From positions 883,501-947,500 of the forward strand of contig NZ_CP062167.1 of assembly GCF_014844055.1 (NCBI RefSeq): DNA of 64,000 nt, in the 5' to 3' direction. Each line of letters starts with the position of its first letter. Positions within the stretch are counted from its first letter, which is position 1. A program made the position numbers and the translations under genes. This DNA is from Aureimonas sp. OT7 (GTDB taxonomy: Bacteria > Pseudomonadota > Alphaproteobacteria > Rhizobiales > Rhizobiaceae). A model generated the notes under the pieces. It worked only from the letters and a program-made list of their open reading frames with translations, did no database searches and was not told the origin of the DNA. Of this stretch, positions 1 through 64,000 are shown piece by piece.

Positions 1-602
1 TGCTCGCTGACGACGACGGTGCGTCCGTCGGGGGCGGTGGCGATAGCCTCCAGGCCCTGGTTGCGACGAAGCTCGCGCCGGGGGATGTGGAAATCTAGTT
101 CGGCCGTCACCGCGCCGGGCAAGGCACCACCGACCTCATAGGCGAGGACGCGGTGATCCCGCTCGAAGGATACGAGTACCCGGCCCTGCCCGATCGCCAA
201 CCCTTCCGCGTCGGCATCGCCCTTGCGTGGCTGTGGCCGGCCGCTGCTATCGACGATGGGGGCGAGCCGCCCGTCGCCGATGCCGATGGGCACACCGGCA
301 GCATCCCGAAGGACAGTTCCGGCAAACCACAGGCCCGTGTCGGTCACGGCCAGGAAGCGGCCGCCGGCGGCATCCGTGAACCGCCATCCCGAAATGCCCT
401 GCAGGCGCCGCTCGGATGGGCGGAAGCTGAAGCCGCCGCGATATTCTAGGGCGCCGAAGCGCGTTTGCGTGCTGCCGGGCAGGAAGGTCTCGATGGCAAT
501 GGGCGTCAGCGCAACCGGTGTCTGCGCCTGCGTGGACGTGGCGGCGGCAAGCACGAGCCAGCAGCAGGCAAGGCCGCGATGGATCCGCCTTGCGAGCTTC
601 AA
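1..602 (-). CDS. Esterase-like activity of phytase family protein, 3' end outside window
   Basis: Open frame on the minus strand read by hand from a TTG at 602, whose bases overlap the cobT stop as TTGA. It shows a signal peptide (about residues 1-26, hydrophobic core then Ala-Gln-Ala) followed by a beta-propeller-like region with features such as [34 protein letters not shown] and NQGLEAIA, typical of the phytase-esterase (PF13449) family. About 200 residues are visible and the rest lies left of the window. The family is exported to the periplasm; substrate unknown. It is probably co-transcribed with cobS and cobT. Start codon choice is the weak point. Confidence 0.75.
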
Positions 603-2497
603 CGACGTGCCGCGGCCCGGCTTCGGATTCCTCCGCCTTCACCCTCCAGGTCGAACAGGGCAGCCAACTGCTCGGTCATGGCGCCGGCCAGCTCTTCGGC
701 GTCGACGATGGTGACGGCCCGGCGATAATAGCGTGTCACGTCGTGGCCGATGCCGATGGCCAGCAACTCCACCGGCGAACGCTGCTCGATCTCGTCGATG
801 ACGGAGCGCAGGTGCCGCTCGAGGTAGTTGCCGGGGTTTGCGGAGGAGGTGGAGTCGTCCACCGGTGCCCCGTCGGAAATGACCATCAGGATCCGCCGCT
901 GCTCGGAGCGCGCCAGAAGGCGATTATGAGCCCAGATCAACGCCTCGCCGTCGATATTCTCCTTCAACAGCCCTTCGCGCATCATCAGACCGAGATTGCG
1001 CTTCGCACGTCGCCATGGCGCGTCGGCCGACTTGTAGACGATGTGGCGGATGTCATTCAGCCGGCCGGGGCGGGGCGGCTTGCCTTCCTTGCGCCATTGC
1101 TCCTGGGATTGGCCGCCCTTCCACGCGCGGGTCGTGAAGCCGAGGACTTCCACCTTCACACCGCATCGCTCCAGCGTGCGGGCCAGGATATCCGCGCAAG
1201 TGGCTGCAACGGTGATCGGGCGTCCGCGCATCGAGCCGGAATTGTCGATGAGCAGCGTCACGATCGTGTCGCGGAATTCGGTGTCCCGCTCCATCTTGTA
1301 GGACAGCGGCTGCATCGGATCGGTGACCAGGCGGATCAGCCGCGCCGTGTCGAGATAGCCCTCTTCGAGATCGAAGTCCCATGACCGGTTCTGCTGCGCC
1401 ATCAAGCGGCGTTGCAGACGGTTTGCGAGCCGCCCGACCACGCCCTGCAGGGCAGCAAGCTGCTTGTCGAGGAAAGAGCGAAGGCGCTCGAGTTCCTCTT
1501 CGTCGCACAGATCCTCGGCACCGACGATTTCGTCGAACTGGGTGGAGAAGATCTTGTAGTCGCTGTCACCCGCCTGCAGCGTCAGAGGCTGGTTGGGACG
1601 GCGCGTATCGCCCGGCGTTTCGGTGTCGGCCGAATCGTCCTCCGAAGGGTCGTCGGCGGACGCGTCGGAAGCCTCGGCCTCTGCCGCCTCGTCGGTCTCT
1701 CCCTCGACATCGGTTTCCTGCGGTTGGGAATCTTCCTGCCCGGCTTCCTTTTCCGCACCCGATTCCTCGGAGTCGCGCGCCTGGTTGTCGCCCGCCTCCT
1801 CGTCGTCGCTGCTTTCCTCCGGCTCTTCGTTGGCCAGTTCCTCGGCCATCTCCATCGCCACGAGAACGTCCCGCATGGCACGGGAAAAGGCACGCTGATC
1901 CTCGATCAGCTCGTTCAACCGGCCGAATCGCTCTCCGGTTCGTTCGGTGATCCAGTCGCGCCAGACGTCGACGACCGCTCTGGCGCTCTCGGGCGCCGGC
2001 CGGCCCGTCAACTGCTCGCGGATCATCAACGCCACTGCATCTTCCAGCGGCGCCTCTGCCTTGTCGGTGACGGCCGACAGGTTGGAGCGCTGGTATTTGT
2101 CTTCCAGCATGGCCGATAGATTGTCGCCCACGCCCTGCATGGCGTTTGCGCCGATCGCCTCGCATCGCGCCTGCTCGGCTGCGTCGAAGACGGCGCGGGC
2201 GTTGCGCCCATCGGGCGACAGATTGGCATGGACCTTGGTGTCGTGCCGGGCGCGGCGCAGGGCCATGGCATCGGCCAGCCCGCGCGTTACCGCGATGTCG
2301 GATGCATCGGGCCGTTTCGGCAGGTCGGGCAGGCGCGCCTTGGCGCCCGAAAGTCCGGGCCGCTCGTTGCCGAAGGAGACGTCCAGCTCCGCCTCGCCGG
2401 CGATGGCGCGCATGCAGCCGGTGATGGCCCGCCGGAACGGCTCCCGGTCGAATGCGGGCATCTTGCCCGGCCTGGAATTGTCGCCCGCACGCGCCAT
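599..2497 (-). CDS. cobT: Cobaltochelatase subunit CobT
   Basis: CobT forms, with CobS, the chaperone-like AAA+ part of the aerobic cobaltochelatase that helps CobN insert cobalt into hydrogenobyrinate a,c-diamide during vitamin B12 synthesis. The 632-residue length matches the family (about 630). Visible are an N-terminal helical region, a very acidic linker around residues 215-305 rich in Glu/Asp/Ser, and a C-terminal von Willebrand A domain with the MIDAS motif DNSGSM near residue 418. It lies 7 bp after cobS on the same strand, so the two are translated together. cobN is not in the window. Confidence 0.96.
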
Positions 2498-2504
2498 CGG
2501 CCGC

Positions 2505-3491
2505 TCAGTCGAGAACGAGGTTGGAAGCGGATTCCGGCAGTTCCTCGCCGAAGGCGCGTTGATAGAACTCGGCGACCAGCGGCCGCTCCAGCTCGTCGCA
2601 TTTGTTGAGGAACGTCAGACGGAAGGCGAAGCCGACATCGCCGAAGATTTCGGCATTCTCGGCCCAGGTGATGACGGTGCGCGGGCTCATCACGGTCGAC
2701 AGGTCGCCGTTGACGAAGGCCGAGCGCGTTAGATCGGCCACACGCACCATGCGCGAGACGATCTGCCGCCCTTCCTTGCTGTCGAAATGGCGCGCCTTGG
2801 CCATCACGATGCCGACTTCGTTGTCATGCGGCAGGTAGTTCAGCACGGTGACGATGGACCAGCGGTCCATCTGCGCCTGGTTGATCTGCTGCGTGCCGTG
2901 ATAGAGGCCCGTCGTATCGCCGAGGCCGACCGTGTTGGCGGTGGCGAACAATCGGAAGGCCGGATGCGGGCGGATGACGCGGCTCTGGTCCAGAAGCGTC
3001 AGACGGCCGCTCGATTCCAGCACGCGCTGGATGACGAACATCACGTCCGGGCGGCCGGCGTCGTACTCGTCGAAGACGAGCGCGACATTGTTCTGGTAGG
3101 CCCAGGGCAGGATGCCGTCGCGGAATTCCGTTACCTGCTGGCCCTCGCGCAGGGTGATCGCATCCTTGCCGACGAGATCGATGCGGCTGACATGACTGTC
3201 GAGGTTGACGCGTACGCAAGGCCAGTTCAGCCGGGCCGCCACCTGCTCGATATGGGTGGATTTGCCCGTGCCATGGAAGCCCGACACCATCACGCGACGG
3301 TTTTTGGCGAAACCGGCGAGGATGGCCAGCGTGGTCTGCCTGTCGAAGAGGTAGTCCGGGTCGATCTCTGGCACATGCGGATCGGCCACGGAATAGGCCG
3401 GGACTTTCAAATCGCTGTCGAAACCGAAGGTTTCGCGGACGGAGACGATGGCGTCGGGCAACCCGGCCACTTCCAGTTCCGCTGCACTCAT
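2505..3491 (-). CDS. cobS: Cobaltochelatase subunit CobS (AAA+ ATPase)
   Basis: ATPase partner of CobT in aerobic cobaltochelatase. The protein carries a MoxR-type AAA+ core: Walker [10 protein letters not shown] near residue 70, Walker B region [11 protein letters not shown], and sensor region [18 protein letters not shown] start at the ATG at 3491 (MSAAELEV) because it has a GGAGGTG ribosome site 5 bp upstream and gives 328 residues, the family length; an ATG 21 bp further upstream is possible but has no such site. cobT follows after 13 bp measured from stop to start codon region. Confidence 0.96.
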
Positions 3492-3585
3492 CACACCTCC
3501 ATGGATCGGCATCGCCGAACGCGCCGATCGATCGTTTTCTTGCGCCCGAAGCTGTAGAACCTTTCAGCCGCCATTTGAAGCCGGT

Positions 3586-4191
3586 TCAGCAGAAACCGGC
3601 CTGCTTCAGCAACTTGTAGGCCTGGATGACCTCGCGCAACCTGTCCTCGCTGCCACGGTCTCCCCCATTGGCGTCGGGGTGGTACTGCTTGACCAGCGCC
3701 TTGTAGCGCAGGCGGATCGTTTCGCCATTGGCGTCCTGCCGCACGCCCAACGTAACCATCGCCTTGATCTCCAGGGGCCTCGCCCGCCGCCGTGGCCCGT
3801 CGCGCCGCGGCAATTCGCCATCGCGGAACATGTTGTAGGCATGGGTATGGCGGCTCCACCGCTTGCCGGGCGCGGGCTCGCCCTGCGCCTGCGCGCCGCC
3901 GCTGGAGTTGGCTCCCATCTTCCAGGTGGGCCGATGCCCGGTCATGGAATCCTTCAGGAAGGCCTGGATGTCGTTGTCGGCAAGGCCCGAGAAATAATTG
4001 TAGCTCTTGTTGTACTGGCGCACATGCTCGAAGCAGAAGAAATAATACTGCCCCTCCTGGTCGCGGCCGCGCGGCGCCCGGTGGGTACCGGGTTCGCAGC
4101 AGCCTTCCCAGGCGCATTCCGGGGTCAGCGGCTCCGGCTTGGTGCCTGCCTTGACGCGGATACGGTCGAAATATTTGGAATCGAGCTTCAT
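3586..4191 (-). CDS. J-domain (DnaJ-like) protein next to cobS
   Basis: Protein of 201 residues with a C-terminal J domain holding the HPD motif (QYHPDANGG, about residues 165-173), which stimulates Hsp70 ATPase. The N-terminal half has two cysteine-containing segments (CAWEGCCEPG and FFCFEHVRQYN) that could bind a metal. This domain order, with the J domain at the C-terminus, is common in rhizobial genomes next to cobS. Start taken at the ATG at 4191; a GTG one codon upstream is in frame. The partner Hsp70 and client are unknown. Divergent from bolA. Confidence 0.88.
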   Translation of the reverse strand: MKLDSKYFDRIRVKAGTKPEPLTPECAWEGCCEPGTHRAPRGRDQEGQYYFFCFEHVRQYNKSYNYFSGLADNDIQAFLKDSMTGHRPTWKMGANSSGGAQAQGEPAPGKRWSRHTHAYNMFRDGELPRRDGPRRRARPLEIKAMVTLGVRQDANGETIRLRYKALVKQYHPDANGGDRGSEDRLREVIQAYKLLKQAGFC

Positions 4192-4295
4192 CACGGATCA
4201 ATTATGGGTTCCAGCGCGTGCGCTAACAAGAATTGACAGATGCGAAAAGCCGCGCGAAACGGAAACTTTCCGCCGCAGCGAATCCGGGGCACGCC

Positions 4296-4595
4296 ATGAG
4301 CATCCAGTCCGCCATCGAAGAAAAGCTTGCCGCCGCCTTCCGGCCGGACAGCCTCGAGGTCGTGAATGAAAGCCACCTTCATGCGGGCCATCATCACGAT
4401 ACGAGCCATCACGCGCCGTTCGACGGTACGGGAGAAACCCATTTCCGTGTCCGCATCGTGGCCGACGCCTTCGGCCCGATGAGCCGCCTCGAGCGGCACC
4501 GTGCCGTGAACGCGGCCCTGGCGGGCGAGCTTGCGGGCGGCGTCCACGCTTTGGCCATCGAGGCGCGCGCACCGTCGGAGGCCGCAGGCCGGTGA
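4296..4595 (+). CDS. bolA: BolA family protein
   Basis: Small protein of 99 residues with the BolA fold: conserved ESHLHAGHHH segment, GETHFRV core and RHRAVNAAL helix. BolA proteins pair with monothiol glutaredoxins and handle iron-sulfur clusters or act in stress-related regulation. The His-rich segment (HAGHHHDTSHH) supplies the metal-ligand histidines. Start chosen at the ATG at 4296, which begins MSIQSAIEEKL as in homologues; the frame remains open upstream. Its stop overlaps the GTG start of the next gene. Confidence 0.92.
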   Translation: MSIQSAIEEKLAAAFRPDSLEVVNESHLHAGHHHDTSHHAPFDGTGETHFRVRIVADAFGPMSRLERHRAVNAALAGELAGGVHALAIEARAPSEAAGR

Positions 4596-5308
4596 CGACG
4601 CCGCACAGGCGGCGGCACCGCAGGCTGCGGCGCGGGCGGCTGGGCGCCGGCCTGTTCCTGACGGTCTGCCTGTCGGCGCTCGCCGGCATGACGGATGCGA
4701 TCGGCCTGATGATGATCGGAAGCTACGTCTCGTTCATGAGCGGCAACACGACCGAGTTCGCCGCCGCGCTGGTGCGCGGCCAGTACCAGCACGCAGCCAT
4801 GCTGGCAGCCATCCTTTTCGTCTTCGTGGCCGGCAACGCCCTGGGCGAGATCTTCATCCGCCTGACCCGGCGCAACCATGTGCCGCTCCTGTTCGTGACG
4901 GCGGTGCTGATCGCCCTGCCGATGGCGCTGCCCGGCGCGATATGGCCGATGCTGGCGGCGGTGCTTGCCATGGGTATGCTGAATTCCGGCATCGAGCAGG
5001 TGGAAGGGCAGGCCTTCGGCATCACCTTCATTACCGGGGCGCTGTCGCGCTTCGGACGCGGCATCGGCCGCCGACTGATGGGAGAGACGGGCGGCGGATG
5101 GCCGCTGCAGATCGTGCCCTTCATTGGCATGCTCGCCGGCGCGACGGCCGGCGCGCTGGCCTACCGCACCATGCCGGAGACCAGCCTTGCGGCCCCCGCC
5201 GCGTTCAGCCTGGTCCTCGGTATCGTAACGCTGGTGATTCCGGATCGCTGGCGGCGCAGCTACGTGTCGCCGCCGCGCGTCAGGCGGCCGCAGCCGTCTC
5301 CGCGCTGA
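4592..5308 (+). CDS. DUF1275 (YoaK-type) membrane protein
   Basis: Integral membrane protein of 238 residues with about six hydrophobic helices and the family signature near the N-terminus (LSALAGMTDAIGL, YVSFMSGNTTEF). YoaK/DUF1275 proteins are inner-membrane proteins without a firm function. It begins with GTG overlapping the bolA stop (GTGA), indicating coupled translation. Its 3' end runs 29 bp into the 3' end of the convergent aroB gene. Confidence 0.85.
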   Translation: MTTPHRRRHRRLRRGRLGAGLFLTVCLSALAGMTDAIGLMMIGSYVSFMSGNTTEFAAALVRGQYQHAAMLAAILFVFVAGNALGEIFIRLTRRNHVPLLFVTAVLIALPMALPGAIWPMLAAVLAMGMLNSGIEQVEGQAFGITFITGALSRFGRGIGRRLMGETGGGWPLQIVPFIGMLAGATAGALAYRTMPETSLAAPAAFSLVLGIVTLVIPDRWRRSYVSPPRVRRPQPSPR

Positions 5309-6419
5309 GGAAGGCGCGGACGTCGTCGGGCAGCACGTCCCGTGCGATGAAGGACTGGCCGATGCCGCGCGTCAGGATGAAGGTGAGCCGCCCCCGGGAT
5401 ACCTTCTTGTCCTGTGCGATCCTGTCCATCAGCATATCGACGTCCAGGGCGGGCCCCGGTATGGCGTCGATGCGGGTGGGAAGCCCCACGGCCTGCAGAT
5501 GGCGCTCGACCCGCGTGACATCCTGCCCGTCGATCAGGCCCAGGCGATGCGAGAAACGGTGCGCCAGCGCCATGCCGATGGCCACCCCCTCGCCATGCAC
5601 GAGGCGCTCGGGGTCGTAGCGGACGGCCGATTCCAGCGCGTGGCCGAATGTATGGCCGAGGTTGAGCAATGCGCGGTTGCCGTCCTCGCGCTCGTCGTCG
5701 GCAACCACGGCGGCCTTCGCCTCGCAGCACCGTGCCACGGCCTCGATGCGCGCCGGCCCCCCTGCGAAGATCGCCGCATGATTGGCTTCCAGCCATTCGA
5801 AGAAGGCCGGCCTGTCGATGAGTCCGTACTTGACCACCTCCGCATAGCCGGCGGCGAATTCCCGCATCGGCAGTGTCGAGAGGATGTCCGTGTCGGCCAG
5901 CACCAGCGCCGGCTGATGAAAGACGCCGATGAGGTTTTTGCCGCGCGGGGAATTGATGCCCGTCTTGCCGCCGACAGACGAATCCACCTGTGCCAGCAGG
6001 CTGGTCGGAAGCTGGACGAACTGCATGCCGCGGCGCACGATGCCGGCGGCAAAGCCGGACAGATCGCCGATGACGCCGCCACCGAGCGCGATGACGGCAT
6101 CGCCGCGCTCCAGCCGCGCGGCGAGAAGCGCGTCGACGAGCTGCATCAAATGGTCGAAGCTCTTGGTGGTTTCGCCTGCCGGGAGAACGATGGATACGTG
6201 GCCGATGCCGGCCTCGTCGAGGGCTGCGGTCAGGCGGTCGAGATGAAGCGGCGCGACATGCGCGTCGGTCACGATGGCGGCGCGGATGCCGGGCAGCCGC
6301 GACGCGATCTCTTGTCCGGCGCGGGCCACCAGACCGCCGCCGACGAGAATGTCGTAGGAGCGTGCGCCGAGCTCGACATGCACCTTGCGCGTATCCGCGC
6401 CTGCATCGGAAACGATCAT
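5280..6419 (-). CDS. aroB: 3-dehydroquinate synthase AroB
   Basis: Second enzyme of the shikimate pathway: turns DAHP into 3-dehydroquinate using NAD and a divalent metal. The 379-residue sequence shows the NAD-binding GGGVIGDLSGFAA motif, the substrate-binding VDSSVGGKTGIN motif, KYGLI, and metal-ligand LNLGHTFGHALE. Its ATG overlaps the aroK stop (ATGA), the usual alphaproteobacterial aroK-aroB pair. The last 29 bp overlap the convergent DUF1275 gene. Confidence 0.97.
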   Translation of the reverse strand: MIVSDAGADTRKVHVELGARSYDILVGGGLVARAGQEIASRLPGIRAAIVTDAHVAPLHLDRLTAALDEAGIGHVSIVLPAGETTKSFDHLMQLVDALLAARLERGDAVIALGGGVIGDLSGFAAGIVRRGMQFVQLPTSLLAQVDSSVGGKTGINSPRGKNLIGVFHQPALVLADTDILSTLPMREFAAGYAEVVKYGLIDRPAFFEWLEANHAAIFAGGPARIEAVARCCEAKAAVVADDEREDGNRALLNLGHTFGHALESAVRYDPERLVHGEGVAIGMALAHRFSHRLGLIDGQDVTRVERHLQAVGLPTRIDAIPGPALDVDMLMDRIAQDKKVSRGRLTFILTRGIGQSFIARDVLPDDVRAFLSAETAAAA

Positions 6420-7000
6420 CGCCCTTGCCTGTCCTTCTCGATCTTCTGGCGTAGCGCCGAAACGATTTCCGCCGCGATCGTCTCGCGCCGCGCGTTGCGG
6501 CTTTGCACGGTCAGGTCCGCCTGTGCGTAGACGGGGTAGCGGCGGTCCATCAGCTCGCGCATGACGGCGCGCGGATCGGCCGCCTGCAGCAAGGGCCGGG
6601 TGGGGCGCTTCGAGACGCGCTCCATCAGAAGGTCGAGGTCGGCCTTCAGCCAGACGGTATAGGCGCGCTCGCGCAGCAGCTCCCGGGTCGCCTCGTTCAT
6701 GTAGGCGCCGCCGCCCGTGCCGATCACGCGCGGCTCTTCTTCGGCGATGCGCGCGACGACGCGGGCTTCCAGCGCCCGGAACTCGGGCTCGCCATAGGCG
6801 GCAAAGAGCTCCGATACCGTCATGCGCGACACGCGCTCGATCTCCGCGTCGGAATCCACGAAGGGGAGGCCCAGGAGCTGCGCCAGCTTGCGCCCGATGG
6901 TCGTCTTGCCCGCGCCCATCAGCCCGACAAGCGCGATGGAGCGGCCATGCAACTCCAGCGGCGCGGCCTTCAGCCGTGTCTTGTCGGCGGTGGACGTCAT
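6416..7000 (-). CDS. aroK: Shikimate kinase AroK
   Basis: Phosphorylates shikimate at O3 with ATP. The 194-residue protein has the P-loop GLMGAGKTTIGRKLA (about residues 25-39), the substrate Asp in FVDSDAEIE, RALE, and the GTGGGAY motif of the shikimate pocket. It is the first gene of the aroK-aroB operon, and its stop overlaps the aroB start. Divergent from the small gene at 7143. Confidence 0.96.
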   Translation of the reverse strand: MTSTADKTRLKAAPLELHGRSIALVGLMGAGKTTIGRKLAQLLGLPFVDSDAEIERVSRMTVSELFAAYGEPEFRALEARVVARIAEEEPRVIGTGGGAYMNEATRELLRERAYTVWLKADLDLLMERVSKRPTRPLLQAADPRAVMRELMDRRYPVYAQADLTVQSRNARRETIAAEIVSALRQKIEKDRQGR

Positions 7001-7142
7001 GCGGGGGGTGTGCCCTTCATTGCGATCCGCCTCGAAAACAGGAAAGCGCCCTCCGCGTCAAGCTTGGCGCGGGGGCAATGGAAGTGTTAACCCTTGCCGA
7101 GGGACAATCGCTGCTCTGAACGGTCCGAAGCCCGAAAGCGAC

Positions 7143-7337
7143 ATGCCTACACTCGTTCGACTCCTGTCCGCCCTGATCGTCATCGCCGCCCTGGTCATCG
7201 CCTCCATGGCGCTTCTGGTCCTGTATGTCGAGCCGAACCAGCGCGAAGTCACGCAGACGGTGCCGCTGCGCAGCCTGGGGCAGGGCGGGCAAACCCCGGC
7301 GGAAGAGGTCGACGGGTCCGCGTCCAGCCAGCCATGA
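7143..7337 (+). CDS. Small single-pass membrane protein upstream of xerD
   Basis: Unrecognised 64-residue protein. A hydrophobic segment at about residues 6-29 (LLSALIVIAALVIASMALLVLYV) is cited here only as a run of Leu, Ile, Val and Ala; it would be a membrane anchor, leaving a short polar tail outside. The coding assignment rests on the ATGA overlap of its stop with the xerD start and on the membrane-like composition. No strong ribosome site is visible. Function unknown. Confidence 0.5.
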   Translation: MPTLVRLLSALIVIAALVIASMALLVLYVEPNQREVTQTVPLRSLGQGGQTPAEEVDGSASSQP

Positions 7338-8254
7338 GCCGCGCCATCGACGATTTCCTCGAGGCGCTGGCGGTCGAACGCGGCGCTTCGCCCAACACCC
7401 TGGCGGCCTATCGCCGCGACCTGACCGACATTTCCGACCGGCTGGCCGTCCGGCTGGAGGCCGCCGGCGCCGACGACCTGTCTGCCCTGATGGACGAACT
7501 CGCCAGGGCCGGGCTTGCGCCGGCAACGCGCCGGCGCCGCATGGCGGCAATGCGGCAGTTCTTTCGCTTTCTCTATACCGAGGGCCGGCGGGCGGACGAT
7601 CCGACCGGCGCCCTCGACGCGCCCCGCAAGGCCAGGGCGCTGCCGAAATCGCTGTCGGAAGACCAGGCCGGCCGCCTCCTGGACCGTGCCGAGGCCGAGG
7701 CCATGGACACGGAACTTTCACCGGCAAGGCGCCTGCGGGCCTTGCGGCTGCATGCCTTTGCCGAGACGCTCTATGCATCGGGCATGCGCATATCGGAGTT
7801 GATCGGTTTGCCGCGCTCCGTCCTGCGCGCCGGAGGCGCGGCCATCCTGGTGCGCGGCAAGGGCGGCAAGGACAGGCTGGTGCCGCTGGGCGAGCGCGCG
7901 GCCGAGGCGCTGGCCGCCTTTTCGGCGTCGGCCGAAAGGACAAAGGGCGGTTCGCAATGGTTGTTTCCCGCTCTGTCCGCCAGCGGCCATGTGACCCGGC
8001 AGGCCGTGGCGCGGGAGTTGAAGGGCCTTGCGGCACGCGCCGGGCTGCCGCCGTCCATCGTGTCGCCGCATGTGCTGCGCCATGCCTTTGCCAGCCACCT
8101 CCTGCAGAACGGCGCGGACCTGCGCGTGGTGCAGGAGCTTCTCGGCCATGCCGATATCTCGACCACCGAAATCTATACCCATGTCCTCGAAAACCGGCTG
8201 GTGGATCTGGTGACCGCGCATCATCCCCTGTCGGACGCCTTCGAGGAGGGTTGA
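7334..8254 (+). CDS. xerD: Tyrosine recombinase XerD
   Basis: Chromosome dimer resolution recombinase acting at dif with XerC and FtsK. The 306-residue protein has the SAM-like N-terminal domain and the catalytic set: Arg in GMRISEL, Lys in GKGGKDR, HVLR, LGHADISTT and the Tyr nucleophile in EIYTHV. It differs from the phage-type integrases near the right end of the window by its standard Xer length and core context (aroK-xerD-accA). Start ATG at 7334 overlaps the upstream small gene. Confidence 0.93.
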   Translation: MSRAIDDFLEALAVERGASPNTLAAYRRDLTDISDRLAVRLEAAGADDLSALMDELARAGLAPATRRRRMAAMRQFFRFLYTEGRRADDPTGALDAPRKARALPKSLSEDQAGRLLDRAEAEAMDTELSPARRLRALRLHAFAETLYASGMRISELIGLPRSVLRAGGAAILVRGKGGKDRLVPLGERAAEALAAFSASAERTKGGSQWLFPALSASGHVTRQAVARELKGLAARAGLPPSIVSPHVLRHAFASHLLQNGADLRVVQELLGHADISTTEIYTHVLENRLVDLVTAHHPLSDAFEEG

Positions 8255-8285
8255 AACGCCAAGCCGGACGCAACGGGTGCCTTCC

Positions 8286-8314
8286 TTGACAAGGCAGGGG
8301 CTTGTCGTCAGTTT
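8286..8314 (+). promoter_or_regulatory. Candidate accA promoter (-35 TTGACA)
   Basis: TTGACA at 8286-8291 lies about 105 bp before the accA ATG in the 142-bp gap after xerD. With a 17-bp spacer the -10 would be CAGTTT, a poor match, so only the -35 is convincing. Confidence 0.3.
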
Positions 8315-8396
8315 GCGCGCAAAATCACCGGCCTCCCGGCTTTTTCCGCGTCTTGCGGAAGTCCGGCTGGCAAAAGGACGGCCCCGCCGCTGACGG

Positions 8397-9356
8397 ATGC
8401 ACAACTACCTCGACTTCGAAAAACCGGTCGCCGATCTCGACAGCCAGATCCTGGAGTTGAAGCGGATCAGCAATGACGAAGGCAGCCTCGATGTCGGCGA
8501 CGACATCGCGCGGCTCGAAAAGCGTTCGCAGGACGCGCTCCTGGATCTGTACCGCAAGCTTTCGCCCTGGCAGAAGACGCAGGTTGCGCGCCACCCCGAC
8601 AGGCCGCATTGCCTGGACTACGTCAACGCGCTGATTACCGATTTCACGCCGCTTGCGGGCGACCGTTACTTTGCCGAAGATCTCGCGATCATCTCGGGCT
8701 TCGGCCGCTTCGACGGCAAGCCCGTCGCGGTCATCGGGCAGGAAAAGGGCTCCGATACCCAGACGCGACTGAAGCACAATTTCGGCATGGCGCGTCCGGA
8801 AGGCTACCGCAAGGCCGTGCGGCTGATGAACCTGGCCGAGCGTTTCGGCGTGCCCGTGCTGACGCTGGTGGATACGGCCGGCGCCTATCCCGGCATCGGC
8901 GCCGAAGAGCGTGGGCAGGCGGAGGCGATCGCCCGCTCCACCGAAACCTGCCTCAACCTCAGGGTGCCTCTGGTGTCGCTGGTCATCGGCGAGGGCGGCT
9001 CCGGCGGCGCCATCGCCATTGCTGCGGCCAACCGCGTCCTGATGCTGGAGCATGCGATCTACAGCGTCATTTCGCCGGAGGCGGGGGCATCCATCCTGTG
9101 GCGCGACGCGACGCGCGCCAAGGACGTCGCCCAGGCGATGAAGATCACCGCCCAGGACCTCAAGGGCTTCGGCATCATCGACGAGATCGTCGAAGAGCCG
9201 GTCGGCGGGGCGCATCGCGACAAGGATGCCACGATCCAGCGCGCGGGGGAGGCCATACGCAACGCCTTCGCTTCGCTTGACGGCCTCGACGGAGATGAAT
9301 TGCGCCGCGAGCGCCGCCGCAAGTTCCTGGCGATGGGGCGTGACCTCAAGGTCTGA
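8397..9356 (+). CDS. accA: Acetyl-CoA carboxylase carboxyltransferase subunit alpha
   Basis: AccA joins AccD to form the carboxyltransferase that moves CO2 from biotin-BCCP to acetyl-CoA, giving malonyl-CoA for fatty acid synthesis. The 319-residue sequence is full length and shows MHNYLDFEKP at the start, the acyl-CoA and carboxybiotin regions VDTAGAYPGIGAEERGQ and EGGSGGAIAI, and SPEAGASILW. Single gene here, with accD not in the window. Confidence 0.97.
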   Translation: MHNYLDFEKPVADLDSQILELKRISNDEGSLDVGDDIARLEKRSQDALLDLYRKLSPWQKTQVARHPDRPHCLDYVNALITDFTPLAGDRYFAEDLAIISGFGRFDGKPVAVIGQEKGSDTQTRLKHNFGMARPEGYRKAVRLMNLAERFGVPVLTLVDTAGAYPGIGAEERGQAEAIARSTETCLNLRVPLVSLVIGEGGSGGAIAIAAANRVLMLEHAIYSVISPEAGASILWRDATRAKDVAQAMKITAQDLKGFGIIDEIVEEPVGGAHRDKDATIQRAGEAIRNAFASLDGLDGDELRRERRRKFLAMGRDLKV

Positions 9357-9486
9357 TCCTTTTGGTAGAATGCTTTTCGTTTCGTTAACCCGCCTGCAAG
9401 GTTGACGGAGTCATAATTCGGCGAGAAAGTTGGATCGATACGGCCAGGGACGTGGCGAAACGTCGGGCCGCAGAGGGGAACGGGGA

Positions 9487-10491
9487 ATGTTCGCCAGACG
9501 CCTTGCTACTGCCGCCCTGATGGGAGCCGGAATGATGGTGCTCGCGGCCTGCCAGCCGGGAAGCATCGACGACCTCATGGGTTCGGAAGCGCCCTTGCCG
9601 GCTGCACTCGTCAAGGAAATGCGCACCAAGGGCATGGGGCAGCAGTCCCCCATGCTGGTGCGCCTGTTCAAGGAAGAGTCGGAACTCGAGGTCTGGAAGC
9701 AGACCGACAGCGGCGCCTACGCCCTCCTCAAGACCTATCCGATCTGTGCATGGTCCGGAAAACTCGGACCCAAGAAGGCCGAGGGCGACCGGCAGGCTCC
9801 CGAAGGCTTCTACAACATCACGCGCGGTTCGCTGAACCCGCGCTCGCAGCATCATCTGTCCATCAATATCGGCTATCCCAACCGCTACGATGCGTCCAAC
9901 GGCTTCACCGGCGAGCACCTGATGGTGCACGGCTCGTGCAACTCGTCGGGCTGCTACGCGATGGATAACAAGCAGATCGAGGAAATCTACGCGCTCGCCC
10001 GGGAATCCTTTGCCGGCGGGCAGCGCAATTTCCAGTTCCAGGCCTACCCGTTCCGGATGACGCCGAAGAACATGGCGCGGCACAAGAATTCCGCTCACTA
10101 TGCCTTCTGGTCCATGCTGAAGGAGGGGTATGACGGCTTCGAGGTGACGAAACGTCCTGTAAAGGTCGATGTCTGCGAACGGCGATACCTCTTCAATGCC
10201 GCGCTTCCCGAAGGGACGCAGCTGGATCCGGCCGGAGCCTGCCCGACGGTGCAGGAAAACCCCGCAATCGCCGCGCGCCGCATCTCCGACGATGCCGAAA
10301 TCGCGTCGCTCGTCGCCAAGATGAACCCCAGTGATTTCGCTATCCAGTCCACTTTCACATATCGCACGGGCGACCCCATCACGGCGGAAGCCTATGCGCG
10401 GGAGCAGAACCGCCGCGAGGGGTATGACAGGCTCGGCAACCGCATGACCCCTGCCAAGACATCGATGTTCGGCTCGCTGCTGAACCGCTAG
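9487..10491 (+). CDS. L,D-transpeptidase (YafK-type) lipoprotein
   Basis: Predicted lipoprotein: the signal MFARRLATAALMGAGMMVLA is followed by the lipobox LAAC with Cys at about residue 22, so it should be anchored in the envelope. The YkuD catalytic domain has HLMVHGSCNSSGCYAM, giving the His and the SxGC nucleophile. It would form or cut L,D crosslinks in peptidoglycan or attach proteins to it. Start at 9487 chosen over an upstream frame because GGGGA precedes it and a signal peptide begins there. 334 residues. Confidence 0.88.
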   Translation: MFARRLATAALMGAGMMVLAACQPGSIDDLMGSEAPLPAALVKEMRTKGMGQQSPMLVRLFKEESELEVWKQTDSGAYALLKTYPICAWSGKLGPKKAEGDRQAPEGFYNITRGSLNPRSQHHLSINIGYPNRYDASNGFTGEHLMVHGSCNSSGCYAMDNKQIEEIYALARESFAGGQRNFQFQAYPFRMTPKNMARHKNSAHYAFWSMLKEGYDGFEVTKRPVKVDVCERRYLFNAALPEGTQLDPAGACPTVQENPAIAARRISDDAEIASLVAKMNPSDFAIQSTFTYRTGDPITAEAYAREQNRREGYDRLGNRMTPAKTSMFGSLLNR

Positions 10492-10606
10492 ACAGGTCAT
10501 GCAGCGATGCATGGCTGCCATGCGGCAACAGCGCTGGTGTGTGGTCACTTAAATCGATACAAAAATACCCAGCGGGCTTCCTCCTCCCAAATAGCCCGCC
10601 ATTTTC

Positions 10607-10645
10607 AAAGCCCGCCCGGTCCTCCCCCGGTGCGGGCTTTTTTCT
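10607..10645 (+). terminator. Rho-independent terminator after the L,D-transpeptidase gene
   Basis: Stem AAAGCCCGC (10607-10615) pairs with GCGGGCTTT (10632-10640). An inner CCGG/CCGG pair extends it, and a T-run follows. It sits 116 bp after the transpeptidase stop. Confidence 0.8.
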
Positions 10646-10693
10646 TTCCCTGTTCACATTTCAGGCATCATGCCTGTTCCTGCGCCATCGTCG

Positions 10694-10719
10694 GGAACGA
10701 CTGACACCTCCATGCGGTT
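10694..10719 (+). promoter_or_regulatory. EcfG-like general stress promoter candidate
   Basis: GGAAC at 10694-10698, a 17-bp spacer, then GGTT at 10716-10719. The alphaproteobacterial EcfG consensus is GGAAC-N16/17-CGTT, so there is one mismatch. It would start transcription about 50 bp upstream of the small gene at 10775. Confidence 0.4.
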
Positions 10720-10774
10720 GTGCAGACGAGAGCGGTCGCCATTGAAGGCCGCCTGCGTCGGGAGGAAATTGTCC

Positions 10775-10969
10775 ATGTCGTATCTATCCGCCGATCTTAT
10801 CGCGCCGACTGCGGACAACGTCCGGCAACCGGTGGACATATCCAACGACGATTGGGCGGCGACCATGTATGCCGCCTCCCGCAGGGGCGCTGATCTGCAG
10901 CAGGCGTCGCGCCCATGGCTGAGCCGGCAGCCGCCGAAGCTGCGCCAACAACGCGCGGCGCTGTCCTAG
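10775..10969 (+). CDS. Small hypothetical protein with strong ribosome site
   Basis: Unrecognised 64-residue hydrophilic protein (begins MSYLSADLIAPTADN). Support comes from a GGGAGG ribosome site 9 bp before the ATG and an EcfG-like promoter about 60 bp upstream. No domain, signal or membrane segment is visible. Its TAG stop overlaps by two bases the stop of the convergent secreted-protein gene. If real, it is likely a stress-induced protein; the regulatory part is inference. Confidence 0.5.
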   Translation: MSYLSADLIAPTADNVRQPVDISNDDWAATMYAASRRGADLQQASRPWLSRQPPKLRQQRAALS

Positions 10970-11535
10970 AGGGCAGGGGCCTCGGTCAGGGCGCGCGTTT
11001 CCACGCAGCGGTCGAAATTCACGAAATCATAGGTCAGCAGCACGAAGGGGCGCCCGTCTTCTCTGGCTCCGACGCTGAGCGCAATGGAGCGTGCGTCCTC
11101 CTCCGGCGCGCCATGCCAGAAGGCATAATGATAACGGCCGCCTGACGCGATCTCGGCGGACCAGCCGGTATCGCCGGTGCCTGCGGGGATGGCGAAGGAA
11201 TAGAGCTTCGCCTCGCCGTACAGGCGCGACAGGCGCGTGGCGAGCGCATCGAAATACAGCCGCGCTGCTATGCCTTCGACGTCGCCCTCAAACGGCGCCG
11301 TTACGCCCGCAATCGAGCAAAGGCCGTTCGCCTCGTCATACCGCGCATAAAACTGGACAAGGCCAGGATAGGCAGCGGGCACATTTCCAACGACCAGCGT
11401 GCCATCCCCGTTGTCCCGCAGGATCGTGAAGGATGGTGGCCTGTCGCCGGCGTGCAGGCCGAAGGGCGCCGCAGCCGTGAAGGTCGGTGCGAGAATGCAT
11501 GCGGCAAGGGAGGCGACAGCCAGACGGGCGGGCAT
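10966..11535 (-). CDS. Secreted hypothetical protein
   Basis: A 189-residue protein with a clear signal peptide (MPARLAVASLAACILAPTFT then Ala-Ala-Ala cleavage region). The mature part has no motif I recognise. It contains two cysteines (in LCSIAG and DRCVET) that could form a disulfide in the periplasm. It is transcribed in the same direction as secA but starts 142 bp beyond secA's stop. Function unknown. Confidence 0.7.
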   Translation of the reverse strand: MPARLAVASLAACILAPTFTAAAPFGLHAGDRPPSFTILRDNGDGTLVVGNVPAAYPGLVQFYARYDEANGLCSIAGVTAPFEGDVEGIAARLYFDALATRLSRLYGEAKLYSFAIPAGTGDTGWSAEIASGGRYHYAFWHGAPEEDARSIALSVGAREDGRPFVLLTYDFVNFDRCVETRALTEAPAL

Positions 11536-11677
11536 GAGATCGACTTTCCATCCCGGATCCCGGGCCGTATGGCCCAGGACTTGTGGATGGAGGATGATCT
11601 TCGCGCGCCATCGCGCTCAAGAATTCAGAAGTTGTACCGACATGCGGCGGATTGCCGCATGTCCCGTGCGGCGACGA

Positions 11678-14359
<2,682 letters not shown>

Positions 14360-14601
14360 GAAGGGTCCTTCCAAGAGAATTGGCGGTGGGGTTTTTCACC
14401 GCCCGCCGCCGCCGGCGGGTCGCCGCTTGACTTGACCGGAACCGGCTGGACTTTAAGAACGTGCGAGAGATAAGAGGGGCTCTTGGCGATGTCAACGCTG
14501 GCACGCCGTTTGCGGCGGGAGCGGTTCGCCGGCCTGTCCTGAAAAAGCCCACATGCCTCGGCAAAAGGCCGGGCCCGCCCATCGGGAAGGAACCTGAACC
14601 C

Positions 14602-15573
14602 ATGATCCTCAGCTTGAAAGCCCGCCTGCTCGCCTCTGCGCTGGCCCTTGGCACCCTTGCCACCCAGGCCCACGCCCAGGACGCTGCGGCCCCTGCCGCT
14701 CCGGCGGCGGAAGCGCCGGCCGAGGCCGCGCCCGCCATCTCGCCCGAGACGGTGGTTGCCCGAGTCGGCGGTGCGGAGATCACCGAAGCCGACCTGGACG
14801 CCGCCGCCGAGGACCTGTCCCAGCAATTCGCCCAGCTGCCGCCGCAGCAGCGCAGGCTGGCGACCATCTCGGCCCTCATCGACGTCAAGGCCCTGGCCAC
14901 GAAGGCCGAGGCCGAGGGTCTGCAGGACGAGGACGCCGTCGCACGGCAGATCGCCTTCCTGCGCGAACGCGCCCTGCACAACGCCTATTTCGACAAGCAC
15001 GGTGCAGAGGCCATCACCGAGAATGAACTGCGCGCCCGCTACGATGCCGAAAAGGAGCGCTTCGTTCCGCAGGAGGAGGTCCATGCGCGCCACATCCTCG
15101 TGGAGACGAAGGAAGAGGCGGACAAGCTGATCGAGCGTCTCGGCGCCGGCGAGAAGTTCGAGGACCTCGCCCGCGAAGCCTCGCGCGATCCGTCGGCCCA
15201 GAACGGTGGCGACCTCGGCTTCTTCACCAAGGGGCGCATGGTTCCGGCCTTCGAGGAAGCGGCCTTCGCGCTGGAGCCCGGCAGCTATACGCAGCAGCCG
15301 GTGGAGACGCAGTTCGGCTGGCACGTCATCCAGGGCGTGGAAAAGCGCCAGACGCAGTTCCCGCCCTTCGAGCAGGTGCGCGAGCAGGCCCGCCAGGTGG
15401 TGCTGCGCGACAAGTATATCGAGATGCTGGAGGCCGCGCGGCAGGACCTCAACGTCGAATATGTCGACCCCGAGCTGAAGGCCCAGGTGGAAGCGCTGGA
15501 GCAGGGGCTCAACCAGGGCGAGATGCCCGAGGGCGCCGGCCAAGGCGAGGCCGCGCCGCAGCCGGCACAGTAG
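14602..15573 (+). CDS. Periplasmic parvulin-type peptidyl-prolyl isomerase
   Basis: Foldase of 323 residues. A signal peptide (MILSLKARLLASALALGTLA, cleavage after AHA) is followed by an Ala/Pro-rich linker, a SurA/PrsA-like N-terminal helical domain, and a rotamase domain (about residues 155-250) with EEVHARHILVETKEEA, GGDLGFFTKGRMVPAFEEAAF and FGWHVIQ. It assists folding of exported and outer-membrane proteins, which fits its position opposite secA. GGGAAGG precedes the ATG by about 9 bp. The frame is open upstream but without signal features. Confidence 0.92.
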   Translation: MILSLKARLLASALALGTLATQAHAQDAAAPAAPAAEAPAEAAPAISPETVVARVGGAEITEADLDAAAEDLSQQFAQLPPQQRRLATISALIDVKALATKAEAEGLQDEDAVARQIAFLRERALHNAYFDKHGAEAITENELRARYDAEKERFVPQEEVHARHILVETKEEADKLIERLGAGEKFEDLAREASRDPSAQNGGDLGFFTKGRMVPAFEEAAFALEPGSYTQQPVETQFGWHVIQGVEKRQTQFPPFEQVREQARQVVLRDKYIEMLEAARQDLNVEYVDPELKAQVEALEQGLNQGEMPEGAGQGEAAPQPAQ

Positions 15574-15628
15574 ACCTTTCGGCTCTTGCGCCGGGGCGCG
15601 CCTTGATGCAAAGGCTCTGAACACTTCG

Positions 15629-15660
15629 ACGGCCCGCCGATGGTGGGCCGTCTTCGTTTA
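15629..15660 (+). terminator. Terminator between parvulin gene and argJ
   Basis: ACGGCCC (15629-15635) pairs with GGGCCGT (15645-15651), with a further CC/GG pair inside the loop, followed by CTTCGTTTA. The tail is only moderately T-rich. Confidence 0.65.
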
Positions 15661-15728
15661 CCGTCGCCGCTCGGCGTCCGCTCCGGCCCAGGATGCGTCG
15701 CCGGCCGCAGAGCCGAGGCTGACCGCAG

Positions 15729-16961
15729 ATGTCCGACGCCGTTTCCCCGCTTGCCCCGTCGACCTATCCCGACATGCCCGCCATCGCGGGCGTGCGAATC
15801 GCAACGGCTGCCGCCGGCATCAAGTATCGCGGCAGGACGGATGTCCTGATGATGGTGCTGGATGAGGGCACGAGCGTCGCAGGTGTCTTCACGACGTCGC
15901 GCTGCCCATCGGCGCCGGTGGATTTCTGCCGTGCCAACCTGCCGGGCGGCGTGGCGCGGGCCATCGTCGTCAATTCGGGCAATGCCAACGCCTTCACGGG
16001 GCGGCGCGGCCGCGAGACGACGCAGGCGACCGCCGAGGCCGCCGCTCAGGCCGTCGGCTGCTCGGTGTCGGAGGTGTTCCTGGCCTCCACCGGCGTCATC
16101 GGCGAGCCGCTCGACGCCGGACGGTTCACGCATGTGCTTGCGGGGCTGGCCGAAACGGCGGCCGAGGGTGCCTGGCGGCAGGCGGCCGAGGCCATCATGA
16201 CCACGGACACCTACCCCAAGATGGCAACGTCCACGGTGGATTTCGGCGGCGTCAGCGTGCGTATCAACGGCATCGCCAAGGGCGCTGGCATGATCGCTCC
16301 CGACATGGCCACGATGCTGTCCTTCGTCGCCACGGACGCCGCCATCGCGGCACCGGTGCTGCAGGCCCTGCTGGCCGGGGCGGTGGTGCCGAGCTTCAAC
16401 TCGGTGACGGTCGACAGCGACACGTCCACATCCGACACGCTCTTGATGTTCGCCACCGGGCAGGCCGGCGGCGCGCCGGTTGTGGATATCGAGGATGCGC
16501 GCCTCGATTCATTCCGCGAGGCCCTTCTGGAGCTCCTGACCGACCTTGCGCGGCAAGTGGCGCGCGACGGGGAAGGCGCGCGCAAGGAAATCCAGGTGCG
16601 CGTGGAAGGCGCAGTGGACGACGCCTCGGCCCGGCGCATCGCCCTGTCCATCGCCAACTCGCCGCTGGTCAAGACCGCCATCGCCGGTGAGGATGCCAAT
16701 TGGGGCCGTGTGGTGATGGCCGTCGGCAAGGCCGGCGAGCCGGCCGACCGCGACAGGCTGGCGATCTCGTTCGGATCGGTGCGCGTGGCCGTCGACGGCG
16801 AGCGCGACCCGGCCTACAGCGAGGCGGAAGCCAGCGAGGCGATGAAGGAGGATGTCATCCGGATCCTCGTGGATATCGGGCTCGGCGATGGCGCCTGGAC
16901 CGTGTATGGATGCGACCTGACCAAGGAATATGTTGCGATCAATGGCGACTACAGAAGCTGA
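15729..16961 (+). CDS. argJ: Bifunctional glutamate N-acetyltransferase/N-acetylglutamate synthase ArgJ
   Basis: Enzyme of the cyclic arginine pathway, moving acetyl from N-acetylornithine to glutamate. The 410-residue precursor contains the self-cleavage region [16 protein letters not shown] around residue 185-200; cleavage before the Thr gives alpha and beta chains, with Thr as nucleophile. [18 protein letters not shown] and the C-terminal NGDYRS are also typical. It overlaps the start of the following GNAT gene by 20 bp, making an argJ-GNAT-mutT operon. Confidence 0.97.
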
Positions 16962-17724
16962 CAGGTTGCGCCAGTTCGCCATCACGCGGCGGCTGGAGGC
17001 CGCGGGGTTCCGCGCCTGGCCGGCCACCTCGACCCATTACGACGGCACCTGGGCGGTGCGGCTGACGACGAGCTTCCCGGCCAAGCGCCTGAACTCGGTG
17101 AACCCGCTCGACCCATCGGACGACCGCGACATCGAGGGGCGGATCGCCCGGGCCCGGGCGCATTTCGCCGCTGCCGGGCGGGAGTTGATCTTCCGCCAGT
17201 CACCCCTGGTGCCCCCGGCGCTGAAGGCGCATCTGGATGCAGAGGGTTGGGAAAGCTTCGGGGAGTCCGTCGTCTTTACGGCGGATCTGGCGACGCTCGA
17301 TCTTTCGGATGCGCTGGACCGGATCCCCATCCGCGATGCCGAACGCTACCTCGACGCCAGCCTGCGCGTCCACGAACGGCCGGAAGAGCTGCGGACCGGC
17401 CTTGCCGAAGTGCTGGCGTCCATCCGGCCGCCGGCAGCCTATTTCGTCCGCGAGGATCGCGATGGCCGGCCCTTGGCCACCGCGCTCGCGATCACCGACA
17501 ACGACCTTGCCGGCATTCTCGACGTGGCCGTGCTGCCGGATGAGCGCCGAAAGGGTATCGGCCGCGACCTCATCGTGACCGCGCTCCGTCACACGCTGCA
17601 CAAGGGCGCGCGCACGGGCTGGCTGCAGGTGGAGGCCGATAATCTGGCCGGCGTCGCCCTGTACAGCCGGCTCGGCTTCAGCGAGGCCTATCGCTACGTC
17701 TATCGCCGCAAGGGTACCGCATGA
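16942..17724 (+). CDS. GNAT family N-acetyltransferase
   Basis: A 260-residue protein with a C-terminal GNAT fold: beta strand [22 protein letters not shown] carries the acetyl-CoA loop (R/Q-x-x-G-x-G/A type, here RRKGIG), then [20 protein letters not shown]. The N-terminal half is a less conserved domain. The substrate is unknown. It starts inside argJ and its stop overlaps the mutT start (ATGA), so the three are co-translated. I chose the ATG at 16942 rather than one 12 bp upstream. Confidence 0.85.
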
Positions 17725-18128
17725 GCGGCGTGCGGATGCTGCTGGTGGTCGCCTGCGCCCTCGTCGACGCGGACCGGCGGGTGCTCCTGGCCCAACGCCC
17801 CGAAGGCAAGCAGATGGCCGGCCTGTGGGAGTTCCCCGGCGGCAAGGTCGAGGCGGGCGAGCAGCCGGAAGCCTGCCTGATCCGCGAGCTGCGCGAAGAG
17901 CTGGGTATCGAGACATGGGAAAGCTGTCTGGCGCCGCTGACCTTCGCCAGCCATGCCTACGACGATTTCCATCTGCTGATGCCGCTGTATGTTTGCCGCC
18001 GTTTCGATGGCATTCCGCGCGGCCTGGAGGGGCAGGCGCTGAAATGGGTGCGCCCGCGTGACATGCGCGATTATCCCATGCCGCCTGCCGACCTGCCTTT
18101 GATCGCGCCGCTGATCGACCTTCTGTAA
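17721..18128 (+). CDS. mutT: Nudix hydrolase MutT (8-oxo-dGTP diphosphatase type)
   Basis: Clears oxidised nucleotides such as 8-oxo-dGTP. The 135-residue protein has a complete Nudix box from about residue 39: GGKVEAGEQPEAC followed by REL and REELGI, with all metal-binding glutamates. WEFPGGK before it is typical of MutT. Start ATG overlaps the GNAT stop. Confidence 0.9.
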   Translation: MSGVRMLLVVACALVDADRRVLLAQRPEGKQMAGLWEFPGGKVEAGEQPEACLIRELREELGIETWESCLAPLTFASHAYDDFHLLMPLYVCRRFDGIPRGLEGQALKWVRPRDMRDYPMPPADLPLIAPLIDLL

Positions 18129-18150
18129 CCCCGCCGCGTCGTTAACCATC

Positions 18151-18185
18151 CCCTGACGGGCGTAATGCCCATTCAGGGTTTATTA
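18151..18185 (+). terminator. Terminator of the argJ-GNAT-mutT operon
   Basis: CCCTGA (18151-18156) pairs with TCAGGG (18173-18178) and inner GGGC pairs with GCCC across a 5-base loop; TTTATTAA follows. Confidence 0.7.
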
Positions 18186-18247
18186 ACCCGCCGCTTGGCA
18201 GATGGTAGGTCTTGATTGGCAGGATGGCTGAGGGGCTTGAAGGCGCA

Positions 18248-18538
18248 ATGAGCAGGGTGAGCTACCAGGGCAGGCGTTGCACGCGGCGCGACACGGCGAT
18301 GGCGCTCTGCCGCGCCACGATCGTGTTCGGTGCGGTTGCCGTCGTGGCCGCACTCGCCATTCAGCCGGGCAATCTGCGCTCCGAACCCCGGTTCGCGACC
18401 ATCCCGTCGGGCGTCGACCGGATGGAAACGGGGTCCATCGGCCTGCAGCAGCCCGCCGGCGCAATCCGCCTCGACACCGGCCGCGGGCCGGCGCCCTGCC
18501 TGGAGCTGCCCGACGGCAGCCGCCGGGGCAGTTGCTGA
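18248..18538 (+). CDS. Hypothetical membrane-anchored protein
   Basis: Unrecognised protein of 96 residues. It has one hydrophobic segment near residues 22-38 (ATIVFGAVAVVAALAI) preceded by a basic stretch, and a Pro/Gly-rich C-terminus containing two cysteines. The ATG at 18248 has AAGG 5 bp upstream; an ATG 24 bp earlier is also in frame. It lies alone between the mutT terminator and the convergent methyltransferase gene. Confidence 0.5.
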   Translation: MSRVSYQGRRCTRRDTAMALCRATIVFGAVAVVAALAIQPGNLRSEPRFATIPSGVDRMETGSIGLQQPAGAIRLDTGRGPAPCLELPDGSRRGSC

Positions 18539-18579
18539 CGCATCGGCGCAGGCAGGTTTTCGACGAAGTCTGAAAGGCG

Positions 18580-19470
18580 CTAGCCGCCCGACCGATCCTT
18601 CAGCACATCCGCAAGGCTCGCCTTCGCGCTGCCCGGCGCCAGTGGCTTCTGCTGGCTTTCATGCGGCTTCCAGCCCGACAGGTAGATGATATCGAAGGTG
18701 GCGCGGACGCGGCCGTCGGCATCTGAGAACCGCTGTGCGTACAGTTCCGCCGCACGCAGGAAAAGCCGCCGGCCGACCGGCTTGCGGCTGCGCGCAAGCA
18801 AGCTGTTTGCCATGCCCATCGCCCTCAGATCGGTCATCAGCCCGAACATCGTATCGTAGCGTACCACCTGTCGCTCCTGGTCGATGACCGGCAGCGCGAA
18901 GCCCGTGCGCTGCAGGAGCGCGCCGGCATCGCGCAGTTCGATGAAGGGCTGCACACGCGGCGATGCGCCACCGTAGATCTCAGCCTCGGCGGCGATCAGG
19001 CTGGCGCGCAGCTCCCACAGCGTCTCGCCGCCCATCAGGGCCGCGAGGAACAGCCCGTCCGGCCTCAGCGCGCGGCGGATCTGCGCCATCGCGCCGGGCG
19101 TGTCGTTCGTCTGGTGCAGGGTCAGCGGCGCCAGGACCAGGTCGAGACTGTCGTCCCGGAAGGGAAGCCATTCATCGTCGCCGGCAACCGCCAGTGGTGT
19201 TTCCGCCAGCCATCGTCGTTCGGGCGCCATGCGAATCATGGTTTCGACCTGCGCTGACGCCGACCGTGCCAGCCGCCCGTCATACCCGCCAATCTCCAGG
19301 CCCGTCTCGAACCGGCGCTGAACGAGCGAAAGGCGCTCGGACAGTTCGGCGGCGACGGCATCGTAGAGGAAGCTCGCCTCTGCCATGCCGCGCCCCGCCC
19401 AGCGCAATCTCAGGTTTGCCTGTCGATCCCGGTCGAACGGGGCTTCGGCCTGCTTGCGATCGTTCGCCAT
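18580..19470 (-). CDS. SAM-dependent methyltransferase (NDUFAF5/BioC-like)
   Basis: A 296-residue class I methyltransferase. Motif I is ETGLEIGGYDGRLA (near residue 60), followed by the DSLDLVLAPLTLHQTND segment and ALRPDGLFLAALMGGETLWELR, a pattern shared with the mitochondrial NDUFAF5 and BioC families. The substrate is unknown. Start at the ATG at 19470. The frame stays open far upstream, but the upstream reading is the antisense of comF and has no methyltransferase features. Divergent from comF with a 54-bp gap. Confidence 0.85.
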   Translation of the reverse strand: MANDRKQAEAPFDRDRQANLRLRWAGRGMAEASFLYDAVAAELSERLSLVQRRFETGLEIGGYDGRLARSASAQVETMIRMAPERRWLAETPLAVAGDDEWLPFRDDSLDLVLAPLTLHQTNDTPGAMAQIRRALRPDGLFLAALMGGETLWELRASLIAAEAEIYGGASPRVQPFIELRDAGALLQRTGFALPVIDQERQVVRYDTMFGLMTDLRAMGMANSLLARSRKPVGRRLFLRAAELYAQRFSDADGRVRATFDIIYLSGWKPHESQQKPLAPGSAKASLADVLKDRSGG

Positions 19471-19524
19471 GATGTTGCTGCCTCGTCCTTGTTGCGGCAT
19501 GATGTCGCATATAGGGACATATGC

Positions 19525-20424
19525 ATGCGGCACTGGGTGAATAGCGCGGCGAGGCCGCCTTGGCGAGCTTGGCCGTCCGGCCTGGCCTCGGCATGCCTGG
19601 ACATGGCCTTCCCGCCCATCTGCATCGGCTGTAGCGCGGCCACGACGCTGCACGGCGGCCTTTGCCCGGCCTGCTGGCCGCGTGTCGCCTTCATCGACAG
19701 GCCGTATTGCGCCATCCTGGGCACGCCCATGGAGTTCGATTTCGGCGACGGCCAGGTCAGCGCCGCGGCGCTGGCCGATCCACCGCCTTTCGATATGGCG
19801 CGCTCGGCGGTCGTCCACCATGGGCTCGGCCTGGCGTCGCGCCTGAAATATGGAGACCGCGCGGATCTCGCCCGTCCCATGGCGCAGTGGATGGTCCGGG
19901 CCGGCGCCGATCTCCTGCCATCCTGCGACCTCGTCGTTCCGGTGCCGCTGCATCGCATGCGCCTCCTGAAACGACGGTTCAACCAGGCGTCCGAACTGGC
20001 AGTTCAGGTGTCCGGCCTGTCCGGTGTGCCGCTTCGGCAGGATGCGCTGGTGCGCAGCAAGGCGACGCGCAGCCAGGTCGGGCTCGGCCGCGCCGAACGC
20101 GCCGCCAATGTGGCGGGTGCCTTCATGGTGCCCAGGCGCAAACGCGCCGGGCTGAAGGGCAGGGCCGTCCTGCTGGTCGACGATGTCTATACGACAGGGG
20201 CCACGGTCAGCGCCGCGACCCGTGCCTTGAAGGCGGCCGGTGCGTCGCGGGTGTTCGTCCTGACCTTCTCGAGGGTTGCGGCCGGCGTCCCGCCGCCGCA
20301 TATGTGGCAGGATTTCTCGGAAGGGCCACGGACTGATGGTGCAGGTTACGGTTTATACGCGGCAGCTTTGCGGTTTTTGCACAAGCGCAAAGGCGCTGCT
20401 GGACAGAAAGGGCGTTTCCTTTGA
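19525..20424 (+). CDS. comF: ComF family phosphoribosyltransferase-like protein
   Basis: Amidophosphoribosyltransferase-like ComF protein, linked in other bacteria to DNA uptake. Zinc-type cysteines occur near the N-terminus (PPICIGC and LCPAC), then the PRTase region with VVPVPLHRMRLLKRRFNQ, SQVGLGRAERAANV and the PRPP loop VLLVDDVYTTGAT. The C-terminus continues 89 bp into grxC in another frame, beyond where the family usually stops; this tail may come from loss of the original stop. Start at 19525 is one of two possible ATGs. Confidence 0.82.
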   Translation: MRHWVNSAARPPWRAWPSGLASACLDMAFPPICIGCSAATTLHGGLCPACWPRVAFIDRPYCAILGTPMEFDFGDGQVSAAALADPPPFDMARSAVVHHGLGLASRLKYGDRADLARPMAQWMVRAGADLLPSCDLVVPVPLHRMRLLKRRFNQASELAVQVSGLSGVPLRQDALVRSKATRSQVGLGRAERAANVAGAFMVPRRKRAGLKGRAVLLVDDVYTTGATVSAATRALKAAGASRVFVLTFSRVAAGVPPPHMWQDFSEGPRTDGAGYGLYAAALRFLHKRKGAAGQKGRFL

Positions 20425-20602
20425 GGAGAAGGACGCGACCATCGACCCGGCCTTCCGGCAGGAGATGCTGTCGCGTGCCAACGGCCGCACGACGTTTCCG
20501 CAGATCTTCATCGGCGGGGTCCATGTCGGCGGTTGCGACGACCTCTATGCGCTCGACGCAGCCGGCCGGCTCGATCCGATGCTGGCCGGGCAGGAGGGCT
20601 GA
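20336..20602 (+). CDS. grxC: Glutaredoxin 3 (GrxC)
   Basis: Glutathione-dependent disulfide reductase of 88 residues. The active site is CGFC (LCGFCTSAK), where CPYC is usual, followed by the glutathione-binding TTFPQIFIGG and the GGCDDL end. Start ATG at 20336 gives the normal family length and lies inside the comF 3' end. It is followed after 3 bp by the nitrilase-family gene. The Gly-Phe in the active site may alter its redox potential. Confidence 0.92.
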   Translation: MVQVTVYTRQLCGFCTSAKALLDRKGVSFEEKDATIDPAFRQEMLSRANGRTTFPQIFIGGVHVGGCDDLYALDAAGRLDPMLAGQEG

Positions 20603-20605
20603 ACC

Positions 20606-21460
20606 ATGGCAGAGCTTATCGCGGCAGTGGTGCAGATGCGCTCCACCACGAAGCCCGAGGACAACATCGCATCGCTGGAAACGCTGGTCGGCCAGGCTGC
20701 GGCCCAGGGGGCGGCCTATGTCCAGACACCGGAAATGACGGGCGCCGTCTGTCGCGACAGGGACGCGCTCCTGGCCAGCCTGAGGCCGGCGGCGGACGAC
20801 CCGGTCGTCGCGGCGGCGTCCCATCTGGCACGGCGCCATGGCATCTACCTGCATATCGGCTCCACCGCCATCGCGGCGCCGGGCGGCATGGCGGCCAACC
20901 GGGCCTTCCTGTTCGGGCCCGATGGCCATGAGGTGGAAACCTACGACAAGATCCACATGTTCGACGTCGATCTCGACAATGGCGAAAGCTGGCGCGAGTC
21001 GCGTACCTATGTGCCCGGCGAACGTGCCGCCCTGGCAAGGTTTTCCGTGGGCGGGGCGGATGTGCGACTGGGGTTTGCGGTGTGTTACGACATGCGCTTT
21101 CCGGAACTGTTCCGCGCCGAAGCCCTGGCCGGCGCCAACGTGCTGACGGCGCCCGCCGCCTTCACGCGGCAGACCGGCGAGGCGCATTGGCATGTGCTGC
21201 TGCGGGCAAGAGCCATCGAGAACAACGCCTTCATGATTGCCGCGGCCCAGGGCGGACGGCATGCCGACGGGCGCGAAACCTACGGCCATTCGATCATCAT
21301 CGATCCCTGGGGCCGGGTGCTGGCGGAAGTCGACGGAGACGAGCCCGGCATCGCGGTGGCCCGGCTGGACCTGACGGCGGTGGATACGGCGCGCGGCCAG
21401 ATTCCCAACCTGCGCAACCGGCGTCCGTTCGCCACCGAGTTTTCCGCCAAGGCGTCATGA
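20606..21460 (+). CDS. Carbon-nitrogen hydrolase (Nit/omega-amidase type)
   Basis: Nitrilase superfamily amidase of 284 residues with the catalytic triad: Glu in QTPEMTG (about residue 43), Lys in YDKIHMFDVDL, Cys in AVCYDMRFPELFR. The last pattern is the hallmark of the Nit1/Nit2 branch, which removes amide from deaminated glutathione or alpha-keto acid amides. The location after a glutaredoxin gene fits a glutathione-repair role, which is inference. Confidence 0.9.
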   Translation: MAELIAAVVQMRSTTKPEDNIASLETLVGQAAAQGAAYVQTPEMTGAVCRDRDALLASLRPAADDPVVAAASHLARRHGIYLHIGSTAIAAPGGMAANRAFLFGPDGHEVETYDKIHMFDVDLDNGESWRESRTYVPGERAALARFSVGGADVRLGFAVCYDMRFPELFRAEALAGANVLTAPAAFTRQTGEAHWHVLLRARAIENNAFMIAAAQGGRHADGRETYGHSIIIDPWGRVLAEVDGDEPGIAVARLDLTAVDTARGQIPNLRNRRPFATEFSAKAS

Positions 21461-21888
21461 TCCGCTATTCGCTTCGTTGCACATCCTGCGGCCATGGTTT
21501 CGACGGGTGGTTCCGCTCGGGCGCGGATTTCGACCGGCAGTCGGCCGGCGGCCTGCTGCAATGTCCCGTCTGCGATGCGGCGCGCGTCGAGAAGGCATTG
21601 ATGGCGCCGGCCGTCGCCACCGCCCCGGAAGCCGCTCCTGCGTCGATGGCGATGGTCGGGGACAGGATGGAGGCGGCCATGGCGAAGCTGCAGGAACTGG
21701 CCCGCGCGGTTCGCGCCAATTCGGACTATGTCGGCCATAAATTTGCCGAGGAGGCCCGCCGCATCCACTTCGGCGAGAGCGAGAAACGCGGCATCTATGG
21801 CGAAGCGACGGCCGAGGACGTGCGATCGCTCCTGGAAGACGGCGTACCGGCCCTTCCGCTTCCGCCGTTGCCCGAAGACCGGAACTGA
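21457..21888 (+). CDS. DUF1178 zinc-ribbon-like protein
   Basis: A 143-residue protein of the DUF1178 family. The N-terminus begins MIRYSLRCTSCGHGFDGWF and has a second pair LQCPVCDA, giving a CxxC-x(n)-CxxC zinc ribbon. The C-terminal part contains ARRIHFGES and EATAEDVRSLLEDG. Function unknown. The ATG overlaps the nitrilase stop (ATGA), so it is in the comF-grxC-nit operon. Confidence 0.88.
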   Translation: MIRYSLRCTSCGHGFDGWFRSGADFDRQSAGGLLQCPVCDAARVEKALMAPAVATAPEAAPASMAMVGDRMEAAMAKLQELARAVRANSDYVGHKFAEEARRIHFGESEKRGIYGEATAEDVRSLLEDGVPALPLPPLPEDRN

Positions 21889-21893
21889 CGCTC

Positions 21894-22166
21894 ATGGCCG
21901 GCCTGTGGCGCAAGGCGCCATCTCCTTGCATCGGTGTCTGCAAGTTCCGCGATGCGGGCCATTGCGTCGGCTGCCGGATGACCAGGCCCGAGAAGAAGCG
22001 GTTCAAGCGGCTCGAGGGCAAGGCGAAGAAGCGCGCCTTCTTCGTGGAATTGAGCGAGCGCCTCCAGCAGGCCGGCCGCTATGCGTACTGGGCGCGCATG
22101 TATCGCCGCCGCTGTGAGAAGAAGGACAGGCCCTGTCCGCTCGACAAGCTGGAAGGCCGCGGCTGA
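21894..22166 (+). CDS. DUF1289 protein, first of a tandem pair
   Basis: Small protein of 90 residues with four spaced cysteines near the N-terminus (SPCIGVCKF and HCVGCRM), the DUF1289 signature, and a second Cys pair near the end (RRRCEKKDRPCPLD). It probably binds a metal or cluster. It follows the DUF1178 gene by 5 bp. The next gene is a paralogue with the same cysteine pattern. Confidence 0.85.
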   Translation: MAGLWRKAPSPCIGVCKFRDAGHCVGCRMTRPEKKRFKRLEGKAKKRAFFVELSERLQQAGRYAYWARMYRRRCEKKDRPCPLDKLEGRG

Positions 22167-22204
22167 GCCTCTTATATTGGACGCATTCCAATCAGGAGAG
22201 TGCC

Positions 22205-22480
22205 GTGTCCGACCCCTGGGCCGATGCCCCATCCCCCTGCGTCGATGTGTGCAAGTACAAGCGCCAGGGGCGTTGCGTCGGCTGCACCATGACGAAGGCG
22301 GAAAAGGATGCCTTCCCGCAATCCGGCAGCGGCCCCATGAAGAAAGCCTTCATCATGGGGTTGATCGAGCGTGTCTCGAAGGAACGCAACCCGGCCTTCT
22401 GGGCCATCGCCTACCGTCGCAAATGCGAGCGCGCCGGGGTGGCGTGCCCGCTGGATGTGCTTGAGGAAGAGGACCGGTGA
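22205..22480 (+). CDS. DUF1289 protein, second of a tandem pair
   Basis: A 91-residue paralogue of the preceding gene (SPCVDVCKY, RCVGCTM, RRKCERAGVACPLD). It starts with GTG and has an AGGAG site 7 bp upstream. The 38-bp gap to the first copy and the shared layout suggest a local duplication followed by divergence: identity outside the cysteine motifs is modest. It ends at the stop codon of the convergent hemF gene. Confidence 0.85.
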   Translation: MSDPWADAPSPCVDVCKYKRQGRCVGCTMTKAEKDAFPQSGSGPMKKAFIMGLIERVSKERNPAFWAIAYRRKCERAGVACPLDVLEEEDR

Positions 22481-23389
22481 TCAGGGCCACTTCACCACGG
22501 GCGGCATGGACGACAGGATCGAGTTGACGTTGCCTCCCGTTTTCAGCCCGAACAGGGTACCCCGGTCGTAGAGCAGGTTGTATTCCACGTATCGTCCGCG
22601 CTGGATCAGTTGCTCCTCGCGGTCGGCCTCGGTGTAGGGCTTGCGCATGTTCTGGCGCACGAGATGCGGATAGACCACCAGGAACGCCTTGCCGACATCG
22701 CGCGTAAAGGCGAAATCGGCATCCCAGCCGCCGCTTTCGATCGGAGAATGCAGCCAATCGTAGAAGATGCCGCCGATGCCCCGCGCCTCGTTGCGGTGGG
22801 GCAGGAAGAAATACTCGTCGCACCATTGCTTGAAGCGGTCGTAGTTGGCGACCCCGGCATGTCGGTCGCAGACGAACTTCATCGCCTTGTGGAACGCCAG
22901 TGTATCCGGGTCGTCCTGGTTGCGCCGGCGCGCAAGCGTCGGCGTCAGGTCCGCTCCGCCGCCGAACCATTGCCCGGTCGTGACCACCATGCGTGTATTC
23001 ATGTGCACGGCCGGCACGTTGGGGTTGCGCATATGGGCGATCAGCGAAATTCCCGAGGCCCAGAAATTGGGATCGTCGCCGGCGCCGGGAATCTGCTTCG
23101 CGAAATCCGCGCTGAACTGCCCGTGCACCGTCGACACGTGGACGCCGACCTTCTCGAAGACCCGCCCATGCATCATCGACATAACGCCGCCGCCGCCATC
23201 CTTGTCGCGTGACCAGGGCGTGCGGACGAAGCGTCCGGCCGGCGTTCCGCCGTCTTCCTGCATCTCGTCCTCGATGGCCTCGAAGGTTTGGCAGATCCTG
23301 TCGCGCAGGGTTTCGAACCATTCGCGCGCTATCGTCTTCTTGTCGTCGAGCCCCTCGGGGAGCCCCTGCGGCAGATCCGGTCTTTCCAT
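22481..23389 (-). CDS. hemF: Oxygen-dependent coproporphyrinogen III oxidase HemF
   Basis: Decarboxylates two propionates of coproporphyrinogen III using O2, in haem synthesis. The 302-residue protein has the conserved blocks [50 protein letters not shown] and [15 protein letters not shown]. Alone on its strand; the other haem genes of the window (hemC, hemD, hemY) are 23 kb away. Confidence 0.97.
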
Positions 23390-23587
23390 GTCGTCCTCCA
23401 GTAGCGCGCGCCAGTACAGTCATAACGCGCGACGCCGCTACCCAACCGACAAGCAAACTAGTGCGTTTACCTTCCGCGTGGAAGGCTTTGCCATTTCTGC
23501 GGATCCGGGATCCACTTCGATGGCGGTCCGCCCTATCTTTCAACAGGAGCAAAGGCCCCGCCTGTCGCGGAAGCCATGGGTTTGGTG

Positions 23588-23842
23588 ATGGCGCGCATGC
23601 AGAAGCCACCGCTGGACGGTTTGAAACGCCAGCTTGCCAGGACGCGCGCGAGGCCGGGCCCGCCGCGCGACAGCTTCGTGCGGGAAACCTATACGCTGCC
23701 GCGGCCGGAAGCCCGCGTGAAGGCGCGCGAATGGTTCGATCGGTATCCGAAGGCGGCCTACTGGACGTCGGTGGAAAGCTGGCGGCTGCTGCCGGACGGC
23801 AGTGTCGAGTTTACGATGCGCCGCCTGCCGAGTGCCGATTGA
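23588..23842 (+). CDS. Conserved hypothetical protein
   Basis: An 84-residue protein without a known domain. The C-terminal part (ETYTLPRPEARVKAREWF and ESWRLLPDGSVEFTMRRLP) looks like a conserved small protein I have seen in rhizobial genomes; the N-terminus is Arg-rich. Start is uncertain: ATG at 23588, or 12 bp upstream at 23576. It is convergent with the next gene. Confidence 0.65.
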   Translation: MARMQKPPLDGLKRQLARTRARPGPPRDSFVRETYTLPRPEARVKAREWFDRYPKAAYWTSVESWRLLPDGSVEFTMRRLPSAD

Positions 23843-23846
23843 GCGA

Positions 23847-24155
23847 TCACGCGGCGCAGCGCGCCTCGCCATCCAGGACGATCGCCAGGGCGCGCTCGGA
23901 CCAGGCCAGGGCTTCGGCGACCCGCTCGCCTTCAAGAACCTTCGCAAGGAAGACCTCGCTGCGGTAACCGCCGTCGACCGGCACCAGATAGACATGGGTA
24001 AACGGGCCTGACGAGCCGCGATGGACGACGCAATAGACGGCGCAGGCGCGCTTGCCGCACCCCGGCATGGTCATGGCATGGCCGATGAACATGGCCGAGT
24101 CGGCCTTGCCCAGATGAAGCCTGGAGATCGGATCGAAGTTCGAACTTTTGCCCAT
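23847..24155 (-). CDS. Hypothetical protein
   Basis: A 102-residue protein beginning MGKSSNFDPISRLHLG; no domain recognised. It contains CGKRACAVYC, three close cysteines, and a final Cys near the end. The ATG at 24155 is preceded by GGGAAA. The frame is open further upstream, but that part reads as low-complexity Arg/Pro/Gln sequence. Its stop is 5 bp from the convergent neighbour. Confidence 0.6.
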   Translation of the reverse strand: MGKSSNFDPISRLHLGKADSAMFIGHAMTMPGCGKRACAVYCVVHRGSSGPFTHVYLVPVDGGYRSEVFLAKVLEGERVAEALAWSERALAIVLDGEARCAA

Positions 24156-24350
24156 CGTGCCATTTCCCTGCTGTGAGCGGCGCGACGATGGGGCTTGTCC
24201 GTTTGGTTGCCGGAAAGGCCACATCCTCCCTTGCGGAAGCACCACCTTGCCCGGATCGGCAGGTTGGCGTTGGGTCGCGCCCAACTCTTGATGCGGGGCG
24301 CATAGTGCCATGGCGGGGCGGACCGTTCAAGCCCTTCGGCGAAGCGACGT

Positions 24351-24379
24351 TTGACAGGCCCGCGGCTTGAAGGTCATCA
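24351..24379 (+). promoter_or_regulatory. Candidate promoter of the SorC-type regulator gene
   Basis: TTGACA at 24351-24356, about 78 bp before the regulator ATG in a 278-bp intergenic stretch that otherwise shows nothing I can name. No good -10 follows at 17 bp. Confidence 0.3.
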
Positions 24380-24433
24380 CATAGAGGGGCGTCCGGTCTG
24401 GCCGGCGCGGCCGGCAGGAGGGCATTCGGCATC

Positions 24434-25390
24434 ATGGTAAAGATCCGGCAGGACGACGTGCAGAGACTGGACGATGCCGCAAGGGCCGGCTGGCTGTACT
24501 ATGTCGCCGGCCGCACGCAGGACGAGATCGCGCGGCAACTGGGCATTTCCCGGCAGAGCGCCCAGCGTCTCGTCTCCCTGTCCATCAGCGCCGGCCTCGT
24601 CAAGGTGCGCATCGACCATCCCATCGCGGCCTGTCTGGATCTCGCCCAGTCGCTGCGCGAGGCCCATGGATTGCGCTCCGTCGAGGTGGTGCCGTCGGAT
24701 GCATCCTCCAGCTCCACCACCCTCGGCGTTGCGCTGGCCGGTGCGGCGGAAATCCAGCGGCGCCTTGCCGAACAGACACCCTCCATCCTGGCCATGGGCA
24801 CCGGCCGCACCTTGAAGGCCGCCGTGGAGCAACTGCCGGCGTTGCGCGCGCCGCTGCACCGGATCGTATCGCTGACCGGCAACATCACGCTCGACGGCTC
24901 GGCCTCCGTCTTCAACGTCATCTTCTCGATGGCAGACCGGATCGAGGAGGCCTCGCTCTATCCGATGCCGCTGCCGGTCGTCGTATCCTCGCCGCAGGAG
25001 CGGGCCCTCCTGCACGAGCAGAAGGTCGTCGAGCGCACCCTGTCGCTTGCGGCCCAGGCGGACGTGACCTTCGTCGGCATCGGCGAGATCGGCCCGAATG
25101 CGCCGCTGATGAAGGATCGCTTCATATCGCCGGAGGAATGCGACGAGCTCGTCCGCCTCGGGGGCACCGGAGAAATCGTTGGCTGGGTCTTCGACGAAAA
25201 GGGCCGTTTCCTCGACTGTCCCTATAACGAGCGCGTGGCGAGCGCGCCGCTGCCGGCGACCGGAAAGGGAGATGTCATCGCACTCGCCATGGGCCGTTCC
25301 AAACTGCCGGCCATGCGGGCCGCCGTGGTCGGCGGCCTGGTGAGTGGCCTGATAACCGACGAGGAAACCGCGCGCGCCCTTCTGCCCTAG
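24434..25390 (+). CDS. SorC/DeoR-type sugar-binding transcriptional regulator
   Basis: Regulator of 318 residues: an N-terminal helix-turn-helix (YYVAGRTQDEIARQLGISRQS, quoted up to the recognition helix) and a C-terminal sugar-phosphate-binding domain with MGTGRTLKAAVEQL, GNITLDGSASVFN and CDELVRLGGTGEIVGW. SorC-family proteins bind phosphorylated sugars. It lies directly before the polyol transport operon, with a palindrome over the operon's -35 box as the likely operator. Ribosome site GGAGGG 12 bp before the ATG. Confidence 0.92.
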   Translation: MVKIRQDDVQRLDDAARAGWLYYVAGRTQDEIARQLGISRQSAQRLVSLSISAGLVKVRIDHPIAACLDLAQSLREAHGLRSVEVVPSDASSSSTTLGVALAGAAEIQRRLAEQTPSILAMGTGRTLKAAVEQLPALRAPLHRIVSLTGNITLDGSASVFNVIFSMADRIEEASLYPMPLPVVVSSPQERALLHEQKVVERTLSLAAQADVTFVGIGEIGPNAPLMKDRFISPEECDELVRLGGTGEIVGWVFDEKGRFLDCPYNERVASAPLPATGKGDVIALAMGRSKLPAMRAAVVGGLVSGLITDEETARALLP

Positions 25391-25397
25391 CGTCGCA

Positions 25398-25431
25398 AAA
25401 TCAATTGTGCGTCGCGCAACCAAATTGATTT
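25398..25431 (+). promoter_or_regulatory. Palindromic operator before the polyol operon
   Basis: Perfect 9-bp inverted repeat AAATCAATT (25398-25406) and AATTGATTT (25423-25431), with an inner TGCG/CGCA pair (25408-25411, 25415-25418). It overlaps the first two bases of a TTGACA -35 box, so a bound regulator would block RNA polymerase. The SorC-type protein encoded just upstream is the obvious binder. Confidence 0.75.
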
Positions 25432-25458
25432 GACACCGGGGACGGTCGGTGAGAATTT
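25430..25458 (+). promoter_or_regulatory. Polyol operon promoter (-35 TTGACA)
   Basis: Perfect -35 TTGACA at 25430-25435. With a 17-bp spacer the -10 would be GAATTT at 25453-25458, a weak match; GAGAAT two bases upstream is an alternative. Start of the substrate-binding gene is 53 bp further on. Confidence 0.55.
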
Positions 25459-25511
25459 GCCCATGGAACGGACATTTGCTCACTTCTCTGGGTTGGGAGG
25501 CCCTCATCCTC

Positions 25512-26828
25512 ATGTTCAGACAGGCGCTTCTGGCTGGCGCAGCGTCACTTCTGGCCCTTGCGGGGCCGGCCGCCGCTCAACAGACCCTGACCGTCGCGAC
25601 GGTCAACAATGGCGATATGATCCGCATGCAGGGTCTGACCCAGGAATTCACCGCGCAGCACCCGGACATCCAGGTCAACTGGGTGACGCTGGAAGAGAAC
25701 GTGCTTCGCCAGCGCGTGACGACGGACATCGCCACCAAGGGCGGCCAGTTCGACGTCATGACCATCGGGACCTACGAGGTGCCGATCTGGGCGAAGAACC
25801 AGTGGCTCCTGCCGCTCGACAATCTGGGTGCGGATTACGACGTCGACGACATTTTGCCGCCCATCCGCGAGGCCCTGTCGCAGGACGGCACGCTGTATGC
25901 TGCGCCCTTCTATGCCGAAAGCGCGATGACGCTTTACCGCAAGGACCTGTTCGAGGCGGCCGGCCTGACCATGCCGGAAGCGCCGACATGGCAGTTCATC
26001 GCGGAGGCTGCCGAGAAGATCAAGGCGTCCAACCCCGACGTCTACGGCATCTGCCTGCGCGGCAAGCCCGGCTGGGGCGAGAACATGGCCTTCCTCGGCT
26101 CGATGGCCCGGTCCTTCGGCGCCAACTATTTCGATGCCGACTGGCAGCCGCAGTTCGAAAGCGAAGGCTGGAAGACGGCCGTCGCCATGTATGTCGACCT
26201 GATGACGAAATACGGCCCTCCGGGCGCCGCGTCGAACGGCTTCAACGAAAACCTGTCGCTGTTCAACCAGGGGCGTTGCGCCATGTGGATGGATGCGACG
26301 GTGGCCGCGTCCTTCGTCACCAACCCGAAGGAAAGCCAGGTGGCCGACAAGGTCGGCTTCGCGCCGTTCCCCTGCGGGGTCGAGAACTGCCCCAACAGCG
26401 GCGCCAACTGGTTGTGGGCATGGTCGCTGGCCATTCCGGCCGGATCGCAGAAGGCCGAGGCGGCGGAGACCTTCATTTCCTGGGCCACGTCCAAGGCCTA
26501 TCTGGACCTCGTCGCACAGAAGGAAGGCTGGGCGAACGTTCCTCCGGGCACGCGCACCTCGTTGTACGAGAACAGCGAATACACCAGCGCCGCGCCCTTT
26601 GCCGCCGCAACGCTGCAGGCGATCAACAACGCCGACCCATCCATCACGCCGGACAAGCCTTATGTCGGCCTTCAGTTTGCCGCCATCCCTGAATTCCAGG
26701 GGCTCGGCACGGCGGTCGGGCAGCAGATGGCTGCGGCGGTCTCCGGCTCCATGCCCGTGGAGCAGGCCCTCAGCGCTGCCCAGCAGACGGCGGTGCGCGA
26801 GATGACCCGCGGCGGGTACATCAAGTAG
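25512..26828 (+). CDS. Polyol ABC transporter substrate-binding protein (SmoE-like)
   Basis: Periplasmic binding protein of 438 residues with a signal peptide (MFRQALLAGAASLLALAGPA, cleavage after AAA-Q). The body resembles the sorbitol/mannitol family-1 binding proteins: FDVMTIGTYEVPIWAKNQWL, FNQGRCAMWMDATVAASFV and SGANWLWAWSLAIPAGS. It collects a sugar alcohol and hands it to the permeases encoded downstream. GGGAGG lies 11 bp before the ATG at 25512; an upstream in-frame ATG lacks such a site. Confidence 0.93.
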   Translation: MFRQALLAGAASLLALAGPAAAQQTLTVATVNNGDMIRMQGLTQEFTAQHPDIQVNWVTLEENVLRQRVTTDIATKGGQFDVMTIGTYEVPIWAKNQWLLPLDNLGADYDVDDILPPIREALSQDGTLYAAPFYAESAMTLYRKDLFEAAGLTMPEAPTWQFIAEAAEKIKASNPDVYGICLRGKPGWGENMAFLGSMARSFGANYFDADWQPQFESEGWKTAVAMYVDLMTKYGPPGAASNGFNENLSLFNQGRCAMWMDATVAASFVTNPKESQVADKVGFAPFPCGVENCPNSGANWLWAWSLAIPAGSQKAEAAETFISWATSKAYLDLVAQKEGWANVPPGTRTSLYENSEYTSAAPFAAATLQAINNADPSITPDKPYVGLQFAAIPEFQGLGTAVGQQMAAAVSGSMPVEQALSAAQQTAVREMTRGGYIK

Positions 26829-26841
26829 CACCCGAAGACGG

Positions 26842-26874
26842 GCGGCCGCTCCGGGCAAGTCCGGCAGCGGCCGC
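26842..26874 (+). other. Strong hairpin between binding-protein and permease genes
   Basis: GCGGCCGCT (26842-26850) pairs with AGCGGCCGC (26866-26874), with CCGG/CCGG inside. No T-run follows, so it is unlikely to stop transcription fully. Such hairpins after a binding-protein gene often stabilise its mRNA and raise its level above the permeases. Confidence 0.65.
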
Positions 26875-26958
26875 GCACATGCTGCCTCATGCTTCAGCAA
26901 GGGCGAAGTGTCTGCGCCAGGTGCGTGGCCGCAACGCCGAACCACCGGACCAACCGCC

Positions 26959-27831
26959 ATGGCTACCGCACAGACGCATACGGCCGCCCGGCTGATGCTG
27001 GCGCCCTCGGTGATCGCGCTCCTGATCTGGATGATCGTGCCGCTGTCGCTGACGCTGTATTTCTCGACCCTGAACTACAACCTGTTCAATCCGGCCGAGA
27101 CGCCCTTCATCGGGCTGACGAACTACAAGTTCTTCCTGTCGGACCCGGCCTTCTTCACGGCCCTGCGCAACACGCTGGCGCTCGTTGCCGGCGTCCTCGT
27201 CATCACCGTCTGCGGCGGCATCCTGCTCGCCCTGCTGCTCGACCAGGCCTTCTGGGGCGTCAACATCGTGCGGCTGCTGGTGATCGCGCCCTTCTTCGTG
27301 ATGCCCACCGTCGCCGCGCTGGTGTGGAAGAACATGATGATGAACCCGGTCTACGGCGTGATCGGCCAGGCACTCAACGCCATCGGCATCGGCGCCATAG
27401 ACTGGTTCTCGGTCGCGCCGCTGACGGCCGTCATCATCATCGTCGCCTGGCAATGGCTGCCCTTTTCCACCCTGATTCTTCTGACCTCCCTCCAGTCGCT
27501 GTCGGAAGACCAGCGCGAGGCGGCCGAGATGGATGGCGCCGGCGCCCTGTCGATCTTCTGGTACATCACGCTGCCGCACATGGCCCGCGCCATAACGGTG
27601 GTCGTGCTGATCCAGACGATCTTCCTGTTGTCCATCTTCGCCGAGATCTACGTGACCACCAGCGGCGGCCCCGGCCTGCAGACGACCAACATTCCCTATC
27701 TCGTCTACAGCCAGGCGCTGCTGCAGTTCGACGTGGGCGGCGCCTCGGCCGGCGGCATCGTGGCCGTGGTGCTGGCGAACATCGTCGCGATCTTCCTGAT
27801 CCGCATCATCGGCAAGAACCTGGAGGCCTGA
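26959..27831 (+). CDS. Polyol ABC transporter permease 1 (SmoF-like)
   Basis: Inner-membrane permease of 290 residues with six predicted helices. The EAA loop is REAAEMDGAGALSIFWYITLP, cut here to its start EAAEMDGAGA, which docks to the ATPase. It matches the MalF-type subunit of family-1 sugar importers. Start at the ATG at 26959 (MATAQTHTAARL); an earlier start 51 bp upstream is possible. It follows the binding-protein gene after the 26842 hairpin. Confidence 0.92.
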   Translation: MATAQTHTAARLMLAPSVIALLIWMIVPLSLTLYFSTLNYNLFNPAETPFIGLTNYKFFLSDPAFFTALRNTLALVAGVLVITVCGGILLALLLDQAFWGVNIVRLLVIAPFFVMPTVAALVWKNMMMNPVYGVIGQALNAIGIGAIDWFSVAPLTAVIIIVAWQWLPFSTLILLTSLQSLSEDQREAAEMDGAGALSIFWYITLPHMARAITVVVLIQTIFLLSIFAEIYVTTSGGPGLQTTNIPYLVYSQALLQFDVGGASAGGIVAVVLANIVAIFLIRIIGKNLEA

Positions 27832-27836
27832 GACCC

Positions 27837-28667
27837 ATGGCGCGCGCAGTCTCCACCCGCCGCAAGGCCGCCTTTACGGTCATCGGATGGCTCGTCGGCC
27901 TGATGATCTTCTTTCCGGTGCTCTGGACCGTCCTGACCTCGTTCAAGTCGGAGCTGGATGCCATCGCCATCCCGCCGAAATACCTGTTCTTCAACTGGAC
28001 GCTGGAGAACTACCGCGAGGTAAACCAGCGGTCGAACTATTTCCGCTTCATGATGAATTCGGTGTACCTGTCGCTCGGCTCCACCTTCATCGGACTGCTC
28101 TTCGCGGTGCCGGCGGCCTGGGCCATGGCCTTCTCGCCCGGCAAGCGCACCAAGGACATCCTGTTGTGGATGCTGTCCACCAAGATGCTGCCGGCCGTGG
28201 GCGTGCTGGTGCCGATCTACCTTCTGTTCCGGGACTTCAACCTTCTGGATACGCGGGCCGGGCTGATCGGCGTGCTGTTCCTGATCAACCTGCCGATCAT
28301 GGTGTGGATGCTCTACACCTACTTCAAGGAGATACCGGGCGAGATCCTGGAAGCCGCCCGCATGGATGGCGCCTCGCTGCGGCACGAGATTCTGCACGTG
28401 CTGGCGCCGATGGCGGTGCCGGGCATCGCCTCGACCGTGCTTCTGTCGGTGATCCTGGCCTGGAACGAGGCGTTCTGGACGCTCAACCTGACCACCACCA
28501 ACGCCGCGCCCCTGTCGGCCTTCATCGCATCCTTTTCCAGCCCGCAGGGGAATTTCTACGCCAAGCTGTCGGCCGCATCGACGCTCGCGATCGCACCCAT
28601 CCTGATCATCGGGTGGTTCTCGCAGAAGCAGCTTGTGCGTGGCCTGACCTTCGGCGCCGTCAAGTGA
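27837..28667 (+). CDS. Polyol ABC transporter permease 2 (SmoG-like)
   Basis: MalG-type permease of 276 residues with six hydrophobic helices and the EAA loop [20 protein letters not shown]. Pairs with the upstream permease to form the membrane channel. It starts 5 bp after the previous stop; GGAGG lies 12 bp upstream of the ATG. Confidence 0.93.
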
Positions 28668-28677
28668 GGAACCCGGC

Positions 28678-29679
<1,002 letters not shown>

Positions 29680-29708
29680 GCAAACCCGAACAGTCTAGGA
29701 CACGCATC

Positions 29709-30485
29709 ATGTATCTCGAAAAGCTGAAACTGGACGGCAAGGTCGCCGTCGTGACGGGTGCTGGCCAGGGCATCGGGGAAGCATGCGCCAACGCCCTCGC
29801 AGAGGCCGGTGCGACGGTGATCGTTGCCGACATGGATGGCGAGCGGGTAAAGGGCGCCGTCGAGCGGCTGACCGCGAAGGGCGCCAAAGCCTTCGGCGCG
29901 ACGCTGAACGTGACGAAATCCGCCGATGTCGCGGCGCTGGCCGACAGAGTGATGGCCGATCATGGCCGCGTCGACATCCTGGTCAACAATGCCGGCGTGG
30001 CGATATCGGACGTGCGCGCCGAAGACACGAGCGACGAGCATTGGCGCTTTCATATGGACGTCAATGTGGACGGCCTGTTCTGGTGCTGCCGCGAATTCGG
30101 CCGCAAGATGCTGGAAGGCGGTTCGGGCGCCATCGTCAATATCGGCTCCATGTCGGGATTCATCGTCAACAAGCCGCAGCCACAGGCCTTCTACAACGCC
30201 TCGAAGGCCGCCGTGCACCACCTGACGAAATCTCTGGCGGCCGAGTGGGGCCAGCGCGGGGTGCGCGTCAACGCTGTCGCGCCGACCTATATCGAAACGC
30301 CGCTTACACGCTTTGGTATGGAAGAGAACCCCGAAATGTATAAGGTGTGGCTGGACATGACGCCGATGGGGAGGGTCGGTCAGCCGGAGGAGATCGCGTC
30401 GGTCGTGCATTTCCTGGCTTCCGATGCTTCCAGCCTCCTGACGGGCTCCATCGTCGTCGCCGACGGAGGCTACACCTGCTGGTAA
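29709..30485 (+). CDS. SDR family polyol dehydrogenase
   Basis: Short-chain dehydrogenase of 258 residues. Cofactor motif TGAGQGIG (residues 16-23), NNAG, catalytic Ser in NIGSMSG and YNASK, and the C-terminal GGYTCW seen in rhizobial polyol dehydrogenases. VADMD after the second strand suggests NAD rather than NADP. With the ribulokinase-like gene next to it, ribitol or D-arabitol oxidation to a pentulose is likely; sorbitol is an alternative. Part of the polyol operon. Confidence 0.9.
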   Translation: MYLEKLKLDGKVAVVTGAGQGIGEACANALAEAGATVIVADMDGERVKGAVERLTAKGAKAFGATLNVTKSADVAALADRVMADHGRVDILVNNAGVAISDVRAEDTSDEHWRFHMDVNVDGLFWCCREFGRKMLEGGSGAIVNIGSMSGFIVNKPQPQAFYNASKAAVHHLTKSLAAEWGQRGVRVNAVAPTYIETPLTRFGMEENPEMYKVWLDMTPMGRVGQPEEIASVVHFLASDASSLLTGSIVVADGGYTCW

Positions 30486-30489
30486 GGGA

Positions 30490-32112
30490 ATGATGGACGC
30501 ATTCATTGGGGTCGATGTCGGCACGGGGAGTGCGCGGGCAGGCGTTTTCGACGACACGGGCAAGCTGCTCGGCACCGCGCGGCGGGATATCCGCATCTGG
30601 CGGGGCGAGCACGATATCGTCGAGCAGTCTTCGGACGATATCTGGGCGGCGGTCGTGGCCTCCGTCCGCGAGGCCATGGCGCTGTCCGGCATCGAGCCGT
30701 CGGCCGTGCGGGGCCTCGGCTTCGACGCTACATGCTCTCTGGTGGTGGTCGGGCCGGGCGGCAAGGGCCTGCCCGTCGGCCCCAGCGAGGATCCCGCCCG
30801 CGACATCATCGTCTGGATGGACCACCGCGCGCTGGAGCAGGCCGCCCGCATCAACGCGACGGGGCACAAGGTGCTGCGCTATGTCGGCGGCGTCATTTCG
30901 CCCGAGATGGAGACACCCAAGCTTCTCTGGCTGAAGGAGAACCGGCCCGCCATCTTTGCCGATGCCGAGCATTTCTTCGACCTTGCGGACTATCTCACCT
31001 TCCGCGCCACCGGCAGCCTGACGCGCTCCGTCTGCACGCTGACCTGCAAATGGACCTACCTTGCGCATGAGAGGCGGTGGGACCCGGATTATTTCCACAC
31101 GATCGGGCTCGGCGAACTGGCGGAAGAAGGCTTCGTGCGTATCGGCACCGATGTCGCCGACATCGGCGAGCCGATCAGCGGCGGCCTGACGCAGGCGGCG
31201 GCAGCGGAGCTGGGGCTCCAGCCCGGCACGGCCGTCGGTGCGCCGGCCATCGACGCCCATGCGGGCGGCATCGGCACTTTGGGCGCCAGCCGCGACGGCG
31301 TCGCCGCCGAGCCTGCATCCGAGCTCGCCTTCATCATGGGCACCTCCTCATGCGCCATGGCCGTCACCCGGGAGGCCGCCTTCGTCGACGGCGTGTGGGG
31401 CCCGTACCGGGATTCTCTCCTGCCGGGTTACTGGCTGCTGGAAGGGGGGCAATCGGCCTATGGCGCCGGTCTGGACTTCCTGGTATCGCTGCATCCCGCC
31501 CATGCCGCCGTGCGGCAGGCGGCCGAGGCGCGGGGCCTGTCGCTGCTCAGCGAGCTCGAGCGCCGGGCCATCGAGGCCGCCGGTTCGGTGGAAGAGGCGG
31601 CGCGGCTGGCGCGCAGCCTGCATGTGGTGCCCGAATTTCTCGGCAATCGCTCGCCGGAGGCGGACCCGGCCGCCACGGCCGCTATAACCGGGCTGACGCT
31701 GGATGCCAGCGAGAACGCGCTGGTGCGCCTGTTCGTGGCCGGCCTGTGCGGCCTGTCCTACGGTACGGGCGACATCGTCCGGGCCATGGCCGAAAAGGGC
31801 GTGGCTCTGGACGCCATCGTCGTATCGGGCGGCGCGGCGCGCTCGCCCCTTCTGCGGCGCATCCTGTCCGATGCCACCGGCATGCGCGTCGTTCTGCCCA
31901 AGACGGCCGAGCCGGTGCTTTTGGGCAGCGCCATCATCGGCGCCGTGGCTGCCCGAGCCTTTCCGGATCTGTCGGGGGCCGCCGCCCATATGTGCGGCAT
32001 CGGGGACGAGACCGTGCCAAACCCTGATCTTGCGGAGTTCCACGCCCGCAAGCGTGCGGCCTACGACATACTCCGCCGGGCGGAGAGAGAGGTTCGCGCG
32101 TTGGGCAGGTGA
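30490..32112 (+). CDS. FGGY family carbohydrate kinase, D-ribulokinase-like
   Basis: Sugar kinase of 540 residues. Phosphate-binding N-terminus (GVDVGTGSARAGVFD), GFDATCSLVVV, WMDHRALEQA, GAPAIDAHAGGIG and SGGAARSPLLRRI match the D-ribulokinase/YDR109C branch of the FGGY family rather than xylulokinases. It would phosphorylate the pentulose made by the upstream dehydrogenase, feeding the pentose phosphate pathway. An ATG 3 bp downstream is better spaced from AAGGGA. The 3' end overlaps tauR by 52 bp on the other strand. Confidence 0.88.
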   Translation: MMDAFIGVDVGTGSARAGVFDDTGKLLGTARRDIRIWRGEHDIVEQSSDDIWAAVVASVREAMALSGIEPSAVRGLGFDATCSLVVVGPGGKGLPVGPSEDPARDIIVWMDHRALEQAARINATGHKVLRYVGGVISPEMETPKLLWLKENRPAIFADAEHFFDLADYLTFRATGSLTRSVCTLTCKWTYLAHERRWDPDYFHTIGLGELAEEGFVRIGTDVADIGEPISGGLTQAAAAELGLQPGTAVGAPAIDAHAGGIGTLGASRDGVAAEPASELAFIMGTSSCAMAVTREAAFVDGVWGPYRDSLLPGYWLLEGGQSAYGAGLDFLVSLHPAHAAVRQAAEARGLSLLSELERRAIEAAGSVEEAARLARSLHVVPEFLGNRSPEADPAATAAITGLTLDASENALVRLFVAGLCGLSYGTGDIVRAMAEKGVALDAIVVSGGAARSPLLRRILSDATGMRVVLPKTAEPVLLGSAIIGAVAARAFPDLSGAAAHMCGIGDETVPNPDLAEFHARKRAAYDILRRAEREVRALGR

Positions 32113-33572
32113 CTGTCCAGCGCCAGCGCGGTGCGGCGCACGCCTTCCGCGATGCGGTCCGCCGGGATGGACGAATAGGCCATCCGGAAAAATCGGCACG
32201 GGGCGTCCGGGTCTGGAAAGAACGGTGAGCCGGATTCGATCAGCACGCCGTCGCTGCGCAACTCCTCGACCAGCCGGTCGGCATCCGTGCCATGCGGCCC
32301 CTCGATCCAGAACGAGGTGCCGCCGCTTGCCGCATTGCTGGCGATGTCCAGCCCGGCCGCGGCCAGCGACGCCGCCATGACCTCGTGCCGCTCGGCGTAG
32401 GCAAGGCGCATGCGCCGGATGACGGCGTCGTAATGGCCGAGCGCCAGGAAATAGGCCGCCGTGCGCTGGAGATGGCCGGGCGGGTGCCGCAGGATCAGGG
32501 CACGCAGCGCCCGGGCCTCGCGGATAACCGGTGCCGGCGCCACGAGATAGCCAAGCCGCAAGCCCGGGAAAAGCGATTTGGAGAAGCTGCCGATGTAGAA
32601 GACGCGTCCGCTTCGGTCGATGGATTTCAGGGCCGGCATCGGTGGTGCGAGAAAGCTCATCTCGAACTCGTAATCATCCTCCAGGATCACGAAATCCCGG
32701 CGTTCCGCTTCGTCCAGCAAGTGCTGGCGGCGCTCCAGCGGCATGCGGACCGATGTCGGGCTCTGGTGGCTGGGTGTCACCACCACGGCATCCAGCCGTG
32801 CCGGGAGGTTGCCGGGCGGCAGGCCCATGCGGTCCACGTCGACGCGCCATACCTTTGCGCCGGAATGGTGCAGGGCGGCGAAGATATCCGGATGGCAGGG
32901 GTTTTCGCAGGCGGCGTGCGTGCCCCGCCGCAGGATAAGCTGGACGGCCAGCCACAAGGCATTCTGCGCACCGAGCGTAACGAGGATCTCTTCCGGCTGG
33001 GCCCTGATGCCCCGGCGCGGCAAGGTGCGCGAACAGATATAGCTGACAAGCTGCATATCGTCGGCGGCGGCGAAATCGCCGGCCATATGCTCGAAGTCGC
33101 CGGGGCTCAGCGCGCGCCGCGCACAATCGCGCCAGCCGCGCAGGTCGAACAGCGACCGGTCCATCTGGCCGTACAGGAAAGGGTAGGGGTAGCGGTGCCA
33201 GTCCAGCGGCTTGCGGATGGGCTTGACGCCGCCGAAGTGCTGCTTCAGCCGTGTCTCCCAGTCTATCTGGCGGTCCGGCCGCTCCGTTTCCAGCGGCCGG
33301 ACACGCTTCACGGGGGCCTGCTCCGATATGCGGAACACCCGCCGCGCGCCGACTTCTATGTATCCTTGCGCCGCAAGCTCCTGATAGGCCAGCGTCACGG
33401 TGATCCGGGCGATGCCGAGATAGCTGGCAAGCCGTCGCGACGACGGCAGCCGCGCGCCCGGAATGAGGCGGCCGGACAGGATCCCGGAGACGAGGGTTTC
33501 GCGGATCTGCGACTGCAGGCCGGTCGGCGCGCCGCGGTCCACGAAGAAGATGGCTTCCGATATTCGCGCCAC
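32061..33572 (-). CDS. tauR: MocR-type (GntR-aminotransferase) regulator, TauR-like
   Basis: Fusion regulator of 503 residues: an N-terminal GntR winged helix (LPSSRRLASYLGIARITVTL, recognition region near residues 42-61) and a class I aminotransferase domain with the PLP lysine in GSFSKSLFPGLRLGY. It lies divergent from tauABC, as TauR does in Rhodobacter and Paracoccus, and the spacer has TauR-like direct repeats. So it most likely activates the taurine genes, sensing taurine through PLP. Start is GTG. Its 3' end overlaps the kinase gene. Confidence 0.85.
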   Translation of the reverse strand: MARISEAIFFVDRGAPTGLQSQIRETLVSGILSGRLIPGARLPSSRRLASYLGIARITVTLAYQELAAQGYIEVGARRVFRISEQAPVKRVRPLETERPDRQIDWETRLKQHFGGVKPIRKPLDWHRYPYPFLYGQMDRSLFDLRGWRDCARRALSPGDFEHMAGDFAAADDMQLVSYICSRTLPRRGIRAQPEEILVTLGAQNALWLAVQLILRRGTHAACENPCHPDIFAALHHSGAKVWRVDVDRMGLPPGNLPARLDAVVVTPSHQSPTSVRMPLERRQHLLDEAERRDFVILEDDYEFEMSFLAPPMPALKSIDRSGRVFYIGSFSKSLFPGLRLGYLVAPAPVIREARALRALILRHPPGHLQRTAAYFLALGHYDAVIRRMRLAYAERHEVMAASLAAAGLDIASNAASGGTSFWIEGPHGTDADRLVEELRSDGVLIESGSPFFPDPDAPCRFFRMAYSSIPADRIAEGVRRTALALDSHLPNARTSLSARRSMS

Positions 33573-33594
33573 GGCCGCATCCGGACGGATTCAA

Positions 33595-33626
33595 CTGGAC
33601 CTAATGTTGGTTGCATCTGGCTCTAT
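33595..33626 (+). promoter_or_regulatory. TauR-type operator: two direct repeats
   Basis: CTGGACCTAA (33595-33604) and CTGGCTCTAT (33617-33626) lie in the 143-bp spacer between tauR and tauA, 22 bp apart start to start, i.e. two helical turns. The first copy equals the known TauR recognition sequence CTGGAC(T/C)TAA; the second keeps CTGG and CTA. Confidence 0.7.
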
Positions 33627-33715
33627 TGTAAAGCGCGCCCCTCGCTAAACTCTCCCGAGTGTTCAGGCATGACCGGCAAGATCGACCAACCAATCGTACT
33701 GGAGGGCACCTATCC

Positions 33716-34729
33716 ATGCGCCTATCGTTTCGGGGTATCGCCAGGGCGGCGATAACGGCTGCTGCAATCGGGCTTCTGTCGGGCGCGGCCAGCGCCCAGA
33801 CCAACGTCGTCGTCGGCTATCAGCAGATCGTCGGCCCGTTCCTGTCGGCCATCGCCGACGGCCGCTTCGACGCCGCCGCCACCGAGGCCGGCTACACGAT
33901 CGACTGGCGGCAATTTTCGTCCGGCGGCGATATCTCGACGGCGCTGGCGTCGGGCAACGTTGCCGTAGGGGTGCTCGGCTCCACCGGGACGACCGCCGCC
34001 GTGACGCGCGGCGTCGACCTGCAATTGTTCTGGATCCTCGACGATATCGGCCGTTCCGAGGCGCTGGTGGCGCGGCAGGGATCGGGCATCGAAAGCCCGG
34101 CGGACCTGAAGGGCAAGCGCGTCGGCGTACCCTTCGTATCGACCTCGCATTTCCACCTGCTCGTCGCCATGCGCACCATCTGGAACATCGATCCGCGTGA
34201 GGTTTCCATACTTAATATGCAGCCGCCGCAGATCGTGGCGGCCTGGCAGCGCGGCGATATCGATGCAGCCTATGTCTGGCCGCCCGCGCTGTCCGAGATC
34301 GAGAAGACCGGCACCGTCATCGCCGATTCCAGCGAGATCGGGAAAGAGAGCGTTCCGACATTCGACGGACTCGTCGTCTCTACCGAATTCGCCGAGGAAA
34401 ATCCGGCCTTCATGAAGGCGTTTACCGGGGTTCTGGCCGCAGCCTACGCAGACTATGCGGCAAACGGCGCATCCTGGACGGCCCAGTCGCCGGAGGTGGC
34501 CGGCATGGTCAGGCTGATCGGCGGCAACGCCGAGGATGTGGTGGGTGCATTGAAGCTCCTGAACTATCCGACGCGCGACCAGCAGGTTTCGGATGCCTGG
34601 CTCGGCGGCGGTGCGCTCAAGGCCCTGCAGGAAAGCGCGACCTTCCTGAAAGACCAGGGCCAGATTGACGCCGCCCTGTCCGACTATGCGCCTTATGTGA
34701 ACGCGACTTTCGCGCAGGAAGCCGAATAG
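33716..34729 (+). CDS. tauA: Taurine ABC transporter substrate-binding protein TauA
   Basis: Periplasmic binding protein of 337 residues with a signal peptide (MRLSFRGIARAAITAAAIGL, cleavage after ASA). The mature part has VGYQQIVGPFLSAIADG, SSGGDISTALASGNVAVGVLGSTG (cited in part: SGGDISTALASG) and PFVSTSHFHLLVAM, matching TauA. Start at 33716 has GGAGG 9 bp upstream; the upstream frame lacks a signal peptide. First gene of the tauABC operon. Confidence 0.93.
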   Translation: MRLSFRGIARAAITAAAIGLLSGAASAQTNVVVGYQQIVGPFLSAIADGRFDAAATEAGYTIDWRQFSSGGDISTALASGNVAVGVLGSTGTTAAVTRGVDLQLFWILDDIGRSEALVARQGSGIESPADLKGKRVGVPFVSTSHFHLLVAMRTIWNIDPREVSILNMQPPQIVAAWQRGDIDAAYVWPPALSEIEKTGTVIADSSEIGKESVPTFDGLVVSTEFAEENPAFMKAFTGVLAAAYADYAANGASWTAQSPEVAGMVRLIGGNAEDVVGALKLLNYPTRDQQVSDAWLGGGALKALQESATFLKDQGQIDAALSDYAPYVNATFAQEAE

Positions 34730-34759
34730 CCGTCCGGCCGACACGAAGGAGGCACCCCG

Positions 34760-35587
34760 ATGACGACGCTCAGGGTTCGTAATGTGGGCCTGGTCTATCC
34801 CGGCCTTGCCGACCACAACGAGATCGTAGCGCTCAAGGGCGTGAACCTGACGATGGAGCGCGGCGATTTCGTCGTCGCGCTCGGAGCCTCCGGCTGCGGG
34901 AAGACGACGCTGCTGAACCTTCTGGCAGGGTTTCTTGCGCCCACCAGCGGAGACATCACCCTGGGCGGCAAGGAGGTCACGGCGCCCGGAGCGGATCGGG
35001 GGGTGGTCTTCCAGAAGCACGCACTGCTGCCCTGGCTGAACGTCATGGACAACACGGCCTTCGGCCTCAAACTGCAAGGGGTGCCGAAGGCCGAACGGCG
35101 GCAGCGCGCCGAGCGCAACCTGGAGCTTGTCGGGCTTCAGGATTTCCATAACCACATGATCTACCAGCTGTCGGGCGGCATGCAGCAGCGCGTCGGCATT
35201 GCAAGGGCGCTCACCTGCGACCCTGCGATGCTGCTGATGGACGAGCCGATGGCCGCGCTGGACGCGCTGACGCGCGAGACGATCCAGGAACTGCTGCTGA
35301 AGGTCTGGGACCTGACCGGCAAGATGGTGTTCTTCATCACGCATAGCGTGGAGGAGGCGTTGTTCCTGGGGTCCCGCCTGATCGTCATGTCGCCCCGGCC
35401 GGGGCGCATCACCCACATCTACGATCTCGATTTCAACCGGCGCTATCTGGCCAGCGGCAACGCACGCGAAATCAAGTCCAGTCCGGATTTCATCGCCATG
35501 CGCGAAGTGGTGCTGAACATCATCTATGGCGACGAGCGCGCCAACGCCGCGCTGGAAGCGGCGCTTCGGGAGACGGCCGATGTCTAG
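34760..35587 (+). CDS. tauB: Taurine ABC transporter ATP-binding protein TauB
   Basis: ATPase of 275 residues: Walker [10 protein letters not shown], signature [15 protein letters not shown], Walker [13 protein letters not shown], and [21 protein letters not shown], typical of the nitrate/sulfonate/taurine subfamily. It has GAAGGAGG 8 bp before the ATG and overlaps tauC by 8 bp. Confidence 0.94.
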
Positions 35588-36434
35588 CCAGATCCGCGAC
35601 CTCAGCGAGGCGCCCCGCGTAGAGCCAACCCGCAGGCCCCGCCGCAGCGGCTATTACGGCGCCCCGGGCCAGGGTAATTCCGCCCATATCAGCATCGCGA
35701 CGGCCATCGTGCTGTTCCTGATCTGGCTGGCGATCACGCAGATGGGGCTGGTCAAGCCGCTGTTCCTGCCTTCGCCGCTGGCGGTCTGGAACAAGTTCGT
35801 CATCGCCATGACGGACGGTGTCGCCAACTCCACGCTGACGGAGCATGCGGCGGCAAGCCTTGGACGGGTCATGGGCGCCTTCCTGCTGGCCTGCCTGACG
35901 GCCATACCCGTGGGTGTCCTGATGGGGGTCAACAGGGTGGCGCGGGGCCTGTTCGACCCGATCATAGAATTCTACCGGCCCCTGCCGCCGCTGGCCTACC
36001 TGCCGCTGGTCATCATCTGGCTCGGCATCGGCGAGTTTCCCAAGGTCTTCCTGATCTACCTCGCCATCTTCGCGCCCATGGCTATCGCAGCGCGGGCGGG
36101 GGTGCGCTCGGTGCAGGTGGAACAGATCCATGCGGCCTATGCCATGGGCGGCACGCGGCTGCAGATCATCTGGCACGTCATCATGAAGGCTGCCCTGCCC
36201 GAGATTTTCACCGGCATGCGCATCGGCATCGGCGTCGGCTGGACGACGCTGGTGGCGGCCGAAATGGTGGCCGCCGACAGGGGCCTCGGCTTCATGGTGC
36301 TGAACGCCGCGCAGTTCCTCGCCAGCGATACGGTGGTGATGGGCATCATCGTCATCGGCATCTTCGCCTTCGCTTTCGACCTGATGGTCCGCGCCGCCGA
36401 ACACAGGCTCGTACCGTGGAAGGGCCGCATCTGA
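35580..36434 (+). CDS. tauC: Taurine ABC transporter permease TauC
   Basis: Inner-membrane permease of 284 residues with about six helices and the SsuC/TauC-type EAA-like loop ([20 protein letters not shown]). Conserved [20 protein letters not shown] is the family signature. Start ATG at 35580 lies inside the end of tauB; the N-terminus before the first helix is long and Arg/Pro-rich. Completes the importer. Confidence 0.93.
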
Positions 36435-36462
36435 CGCGACGCCTTCGGGAGGAGAAAATCAC

Positions 36463-36879
36463 ATGACCGACAAGCAGACCATCGCCGGCGCGGACGACCT
36501 TGCCGCGCTGTTCGATGCCTTCAACCGCCACGACCGGGCCGGCATCATGCGCTTCTTCGCGCCGGACGCCATCTTCAATACCGTCGCCGGGCCGGAGGCC
36601 CATGGCAGCCGCATCGCCGGCGAGGATGCCATCGGCGCTGCCTTCGAGGCCGTCTGGCGCGCCATGCCCGACGCGCATTGGCGGACACTGTCGCATTTCG
36701 TGGCGGGGGACAGGGCCGTGTCCGAATGGCTGTTCACCGGAACGGCTGCGGACGGCAGCCGCATCGAGGCCGAGGGCGCCGACATCTTCACGCTGCGCGC
36801 GGGCCTCGTCGCCGTCAAGCAGGCGCTGCGCAAGAACCGTCCAGCCCTGGCCCCTGCGACGGCGCTGGAAGGGGCGTGA
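36463..36879 (+). CDS. tauX: NTF2/SnoaL-fold protein, probable taurine dehydrogenase small subunit TauX
   Basis: A 138-residue protein with a SnoaL/NTF2-like fold (LFDAFNRHDRAGIMRFFAPDAIFNT and W-rich strand SEWLFTG). It follows tauC by 28 bp, with GGAGG before the ATG, and precedes an FAD oxidoreductase gene by 4 bp. This matches the place of tauX, whose product works with TauY to oxidise taurine to sulfoacetaldehyde. The name rests mainly on operon context; a generic NTF2 protein is the alternative. Confidence 0.65.
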   Translation: MTDKQTIAGADDLAALFDAFNRHDRAGIMRFFAPDAIFNTVAGPEAHGSRIAGEDAIGAAFEAVWRAMPDAHWRTLSHFVAGDRAVSEWLFTGTAADGSRIEAEGADIFTLRAGLVAVKQALRKNRPALAPATALEGA

Positions 36880-36883
36880 GACG

Positions 36884-38284
36884 ATGGAACTGCCCCCCGA
36901 CGCCTTCCGGCCGCACCAGCAGCCCTACGACCCGGCCTACGATCCTGTCCATGCCCGGGATCCCGGCCGCAACCGGGACTACGCGCCGACCTACTGGATC
37001 GCCACGGCCGGGTCGCCGCCCGAGGACGATGGCCCGGTAACCGGGGACATGGATGTCGACGTGGCGATCGTGGGGTCCGGCTATACAGGGCTGTCCGCGG
37101 CCATCCATCTGGCTCGGGAGCACGGCATCAAGGCGGTGGTGCTTGAAGCCAACCGTACTGCCTGGGGCTGCAGCACCCGCAATGGCGGACAGGCGCAGAT
37201 TTCGGCCGGGCGGCTGAAGCGATCGCAATGGGTGGAGGCCTGGGGCGTCGAAACGGCCGTCAGGCTGCACCGCGAGATCGCCGAAGGGTTCGACCTCTTC
37301 CGCAGCCTGATCGCGGAACTGGACGTCGATGTGGAACCGCAGGATGGCGGGCACCTGTATATCGCCCATCGGGCGCGGCTCATGCCGGCGCTGGAGGCCG
37401 AATGCCGGCTCATGAACGAGACGTTCGGCTATGGAGCGCGCATTCTTTCGGGCATGGAGGTCCAGCGGGAGCATGTCGGGGACCGCGAAGCGGCAGGCGC
37501 GCTCTGGGAGCCGGACGGCATCGGCATCCATGCCGGCAAGCTGGCCTTCGGCTACCAGCGGCTTGCGCGTCGGCTGGGCGCCAGGGTCATGACGGCCAGC
37601 CCGGTGCTGGACATCGCCGGGCGCGGCGGCATGCAGCATCTGCGCACGCCCGGCGGCACGGTACGGGCACGGCGCGTCGCCATCGCCACGGCCGGCTACA
37701 CGCCGCCGGGAATGTATCGGCCGACGCGCCACCGCCTGATGCCGATCCTGTCCAATTCGGTGGTGACGCGGCCGCTGGACGCAAGCGAGATCGCCGCGTG
37801 CAATTTCCGCACCCGCATGGTGCTGACCGACACGCGGACGCTGCGCCACTACTATCGCCTGCTCCCCGACAATCGCGTGCAGATCGGCAGCCGCAGCGCG
37901 GTCACCGGCGCCGACGCGGCGAATCCGAGGCACCTGAACCTTCTGCTTGAGGGCCTCTATCGCAAGTTTCCGACCTTGCGCGGCATACCTCTGGATCATT
38001 CCTGGTGGGGATGGGTGGACGTCAGCCACGACATGATGCCGCGCATCGTGCAGGCCGAGCCGGGAGCCCCGGTGTTCTATGCCATGGGGTATGGCGGCAA
38101 CGGCGTCATGTATTCCGCGCAGGCCGGGCGGCGGCTGGCGCAACTGGTAGCGGGGCAGGCGCTGGACCGGACCCTGCCCATCTTCGCTTCCACCTTGCCC
38201 TCGCACGGCCTGTTGACGCCGTTCCGCCGGCTGGGGCAGAGGCTGATGTACCAACTGTACCAGCGCAGGGACGAGGCGGTGTGA
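36884..38284 (+). CDS. tauY: FAD-dependent oxidoreductase, probable taurine dehydrogenase large subunit TauY
   Basis: A 466-residue D-amino-acid-oxidase/PuuB-like flavoenzyme. The dinucleotide-binding motif is VAIVGSGYTGLSAAIHL (from about residue 51), followed by CSTRNGGQ, which marks the PuuB/OrdL branch, and a C-terminal YAMGYGGNGVMYSAQAG. In the tau operon it should deaminate taurine to sulfoacetaldehyde and pass electrons to a cytochrome; a gamma-glutamylputrescine-oxidase-like role is possible. xsc and pta, which finish the pathway, are not within the window. Confidence 0.72.
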   Translation: MELPPDAFRPHQQPYDPAYDPVHARDPGRNRDYAPTYWIATAGSPPEDDGPVTGDMDVDVAIVGSGYTGLSAAIHLAREHGIKAVVLEANRTAWGCSTRNGGQAQISAGRLKRSQWVEAWGVETAVRLHREIAEGFDLFRSLIAELDVDVEPQDGGHLYIAHRARLMPALEAECRLMNETFGYGARILSGMEVQREHVGDREAAGALWEPDGIGIHAGKLAFGYQRLARRLGARVMTASPVLDIAGRGGMQHLRTPGGTVRARRVAIATAGYTPPGMYRPTRHRLMPILSNSVVTRPLDASEIAACNFRTRMVLTDTRTLRHYYRLLPDNRVQIGSRSAVTGADAANPRHLNLLLEGLYRKFPTLRGIPLDHSWWGWVDVSHDMMPRIVQAEPGAPVFYAMGYGGNGVMYSAQAGRRLAQLVAGQALDRTLPIFASTLPSHGLLTPFRRLGQRLMYQLYQRRDEAV

Positions 38285-38290
38285 CGCCGT

Positions 38291-38746
38291 TCAGTCGTCG
38301 TCGGAGAAATGGTGCGCCAGACCGTCGATCCGGTCCGTCAGCTCGGCCAGTTCGGCCGCCAACTGGGCCTGGATGGCGATGGCGACCTCCGGATACTCTT
38401 CCAGCAGGCGGCGGAAAAGCTGCCGCCCGATCCGGATGACTTCGCTGTCCTGCGTCGCGACCGCCGTCGAGTGGCGGCGCGTCTCGGCGATCAGGGACAA
38501 TTCGCCGATCAGCGTACCGGGCCCGACGGCCCCGAACAGCTCGCGCTTGTCGCGCGACATCAGCGAGATTTCACCCGATACGATCACGAAGCCGCCATCG
38601 GCGCGGGCCTCTTCCCGGAACAGGGTTTCCTGGGCGGAAAGCCAGCGGTGTTCCGCGCCGAAGGCAAGCAGCCGCAACTGCTCGCGCGTCATGTTCGCGA
38701 ACAGGGGCACGGTGCCGAGAAGGGCGATGTCGCTTTCCAGTCCCAT
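38291..38746 (-). CDS. Cyclic-nucleotide-binding domain protein
   Basis: A 151-residue protein that is essentially one cNMP-binding domain (PLFANMTREQLRLLAFGAEH, GGFVIVSGEISL, GTLIGELSLIAETRRHSTAVA) with a short C-terminal helix and no DNA-binding domain. The phosphate-binding cassette keeps GELSLI and R-R-H-S-T-A. It may regulate a partner protein allosterically. Convergent with tauY, 6 bp apart. Partner unknown. Confidence 0.82.
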   Translation of the reverse strand: MGLESDIALLGTVPLFANMTREQLRLLAFGAEHRWLSAQETLFREEARADGGFVIVSGEISLMSRDKRELFGAVGPGTLIGELSLIAETRRHSTAVATQDSEVIRIGRQLFRRLLEEYPEVAIAIQAQLAAELAELTDRIDGLAHHFSDDD

Positions 38747-38839
38747 CGATGCGGGGCCAACTCCGGTCGGTTCTTGCGTGTCCGACTCGGCAGCCTAGTC
38801 GCAATGTCCTTCCAAAGCGTCAAGATCGCACGACGGCAA

Positions 38840-38864
38840 AAGGCCCGCCGGGTGGGCGGGCCTT
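38840..38864 (-). terminator. Terminator of the cenR-like gene
   Basis: AAGGCCCGCC (38840-38849) pairs with GGCGGGCCTT (38855-38864) over a 5-base loop; on the minus strand a TTTT run closes it. It starts 6 bp beyond the stop of the response regulator. Confidence 0.8.
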
Positions 38865-38869
38865 GATCT

Positions 38870-39553
38870 TCAGGGCATCAGCTTGTAGCCGCCGGCCTCG
38901 GTAACGATCAGTCGCGCGGCGGATGGCTCCGGCTCGATCTTCTGTCGAAGGCGGTAGACATGCGTTTCCAGCGTGTGCGTGGTGACGCCGGAATTGTAGC
39001 CCCACACTTCCTCAAGCAGCACGTCGCGCGTGACGACGCGGCGGTCGGCCCGATACAGATAACGGATGATCGCCGTTTCCTTCTCGGTCAGGCGGATCTT
39101 GCCGCCCTTGTCGTCCATCAGCATCTTCTGGCTTGGCTTGAAGATGTAGGGCCCCACCTGGAAGGTCGCGTCCTCGCTCTGCTCGTGCTGGCGCAACTGG
39201 GCGCGGATGCGCGCCAGAAGCACCGCGAAGCGGAAGGGCTTCGTGACATAGTCGTTGGCGCCGGCCTCGAGACCCAGGATCGTGTCGGCGTCGGCGTCCT
39301 GCGCCGTCAGGATGATAACGGGAGCCTTGAATCCGGACTTGCGCAGCAGCTTGACAGCTTCGCGCCCGTCCATGTCGGGAAGGCCGACATCCATGACCAC
39401 GAGATCGATGAGCCCGGCACGCGCCGTCGCGATACCCTTGGCGGCGGTCGGCTCTTGAAGGACGTTGAACTCCTCGTAGAGCGACAATTGCTCTGCCAGG
39501 GTCTGCCTCAGGTCGTCGTCGTCGTCGACTATCAGGATACTGCGTGCGTTCAT
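38870..39553 (-). CDS. cenR: OmpR-type response regulator, CenR-like
   Basis: A 227-residue two-component regulator: receiver domain with the acidic cluster DDDDDLR, phospho-acceptor Asp in VVMDVGLPDMDG (near residue 54) and Lys in VTKPFR, then a winged-helix domain with LTEKETAIIRYLYRA, VWGYNSGVTTHTLETHVYRLR and EAGGYKL. The sequence closely resembles the CenR regulator of Rhizobiales/Caulobacter, which controls envelope integrity; the cognate kinase is not in the window. It is divergent from an L,D-transpeptidase gene, a fitting neighbour. Confidence 0.85.
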   Translation of the reverse strand: MNARSILIVDDDDDLRQTLAEQLSLYEEFNVLQEPTAAKGIATARAGLIDLVVMDVGLPDMDGREAVKLLRKSGFKAPVIILTAQDADADTILGLEAGANDYVTKPFRFAVLLARIRAQLRQHEQSEDATFQVGPYIFKPSQKMLMDDKGGKIRLTEKETAIIRYLYRADRRVVTRDVLLEEVWGYNSGVTTHTLETHVYRLRQKIEPEPSAARLIVTEAGGYKLMP

Positions 39554-39669
39554 GAATACTCGTCGGTCAGGATGATGTCAGGTTGCATGACTATGCTTGC
39601 GATCGGGGTTCGATCACGGCTTACTCCATATTATGTGTGTGCAGACAGGGCATTTTTCCAGCCAAGGCA

Positions 39670-40206
39670 ATGCAAAAACGCTTGATTGACAAGGTTATCA
39701 TCGTGCGTCGGGCTCCGGGTGCGCCGACGCGCGGCATCCTCGCCGCCGGACCGCTGGCCATTCGGTGCGCTCTCGGCCGATCCGGCATCGCCACCCGCAA
39801 GCGGGAAGGAGACGGCGTGACACCACGCGCTTCCATGCGTCTCATATCCGCATTCCGGCGCAAGGGCCGCCTTGCGGGCCTGCATCCGGCGCTGCCGCAG
39901 CACTGGACACGGCCCTTTGACGGCTGGTGCGACGCGCCGGCCCACGCCGCCTACAACCGTCCGGTGCGGCTGCCTTTTCCAGCCAGTGCCGAGACCTTGC
40001 AGCGCGCCGACCGGCTCTACGATTTCGGTGTGGTGACCGATTTCAACATGACCCGGCGCAAGCGGGGCGGCGGCAGCGCTATCTTCCTGCACATCGCGCG
40101 CGAGGGTTATGCGCCCACGGAAGGCTGCGTCGCCGTTTCGCCGGCCGACATGGTGCGCCTTCGCCCTTGGTTGCGGCGCGGCACGCGACTGATCGTCCGG
40201 GGCTGA
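39670..40206 (+). CDS. L,D-transpeptidase family protein (YkuD-like)
   Basis: A 178-residue protein with a compact catalytic site HIAREGYAPTEGCVAV (His, then TxGC), the short ErfK/YbiS/YhnG variant common in rhizobia. No signal peptide is visible from the ATG at 39670, so it may be cytoplasmic or exported differently. The frame is open upstream, but AAGG sits just before this ATG. Divergent from the CenR-like gene; envelope remodelling under that regulator is likely but unproven. Confidence 0.8.
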   Translation: MQKRLIDKVIIVRRAPGAPTRGILAAGPLAIRCALGRSGIATRKREGDGVTPRASMRLISAFRRKGRLAGLHPALPQHWTRPFDGWCDAPAHAAYNRPVRLPFPASAETLQRADRLYDFGVVTDFNMTRRKRGGGSAIFLHIAREGYAPTEGCVAVSPADMVRLRPWLRRGTRLIVRG

Positions 40207-40273
40207 CGCCGGAACCGTCGTACCCTGCCGCCCATTGCTGTCTGAGGCGACACGCACTGCGGGGTAGGAAACG

Positions 40274-42595
40274 ATGGACGGTCAACGCAAAGCCGACAAG
40301 GTCGAGGTCGAGCAGTATGACAGCCCGACCGGCGGCTGGGGCTCGGTCGGCTCGCTGGCGCGCTACAGCGCGCGCGAGGGCATCGGCAGCCCGGCCTTGT
40401 GGGCCAGCCTGTATCGCCAGAACAAGCCGACGGGCTTTGCCTGCGTTTCCTGTTCCTGGGCGAAACCCGCAACGCCGCATCGCTTCGAATTCTGCGAGAA
40501 CGGCGCCAAGGCGACGATCTGGGAGCAAACCCATCACCGCACCGACCGGAATTTCTTCGCCAGCCACCGGGTCAGTGCCCTGCGGGAATGGTCCGACCAC
40601 GATCTGGAGCGCCAGGGGCGGCTGACGCATCCCCTGCGCTACGACGCCTCGCTGGACCAATATGTGCCGGTCACCTGGGAAGACGCCTTCACCGCCATCG
40701 GGCGGGAACTGGCGGCGCTGGACCCACGGTCGGTCGTCTTCTACGCGTCGGGGCGGGCTTCGCTGGAAGCCACCTACATGTACCAGCTCTTCGCGCGGAT
40801 CTACGGCTCGCAGAACCTGCCCGACTCATCCAACATGTGCCACGAATCCACGTCGGTGGGCCTGCCGAAATCCATCGGATCTCCGGTCGGTACCGTGACC
40901 ATAGAGGATTTCGACAAGGCCGACATGATCTTCTTCTTCGGCCACAATACCGGCAGCAATGCGCCGCGCCTGCTGCACCCGATCCAGGAAGCACGCAAGC
41001 GCGGCGTGCCGGTGATCGTCTTCAACCCGCTGCTGGAACGTGGCCTCATCCGCTTCAAGAACCCGCAATCGCCGGCCGAAATGCTGTCGGCCAGCGAGGG
41101 GACCCGCATGAGCTCGGACTATTTCCAGCTCCGATGCGGCGGCGACATGGCGGCCATGACGGGCATTGCCAAGTCACTCTTCGAGATCGAGAGCGCGGGC
41201 GGGCAAGCGGGTGCCAAGGCGGTGGACCGCGCCTTCATCGCACAGCACGGCCATGGTTTCGAAGCCTTCGAGGCGTTCGTGCGCGCCACTGGCTGGGACG
41301 AGATCACCAGCCGCTCCGGCCTGGAGCAGGAGGCGCTGGAAGATGTCGCGCGCCGCTATGCGCAGGCGGAGCGCGTCATCGCCAATTACGGCATGGGGCT
41401 GACGCAACACCGGCATGGTGTCGGCAATGTGCGGATGCTGGCCAACCTGCTGCTGATGCGTGGCCAGATCGGCAAGCCGGGAGCGGGCATATCGCCCATT
41501 CGCGGCCATTCCAACGTGCAGGGGCAGCGCACCGTGGGCATGACCGAAAAGCCGGAGCTTGCGCCGCTGGACGCGTTCGCCGAGTTCTACGGCTTCGAGC
41601 CGCCCCGGGAGAAAGGGTTGGACACGATCGGGACCTGCGAGGGCATCCTGGATGGCAGCGTGAAGGCGTTTATCGGGCTCGGCGGAAACTTCTCCCGCGC
41701 GGTGCCGGAGACGGCCCTGATCGAGGAGAAATGGGGCGGCCTGCGGCTGCATGTGCAGATCGCCACCAAGCTCAACCGGAACCATCTCCTGCCGGGGGAG
41801 GTCACCTATCTCCTGCCCTGCCTGGGTCGGATCGAACGCGACACCCAGGCAAGCGGCGACCAGACCGTGTCGGTGGAGGATTCGACCGCCTGCGTCCACG
41901 CGTCCTTCGGACGTCGCCCGCCGGCCTCGCCGGTGCTTTTGTCGGAGCCGAAGATCGTGGCCGAACTGGCCAAGGCCACCGTGCCGGGCCGCAGCAGCAT
42001 CGACTGGGACGCCTGGGTGGCGGATTACGGCATCGTCCGCGACGAGATCGCACGCGCCTACCCGAAGGATTTCCACGATTTCAACGCGCGGTTCCGGCAG
42101 CCGGGTGGCTTCCACCGCGATATCGCCGCCTGCCGGCGGGAATGGAACACGGAAACCGGCAAGGCCAATTTCTATGTGCCGGAGACCCTGGATGTCGACT
42201 CGAATGTCGATACGACGGGATACGACGTCTTCAACCTGATGACCGTGCGCTCCAACGACCAGTTCAACACAACGGTCTACGGCATGGAGGACCGCCTGCG
42301 CGGCATCAGCGGCACGCGCCGCGTCATCCTGATGAACCGGGCCGACATGGACCGGCTGGCGCTGAACGACCAGGATTTCGTGACGCTAGAAACCCATGTC
42401 GAGGACGGGGTGGAACGCCGCGTCGGCAATCTCCGCGTCCATGCCTTCGACGTGCCGCCGGGGGACATCGCCGGATATTATCCGGAGTTGAACTGTCTTA
42501 TCCCGCTATGGCACCACGCGGAGGAAAGCCACGTACCGGCCGCCAAGAGCGTGCCGGTGCGCATGTTCAAATCCAGCGCGCCTCAGCCTGCATAG
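40274..42595 (+). CDS. FdhF/YdeP family molybdopterin oxidoreductase
   Basis: A 773-residue member of the formate dehydrogenase alpha/YdeP group. The N-terminal iron-sulfur region is reduced (CVSCSW, then CENG), followed by molybdopterin-binding stretches SSNMCHESTSVGLPKSIG, FFFGHNTGSNAPR and IRGHSNVQGQRTVGM, and a C-terminal MopB domain with NLMTVRSNDQFNTTVYG. YdeP is linked to acid resistance in E. coli; the substrate is unknown. The ATG at 40274 has TAGGAAA upstream. The 3' end overlaps the methyltransferase gene by 13 bp. Confidence 0.9.
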   Translation: MDGQRKADKVEVEQYDSPTGGWGSVGSLARYSAREGIGSPALWASLYRQNKPTGFACVSCSWAKPATPHRFEFCENGAKATIWEQTHHRTDRNFFASHRVSALREWSDHDLERQGRLTHPLRYDASLDQYVPVTWEDAFTAIGRELAALDPRSVVFYASGRASLEATYMYQLFARIYGSQNLPDSSNMCHESTSVGLPKSIGSPVGTVTIEDFDKADMIFFFGHNTGSNAPRLLHPIQEARKRGVPVIVFNPLLERGLIRFKNPQSPAEMLSASEGTRMSSDYFQLRCGGDMAAMTGIAKSLFEIESAGGQAGAKAVDRAFIAQHGHGFEAFEAFVRATGWDEITSRSGLEQEALEDVARRYAQAERVIANYGMGLTQHRHGVGNVRMLANLLLMRGQIGKPGAGISPIRGHSNVQGQRTVGMTEKPELAPLDAFAEFYGFEPPREKGLDTIGTCEGILDGSVKAFIGLGGNFSRAVPETALIEEKWGGLRLHVQIATKLNRNHLLPGEVTYLLPCLGRIERDTQASGDQTVSVEDSTACVHASFGRRPPASPVLLSEPKIVAELAKATVPGRSSIDWDAWVADYGIVRDEIARAYPKDFHDFNARFRQPGGFHRDIAACRREWNTETGKANFYVPETLDVDSNVDTTGYDVFNLMTVRSNDQFNTTVYGMEDRLRGISGTRRVILMNRADMDRLALNDQDFVTLETHVEDGVERRVGNLRVHAFDVPPGDIAGYYPELNCLIPLWHHAEESHVPAAKSVPVRMFKSSAPQPA

Positions 42596-43245
42596 CGGAA
42601 GATATCGACGCGCTTGACCTCCGCGTCTTCCAGCGCCCGCGTCACCGGGACGCGATAGGTGGCAAGATGGCGGATCCTGTCCCGGGGCAGGTAGGCGCGC
42701 CCCGGATCGCCGACGAGGACGTCCACATCCTGCCGCAGAAGGGTGTCGAACCAGGGTATGATCGCCTCGGCGAAGCCCTTGTCATAGAAGACGTCGCCGG
42801 CCAGCAGGCAATCCGTTTCAAGGCTCGTGCCCACGATCTGCCGCGACAGGGATTGGACGGCAACGCCGTTGAGCCCGGAATTGAGGCCGATGGCTGCTTC
42901 GGCGAAGGGGTCTATATCGACGGCGGTGGCGTGCGCGGCGCCGGCTTTCATGGCGGCGATGGCGACAAGGCCGGAGCCGCTGGCAAAATCGACGATCCTA
43001 CGGCCGGCGACACATTCGGGATGGTCGAGGACGTAGCGTGCCAGACCCTGCCCACCGGCCCATGCGAAGGCCCAGAAGGGCGGCGGCAGGCCCATGGCCG
43101 CCAGTTCCTCCTCGGTCGAGTGCCACAGCGCATGGGCGTCGTCGGCAAGGTGCAGGCGCAGTTCCGGCACATGCGGCAAGGGCGCGATCGCAGTGTTGGC
43201 TTCGATGAAGCGCCGCGCACGTTTCGGCGAATATGGCGTGATCAT
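42583..43245 (-). CDS. ETFB lysine methyltransferase-like protein
   Basis: A 220-residue class I methyltransferase. Motif I is IVDFASGSGLVAIAAMKAG, then AVDIDPFAEAAIGLNSGLNG, GDVFYDKG and VGDPGRAYLPRDRI; this matches the ETFB-KMT family, which methylates lysines on the electron-transfer flavoprotein beta subunit. Start is the ATG at 43245 (MITPYSPKRARRF), the family N-terminus; the frame extends upstream. The target protein gene is not nearby. Confidence 0.85.
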   Translation of the reverse strand: MITPYSPKRARRFIEANTAIAPLPHVPELRLHLADDAHALWHSTEEELAAMGLPPPFWAFAWAGGQGLARYVLDHPECVAGRRIVDFASGSGLVAIAAMKAGAAHATAVDIDPFAEAAIGLNSGLNGVAVQSLSRQIVGTSLETDCLLAGDVFYDKGFAEAIIPWFDTLLRQDVDVLVGDPGRAYLPRDRIRHLATYRVPVTRALEDAEVKRVDIFRYAG

Positions 43246-43305
43246 CGGAACCCGAACCCCCATCCGGCACTTTCGAGGATGAAACATCCATGTAAGGAGT
43301 AAGAT

Positions 43306-43389
43306 ATGCTGAAGGGTGGTTTGCTGTGGCTGATCGGGTTGCCGATCCCGATCATCATCATTCTATGGCTCTTCGGCTTCCTGTCGTAG
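43306..43389 (+). CDS. 27-residue membrane peptide
   Basis: A short gene found by eye: ATG at 43306, TAG at 43387-43389, product beginning MLKGGLLWLIGLPIPIIII and ending LFGFLS. A TAAGGAG ribosome site lies 6 bp before the ATG, and a strong terminator follows 9 bp after the stop. Almost the whole product is one transmembrane helix with a Pro kink. Small membrane peptides like this are widespread in Rhizobiales; function unknown. Confidence 0.7.
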   Translation: MLKGGLLWLIGLPIPIIIILWLFGFLS

Positions 43390-43397
43390 AACATCAT

Positions 43398-43429
43398 TTC
43401 GCCCCGGCCCTCGAAAAAGCCGGGGCGAA
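43398..43429. terminator. Bidirectional terminator
   Basis: TTCGCCCCGGC (43398-43408) pairs exactly with GCCGGGGCGAA (43419-43429). It lies between the membrane peptide gene on the plus strand and the EVE gene on the minus strand and can serve both. Confidence 0.8.
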
Positions 43430-43435
43430 TTCGTT

Positions 43436-43873
43436 TCAGGCAGCCATGGCCCTGTCGGGGTCGAGGCCCCCCATCCGGCAGATCGTCTCGAACTCGGCCT
43501 TGCCGACCGGCTGCACCGACAGCCGCGAATTCGTCACCAGGACCATGTCCTTCAGCTTCGGCTCTTCCTTGATCTCATCCAGCGTGACCGGGCGCGGCAT
43601 GTCCATGACGGCCTTGATGTCGACGCACTCCCAGCGGGCATCGTCCGTCGTCGAATCGGGATGCGCCTCGGCCACCACCTCCACGATTCCGACGACGGCC
43701 TTGCCTTCGTTGGAATGGTAGAAGAAGCCGCGCTCCCCCACCTTCATCTCACGCATGAAGTTGCGCGCCTGGTAATTGCGCACGCCGTCCCATTCCTGGC
43801 CCTTGTCGCCCTTCGCCTTCTGCATGTCGAACGACCATTTGAACGGCTCGGACTTGAACAGCCAGAAGGCCAT
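43436..43873 (-). CDS. EVE domain-containing protein
   Basis: A 145-residue protein made of one EVE (PUA-like) domain: WLFKSEP at the start, WDGVRNYQARNFMREMKVG, FYHSNEGKAVVGI and DIKAV. EVE domains bind modified DNA or RNA bases. Its start overlaps the YciI-like stop as TAATG, so the two are co-expressed. No methyltransferase or restriction gene lies next to it, so it looks like the common housekeeping EVE protein. Confidence 0.9.
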   Translation of the reverse strand: MAFWLFKSEPFKWSFDMQKAKGDKGQEWDGVRNYQARNFMREMKVGERGFFYHSNEGKAVVGIVEVVAEAHPDSTTDDARWECVDIKAVMDMPRPVTLDEIKEEPKLKDMVLVTNSRLSVQPVGKAEFETICRMGGLDPDRAMAA

Positions 43874-44160
43874 TACTTCTGCTCCGGATTGTTCACCGAC
43901 CAGTTCCAGCGGCGGATGGTGACGCTCGAGAACAAGCCGGCCTTGGCATAGGGGTCGCCTTCCGCGATCGCGCGAGCCTCCTGCTCGCTTCCGGCCTCGA
44001 CGACGAGGAGGCTGCCATTCGGCTTCTCGTCGGCAAGGAAGGGGCCGGCGAACTTCAGCACCGGTCCGAGACCCTTGAGATAGTCCAGATGCGTGGCCCG
44101 CGTTTCGGCCCGCAGGTTGCCGGCATCCGGGCGGTCTTCACAGAGAAGGGCATAAAGCAT
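43873..44160 (-). CDS. YciI family protein
   Basis: A 95-residue YciI-type protein (ferredoxin-like fold): RATHLDYLKG, FAGPFLADE, EAGSEQEARAIAEGDPYAKAG. The conserved His and Asp of the family are present. Function unclear; often part of small conserved operons downstream of gpsA or tsaD in alphaproteobacteria, as here. Confidence 0.9.
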   Translation of the reverse strand: MLYALLCEDRPDAGNLRAETRATHLDYLKGLGPVLKFAGPFLADEKPNGSLLVVEAGSEQEARAIAEGDPYAKAGLFSSVTIRRWNWSVNNPEQK

Positions 44161-44187
44161 GATAGATCCTCTTTCGGTTTCGGCCTG

Positions 44188-45177
44188 TCAGTCCGTTTCG
44201 CGCTTCAGGGGGCGCGACAGAAGCGCCCGGATGGCGTCGTCCAGCGACACCGCCCCCTCCAGCACGTCCGCGACGGTCTGGATGATGGGGGCCTCGATGC
44301 CGTGCTGGCGGGCAAGCCGGGCCGCGATGCTGGCGGAATGGACACCCTCCGCCAGCTTCAGCGTCGTCAGATCCTCGCCGCGCCCAAGCGCGGCTCCATA
44401 GGCGAAATTCCGCGACTGGTCGCTGGAGCAGGTGAGCACGAGGTCGCCGAGGCCGGACAGGCCCATCAGCGTCTCGGTCCGCGCGCCGAGGGCCTCTCCG
44501 AGGCGGCGCAGTTCCACGAAGCCGCGCGTGATGATGGCGGCCCCGGCGGAAGGCCCCATATGCCGTCCGGCAATGGCGCCGGCCGCCAGCGCCAGTACGT
44601 TCTTCAGTGCGCCGCCGGCCTCGACGCCGACGATGTCGCTGGAGGCATAGATGCGCAGCGTATCGCCCGACAGCGCTGCGGCGAGCCTGTCGGACAGATC
44701 CACATCTTCGGCGGCCAGCGTGACCGCGGTGGGCAGGCCGCGCGCCACGTCATGGGCGAAGCTGGGGCCGGACAGCACGGCAAGCGGCTGGTCGGGCAGT
44801 TCCTCGGCCACGACCTGCGAGGCGAAGCGGCCGGTGCTCTTTTCGATACCTTTGCTGCACAGGACCAGCGGCAGCCCGGCCGGCAAAAACGCCTTCAACT
44901 CCCGCGCAAGGATGCGCAGTGTCTGGGCCGGCACGACGATCAGGGCCATGTCGGCGCCGTCGACGGCACCCTCGAGGCTGTCCGTCGCCGTCAATTCCAC
45001 CGGCAGTCCGACGCCCGGCAGGTAGGCCGGATTCTCGTGCGTGTCGTTGACGGCGTCCACCGTCTGCCGCTCGCGGGCATACAGCGTCACGTCGTGCCCG
45101 TTGCGGGACGCGACGGTGGCCAGCGCCGTACCCCACGCCCCTCCGCCGATCACCGCGATCCTCCGGCGTTCCGTCAT
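44188..45177 (-). CDS. gpsA: Glycerol-3-phosphate dehydrogenase [NAD(P)+] GpsA
   Basis: Makes sn-glycerol-3-phosphate from dihydroxyacetone phosphate for phospholipids. The 329-residue protein has the Rossmann start [28 protein letters not shown], the catalytic Lys in [13 protein letters not shown], and [14 protein letters not shown]. Start is the ATG at 45177 that overlaps the tsaD stop (ATGA); the longer frame upstream only reads tsaD in the wrong frame. Confidence 0.96.
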
Positions 45178-46310
45178 GCCTTCGCTCCCCTCTTGCCGAA
45201 GCCCAGCACGGGCGCGGCGTCCTCGTCCAGCGGCCAGCGTGGCCGGATGGCCCCCGTATCGCCCGTCAGGCCGGCCTCGATTCGCTCCAGTCCGGCATAG
45301 GCGATCATCGCGGCATTGTCGGTGCACAGGGCCGGCGGCGGCGCCACGAGCCGTACGCCGTGGCGCCGTGCGGCCGCTTCCAGCACGGCGCGGATGGCAC
45401 CATTGGCCGCGACGCCCCCCGCGACCGCCAGGACCGGGTCGGCGAGGCCGGGACATTCTGTGCGAAAGCGGGCCAGGGCGCGCTCCACCCGGTCGCCCAG
45501 GCTTTCGGCGGCCGCCTGCTGGAAGCCGGCGCACAGATCCGCGACGTCGTCGTCCGACAAGGGACTGGCCGCTTCCGCCGCAAGGCGCAACGCCGTCTTC
45601 AAACCGGAAAAGCTGAAATCGAGCCGGCTTTCGCCTTTCATGGGCCGTGGCAGGCGAAAGCGCGCGGCGTCGCCCCGAAGGGCCATTCTTTCCACCGAAG
45701 GGCCGCCGGGGTGCGGCAGGCCGAGCAACTTGGCCGTCTTGTCGAAGGCCTCGCCGAGCGCGTCGTCGATGGTCGTGCCCCATCGCTCATAGGCGCCGAG
45801 ACCACGCACCAGCAGTATCTGCGTGTGGCCGCCGGATACCAGAAGCAGAAGATAGGGATAGGACAGGCCATCGGTCAGGCGCGGCGTCAGCGCATGGCCC
45901 TCCAGGTGGTTGATGCCGATGAAGGGTAGGCCGGACGCGGCGGCGATGGAGCGCCCCGTCAGGGCGCCTACGATCAGCCCGCCGATCAGGCCGGGGCCGG
46001 TGGTGGCCGCCACCGCGCTGATGTCGCCAAGCCCGAGGCCGGCCTCGGCCAGCGCCGCCCGTACGATGCCGTCGATCGCCTCGACATGGGCGCGCGCGGC
46101 GATCTCCGGCACGACGCCGCCATAGGCGGCATGGTCTTCCACCTGGCTGTAGACGACATTGGACAGGATGCGGCAGGTGCCATCGGCGCTGCGGCCGGTG
46201 ATGCTGGCTGCGGTTTCGTCGCAGCTCGTCTCGATACCCAGCACCCAGCGCCCGCCGGCCGCGCGGGCGGTGTTGCCAGCCTTCCCAGGTGATGCGGCAG
46301 CATGCTGCAA
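45174..46310 (-). CDS. tsaD: tRNA threonylcarbamoyladenosine synthase subunit TsaD
   Basis: Catalytic subunit forming the t6A modification at A37 of ANN-decoding tRNAs, with TsaB and TsaE. The sequence has the ASKHA start [29 protein letters not shown], metal ligands in [12 protein letters not shown], and [11 protein letters not shown]. The start is uncertain: the frame begins with TTG at 46310 (378 residues), and a GTG 66 bp downstream, just before LGIETSC, would give the more usual N-terminus. Confidence 0.95.
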
Positions 46311-46442
46311 TGAATGGATCCCGTTTCGTCAGGTGCCGACATAGCGTCTTGCAACGCAAAGCGCCACCGCTGCGCGAAGCACCGATGGGCCGGCCGCCAT
46401 TTTGCTTGCATTCTGCAGGCAAGGTGCGGCATTCCGGGCCGC

Positions 46443-47378
46443 ATGACAGAGGCTTATCCCATCCGCATCGGCACGCGTGGCAGCAAGCTGGCTTTGGCGC
46501 AGGCACAGGAGGTGCGTGCGCGGCTCATGAAGGCCCATGCGCTGCCGCGGGATGCCTTTGCCATCGAAGTCATGTCCACCGCCGGCGACCGCATCCAGGA
46601 CAGGGCGCTTTCCGAAGTGGGCGGCAAGGGCCTTTTCACGCAGGAGATCGAGGACGGGCTGAACGACGGCAGGCTGGATATCGCCGTTCACTCGTCCAAG
46701 GACATGGCGACGACGCTGCCGCACGGGCTCCATATCGGCGCCTATTTGCAGCGGGAGGACGTGCGCGACGTCTTCATCGGGCGGCTTGCGCCGAGCCTGC
46801 AGGAGCTGCCGCCCGGCGCGGTGGTCGGCTCGGCGTCGCTACGGCGGCAGGCGTTGATCCGCCGCATGCGGCCCGATCTCAACGTCATCATCTTCCGTGG
46901 CAATGTGCAGACGCGTCTGGCCAAGCTGGACAACGGCGCCGCCGACGGCACGCTTCTGGCCATGGCCGGGCTCAATCGCCTCGGCATGGCGGATGTCGCT
47001 ACGCAGGTTCTGGATCCGGAAACGTTCCCGCCGGCGCCGGGGCAGGGCGCAATCTGCATCGAGTGCCGTATCGCAGACGAGCGGATAGAGCGCCTCATCG
47101 CGCCGCTCGACCACGCGCCGACGCATGCGGCACTGACGGCGGAACGCGCCTTCCTGCGGCGGTTGGACGGCTCCTGCCGCACGCCCATCGCGGCCCTGGC
47201 GCGGCTGGAGGGCGACGGGCTGGGCCTGCACGGCATGATCCTGACGCCGGATGGCACGCGCATGTTCGAGGGTCGTATGTCCGGGCCGGTGGCGGAGGCG
47301 GCGCTGGTCGGCGACGCCCTCGGCGCCGCGTTGCTGGATCGCGCCGGCCCCGACTTCTTTTCCGGCTGGGGCGGGTGA
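46443..47378 (+). CDS. hemC: Porphobilinogen deaminase HemC
   Basis: Joins four porphobilinogens to hydroxymethylbilane. The 311-residue protein has [14 protein letters not shown] at the start, [24 protein letters not shown], and the dipyrromethane-cofactor Cys in [13 protein letters not shown] (near residue 245). Start ATG at 46443 matches homologues; the frame is open upstream. Divergent from tsaD with a 132-bp spacer that must hold both promoters. First gene of a haem operon. Confidence 0.96.
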
Positions 47379-48085
47379 TGCGGGTTCTGCTGCTACGCGA
47401 GGAGACGCGTGCGGCGGAAACTGCCACGGAGCTTCGCGCGCATGGGTTGACGCCGCTTCTGTTGCCGTTGGAAACCGTTGAGATGCTGTCGCCCGAGCCG
47501 GGCGAGGGCCGCTTCGACGTTCTGGCCGTGACGAGCGCCCATGCCCTGCCTTGGCTGCACCGCCATTGCCCTCCCGACGGGCGCGCGCTCTTTGCGGTCG
47601 GGCCCGCCACCGCCGCTGCCGCGAAACGGCTCGGCTATGCCGACGTCACGGCGGCAGGGGGCAATGCCGCCGCGCTGGCCGGCTTGCTCGTGCAGCGGGC
47701 CGGTGGGCGGCGTATCCTCTATGCCGCCGGCCTGCCCCGCCGCCCCGACCTGGAATCGGCCCTGGCCCAGGCCGGGCTGGACGTCGCCACGGTGGATGTC
47801 TACCGCGCCGTCACCCGTCAGCCATCGACAGGCGAGGTGGAGGCCGCGCTGGGCGACAGGCCGGCCGATTGCGTTATGCTTCTGTCTGCTGGACAGGCCG
47901 AAGCCTATGGGCGGCTTTACGCCCGCTTCGGCGACAGGCTGGGCGCGGGGCCTCTTTTCTGCCTGTCGGAGCGCATCGCGGCGGCGGTTCCGCCAAGCCT
48001 TCGGCACAATTGCGTCGTTTCTCCCATATCGACCATGGACAGCCTGGTCGATGCGATGCTTCGGTATCGTTGCACTCCGCCATGA
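47378..48085 (+). CDS. hemD: Uroporphyrinogen-III synthase HemD
   Basis: Closes hydroxymethylbilane to uroporphyrinogen III. The 235-residue protein is poorly conserved, as usual for HemD, but shows the two-domain pattern with FDVLAVTSAHALPWL, FAVGPATAAAAKRLGY, ILYAAGLPRRPDLESAL, VDVYRAV, and CLSERIAAAVP near the end. Its ATG overlaps the hemC stop (TGATG). The position between hemC and a mitofilin gene is the alphaproteobacterial standard. Confidence 0.92.
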   Translation: MRVLLLREETRAAETATELRAHGLTPLLLPLETVEMLSPEPGEGRFDVLAVTSAHALPWLHRHCPPDGRALFAVGPATAAAAKRLGYADVTAAGGNAAALAGLLVQRAGGRRILYAAGLPRRPDLESALAQAGLDVATVDVYRAVTRQPSTGEVEAALGDRPADCVMLLSAGQAEAYGRLYARFGDRLGAGPLFCLSERIAAAVPPSLRHNCVVSPISTMDSLVDAMLRYRCTPP

Positions 48086-48227
48086 CGGCGCTACATGCAG
48101 GAACGCGAATGCCCGGCCCCGATGGCGTGGCGGGGTCGACGGCGCAGGGGTCGATGCCGGCCCTGGACTGAAGATCGAGATCGAAGGGCCGGCGCCAGCC
48201 GGACCGACAAGGGAACGGAGCAAACGC

Positions 48228-49865
48228 ATGGCGAATCGTCCGCGGCGGTCGAAGGCGAGCGACAGGACCGCCCCGAAGACCATCGACCTGATGGCGGAGG
48301 GGGACACCCCGGCCGACGGCGCACCGCTGGTCGAAGGGTCGAATCCGTCCGGAGAGCCATCGCTGGAGCCGGGCTCTTCGCCGGAGCCGAAAGCTTCGCC
48401 AGAGCCGAAATCTTCGCCCAAGCCGAAGTCTTCGCCGGAGCCGGAGACTTCGCCCCCGTCTGCCGCGGAGCCGGTGTCTGCGTCCACGCCCGCCCCCAAG
48501 CCGGAACCGCGCCTGCCGGCGCCCAGTCAGCAGCCTCTGGCCGCCTCCGGAGAGGGGGTGGCCGCGCAGGCGGCATCGCAGGACCGGTCCCGTTCCGCGC
48601 CGAAGCCCGAAAACGCGGATGCGGCCACGGATGCCCGTCCGGACAGCGCCACCGACGCCTTTGCCGCAGAGGAAGGCTTCACCCGCCCCTTGTCCGATGC
48701 CGATTTGTCCGAGTTCGAAGATGACGAGACGGTGCTTTCGGCTGCCGCGCCGGATACAGCCGCCACGCCCGAGGCCGCGCCCTATGTCGAGCCGGAGATT
48801 CATCCTGCCCCGCCCACGACCGGCTCCCTCGTGGGAGCCGCCGTCGGCGGCGCGGTGATCGCGCTCGTCGGAGGAGGCATTCTTCTTTACGCCGGCCTGC
48901 TGCCTGGGCTTCCCGTAGCTCAGCCCGCCGCTTCGCAATTCGCTTCCGCCGGTGAGGTGCAGCGCCTTTCCGGAGACGTATCGGCCATGCGCGAGGTGGT
49001 GGAGCAGATCCAGTCCGCCCAGGCCGCCGGCGGTGCGACGACTTCGCCCGTATCGGCCACGGATTTTTCGGCGTTGTCGGATCGGGTCGCCGCTGCGGAG
49101 CGTACGTTGCAAAGCGGCACATCCGCCTCCGGCGATCTTGCGACCGGCCTGGACGATGTCCGCGCGCAGATCGATCAGGTACGCCAGGCGGCCGAGGCGG
49201 CGCAGCAGGCCGCCACCGGCGCGGCCGACACCGCCAACCGCGCCAATGAGGCGGCAACCGCAGCACGCGGCGATGCGCAACAGGCCGGGGAGCAGGTCGC
49301 GTCGATCGGCGGCCGGGTGGATGCCATCGAATCGGCCAACCGCAACGCCGCCATCGCCCTGTCCGCCGCTGCGCTGAAGGCGGCGATCGACCGGGGCGGC
49401 GCCTTCATGCCGGAGCTGGAAGCCTATGCACGGGCCAGCGGCGGCGGCGAGGCAGTGGACGCCCTGCGCGACAGCGCGGCCAGCGGCGTGACGACCCTTT
49501 CGCAATTGCAGGCGGACTGGCCGGAGCTGGAGCGGACTTTGCTGCTGGCCGTTCGTCCGGAAACGGCGAACGCGCCGGTGGGAGACCAGTTCATGGCGGG
49601 GCTTCGCTCCCTCGTCACCGTGCGCCCCGAGGGTGCGGCCGGGGAAACGGCGGAAGGGCCGGAAGGCGCGGTGGCACGCATGGATTCGGCCCTGCGGCGG
49701 GGAGACCTGGCCGCGTTCCTCGCCGAGCGCCAGACGCTGCCGGAACCCGCACAGCAGGCGAGCGCAGATTTCGCCGCCCGGGCCGAGGCGCGCCGGCAGG
49801 CCGGCGAACTGGTGGATGGCGCGCTGACCAATGCCCTGAATGCAACCACCCCGACGACGGAGTGA
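48228..49865 (+). CDS. Mitofilin-like inner membrane protein (alphaMic60)
   Basis: A 545-residue bacterial relative of mitochondrial Mic60. Order: a disordered Pro/Glu/Ser-rich N-terminus with a tandem repeat, one transmembrane helix near residues 200-222 (GAAVGGAVIALVGGGILLY), a long coiled coil rich in Ala/Gln (about 240-380), and a C-terminal mitofilin-signature helical domain. Such genes sit between hemD and hemY in alphaproteobacteria and help form inner-membrane invaginations. The ATG at 48228 has GGAACGGAG upstream. Confidence 0.85.
   Translation: MANRPRRSKASDRTAPKTIDLMAEGDTPADGAPLVEGSNPSGEPSLEPGSSPEPKASPEPKSSPKPKSSPEPETSPPSAAEPVSASTPAPKPEPRLPAPSQQPLAASGEGVAAQAASQDRSRSAPKPENADAATDARPDSATDAFAAEEGFTRPLSDADLSEFEDDETVLSAAAPDTAATPEAAPYVEPEIHPAPPTTGSLVGAAVGGAVIALVGGGILLYAGLLPGLPVAQPAASQFASAGEVQRLSGDVSAMREVVEQIQSAQAAGGATTSPVSATDFSALSDRVAAAERTLQSGTSASGDLATGLDDVRAQIDQVRQAAEAAQQAATGAADTANRANEAATAARGDAQQAGEQVASIGGRVDAIESANRNAAIALSAAALKAAIDRGGAFMPELEAYARASGGGEAVDALRDSAASGVTTLSQLQADWPELERTLLLAVRPETANAPVGDQFMAGLRSLVTVRPEGAAGETAEGPEGAVARMDSALRRGDLAAFLAERQTLPEPAQQASADFAARAEARRQAGELVDGALTNALNATTPTTE
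48375..48455 (+). repeat. 18-bp tandem repeat in the mitofilin gene
   Basis: About 4.5 copies of an 18-bp unit starting with TCTTCGCC (48375, 48393, 48411, 48429, 48447), encoding the hexapeptide SSPEPK with changes. Repeats of this kind change copy number easily between strains. Confidence 0.85.
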
Positions 49866-49874
49866 GGCCAAGAC

Positions 49875-51353
49875 ATGCTGCGTATTCTCGCGTTTTTTCT
49901 TCTTGTCCTTGCCGCCGGCCTCGGCTTCGCATGGCTTGCCGACAATCCAGGCACGGTCAGCATCGTCTGGCAGGGGCAGGAGCTGCGCACCAGCTTCATG
50001 GTGCTCGTCATCGCGCTGGGCCTCGTCGTCCTGGGCGCCGTGCTTCTGTTCTGGCTGTTCCAGTCGCTGTTCGGCGCCCCGGACAGGATCGGCCGTTTCT
50101 TCGATATGCGCCGCCGCGACCGGGGCTACCGCGCCCTGTCCAACGGTATCCTGGCCGCCGGCGCGGGCGATGCCGTCACGGCGCGCCGCATGGAGCGGCA
50201 GGGGCAGAAGCTCCTGTCCTCCGACAAGGAGCCCCTGTTGCGCTTTCTCGATGCGCAGACCGCGATGATCGAGGGCGACCAAGCAAGGGCCCGGCGTGTG
50301 TTCGAAACCATGGAAGGCGATTCCGATACACGACTTCTGGCGCTGCGCGGCCTGTATCTGGAGGCGGAGCGCTCGGGCGACATGACGGCCGCGCGCCACT
50401 ATGCCGAGCAGGCCGTGCGCATCGCGCCGCATGTGCCGTGGGCGGGCAACGCCGTCCTGGAATTGAAGGCGGCGGAAGGAGATTACGACGGGGCGCTCGC
50501 CATACTGGAGGCGCAGCGTAATTCCCGCCTGATCGAGCGTTCGGAAAGCCATCGCCAGCGCGCCGTCCTGTTGACGGGCAAGGCCATCGCCTTGTCGGAT
50601 TCTGACCCAGCGGCCGCCCGCATGGCCGCGCGCGAGGCACAGAAGCTGCAGCCCGATTTCACCCCGGCCGCCCTGGTTGCGGCGAAGGCGCTGGTGCGTC
50701 TCGAAGACAGCCGCAAGGCGCAGAAGATCCTGGAATCCTCCTGGCGGGCCGAGCCGCATCCCGATGTGGCAGATGCCTATGTCCATCTGAATGCGGGCGA
50801 TAGCGCCGAGGAGCGTTTGAGGCGGGCGCAGCGCCTGGCCGGCTACCACCCGGACCATCCGGAATCGCATCTCGCGGTGGCCCATGCCGCCTTCGAGGCG
50901 CGGCACTACCCACTGGCCCGCACAGAGGCGGAGGCCGTCGCCGCGAAGACCCCGCGCGAAAGCGTCTATCTGCTGCTCGCCGATATCGAAGAGGCCGAAG
51001 GTGGCCCGGAGGGTCGCGTCCGCGCCTATATGCAAAAGGCCCTGCGCGCGCCGAAAGACCCGGCCTGGACGGCCGATGGCGTCGTCTCGCGCGAGTGGCG
51101 GCCATTCTCGCCGGTGACAGGCAAGATCGACGCCTTCAAATGGAAGGTGCCGATGGAGGCGGAATCCGGCGAGGGCGCGTTGCTTGAGGACGTTCCCATG
51201 CCGCCCCGACATGAAATCGAGCAAAGGGCGGTGACGCCGGACACCGGTGACGACCGACAGGTCTCGGAGCCAGCCGTCGCCAACGACGTGGTGGCCCCAC
51301 CCGCGACCGACGGCGAGACTTATGAAGCGCGCAAGGAAGCGCGGTTCAATTGA
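49875..51353 (+). CDS. hemY: Haem biosynthesis-associated TPR protein HemY
   Basis: A 492-residue protein with two N-terminal transmembrane helices (about 1-21 and 40-65) and a run of TPR-like helices (residues 100-390). It is the proteobacterial HemY of unclear function, unrelated to the protoporphyrinogen oxidase of the same name. It follows the mitofilin gene by 9 bp. The C-terminal 90 residues look disordered. Its constant pairing with mic60 suggests a shared membrane role. Confidence 0.9.
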   Translation: MLRILAFFLLVLAAGLGFAWLADNPGTVSIVWQGQELRTSFMVLVIALGLVVLGAVLLFWLFQSLFGAPDRIGRFFDMRRRDRGYRALSNGILAAGAGDAVTARRMERQGQKLLSSDKEPLLRFLDAQTAMIEGDQARARRVFETMEGDSDTRLLALRGLYLEAERSGDMTAARHYAEQAVRIAPHVPWAGNAVLELKAAEGDYDGALAILEAQRNSRLIERSESHRQRAVLLTGKAIALSDSDPAAARMAAREAQKLQPDFTPAALVAAKALVRLEDSRKAQKILESSWRAEPHPDVADAYVHLNAGDSAEERLRRAQRLAGYHPDHPESHLAVAHAAFEARHYPLARTEAEAVAAKTPRESVYLLLADIEEAEGGPEGRVRAYMQKALRAPKDPAWTADGVVSREWRPFSPVTGKIDAFKWKVPMEAESGEGALLEDVPMPPRHEIEQRAVTPDTGDDRQVSEPAVANDVVAPPATDGETYEARKEARFN

Positions 51354-51414
51354 TTTCGCCGATGGAACACGCGATGCTGCGTTGCGGTATGGTGATTTGG
51401 ATCCACGGTGAGGG

Positions 51415-51894
51415 ATGTTGCAGGCAGACATGCTCGACCGCCTGAGAGAATTTCTGGAAGGATTCGCCATGCCGGCGGATCGCGCGCGACCCGGCGCGGA
51501 CGATCCGCGCGTGGCCATAGCCGCACTGCTCTACCATCTCTGCGCCGCCGACGGGGTCGTGACCCCGGACGAGTCGGACCGCATCCGCGACCTGATCGCC
51601 GACAAGTTCGCCATCGGGCCGGACGAGGCATCCCGGATCTTCGAGGCCGGGCGGGAGGCCGATGAGGAGGCCGTGGACCTGTTCACCTTCACCAGCGTCC
51701 TGATGCGCCATCTGGACGAGGACGCCCGTGTGCGCTTCGTGCGCGCCTTGTGGGAGGTCAGCCTTGTGGATGGCCAGCTCGGCGAACTCGAGGACAACCT
51801 CATCTGGCGCATCTCCGACCTTCTCGGCATCTCGACGCGCCAGCGCATGGAAGCCAAGCAATATGCGGCAGGGCGGCTCAAGGGCGATGGCTGA
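51415..51894 (+). CDS. TerB family protein
   Basis: A 159-residue helical TerB-type protein: VAIAALLYHLCAADGVVTPDE, then a second half with VSLVDGQLGELEDNLIWRISDLLGI. The acidic DG-x-x-x-x-E/D pairs are the metal-binding pattern of the family, named from tellurite resistance but widespread as a housekeeping protein. It lies 61 bp after hemY and its stop overlaps the next start. Confidence 0.86.
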   Translation: MLQADMLDRLREFLEGFAMPADRARPGADDPRVAIAALLYHLCAADGVVTPDESDRIRDLIADKFAIGPDEASRIFEAGREADEEAVDLFTFTSVLMRHLDEDARVRFVRALWEVSLVDGQLGELEDNLIWRISDLLGISTRQRMEAKQYAAGRLKGDG

Positions 51895-52666
51895 CGGCGG
51901 CGAACCGCGGGGCCTGGTCGGCGCCGAGGCCGAGGCCGAGCGGCGCTACGCGCTGGACGCAATCGTCGATCCGCGCCCGATCCTTGTCGTACTGCATCAG
52001 GAAACCTCCACGCCGGGTCGTGTCGGACAGGTTCTGGACGCGGCCGGCGTTGGTCTCGACATCCGCCGACCCGTTCTGGGAGACAGTCTGCCGCCGACGC
52101 TGGAAGGGCATCGCGGGGCCATCGTCTTCGGTGGCCCGCCCAGCGCCAACGACCCCGAGCCGCATTTGCGGGCAGAGATCGACTGGATGTCGGTGCCCCT
52201 GCGCGAGGAACGGCCGCTCCTCGGCATCTGCCTTGGCGCACAGATGCTCGCCAAGCATCTTGGCGCCCGGGTCGGCCCGCATCCGGACGGGCTGGTGGAG
52301 GTGGGTTACTATCCGATGCGCCCGACGTTCGAAGGGCGCAGCCTGCTGCCGCACTGGCCGGGCATGGTCTACCAGTGGCACCGGGAAGGGTTCGACCTGC
52401 CGGCCGGCGCCCGCCTCCTGGCGGAGGGCGACACCTTTCCAAACCAAGCGTTCAGCTATGGCGGCAAGGCATTCGGCGTGCAGTTCCATGCGGAACTGAC
52501 ACTGGCGATGATGCATCGCTGGACGACCCATGGGCACGAGCGGCTGACGCTGCCGGGCGCGCAGGCACGGGGAGCGCATTTCACCGGCCGCGCCATCTAC
52601 GATGCGCCCGTTCGCCGCTGGCTGGAACAGATGCTGGCCATGATCTTCGGCGGCGCGGTGACGTAA
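51887..52666 (+). CDS. Class I glutamine amidotransferase-like protein
   Basis: A 259-residue GATase with a GMP-synthase-like N-terminal pattern: VFGGPPSANDPE, the nucleophile Cys in LGICLGAQMLAKHLG (near residue 120), and His-Ala-Glu in GVQFHAELT. No synthetase domain is attached, so it is probably a gamma-glutamyl hydrolase or free amidotransferase. It begins inside the terB-like gene with ATG at 51887. Confidence 0.87.
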   Translation: MADGGEPRGLVGAEAEAERRYALDAIVDPRPILVVLHQETSTPGRVGQVLDAAGVGLDIRRPVLGDSLPPTLEGHRGAIVFGGPPSANDPEPHLRAEIDWMSVPLREERPLLGICLGAQMLAKHLGARVGPHPDGLVEVGYYPMRPTFEGRSLLPHWPGMVYQWHREGFDLPAGARLLAEGDTFPNQAFSYGGKAFGVQFHAELTLAMMHRWTTHGHERLTLPGAQARGAHFTGRAIYDAPVRRWLEQMLAMIFGGAVT

Positions 52667-52736
52667 ATCCGCACCGGCACCGTTGCCGCATACTTCGATC
52701 CTTGCGGGAAACGCGGTCCGGTGGCCGGACTGGAAA

Positions 52737-52758
52737 GGGGCGCCGTTGCCGGCGCCCC
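52737..52758 (-). terminator. Terminator of the zinc alcohol dehydrogenase gene
   Basis: GGGGCGCC (52737-52744) pairs with GGCGCCCC (52751-52758) over a 6-base loop. On the minus strand it lies 5 bp beyond the dehydrogenase stop and is followed by TTTCC. Confidence 0.7.
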
Positions 52759-52763
52759 GTTGG

Positions 52764-53936
52764 TCAACCGAGGTTGAAGACGACTTTGGTGCAGCCGTCG
52801 CGCTTTTCCTTGAACGCCTTGTAGAGGTCCGGCCCATCGGCGAGATCGCCGCTCCTGTGGCTGATGAGCGAGGTCATGTCGACCTTGCCCTCCTGGATCA
52901 GCTTCGTCAGCGGCTCCAGATAGCGTTTGACGTGCGTCTGTCCGCTCCGGAGGGTCAGGCTTTTCTGGACGACCTGGCCCATATTGATCGACAGGGGGCC
53001 GCCATAGACACCGGGGATCGACACCACACCGCCGGGGCGCACCGACTGGATCGCCTGGGATAGCGCAAACTCCCGCTCGGCGGGTGCAACCTTCTCCTTG
53101 ATGGACGACAGGATGCCGCCCTGCCCATGGCCGGCGTCGGCCTCCATGCCGACGCAGTCGATCACCGCGTCGGCGCCTTCGCCGTGGGTGATCTCCCGGA
53201 TCCGCTCGTAGACGTCCTCCTTCGCGAAGTCGATGAAATGCGTCGCTCCGGCCCGCCGCGCGAGTTCGATGCGTTCCGGCACCGTCTCGATCGCTATGAC
53301 CCGTTCGGCGCCGAGAAGCCTGGCGGACTGGATGGCGAAAAAGCCGACCGGGCCACAGCCCCAGACGGCAACCGTCTCGCCGCCTTTCAGGTCGCACTGC
53401 TCCGCGCCCTGGTAACCCGTCGGGAAAATGTCGGTCAGGAAAAGGACATCATCGTCGCTCATCCCCTCCGGCACCTTGATCGGAGCGAAGTCGGCCATCG
53501 GCACGCGGACATATTCGGCCTGTCCGCCCGAATAGCCGCCGAGGATGTGCGAGTAGCCGAAGAGCCCGGCGATCGGGTAGCCGAACATCTCGGCCGCCTT
53601 GTCACCGTTGCGGTTCGACCGCTGGCAGCAGGAGTAGAGGCCCATCCGGCACATGCGGCATTCGCCGCAGTTGATGTTGAAGGGCACGACGATGCGGTCG
53701 CCCTTCCGGAGAGGATGGCTCGGCGAGCCGACTTCGACCACCTCGCCCATGAATTCGTGGCCCAGAATGTCGCCACTGTGCATGTCCGGCATCAGCCCGT
53801 CCATCAGATGCAGGTCCGATCCGCAGATGGCGCAACTCGTGACCTTGATGACGACGTCGCGCGCATCTTCGATCCTGGGGTCGTCGACGGTATCGCATCG
53901 TATGTCGTTGGTTCCGTGCCAGCATAAAGCTTTCAT
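52764..53936 (-). CDS. Zinc-dependent alcohol dehydrogenase
   Basis: A 390-residue medium-chain dehydrogenase of the formaldehyde/glutathione-independent type. Catalytic zinc ligands are in SCAICGSDLHLMDG and GHEFMGEV; the structural zinc site is CGECRMCRMGLYSCC; the NAD fold is VAVWGCGPVGFFAI. Start is the ATG at 53936 (MKALCWHG), with GAGGAAA upstream; the frame is open 45 bp further. An EcfG-like promoter lies 60-80 bp upstream, suggesting general stress control. Confidence 0.93.
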   Translation of the reverse strand: MKALCWHGTNDIRCDTVDDPRIEDARDVVIKVTSCAICGSDLHLMDGLMPDMHSGDILGHEFMGEVVEVGSPSHPLRKGDRIVVPFNINCGECRMCRMGLYSCCQRSNRNGDKAAEMFGYPIAGLFGYSHILGGYSGGQAEYVRVPMADFAPIKVPEGMSDDDVLFLTDIFPTGYQGAEQCDLKGGETVAVWGCGPVGFFAIQSARLLGAERVIAIETVPERIELARRAGATHFIDFAKEDVYERIREITHGEGADAVIDCVGMEADAGHGQGGILSSIKEKVAPAEREFALSQAIQSVRPGGVVSIPGVYGGPLSINMGQVVQKSLTLRSGQTHVKRYLEPLTKLIQEGKVDMTSLISHRSGDLADGPDLYKAFKEKRDGCTKVVFNLG

Positions 53937-53994
53937 GGGAGGTTTCCTCTTCGTTGCGTCCTGCCGGGGATTCGCCGGCACAGCCTGGAGGAAC

Positions 53995-54019
53995 TACGCA
54001 GCCGGGCGCGGGGCGTTCC
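53995..54019 (-). promoter_or_regulatory. EcfG-like promoter of the alcohol dehydrogenase gene
   Basis: On the minus strand GGAAC (54019-54015), a 16-bp spacer, then CGTA (53998-53995). The EcfG consensus is GGAAC-N16/17-CGTT, so one mismatch. Spacing to the ATG at 53936 is normal for a promoter. Confidence 0.55.
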
Positions 54020-54080
54020 GCTTCGACGCCCGGTAATTGCGTACCAGAGCGGATTACCGGCGATAGGGGGGCTGATTGCG

Positions 54081-54887
54081 TTATACTGCTTTATGCTTCC
54101 GATCGCGGGCAGGGGTCGCCTCAAGGGGGCTGGCCACCGTGGGCGGACGCCGCTGTACGGCATTTTCCAGGCCCTGTCCGGCTGCCTTGAAATGGAGATA
54201 GGCCGGATCGAAACCGGCGAAGGCCGTTAGCGCGGGAATGTCCGGGATCGTAATCACACGCCCCGTTTGGGTAATGAGGTTGGCGCGGCGCATCGTCTGC
54301 AGCGCACGGTTGACCGACACCGTCGTCAGCCCCACCGTATCGGCAAGTTCGGACTGCGTCACGGGCAATTGGAAGCTGTTGCCGCTTGCATGGCCGACCG
54401 CCTGCAGGCGAACGAACAGTTCGCAGACGATATGCGCCACCCGGCGGTCGGGCTCACGGCGGCCGATGTTCAACAGCCACTCCCGCAGGATCGCCTCATC
54501 GACCAGCGATGACCACCAAAGGGCCCGAGTCAGGGCCGGTCTCTCCATCAGCATCGCGATGTCCGCTTCCTTCAGTCGGACAACGACACATTCATTCCGT
54601 GCCGCGATGCTGTGGTCCATTCGCTCCAGGACGAAGGTGTAGAGATCGCAGAAATCGCCCGGCACGAGGTAGCCGATGATCTGCCGTTTGCCGTTCGGCA
54701 ACAGCTTGTAACGATACGCCAGACCTTCGAGCACGATATGCACGAACTCGGCCGCATCGCCCTGGTTTATGAGCTCGGAGCCGGGCGGCAGGCGGCGACC
54801 CGCGCCGACGATGGCGTGGAGGAGATCGCAATCCGCCTGCGGCAGCGTGTTTCCACGAAGGAGCTTTGCGACGACTGCTGAAACCAA
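54081..54887 (-). CDS. Crp/Fnr family transcriptional regulator
   Basis: A 268-residue regulator: cyclic-nucleotide-like sensor domain (LINQGDAAEFVHIVLEGLAYRYKLL, cited in part: LINQGDAAEFVH) and a winged-helix DNA-binding domain with VTQSELADTVGLTTVSVNRAL. No Fe-S cysteines of the Fnr type. The only in-frame start is TTG at 54887, so the N-terminus is uncertain. The C-terminal 35 residues are extra and disordered. Between two genes with EcfG-like promoters; possibly a stress or oxygen-linked regulator. Confidence 0.82.
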   Translation of the reverse strand: MVSAVVAKLLRGNTLPQADCDLLHAIVGAGRRLPPGSELINQGDAAEFVHIVLEGLAYRYKLLPNGKRQIIGYLVPGDFCDLYTFVLERMDHSIAARNECVVVRLKEADIAMLMERPALTRALWWSSLVDEAILREWLLNIGRREPDRRVAHIVCELFVRLQAVGHASGNSFQLPVTQSELADTVGLTTVSVNRALQTMRRANLITQTGRVITIPDIPALTAFAGFDPAYLHFKAAGQGLENAVQRRPPTVASPLEATPARDRKHKAV

Positions 54888-55037
54888 GACCGTCTCCCCG
54901 CCTACAGGCTTTGTGGCTGCCCGACCTTCGCTTCATCATCGCGGCCGGCCCATGCCGGTCGTTCGAGATGCGGGAGCAAGCCCCACCCGCCAGATCCGAT
55001 CCCGATCGCGAGGGACGCGAAGCGTCCGGGCGTTTCG

Positions 55038-55062
55038 GGAACGATCGGGTCAGGTGGTCGTA
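55038..55062 (+). promoter_or_regulatory. EcfG-like general stress promoter
   Basis: GGAAC (55038-55042), 16 bp, CGTA (55059-55062): one mismatch to GGAAC-N16-CGTT. It lies 76 bp before the ATG of the small gene at 55138, in a 250-bp gap with no other feature seen. Confidence 0.55.
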
Positions 55063-55137
55063 TATGAACGGTGGGACGGCGTAGTCCAGTGGTTCCGGCG
55101 TCGCCCTCGACCGACAAGACAGGATCGATGGAAACCG

Positions 55138-55383
55138 ATGGCCAAGCGAAGCTTACTCAATCGCATCTTCTCGTTCGGCCATGCGCCCGAGGCGGACCGC
55201 CGTGCCGAGAAGGAAAATCTCGTGGCCGCGCCCGACATCGGCGCCAGGACTGAAGGTTCTCCCGACAATGATGCGCATCACCCCGCTGCAGCTTCCACGG
55301 ATACCGATACGGAAGCCGGCGCGGACCTGCGCGCTCCGGACGAAGGAGGCATTACGCCCCTGTCGCCGGCTTCCCGCAAATAG
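55138..55383 (+). CDS. Small hypothetical hydrophilic protein
   Basis: An unrecognised 81-residue protein starting MAKRSLLNRIFSFGHAPEAD. The first 14 residues could form an amphipathic helix; the rest is acidic, Ala/Asp-rich and probably disordered. The ribosome site is weak. Support comes from the EcfG-like promoter upstream and the hairpin 15 bp after the stop. Likely stress-induced, by inference. Confidence 0.5.
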   Translation: MAKRSLLNRIFSFGHAPEADRRAEKENLVAAPDIGARTEGSPDNDAHHPAAASTDTDTEAGADLRAPDEGGITPLSPASRK

Positions 55384-55397
55384 GTCCACATAGGCGC

Positions 55398-55422
55398 CGG
55401 GAGGGGCCGGTGGCCCCTCCCG
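55398..55422. terminator. Hairpin between convergent genes
   Basis: CGGGAGGGGCC (55398-55408) pairs exactly with GGCCCCTCCCG (55412-55422) over a 3-base loop. No T-run, but it lies between the convergent small gene and DUF892 gene, so a bidirectional terminator is likely. Confidence 0.55.
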
Positions 55423-55449
55423 CTCGTGACATAGATTGCCTGATTGTCG

Positions 55450-55968
55450 TCAGGCCGATTTGCGGCGGGCAGCCGGCTTCTCGGCCTCACCGTATGACAG
55501 GCTTCCGGCGATCTGACTCAGAAGGGCATCCGTTGCCTTCTCTTCCTCGAGCGTTTTCTCCAGAAGCGGCACGGCGTCGGTGTAGCCCAGTTTCTCAGCC
55601 CAGGTCTTGAGAAGGCCGTAGCGAGCGATCTCGTAATGCTCGACCGCCTGTGCGCAGCCAATGAGCACCTGGTCGGCGGCGTCCGTTCCGCCAAAATCCT
55701 CCAGATCCTCTTCCATCTCGGAGGTGATGCCCTGCATCGCCTCGCAGGTCTTGGCCCGTGGTGACTTGCCGATGATTTCGAACACCTGGACGAGACGTTC
55801 GACCTGTTCGGCGCTTTCCTCGCCGTGCTTCGTGAATGCGTCCTTGAGTTCCTGAGCCTCGGCAGCCTTGGCCGATTTCTTCAGCGCCTTCACCGACTGC
55901 TTCTCGGCGTAATAGACATCCTTCAGCGTCTCGTGGAACGCGTCCGCAAGCGTCTTTTCCGTAGCCAT
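55450..55968 (-). CDS. DUF892 ferritin-like protein (YciE/YciF type)
   Basis: A 172-residue four-helix protein of the DUF892 family: DVYYAEKQSVKALKKSAKAA, KHGEESAEQVERL, EHYEIARYGLLKTWAEKLG and LEEEKATDALLSQIA, with the repeated Glu/His metal ligands of ferritin-like proteins. Members are induced by general stress in many bacteria. A GGAAC box lies upstream on the same strand. It is the last host gene before the phage-like element. Confidence 0.9.
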   Translation of the reverse strand: MATEKTLADAFHETLKDVYYAEKQSVKALKKSAKAAEAQELKDAFTKHGEESAEQVERLVQVFEIIGKSPRAKTCEAMQGITSEMEEDLEDFGGTDAADQVLIGCAQAVEHYEIARYGLLKTWAEKLGYTDAVPLLEKTLEEEKATDALLSQIAGSLSYGEAEKPAARRKSA

Positions 55969-56018
55969 TTCATGATCCCTTCACCTGATCCGCCGAATGG
56001 CGGGATCCATGCGAAAGA

Positions 56019-56043
56019 AAGCGCGGCGACCGATAGAGGTTCC
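56019..56043 (-). promoter_or_regulatory. Possible EcfG-like promoter of the DUF892 gene
   Basis: On the minus strand GGAAC (56043-56039), 16 bp, then GCTT (56022-56019). Two of the four -10 bases differ from CGTT, so this is weaker than the other two. It is 51 bp from the DUF892 ATG. Confidence 0.4.
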
Positions 56044-56181
56044 CGGCGATTCACAGGTGAAGTCTGGAGCCCCGACCGAAGCGCCGTGCGAGCCGCATTC
56101 ACATTGCCAGCAGGCCGGCGGCAGAGCTGACAGCGGTCTTGCTTCGCCCGGGTGTCGGCGGTCAGTCGTCATGGGGAGAAC

Positions 56182-56198
56182 TGGTGGAGCTGAGCGGG
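56182..56198 (-). other. Putative attachment site: 3' end of tRNA-Ala
   Basis: On the minus strand this reads CCCGCTCAGCTCCACCA, the T-arm end, acceptor strand, discriminator and CCA of an alphaproteobacterial tRNA-Ala. The rest of a tRNA is absent: the bases to the right diverge at once. It lies 97 bp before the integrase start, so it is the likely host-phage junction left by integration at a tRNA 3' end. The intact tRNA would be at the far right end of the element. Confidence 0.65.
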
Positions 56199-56250
56199 GA
56201 CTATCCTTGAGGCCCGGCCAGCCTGCAAACTGGACAATACAAGGGGTCTC

Positions 56251-56285
56251 GGGTACTCAAAGCGGGTACGCAATCGGGTACGCAG
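56251..56285 (+). repeat. Three direct repeats before the integrase gene
   Basis: GGGTACTCAA (56251), GGGTACGCAA (56264) and GGGTACGCAG (56276), 13 and 12 bp apart, ending 9 bp before the integrase ATG. Candidate arm-type integrase sites or an autoregulatory operator. The 326-bp stretch 55969-56294 otherwise holds only the promoter and att site listed. Confidence 0.7.
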
Positions 56286-56294
56286 GGCTCCAGA

Positions 56295-57716
56295 ATGGCA
56301 CGCGGAAAGTCTACAGACACAAGCTTTCTCGAAAAGAAGGATGGTCGATACCGCGTCGTGGTTGCCGTACCGCGAGCCCTTCACGCTGAGCTTGGCACAA
56401 AGCTGAAGCGTCCACTAGGAACGGACAGTCTCGCCGCAGCCAATGTGCTGAAGTGGCAAGTCGTGGCCGAACTAAAGGCCATCATCAATGCCGCCCTGAA
56501 GCGAGGCGGCCGAGACCCGCTCGCTCGTGAAGCCCTAGCAATGGCGGCTGAACGGCGGCGGGCGCAGACCCATGAAGACCTGCAAGCCCTAGACGACGCG
56601 GTGAGCATTCGGGCGGAGCAGATTGCCGGCGCATTCCAAACTGTCGATCACCCTCTTCTAGGCGAGGTGGAGGAAGCAGTTGACCCTTCACGGCTTCGGG
56701 ATGCCCAGGCGTTCACCGCGCTCGCGCTAGGCAACGCTACACCAATTGCACATCACCATTCCGACTACCTTGCCCAACTCACCGTCAAGAGCCGCACACG
56801 GGCAGATGATGAGCGGGCCATCCGCTACCTTGAAAACTGGTGCCACCGGAACCGTGTGGCCGCCACTTTGCAAGCGATCACCCGAAGGACCGCAACGCGC
56901 TTCATGGATGACATGGGGTCTGTGGCGGCGGGGCTGAGCAACATCACGCTTCAGAAATACATCAACCGCCTCTCCGCCTACTGGAAGTGGCTACTCCGTC
57001 GCGAGTACGTGGAGGCAAATGTATGGGCCGGCCTATCGCTGCCTAACCAGTCCCCGAAGCACGATGAGCGCGAGCGCCCTTTCACGGCGGAGGAGATGGT
57101 CAAGCTCTTCGCCGGACCCGCGCCGACTGCCTTGCGAGACGTGATGCTTATCGGCGCTTTGACGGGCGCACGGTTGGACGCGGTGGTGGACCTCAAGGTC
57201 AAGGACTGCGCGGACAGTCTATTCCTCTTCAAGCCTCAGAAACGGGAGCCGGCACCCCGAGCCGTTCCGATCCACTCCGCATTGGTTGACCTCGTAGCCC
57301 GCAGGACTGATGGCAGGAAGCCGGACGACGACTTGTTCCCGGAGTGGCCGGCTCCGAAGGCAAACAGTCTCCGCGAGCGATCCTTCAAGACCTCCAACGC
57401 CTTCACCGCCTATCGCCGCGAAGTTGGGGTTGATCAGGTGGTCCAAGGCAAGCGCCGCTCGCTCGTCAATTTCCACTCATTCCGCCGTTGGTTCATCACG
57501 GAAGCCGAAAGGGCAGGGCAGCCCGAGCACATCATCGCTGCCGTGGTTGGTCATAAACGGCAAGGAATGACACTCGGCCGGTACTCGGCAGGTCCCGCGA
57601 TTGCGCAAGCCCGTGAGTGCGTGGAGGCCGTCCGACTGCCGAAAGAAAAATGCATAGAGACCCCACCTGTCGAAGAGGCCGGCGAAGCCCCGGAGCTTTC
57701 GCCCCGGAGCGTCTGA
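56295..57716 (+). CDS. Phage-type tyrosine integrase
   Basis: A 473-residue site-specific recombinase. N-terminal DUF6538-like arm-binding part (YRVVVAVPRALHAELG), a core-binding SAM-like domain, and a catalytic domain with Arg in LTGARLDAVVDLK, HSFRR, VVGHKRQGMTLGRYS (LGH-type His and Tyr nucleophile). It starts 97 bp from the tRNA-Ala fragment and reads into the element, so it is the integrase of the element. Its codon use is less GC-rich than that of the host genes to the left. Confidence 0.92.
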   Translation: MARGKSTDTSFLEKKDGRYRVVVAVPRALHAELGTKLKRPLGTDSLAAANVLKWQVVAELKAIINAALKRGGRDPLAREALAMAAERRRAQTHEDLQALDDAVSIRAEQIAGAFQTVDHPLLGEVEEAVDPSRLRDAQAFTALALGNATPIAHHHSDYLAQLTVKSRTRADDERAIRYLENWCHRNRVAATLQAITRRTATRFMDDMGSVAAGLSNITLQKYINRLSAYWKWLLRREYVEANVWAGLSLPNQSPKHDERERPFTAEEMVKLFAGPAPTALRDVMLIGALTGARLDAVVDLKVKDCADSLFLFKPQKREPAPRAVPIHSALVDLVARRTDGRKPDDDLFPEWPAPKANSLRERSFKTSNAFTAYRREVGVDQVVQGKRRSLVNFHSFRRWFITEAERAGQPEHIIAAVVGHKRQGMTLGRYSAGPAIAQARECVEAVRLPKEKCIETPPVEEAGEAPELSPRSV

Positions 57717-57739
57717 TTTGGGTCTAGTGGGTGCTCAGC

Positions 57740-57772
57740 CTATGCAAAATGCACCCCCTAGTGTTTGCATAG
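57740..57772. other. Inverted repeat between integrase and ParB-like genes
   Basis: CTATGCAAA (57740-57748) and TTTGCATAG (57764-57772), perfect, with a 15-base spacer. It is between convergent genes. Either a hairpin that ends both transcripts or a regulator's operator. Confidence 0.55.
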
Positions 57773-57779
57773 TGCCGGC

Positions 57780-58580
57780 CTAGTAATCGCCTTCGCCTTC
57801 CTCCTCCGAGACCATCCCCCGAAGCTCAGCCATCACGGCAGGCAGTTTGCGGCCGAAGTGGATCGCCAAGGCCCGTGCTGCAATCTCCGGGTTCCGCGCG
57901 AGGCCACCCGCGAAGGTCCGGGCCATGGTGTCGGCGTGGCGTTGCGCCGTGCACTCCAGCCAATCCTCCCGCTCGTCATCCGTCATGTCCGCAGGGTCGG
58001 CACCCTTCGCCCTGAGCCTTGCTTGCCACCAAGCGACATAGGCGAATGCCTCCACACCAAGTTGAGCCATTGCGCTCCGCATGTAGGCAACCGTACGCTC
58101 CGCCACGCCGGTGCTCTGCGCGATGGTAGCCTTCGAGTAGCCGCCAAGTAGGACATACCGCCAAGCCGCATCTGCCCGCTCTGTGGCAGACATAGGAAGC
58201 TTGCTCTTGTAGTTCTCCCCGCACGCCGCCAGCACGGCCTCCCGCAAGGTCCCCGCGAAGTACCGCACTGCTACTTCCTCGCGGCCGACCATCTGGTGAG
58301 CGGCAAGGCGGTGGTGTCCATCCACAAGCACGGCAACACTGCCAACCTGTACGACGAGGAGAGGGGGGAAGACCGCCCCCCCTGCCAACGCCTTCGCCAG
58401 TTCCCCAGCATGGGCCTCGCTAATCGGCCGACACTGGAAGAGGTCCGCGTGGGGTTGGATGGCTGAGACCGGGAGTATGTCCGGCAAGGGCTGGTAGGTG
58501 GTCTCACCCGATGCCATCGCCTCAAGCTTTGCCAGAATGTCGGCCGGCGCGAAGCCTTCCGCCGCGTGCCCGGCGCTCAT
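57780..58580 (-). CDS. ParB/Srx-domain protein of the phage-like element
   Basis: A 266-residue protein with a ParB/sulfiredoxin-type N-terminal domain (ILPVSAIQPHADLFQCRPIS, then VLVDGHHRLAAHQMVG, the phosphate-binding box) and a helix-turn-helix (YSKATIAQSTGVAERTVAYMR). The C-terminal half is unassigned. Phage members act in partition, packaging-linked regulation or DNA modification. The ATG at 58580 overlaps the RNase H stop (ATGA) and has GAAGGGG upstream; another ATG lies 18 bp earlier. Confidence 0.8.
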   Translation of the reverse strand: MSAGHAAEGFAPADILAKLEAMASGETTYQPLPDILPVSAIQPHADLFQCRPISEAHAGELAKALAGGAVFPPLLVVQVGSVAVLVDGHHRLAAHQMVGREEVAVRYFAGTLREAVLAACGENYKSKLPMSATERADAAWRYVLLGGYSKATIAQSTGVAERTVAYMRSAMAQLGVEAFAYVAWWQARLRAKGADPADMTDDEREDWLECTAQRHADTMARTFAGGLARNPEIAARALAIHFGRKLPAVMAELRGMVSEEEGEGDY

Positions 58581-59239
58581 TCCCCTTCGCGGCTCCATAC
58601 AGCCATCCGCTGGCGCTGCGCTTCGGTCCTGGCGAGGAGGTCCGCGTGGGCATTCTCGCGGTCGTTACCATGCGCTTGGACCCATTCAAACTTGATGGCG
58701 GGCCGCAGGTCCACGAGCGCAAAGAGTTCGGCCCAAAGCACGGCATTCTTCACAGGCTTGCCGGTCGAGTTCCGCCATCCCCGCTGCTCCCAAAGCTTAC
58801 GGTGCACATTCACGCCATCCACGATGTAACGGCTATCACTCCTCAGGATACCTTTCGCACCTTCAGGCAGTATCTTGAGCGCCTCGATACTAGCCCGAAG
58901 CTCCATCATGTTGTTGGTGGCGTAAGCCTCGCCGCCCACCTTCTCCACGCGCTTCGCCTTGCCGCCGATGATGATGGCAGCCCAACCGGCTGGGCCCGGA
59001 TTGTCGAGCGATGAGCCATCCACGTACACCGTAAAGGTGTCAGACTGCGGCTTCCCTCGTGTCGTGCGCTTGCGCAGGGCCTTTGGCATTTGTCGCCGTG
59101 CCTCATCCTCAGGAACCGGGATGTCGAAGGACACGAGGAAAGGGCCGGGTGGTACGATGGGCACGCCGGCCGGAAACTTCTGGTTGTTATCTATCTGCTT
59201 CTCCTTCGCGGGACACCTGCCCGCGTTCTGATGGGTCAT
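58577..59239 (-). CDS. Phage ribonuclease HI
   Basis: A 220-residue protein with a disordered N-terminal 65 residues and a full RNase HI domain: YVDGSSLDNPGPAGWAAI, MMELRASIEAL, LRSDSRYIVDGVN and WVQAHGNDRENAHADLLAR, giving Asp-Glu-Asp-Asp and the catalytic His. It removes RNA from RNA-DNA hybrids during phage replication. Co-transcribed with the ParB-like gene. Confidence 0.93.
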   Translation of the reverse strand: MTHQNAGRCPAKEKQIDNNQKFPAGVPIVPPGPFLVSFDIPVPEDEARRQMPKALRKRTTRGKPQSDTFTVYVDGSSLDNPGPAGWAAIIIGGKAKRVEKVGGEAYATNNMMELRASIEALKILPEGAKGILRSDSRYIVDGVNVHRKLWEQRGWRNSTGKPVKNAVLWAELFALVDLRPAIKFEWVQAHGNDRENAHADLLARTEAQRQRMAVWSREGE

Positions 59240-59294
59240 GGTCTAGGATGGGAGAGGGGGCGGCCTCGCGCCCCGCCTCATGTCGTGAAGTGGT

Positions 59295-62200
59295 CTACTG
59301 TCCGGCCCCGAAGACGCCGCCGAGTTCCACTCCGAATGCCTGCCCGACGCCCGGCCGGCCGGCTGCCTGTTTCTCCCGCCGCATCTCGCGGTAGGCATCA
59401 CGGACCTCAAGCCGACTCTTTATGAACGCCTGCCGCACCACGGGGTCCGCTTTGAGCCGCTGAAGGGCGGCCCTGCGATACTGCGTGAATGGCTTGGACA
59501 GGATGTTGAGCTTGGTACCTTTGGTGTTGATGTCACCGTCCGGCGCGTTCTGGTATGCTTCGGTGGCCATGATCTTCCCCACCACCTGCTTGAGGGACCG
59601 CTGCGCATTGGGTAGATGGCCACTGTACTGCTGGTAGACCTCGTAGGCGTTCCGCCCGTCTTCCATCGTGATGTCCCGGAGGTCTACGCCGGCCTGGGGC
59701 TGGGGGCCAACCCTCAGCGGGGCCGCACCGTTCTCCAGACCCAGCCGCACCATCTCGCTGTCCACAAGGCTGCTCTCGTCGCTGGACCACAGCCCCTTGC
59801 GCGTGACGATAGGATCGCCGAAGGCATCGTACCGCGCCGGCAACGTCTCGCTGATGCCGGGGATGGTGTTCATGATGCGGTCCACTACATCCCGCGCCTC
59901 TCGGAGATGGGGGTCTGGGTTGAACTGTCGCAAGCCTGCCGAGAAGGGGACGAAGTTGGCAACCATCTGGCCGCCCACCGGGCCAATCCGCTCCGGGTCT
60001 TCGAGCACCTCCAGCATCGAGGAGACGCCAGTTAGGAACGTCTTGTCTCGAAACTGTTTGGACAGGGCAACGGATAGAGCCCCGATAGCAGACCCTACAT
60101 GCCCTAGAACCGTGCGCTCGTCGGCTTCCTCACCCAAAGCCGCTATGCTGTCCTGAAGGTCCGCCACCATGCCGAACGGGATGGCGATGGGGTCAAGACG
60201 ATTGTACGGGATGTAAGTCTTGGTGCCGTCTGCGTTCTGCTTAACTATGGAGTAGGGCTGCCAGCCGGTCGCCACTAATTCCTGCCGGAGCTTATAGTCT
60301 CTTGGCCCGCCTCCCGTGATGCTGCCCTGCGACACCATGAAGGCCGCTGTGCCCATGAAGAGCGTGCCCATGGCCATTTGGCCCACCGCCTGCGCCTGCG
60401 CTTCACGGCCCATCGCCCCACGTAGCATGTCCCGGTATTCGGCCTGCGCGAGGTTGAGCACCGGGGTCATCTTCCAGCCGTAACGGATAACGTTGGCGGG
60501 TGTCTTTACGAACGGCAGGACGAACCGCAGTTCGGGGTGGTTGTGAACCAGGGACTGAAGCGATTTGCCTATTGTCCTCGGCAAAAGCTCCTGTTGGAAC
60601 GTCGCAATGTTTGCTTCGCGGATGGCGTCGGGGTCGGTGCCGCGCCCCAAGTCGTCAAAGGCATTGGCCAGCTTGTCGGCAATGTGCTGGCGCATGAACG
60701 CTCGGCCCTCCTCGCCCTTGAGGCCGCTTGCCGCCGCCCGTTCAGCCGCCTCCATGTGCGCCCGAGCCATGACTTTGGAACGGTAGACTGTCTGCTTCAC
60801 AAGCTCATCCACGAAGCCCAGCGTGCGCGTGGGCAACTGCCGGCCTGTCGCCACAAGCAAGGCATTGTGCAGAACGTTGCCGGTCGAGTCCCACGGCTTC
60901 CAAGCCAAGCGAGGCATCATGTTGCCGGCCGCGCCCCGGTACAGTTCAGAACGCTGCGGAGCGAGCACGCTGTCCCCTTGCAGGAAAGCCTTCTTGGCAA
61001 GGTCGAAGCCTTCCCGGAATGCGGTGCCCATGTAGGTGTACTGCCGCACGGACTGCTTGAAGATGGCGTTGCTGGCGGCGTCCCCTCGTGCCGCCCCATA
61101 GGCAGACCCCAGAATGCGCTCCATCGGCCGCGCACCCACCATGTAGGCGTTGGTTACGGCGTTGATGAAGTGGGTCTTTGGCCCGGAGAGAAGGCCGTTG
61201 ATGTAGAGGGTGGACAGGCCATCAACCGCTTTTCCCCACCACGTGGGGTTAGCCGCCTTGGCAAGACCCTGAGGAGACCCATTGGTATTCGAGATAACCT
61301 CTACCAACTGGTCGCCATCCATGCTCTGGAGCTTGGAGACATCCTCAGGGTTAAGCTTGAACTCCCGCCGCATCCTGCGCACCGCCCGGCCCGCGTTGGC
61401 CGTGATGGACCGCGAGGCAGCATAGGTGGAGGACGCAAGGCTCAGGCGCTTCTTGAGTTCCGTAATGGCAGCTTCCCGCCCACCGAACTCGGAGAAGTCC
61501 CCAATCTTGATCCGCTGCGCCAGGGCGTAGGTGTCCTGGAGCATGCGCGAGGTGACGAGGTAGCCGGCCTCCATGTCGGCAACCATACGGCTGGCCATCT
61601 TGCCCGACTGCTGGAGCATGCCAATGACGGACGCGGGGTCATCATTGAATAGCTGCGCTCGCTGGTTGATGAGCCGCTGGACCTTGGCGTCTGTCAGGAT
61701 GTCCCCGCCCTTGATGGCGTCTATGCGCTCCTCGGCGGTGTCCACCACACGGGCCATGAAGTCGTCCAGGTCGGCTTCCTGATTGAGCTTCCCGTAAGGA
61801 ACGCCTTCACCCTTGCCGAACGTGTGGCCCTTCTCGATGGCCTCATACCATCCGCCGTGGGCCGCCATGGCCTCCGCGTCTGCCTCCATGCCTCGGAGCA
61901 CCTCTTCGGTGTTCTCATCGCTGAGCCGGATGGCAGGCTGTGCGGAAGGCGTGGGGGTGCCTTGAAGGTCCACTCCGGCAGCGTTGGCCGCGTCGGTGGG
62001 GGACTGCGCAACCTGGACCTCAATGTCATCCACCATGTTGGCGGGCGGAGAGGTGGGTGCTTCGGTGCCCCCGAGACCACCGGCCTCCAAGTCCACCTCC
62101 CGGATGGCGTCTTCGGGGTCCACGCCCACTCGCACATCGCTCGCCTGGTTGGGGACCACCACCTCATCCAGCACAATGGGATCATCGGGCGTGCCGGCTC

Positions 62201-63176
62201 CGGCAGGCATCGGCTCGTCTGCCAATGCGGCCCGCGCCTCTGCTTCACCCTGAGCGGCAGCCCTTGCGGCTCCCTCGGCATCACCGTTGCGTAGGGCCTT
62301 GTAGACCTTAAGCCCGGCCCCGAGCGTCCCGATGATGGCGATGTCCAGCCCGATGCTTTCCAGCGCGGCTTTCATCCGGCCTTCCGCTGCGCTGTCCGTA
62401 GGGTCGGCCGCGAGGTAGCGGGTGACGGGGTTGGACAGGGGGCCACTCTCGATGAGGTTGGCTAGGCGCTCCTCGTGGGGATCGAACGCAACGGCACCAA
62501 CGGTGGCAGCCTTTGCAACTTCCACACCGGCCCGGCCTGCACGGGTGGCATCGAGCGAGGCATCTACAGCCTTCAGCCCTTTGCCAAACCATGGGAGTGC
62601 CTTGGCGGCGGAGGTGAGCTTGCCCAGGCCATACATGCCAGCGGCGAACTGGCCAATAGACACGGAGACCCCGGCGATGATGCCTTGATCCTTGGTTGCC
62701 TGAAGGCTCTTCTCGAAGTCCTGCCGCATCTGCGACTTGTCTTCGTCCTCGGGCTCATCGAAGAGGAAGTCCTTGGTCTCCAGCACGGAGTTTACGGCAC
62801 CGCCAAGGAGACCCTCAGCGGCGGCATCTGCGCGGCCTACGCGGCCATCGTCTGCGGCGGCATAGTGCGCCTTCTCCTCCTCGCTCAGGTCCCCAGCGGC
62901 ATTGCTGAAGTCCCGAGCGGGAGGGGTGGACGGGGTGGCGGCTTGCGGTTCAGGCTTGGCAGGCTCTTCCTTAGGGGCGGGCGAGGGGTCGGCCTTGGCT
63001 GAGACGGCCTGCATCGCTTGCTCAAGGAGCGCGGGGTCTAGAGGGGTAGCGCCGCCGGGAGGACGGGATGAGGTGAGTTGAAAGGCCTGTTCCAAAAGGT
63101 CTGCATCGAGATCATCGGCAGTCACAGGGGCACGGCGGGTGGCGGCCAGTACAGCTTCGAAATCTTCAAGGTTCAT
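59295..63176 (-). CDS. Large (1293 aa) phage virion protein, internal/ejection protein-like
   Basis: A 1293-residue protein. The first 150 residues are low-complexity and acidic/Pro-rich; residues 350-480 again; the C-terminal 700 are helical with stretches such as LPFVKTPANVIRYGWKM, RDYKLRQELVATGWQPYS and YNRLDPIAIPFGMVADL, seen in podovirus internal virion proteins. The size is close to T7 gp16 (1318). No lysozyme domain is visible. It would be ejected into the host with the DNA. No capsid or tail genes lie beside it in the window. Confidence 0.7.
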   Translation of the reverse strand: MNLEDFEAVLAATRRAPVTADDLDADLLEQAFQLTSSRPPGGATPLDPALLEQAMQAVSAKADPSPAPKEEPAKPEPQAATPSTPPARDFSNAAGDLSEEEKAHYAAADDGRVGRADAAAEGLLGGAVNSVLETKDFLFDEPEDEDKSQMRQDFEKSLQATKDQGIIAGVSVSIGQFAAGMYGLGKLTSAAKALPWFGKGLKAVDASLDATRAGRAGVEVAKAATVGAVAFDPHEERLANLIESGPLSNPVTRYLAADPTDSAAEGRMKAALESIGLDIAIIGTLGAGLKVYKALRNGDAEGAARAAAQGEAEARAALADEPMPAGAGTPDDPIVLDEVVVPNQASDVRVGVDPEDAIREVDLEAGGLGGTEAPTSPPANMVDDIEVQVAQSPTDAANAAGVDLQGTPTPSAQPAIRLSDENTEEVLRGMEADAEAMAAHGGWYEAIEKGHTFGKGEGVPYGKLNQEADLDDFMARVVDTAEERIDAIKGGDILTDAKVQRLINQRAQLFNDDPASVIGMLQQSGKMASRMVADMEAGYLVTSRMLQDTYALAQRIKIGDFSEFGGREAAITELKKRLSLASSTYAASRSITANAGRAVRRMRREFKLNPEDVSKLQSMDGDQLVEVISNTNGSPQGLAKAANPTWWGKAVDGLSTLYINGLLSGPKTHFINAVTNAYMVGARPMERILGSAYGAARGDAASNAIFKQSVRQYTYMGTAFREGFDLAKKAFLQGDSVLAPQRSELYRGAAGNMMPRLAWKPWDSTGNVLHNALLVATGRQLPTRTLGFVDELVKQTVYRSKVMARAHMEAAERAAASGLKGEEGRAFMRQHIADKLANAFDDLGRGTDPDAIREANIATFQQELLPRTIGKSLQSLVHNHPELRFVLPFVKTPANVIRYGWKMTPVLNLAQAEYRDMLRGAMGREAQAQAVGQMAMGTLFMGTAAFMVSQGSITGGGPRDYKLRQELVATGWQPYSIVKQNADGTKTYIPYNRLDPIAIPFGMVADLQDSIAALGEEADERTVLGHVGSAIGALSVALSKQFRDKTFLTGVSSMLEVLEDPERIGPVGGQMVANFVPFSAGLRQFNPDPHLREARDVVDRIMNTIPGISETLPARYDAFGDPIVTRKGLWSSDESSLVDSEMVRLGLENGAAPLRVGPQPQAGVDLRDITMEDGRNAYEVYQQYSGHLPNAQRSLKQVVGKIMATEAYQNAPDGDINTKGTKLNILSKPFTQYRRAALQRLKADPVVRQAFIKSRLEVRDAYREMRREKQAAGRPGVGQAFGVELGGVFGAGQ

Positions 63177-63803
63177 GGGGTTGGCACCTAGTTCGGCTGG
63201 GTGGTTGCCCGTGGTGGGTGGCGGGCATGACGAAAAACCCGCGAGCGCACAGAATGCGGCGGGCTAGTCGTGGGCGGATATGGTGGTGACGGATGGAGGC
63301 CTTAACGGCGGCAGGCAGGTAGGGCGCGAGGAGTACCGACAAGTACGGTCATTGAGTAGCACCGCATTGATGGTATCCTTCGCACGAGGGCGTGCGTGAA
63401 ACTCGCTGTCATTGAACTGTCAGTCGGCGGAGGAGGATTTGGCGGCTTGTCATCGAGACGCCTAACTGCGTCGGCTCCTCATCGAGCTACCTAACTTCAT
63501 GCTTCCTCTCAAAGAGAAGGGAATTGACTGTCCCGTGGTCCGGGGCTGTCTTAGAGCGGCCTAACTGCAAGGTGGTGCTCATAGACAAGGATAACTTCGC
63601 TAGTCTCTCAGAGAATAGCCTAACTTTGCCCCTGCACGCCCGGAATGGCGGCCCCGGATTGCTCATTGAAGTACCTAACTGCAAGCCGCGTCCTAGCGCG
63701 AGGGGAACTGCCCGGCATCGCTGCCTTGCTCATAGAACTGCCTATCTCCTCATTGAGGAGGATAACTCGCTCATCCCAGAGGACGACCGCTCATATTCGC
63801 TTC
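63177..63803. other. Gene-free stretch with short-repeat array
   Basis: 627 bp between the large virion protein and the second recombinase without a convincing gene. The left part (63233-63263) holds a terminator; the right part (from about 63450) holds a degenerate direct-repeat array listed separately. A 115-residue open frame at 63524-63871 has repeated LIExPN-like peptides simply because it reads the DNA repeat. Confidence 0.7.
63233..63263 (-). terminator. Terminator upstream of the virion protein gene
   Basis: CCCGC (63238-63242) pairs with GCGGG (63259-63263), and CGCA (63246-63249) with TGCG (63255-63258), leaving a small bulge. On the minus strand TTTTT (63237-63233) follows. It would stop transcripts coming from the second recombinase side before the virion gene. 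Confidence 0.7.
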
Positions 63804-63824
63804 TCATAGAGCGGCCCAACTATC
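63450..63824 (+). repeat. Array of about 11 degenerate direct repeats, consensus TCATNGAGNNNCCTAACT
   Basis: Units start at 63450, 63479, 63509, 63549, 63579, 63608, 63663, 63730, 63750, 63771 and 63804, all on the plus strand. In most, TCAT and CCTAACT (or GATAACT, CCCAACT) are exactly 11 bp apart. Start-to-start distances are 29, 30, 40, 30, 29, 55, 67, 20, 21 and 33. Copies 63509 and 63771 are weak. Weaker TCATTGA copies may exist at 63349 and 63409. Confidence 0.85.
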
Positions 63825-64000
63825 AGCTGGCCGTCTTGCCGCTCGCGCTACCAACTCCATGCCGGCCCTAAGATCGTCATGGCTCACATGCGTGTACCGC
63901 TGTGTGGTCGTCACGCTGGTGTGCCCCAAGAGGCGCTGGACCATCCGCAGGTTTCCCGTTGCCCGGACCAGCCGCGTTGCCGCAGTGTGGCGCGTGTCGT
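63804..64000 (-). CDS. Second tyrosine recombinase, 5' part outside window
   Basis: The last 65 codons of a recombinase read from the minus strand: [28 protein letters not shown] with the LGH motif, and [11 protein letters not shown] with the Tyr nucleophile. The end [10 protein letters not shown] stops at TGA (63806-63804), inside the last unit of the repeat array. It is a different protein from the integrase at 56295, and could belong to the same element or to a second one nested beside it. Confidence 0.85.

Follow-up and report, generated by a model that had tools for sequence, protein, structure and literature searches.

What is the array of short degenerate repeats that lies between the start of a gene for a T7 gp16-type virion protein (63176) and the stop codon of an integrase gene, int2 (63804), in the 64,000-nucleotide stretch of Aureimonas sp. 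OT7 DNA analysed here (the window)? The first-pass annotation had described same-orientation copies with a constant distance between their two halves and a variable linker, and both points are borne out, with nine units, a tenth and two degraded copies. On the plus strand, the pattern TCATNGAGNNNCCTAACT with up to 3 mismatches has 11 matches in the 64-kb window versus 1.93 expected and a maximum of 5 across 100 shuffles; nine of the 11 fall within about 63449-63821, all on the same strand. A unit matrix made from the nine pattern-matched array units scores 25.5-28.8 on these units, and nothing else in the window exceeds 9.0. A combined matrix brought up the tenth unit (63507-63526), which then took rank 1 with matrices built without it. 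On the minus strand, the unit reads AGTTAGGNNNCTCNATGAG; its copies are the following.

63348..63366, minus strand: degraded unit (unit-matrix score 6.2)
63408..63426, minus strand: degraded unit (unit-matrix score 4.3)
63449..63467, minus strand: promoter-like unit AGTTAGGCGTCTCGATGAC (pattern, unit matrix, register test)
63478..63496, minus strand: promoter-like unit AGTTAGGTAGCTCGATGAG (pattern, unit matrix, register test)
63507..63526, minus strand: promoter-like unit of another sub-type, CAATTCCCTTCTCTTTGAGA (rank 1 of 26,506 with the G006 matrix, and also with the G395 matrix)
63548..63566, minus strand: promoter-like unit (pattern, unit matrix, register test)
63578..63596, minus strand: promoter-like unit, AGTTATCC sub-type (pattern, unit matrix; rank 2 with the G395 matrix)
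63607..63625, minus strand: promoter-like unit (pattern, unit matrix, register test)
63662..63680, minus strand: promoter-like unit, the weakest against the coliphage matrix at rank 1,032 (pattern, unit matrix)
63729..63747, minus strand: promoter-like unit (pattern, unit matrix, register test)
63749..63767, minus strand: promoter-like unit, AGTTATCC sub-type (pattern, unit matrix; rank 2 with the G395 matrix)
63803..63821, minus strand: promoter-like unit overlapping the int2 stop codon (rank 8 of 26,506 with the coliphage matrix)

The repeat is concentrated at this one place. A looser pattern (up to 2 mismatches) has 38 matches in the 4.18-Mb genome, nine of them in the array and 29 as scattered singles, as compared with 27 matches for a reversed-pattern control; there is no second cluster of units in the 4.18-Mb genome, on which ground a transposon end was rejected. 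An RNA family was also rejected, as no match reaches the gathering score and three remain below threshold. A similarity search with the array returned no phage match and one 30-bp match in plasmids. The proposal that the units lie on one face of the helix survives in part. There is some regularity at a period of 10.0 bp (p = 0.051 for 10 units, 0.005 for 12 units including the degraded ones and 0.001 for the first six units alone), where neither the period nor the subset of units was chosen beforehand, and none at the B-DNA period of 10.5 bp (p = 0.66 for 10 units and 0.82 for 12) or, for 10 units, at 11.0 bp (p = 0.40).

The minus-strand units resemble promoters of the T7 family and were therefore tested with data from outside the arrays. 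A coliphage matrix, free of any array sequence, was assembled from 17 T7, 14 T3 and 13 SP6 promoters; the T7 and T3 promoters are those annotated in public records, and the SP6 sites were found by consensus because the SP6 record annotates no promoters. The register test covered positions -17 to +3 of 10 units from the element in the window's own genome (G000), five from a second genome (G006) and two from a third (G395). Out of 102 combinations of offset and strand, the top rank went to register 0 on the promoter strand in all three elements, which places the units in the register of the T7, T3 and SP6 promoters. The joint register score was 3.83, with the next best register at -9.3, and none of 3,000 column-permuted matrices reached 3.83 at any register (their best was 3.37).

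Unit by unit, the coliphage matrix places five G006 units at ranks 1, 2, 3, 5 and 50 of 24,762 and two G395 units at ranks 4 and 13 of 25,962. On G000 alone it is only moderately strong, with nine units at ranks 8, 11, 23, 55, 117, 147, 156, 238 and, for one unit, only 1,032 of 26,506. Matrices built from one element also find units in the others. The G395 matrix ranks three G000 units 1, 2 and 2 and the other seven from 18 to 251, and it ranks the G006 units 1, 2, 3, 33 and 39. With the G006 matrix, the G395 units rank 1 and 3, and the G000 units rank 1, 4, 24 and 26, then from 87 to 741. The G000 matrix places the G395 units at ranks 2 and 6 and, in the weakest of the cross-tests, the G006 units at ranks 25, 35, 66, 90 and 649. 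Single coliphage-matrix scores of similar size are also found elsewhere in 12-22-kb loci, and clustered matches fail to set the arrays apart from 56 control loci, among which some lower-GC stretches equal or exceed them. Because neither single scores nor clustering discriminate, the case for promoters rests on register, agreement across elements, and position. Overall, the sequence supports the array as a set of promoter-like sites for T7-family single-subunit RNA polymerases. The T7-type phage context suggested by the annotation thus stands, while its parallel with the T7 CCTAAAG heptamers does not; a polymerase promoter on the opposite strand fits instead.

The array departs from coliphage promoters in the positions that determine specificity. 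Its mean information at -12 to -8 is 0.72 bits, versus 1.84 for T7, 1.92 for T3 and 1.54 for SP6, and nine of its 10 units carry a distinct 5-mer there (3 of 17 in T7, 2 of 14 in T3 and 6 of 13 in SP6). The near-invariant -12 to -8 core expected of promoters that share one polymerase is therefore missing from the array, which keeps -17 to -13 (1.48 bits) and -7 to -1 (1.41 bits). A review (PMC11617373) assigns the discrimination between T3 and T7 to -11, -10 and -12, that between SP6 and T7 to -9 and -8, and a minor-groove contact to -17 to -13. One reading of the varied positions is neutral drift, with the true reader making no contact there. Alternatively, with the general contacts kept and -12 to -8 varied, one satellite could sense or exploit the polymerases of several helpers, and the array would act as a bait of multiple specificities for several T7-like phages; we put this forward tentatively, as a possibility well short of an expectation.

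The units lie within an element of about 13.3 kb, bounded by a 21-bp repeat at a tRNA-Ala gene. Its landmarks are as follows.

56178..56198, no strand: left copy of the 21-bp repeat (attL candidate), beside int1
56295..57716, plus strand: tyrosine integrase int1 at the left end of the element (PF00589)
57780..58598, minus strand: ParB-like protein (phrog_1033, E 1.2e-12; no Pfam match)
58577..59239, minus strand: RNase H (PF00075, E 1.7e-32)
59295..63176, minus strand: T7 gp16-type internal virion protein, 1293 aa (phrog_6651, E 2.8e-53)
63236..63265, minus strand: hairpin followed by U5, a host-type terminator candidate between the array and the gp16-like gene
63804..64000, minus strand: C-terminal portion of int2, the second tyrosine integrase (full gene at L126:1304-2455)
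C1:952929-952949: right copy of the 21-bp repeat, overlapping the 3′ end of the tRNA-Ala gene

The gp16-type gene is the first gene downstream of the array, and the units point into it and onward to the genes for RNase H and the ParB-like protein. Its product has tblastn matches in 59 phage records, and many of the 40 listed are annotated as internal virion protein D. The hairpin has a fold z-score of -2.87, with 3 of 200 shuffles folding equally well; a scan with the terminator consensus found one site versus 0.7 expected, which is not above chance. Beyond these, the element encodes an excisionase-like protein, a resolvase, a Rha-type regulator and an AbiTii defence protein, the last being an anti-phage family member at the right end of the element (L126:5912-6877), and two hypothetical proteins of 185 and 209 aa with no Pfam or PHROGs match. 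A 77-bp direct repeat (97% identical; L126:4806-4882 and 5400-5476) brackets the gene for the Rha-type regulator and has a 75% match at L177:5983-6044, next to the resolvase side of the related element in G006; it is possibly a regulatory or recombination site. Further, GGGTACGCA-type repeats occur at both element ends (window 56250-56290 and L126:6850-6875) and are candidate arm sites of int1. Taken as a whole, the element combines an integrase and flanking repeats with what looks like an incomplete virion gene set, judged by the portal (PF12236), which is absent from the genome.

Relatives of these genes recur in other genomes. With the own genome counted, a gp16 relative is present in 2 of 101 relatives and, across the order, in 11 of 397 genomes; ParB-like relatives occur in 16 of 201 genomes, and int2 relatives in 21 of 201 genomes at E 1e-20. 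Partly shared backbones of integrase, resolvase, RNase H, ParB-like protein and virion-type gene are found in G006, G395, G106, G507 and G496; in G395, G507 and G496, an int1 relative is paired with a gp16- or gp15-type gene. One stretch of G006 combines int2, the ParB-like protein and RNase H with a weak resolvase match and a virion-type protein of 824 aa; we call this last protein gp15-type from its location near gp16 in G030 and G335 and not from annotation. Five related sites, including TAATTCCCTGCACTATGAGGAG, occupy the gap there that separates the virion-type genes from a 175-aa ORF. They aim at a 241-aa ORF with no family match, followed by a gene whose relative neighbours gp16 in the G030 prophage; three of the five overlap a possible 91-aa ORF (L177 10920-11195) with no Pfam match. 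G395 has two sites, TAATANCNNNCTCTATGAGA. Orientation towards the genes is seen in G000 and G006, while in G395 opposite-strand ORFs stand between the pair and gp16.

Across 15 related loci scanned (G006, G395, G335, G482, G488, G205, G011, G159, G106, G016, G507, G496, G231, G456 and G276), the motif set is present in two, with five units in G006 and two in G395; the other 13 have only scattered single sites among their top-scoring positions. When other loci were scanned with the satellite matrix, five matches within 600 bp occurred only in G006, and two viral loci, both chosen for unit-like pattern matches, reached four. In two elements, those of G507 (L351:6156-6175) and G496 (L352:6028-6047), the combined matrix scores highest on a lone CTCTATGGGG-type sequence that lies on the strand of the int1-relative match, about 25-70 bases upstream from it; it is possibly one promoter of the same family.

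These observations together make it probable, in our judgement, that the array consists of about ten tandem T7-family polymerase promoters, plus two decayed ones, that fire leftwards in a satellite element of T7-like phages. The best surviving rival, which we regard as unlikely, keeps the promoters and changes their owner, treating them as leftovers in a decayed T7-like prophage. It would account for the presence of a T7 internal virion gene together with the absence of matches to a T7-type polymerase and portal; against it, the large ORFs are open, the flanking repeat at the tRNA-Ala gene is clean, the partly shared backbones recur in five other genomes, and promoters in the phages examined are dispersed, with no tandem array of ten. 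The satellite reading too draws on the missing polymerase and portal: a polymerase with PF00940 is absent from G000, G006 and G395 and present in one of 15 genomes (G030), and in 8 of 394 genomes of the family; the PF12236 portal has no match in eight element-bearing genomes and two in G030. G030 carries a T7-like prophage with polymerase, whose gp16 is 40% identical, and which served as a control: 15 T7-like promoter matches are dispersed along the coding strand versus 2 on the opposite strand, under a consensus derived from that same coding strand. The same prophage region contains a long collagen-like GGTCCTCAAGG coding repeat (L158:18400-19400).

Repeats readable as T7-like promoters also occur elsewhere. 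Rhizobium phage RHEph21 and the G632 prophage each have seven copies of a promoter-like repeat, and L254, a 47-kb viral contig whose gp16 relative is 39% identical, contains ACCCTACCACATTACACAC in around ten dispersed copies, a sequence that probably serves a T7-like polymerase as promoter. Read as T7-like promoters, the repeats of RHEph21, G632 and L254 have a distinct specificity core in each. The remaining phages and prophages examined show no clear promoter family among their top three repeats, and repeats in CRP-804, Pasto and RHph_Y1_20 could be promoters. In the T7-like phage Pasto (L248:281-450), CCCATCGGCACC repeats directly follow the terminal repeat and recall the T7 heptamer arrays.

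A search for a helper phage with a promoter of the form AGTTAGG...ATGAG, also written AGTTAGG...CTCNATGAG, found none; the pattern occurs in 117 viral stretches, with one match in each of the 80 listed, and the promoter consensuses derived de novo from phages differ from the array form. A paired-unit pattern returned three genome contigs and one viral contig with one strong unit each, the viral contig having a second copy 42 bp away inside an apparent coding repeat. The G395-type pattern has a single match in each of 45 viral loci. The G006-type pattern matches five viral contigs, three of which share the start GATAATTCCCTT and the end GCTATGAG; these were read as a coding motif and rejected.

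A second rival, also improbable by our estimate and slightly more so, is an operator, iteron or partition array, in which an element or host protein (ParB-like, Rha or Xis) binds asymmetric 19-bp sites and controls transcription, replication or segregation. Such site arrays are common in plasmids, and many asymmetric sites in one orientation do lie here near a ParB-like gene; yet the exact T7-promoter register found in three elements speaks against this rival, and the loci of ParB homologues in G011, G159 and G106 have no array. The iteron parallel drawn in the first-pass annotation finds no support: no Rep, and hence no adjacent Rep initiator gene, was recognised among the scanned element proteins, and the motif lies upstream of virion-type genes in G006. 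The 185- and 209-aa hypothetical proteins may leave room for an unrecognised initiator.

Far less credible is the idea that the units are arm-type sites of the neighbouring integrase int2, in an attP-like region. Integrase arm sites are direct repeats and the 3′ end of int2 borders the array, but the reading was rejected as the array is not conserved beside int2 relatives: the G006 int2 relative (62%) has no array in its flank, none is present in the flanking ~1.5 kb of the other int2 matches that were scanned, and the related G006 array stands upstream of virion-type genes at a distance of about 2 kb from int2, while the flanking repeat and the candidate GGGTACGCA arm repeats adjoin int1. The least likely rival, and a very improbable one, is a coding repeat or chain of mini-ORFs with the unit ATG as start codon and the TAG of AGTTAGG as stop, for although ATG is present in seven of 10 units and some frames terminate in the following unit, it was rejected on reading frames that differ among units and an ATG missing from three of 10 (63548, 63607 and 63507), while third-codon positions are conserved equally with the others and the two array ORFs of at least 60 aa (115 aa on the plus strand, 65 aa on the minus strand) have no Pfam or PHROGs family match. 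The annotation's view of the array as non-coding and protein-recognised is upheld as a reading of the sequence.

Returning to tandem promoters in a satellite, we infer that the element lives as a satellite on T7-like phages, with the polymerase of a helper phage turning on the element's virion operon. In the resident state, the units would not be read by the host polymerase and the element would be silent; the hairpin with U5 could block read-through from int2. Upon infection by a T7-like phage, the phage polymerase would initiate at as many as ten sites and run leftwards, leading to production of the gp16-type protein, RNase H and the ParB-like protein. The element's own ejection protein would enter the virion and could steer the DNA delivery of mixed virions. 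T7 and T3 promoters prime replication at their origins, and the T3 record annotates an origin right after promoter phi1.05; array transcripts might likewise prime replication, which the RNase H would fit. If true, this would be a new route of satellite sensing, in which the awaited cue is a foreign RNA polymerase and not a repression-lifting protein of the helper. This would also point to satellites of T7-type phages, provide natural promoter sets for how single-subunit polymerases read -12 to -8, and account for a lone ejection-protein gene inside a tRNA-integrated element.

The closest known counterparts of the units are the late promoters of T7, T3 and SP6, which share with the array the register of the -17 to -13 block, C at -5, mostly C at -7, mostly AT at -3/-2, a purine-rich start, and an orientation facing virion genes. 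The array differs from them in having ten sites in tandem instead of dispersed singles, G at -1, and diverse bases at -12 to -8. The T7 CCTAAAG heptamers beside the terminal repeats are likewise degenerate same-strand repeats in a T7-type context, but their unit, length and genomic place differ from those of the array, and no terminal repeat is seen here. As a small integrative element with flanking repeats, an integrase, AbiTii and no portal match, the element resembles PICI, P4-like, PLE and PICMI satellites. We know of none among these that is induced via a single-subunit RNA polymerase of its helper, and a T7-type internal virion protein is, to our knowledge, unusual in a phage satellite.

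PLE is reported not to be replicated by the T7-like phage ICP3 (PMC7145576). The open-access literature, as far as it was searched, yielded no description of satellites that belong to T7-like phages or use a single-subunit polymerase, which is weak evidence as few subscription journals were covered; a term search of PMC10111431 gave no hit to T7-like or Autographi. Temperate T7-like phages have been described, and the LUZ100 paper reports T7-like prophage elements across Pseudomonas and phage-specific promoters (PMC10134795). A parallel to the proposed mechanism comes from virophages: according to PMC6723459, genes of Sputnik, Guarani and Mavirus bear the late promoter of their giant-virus host, and the Mavirus provirophage is latent until superinfection by CroV. 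Unlike the element described here, these are eukaryotic viruses, and their promoters stand before single genes and not in one array. A bait for the polymerases of several helpers, if that is what the array is, would be a bacterial counterpart of this virophage promoter trick.
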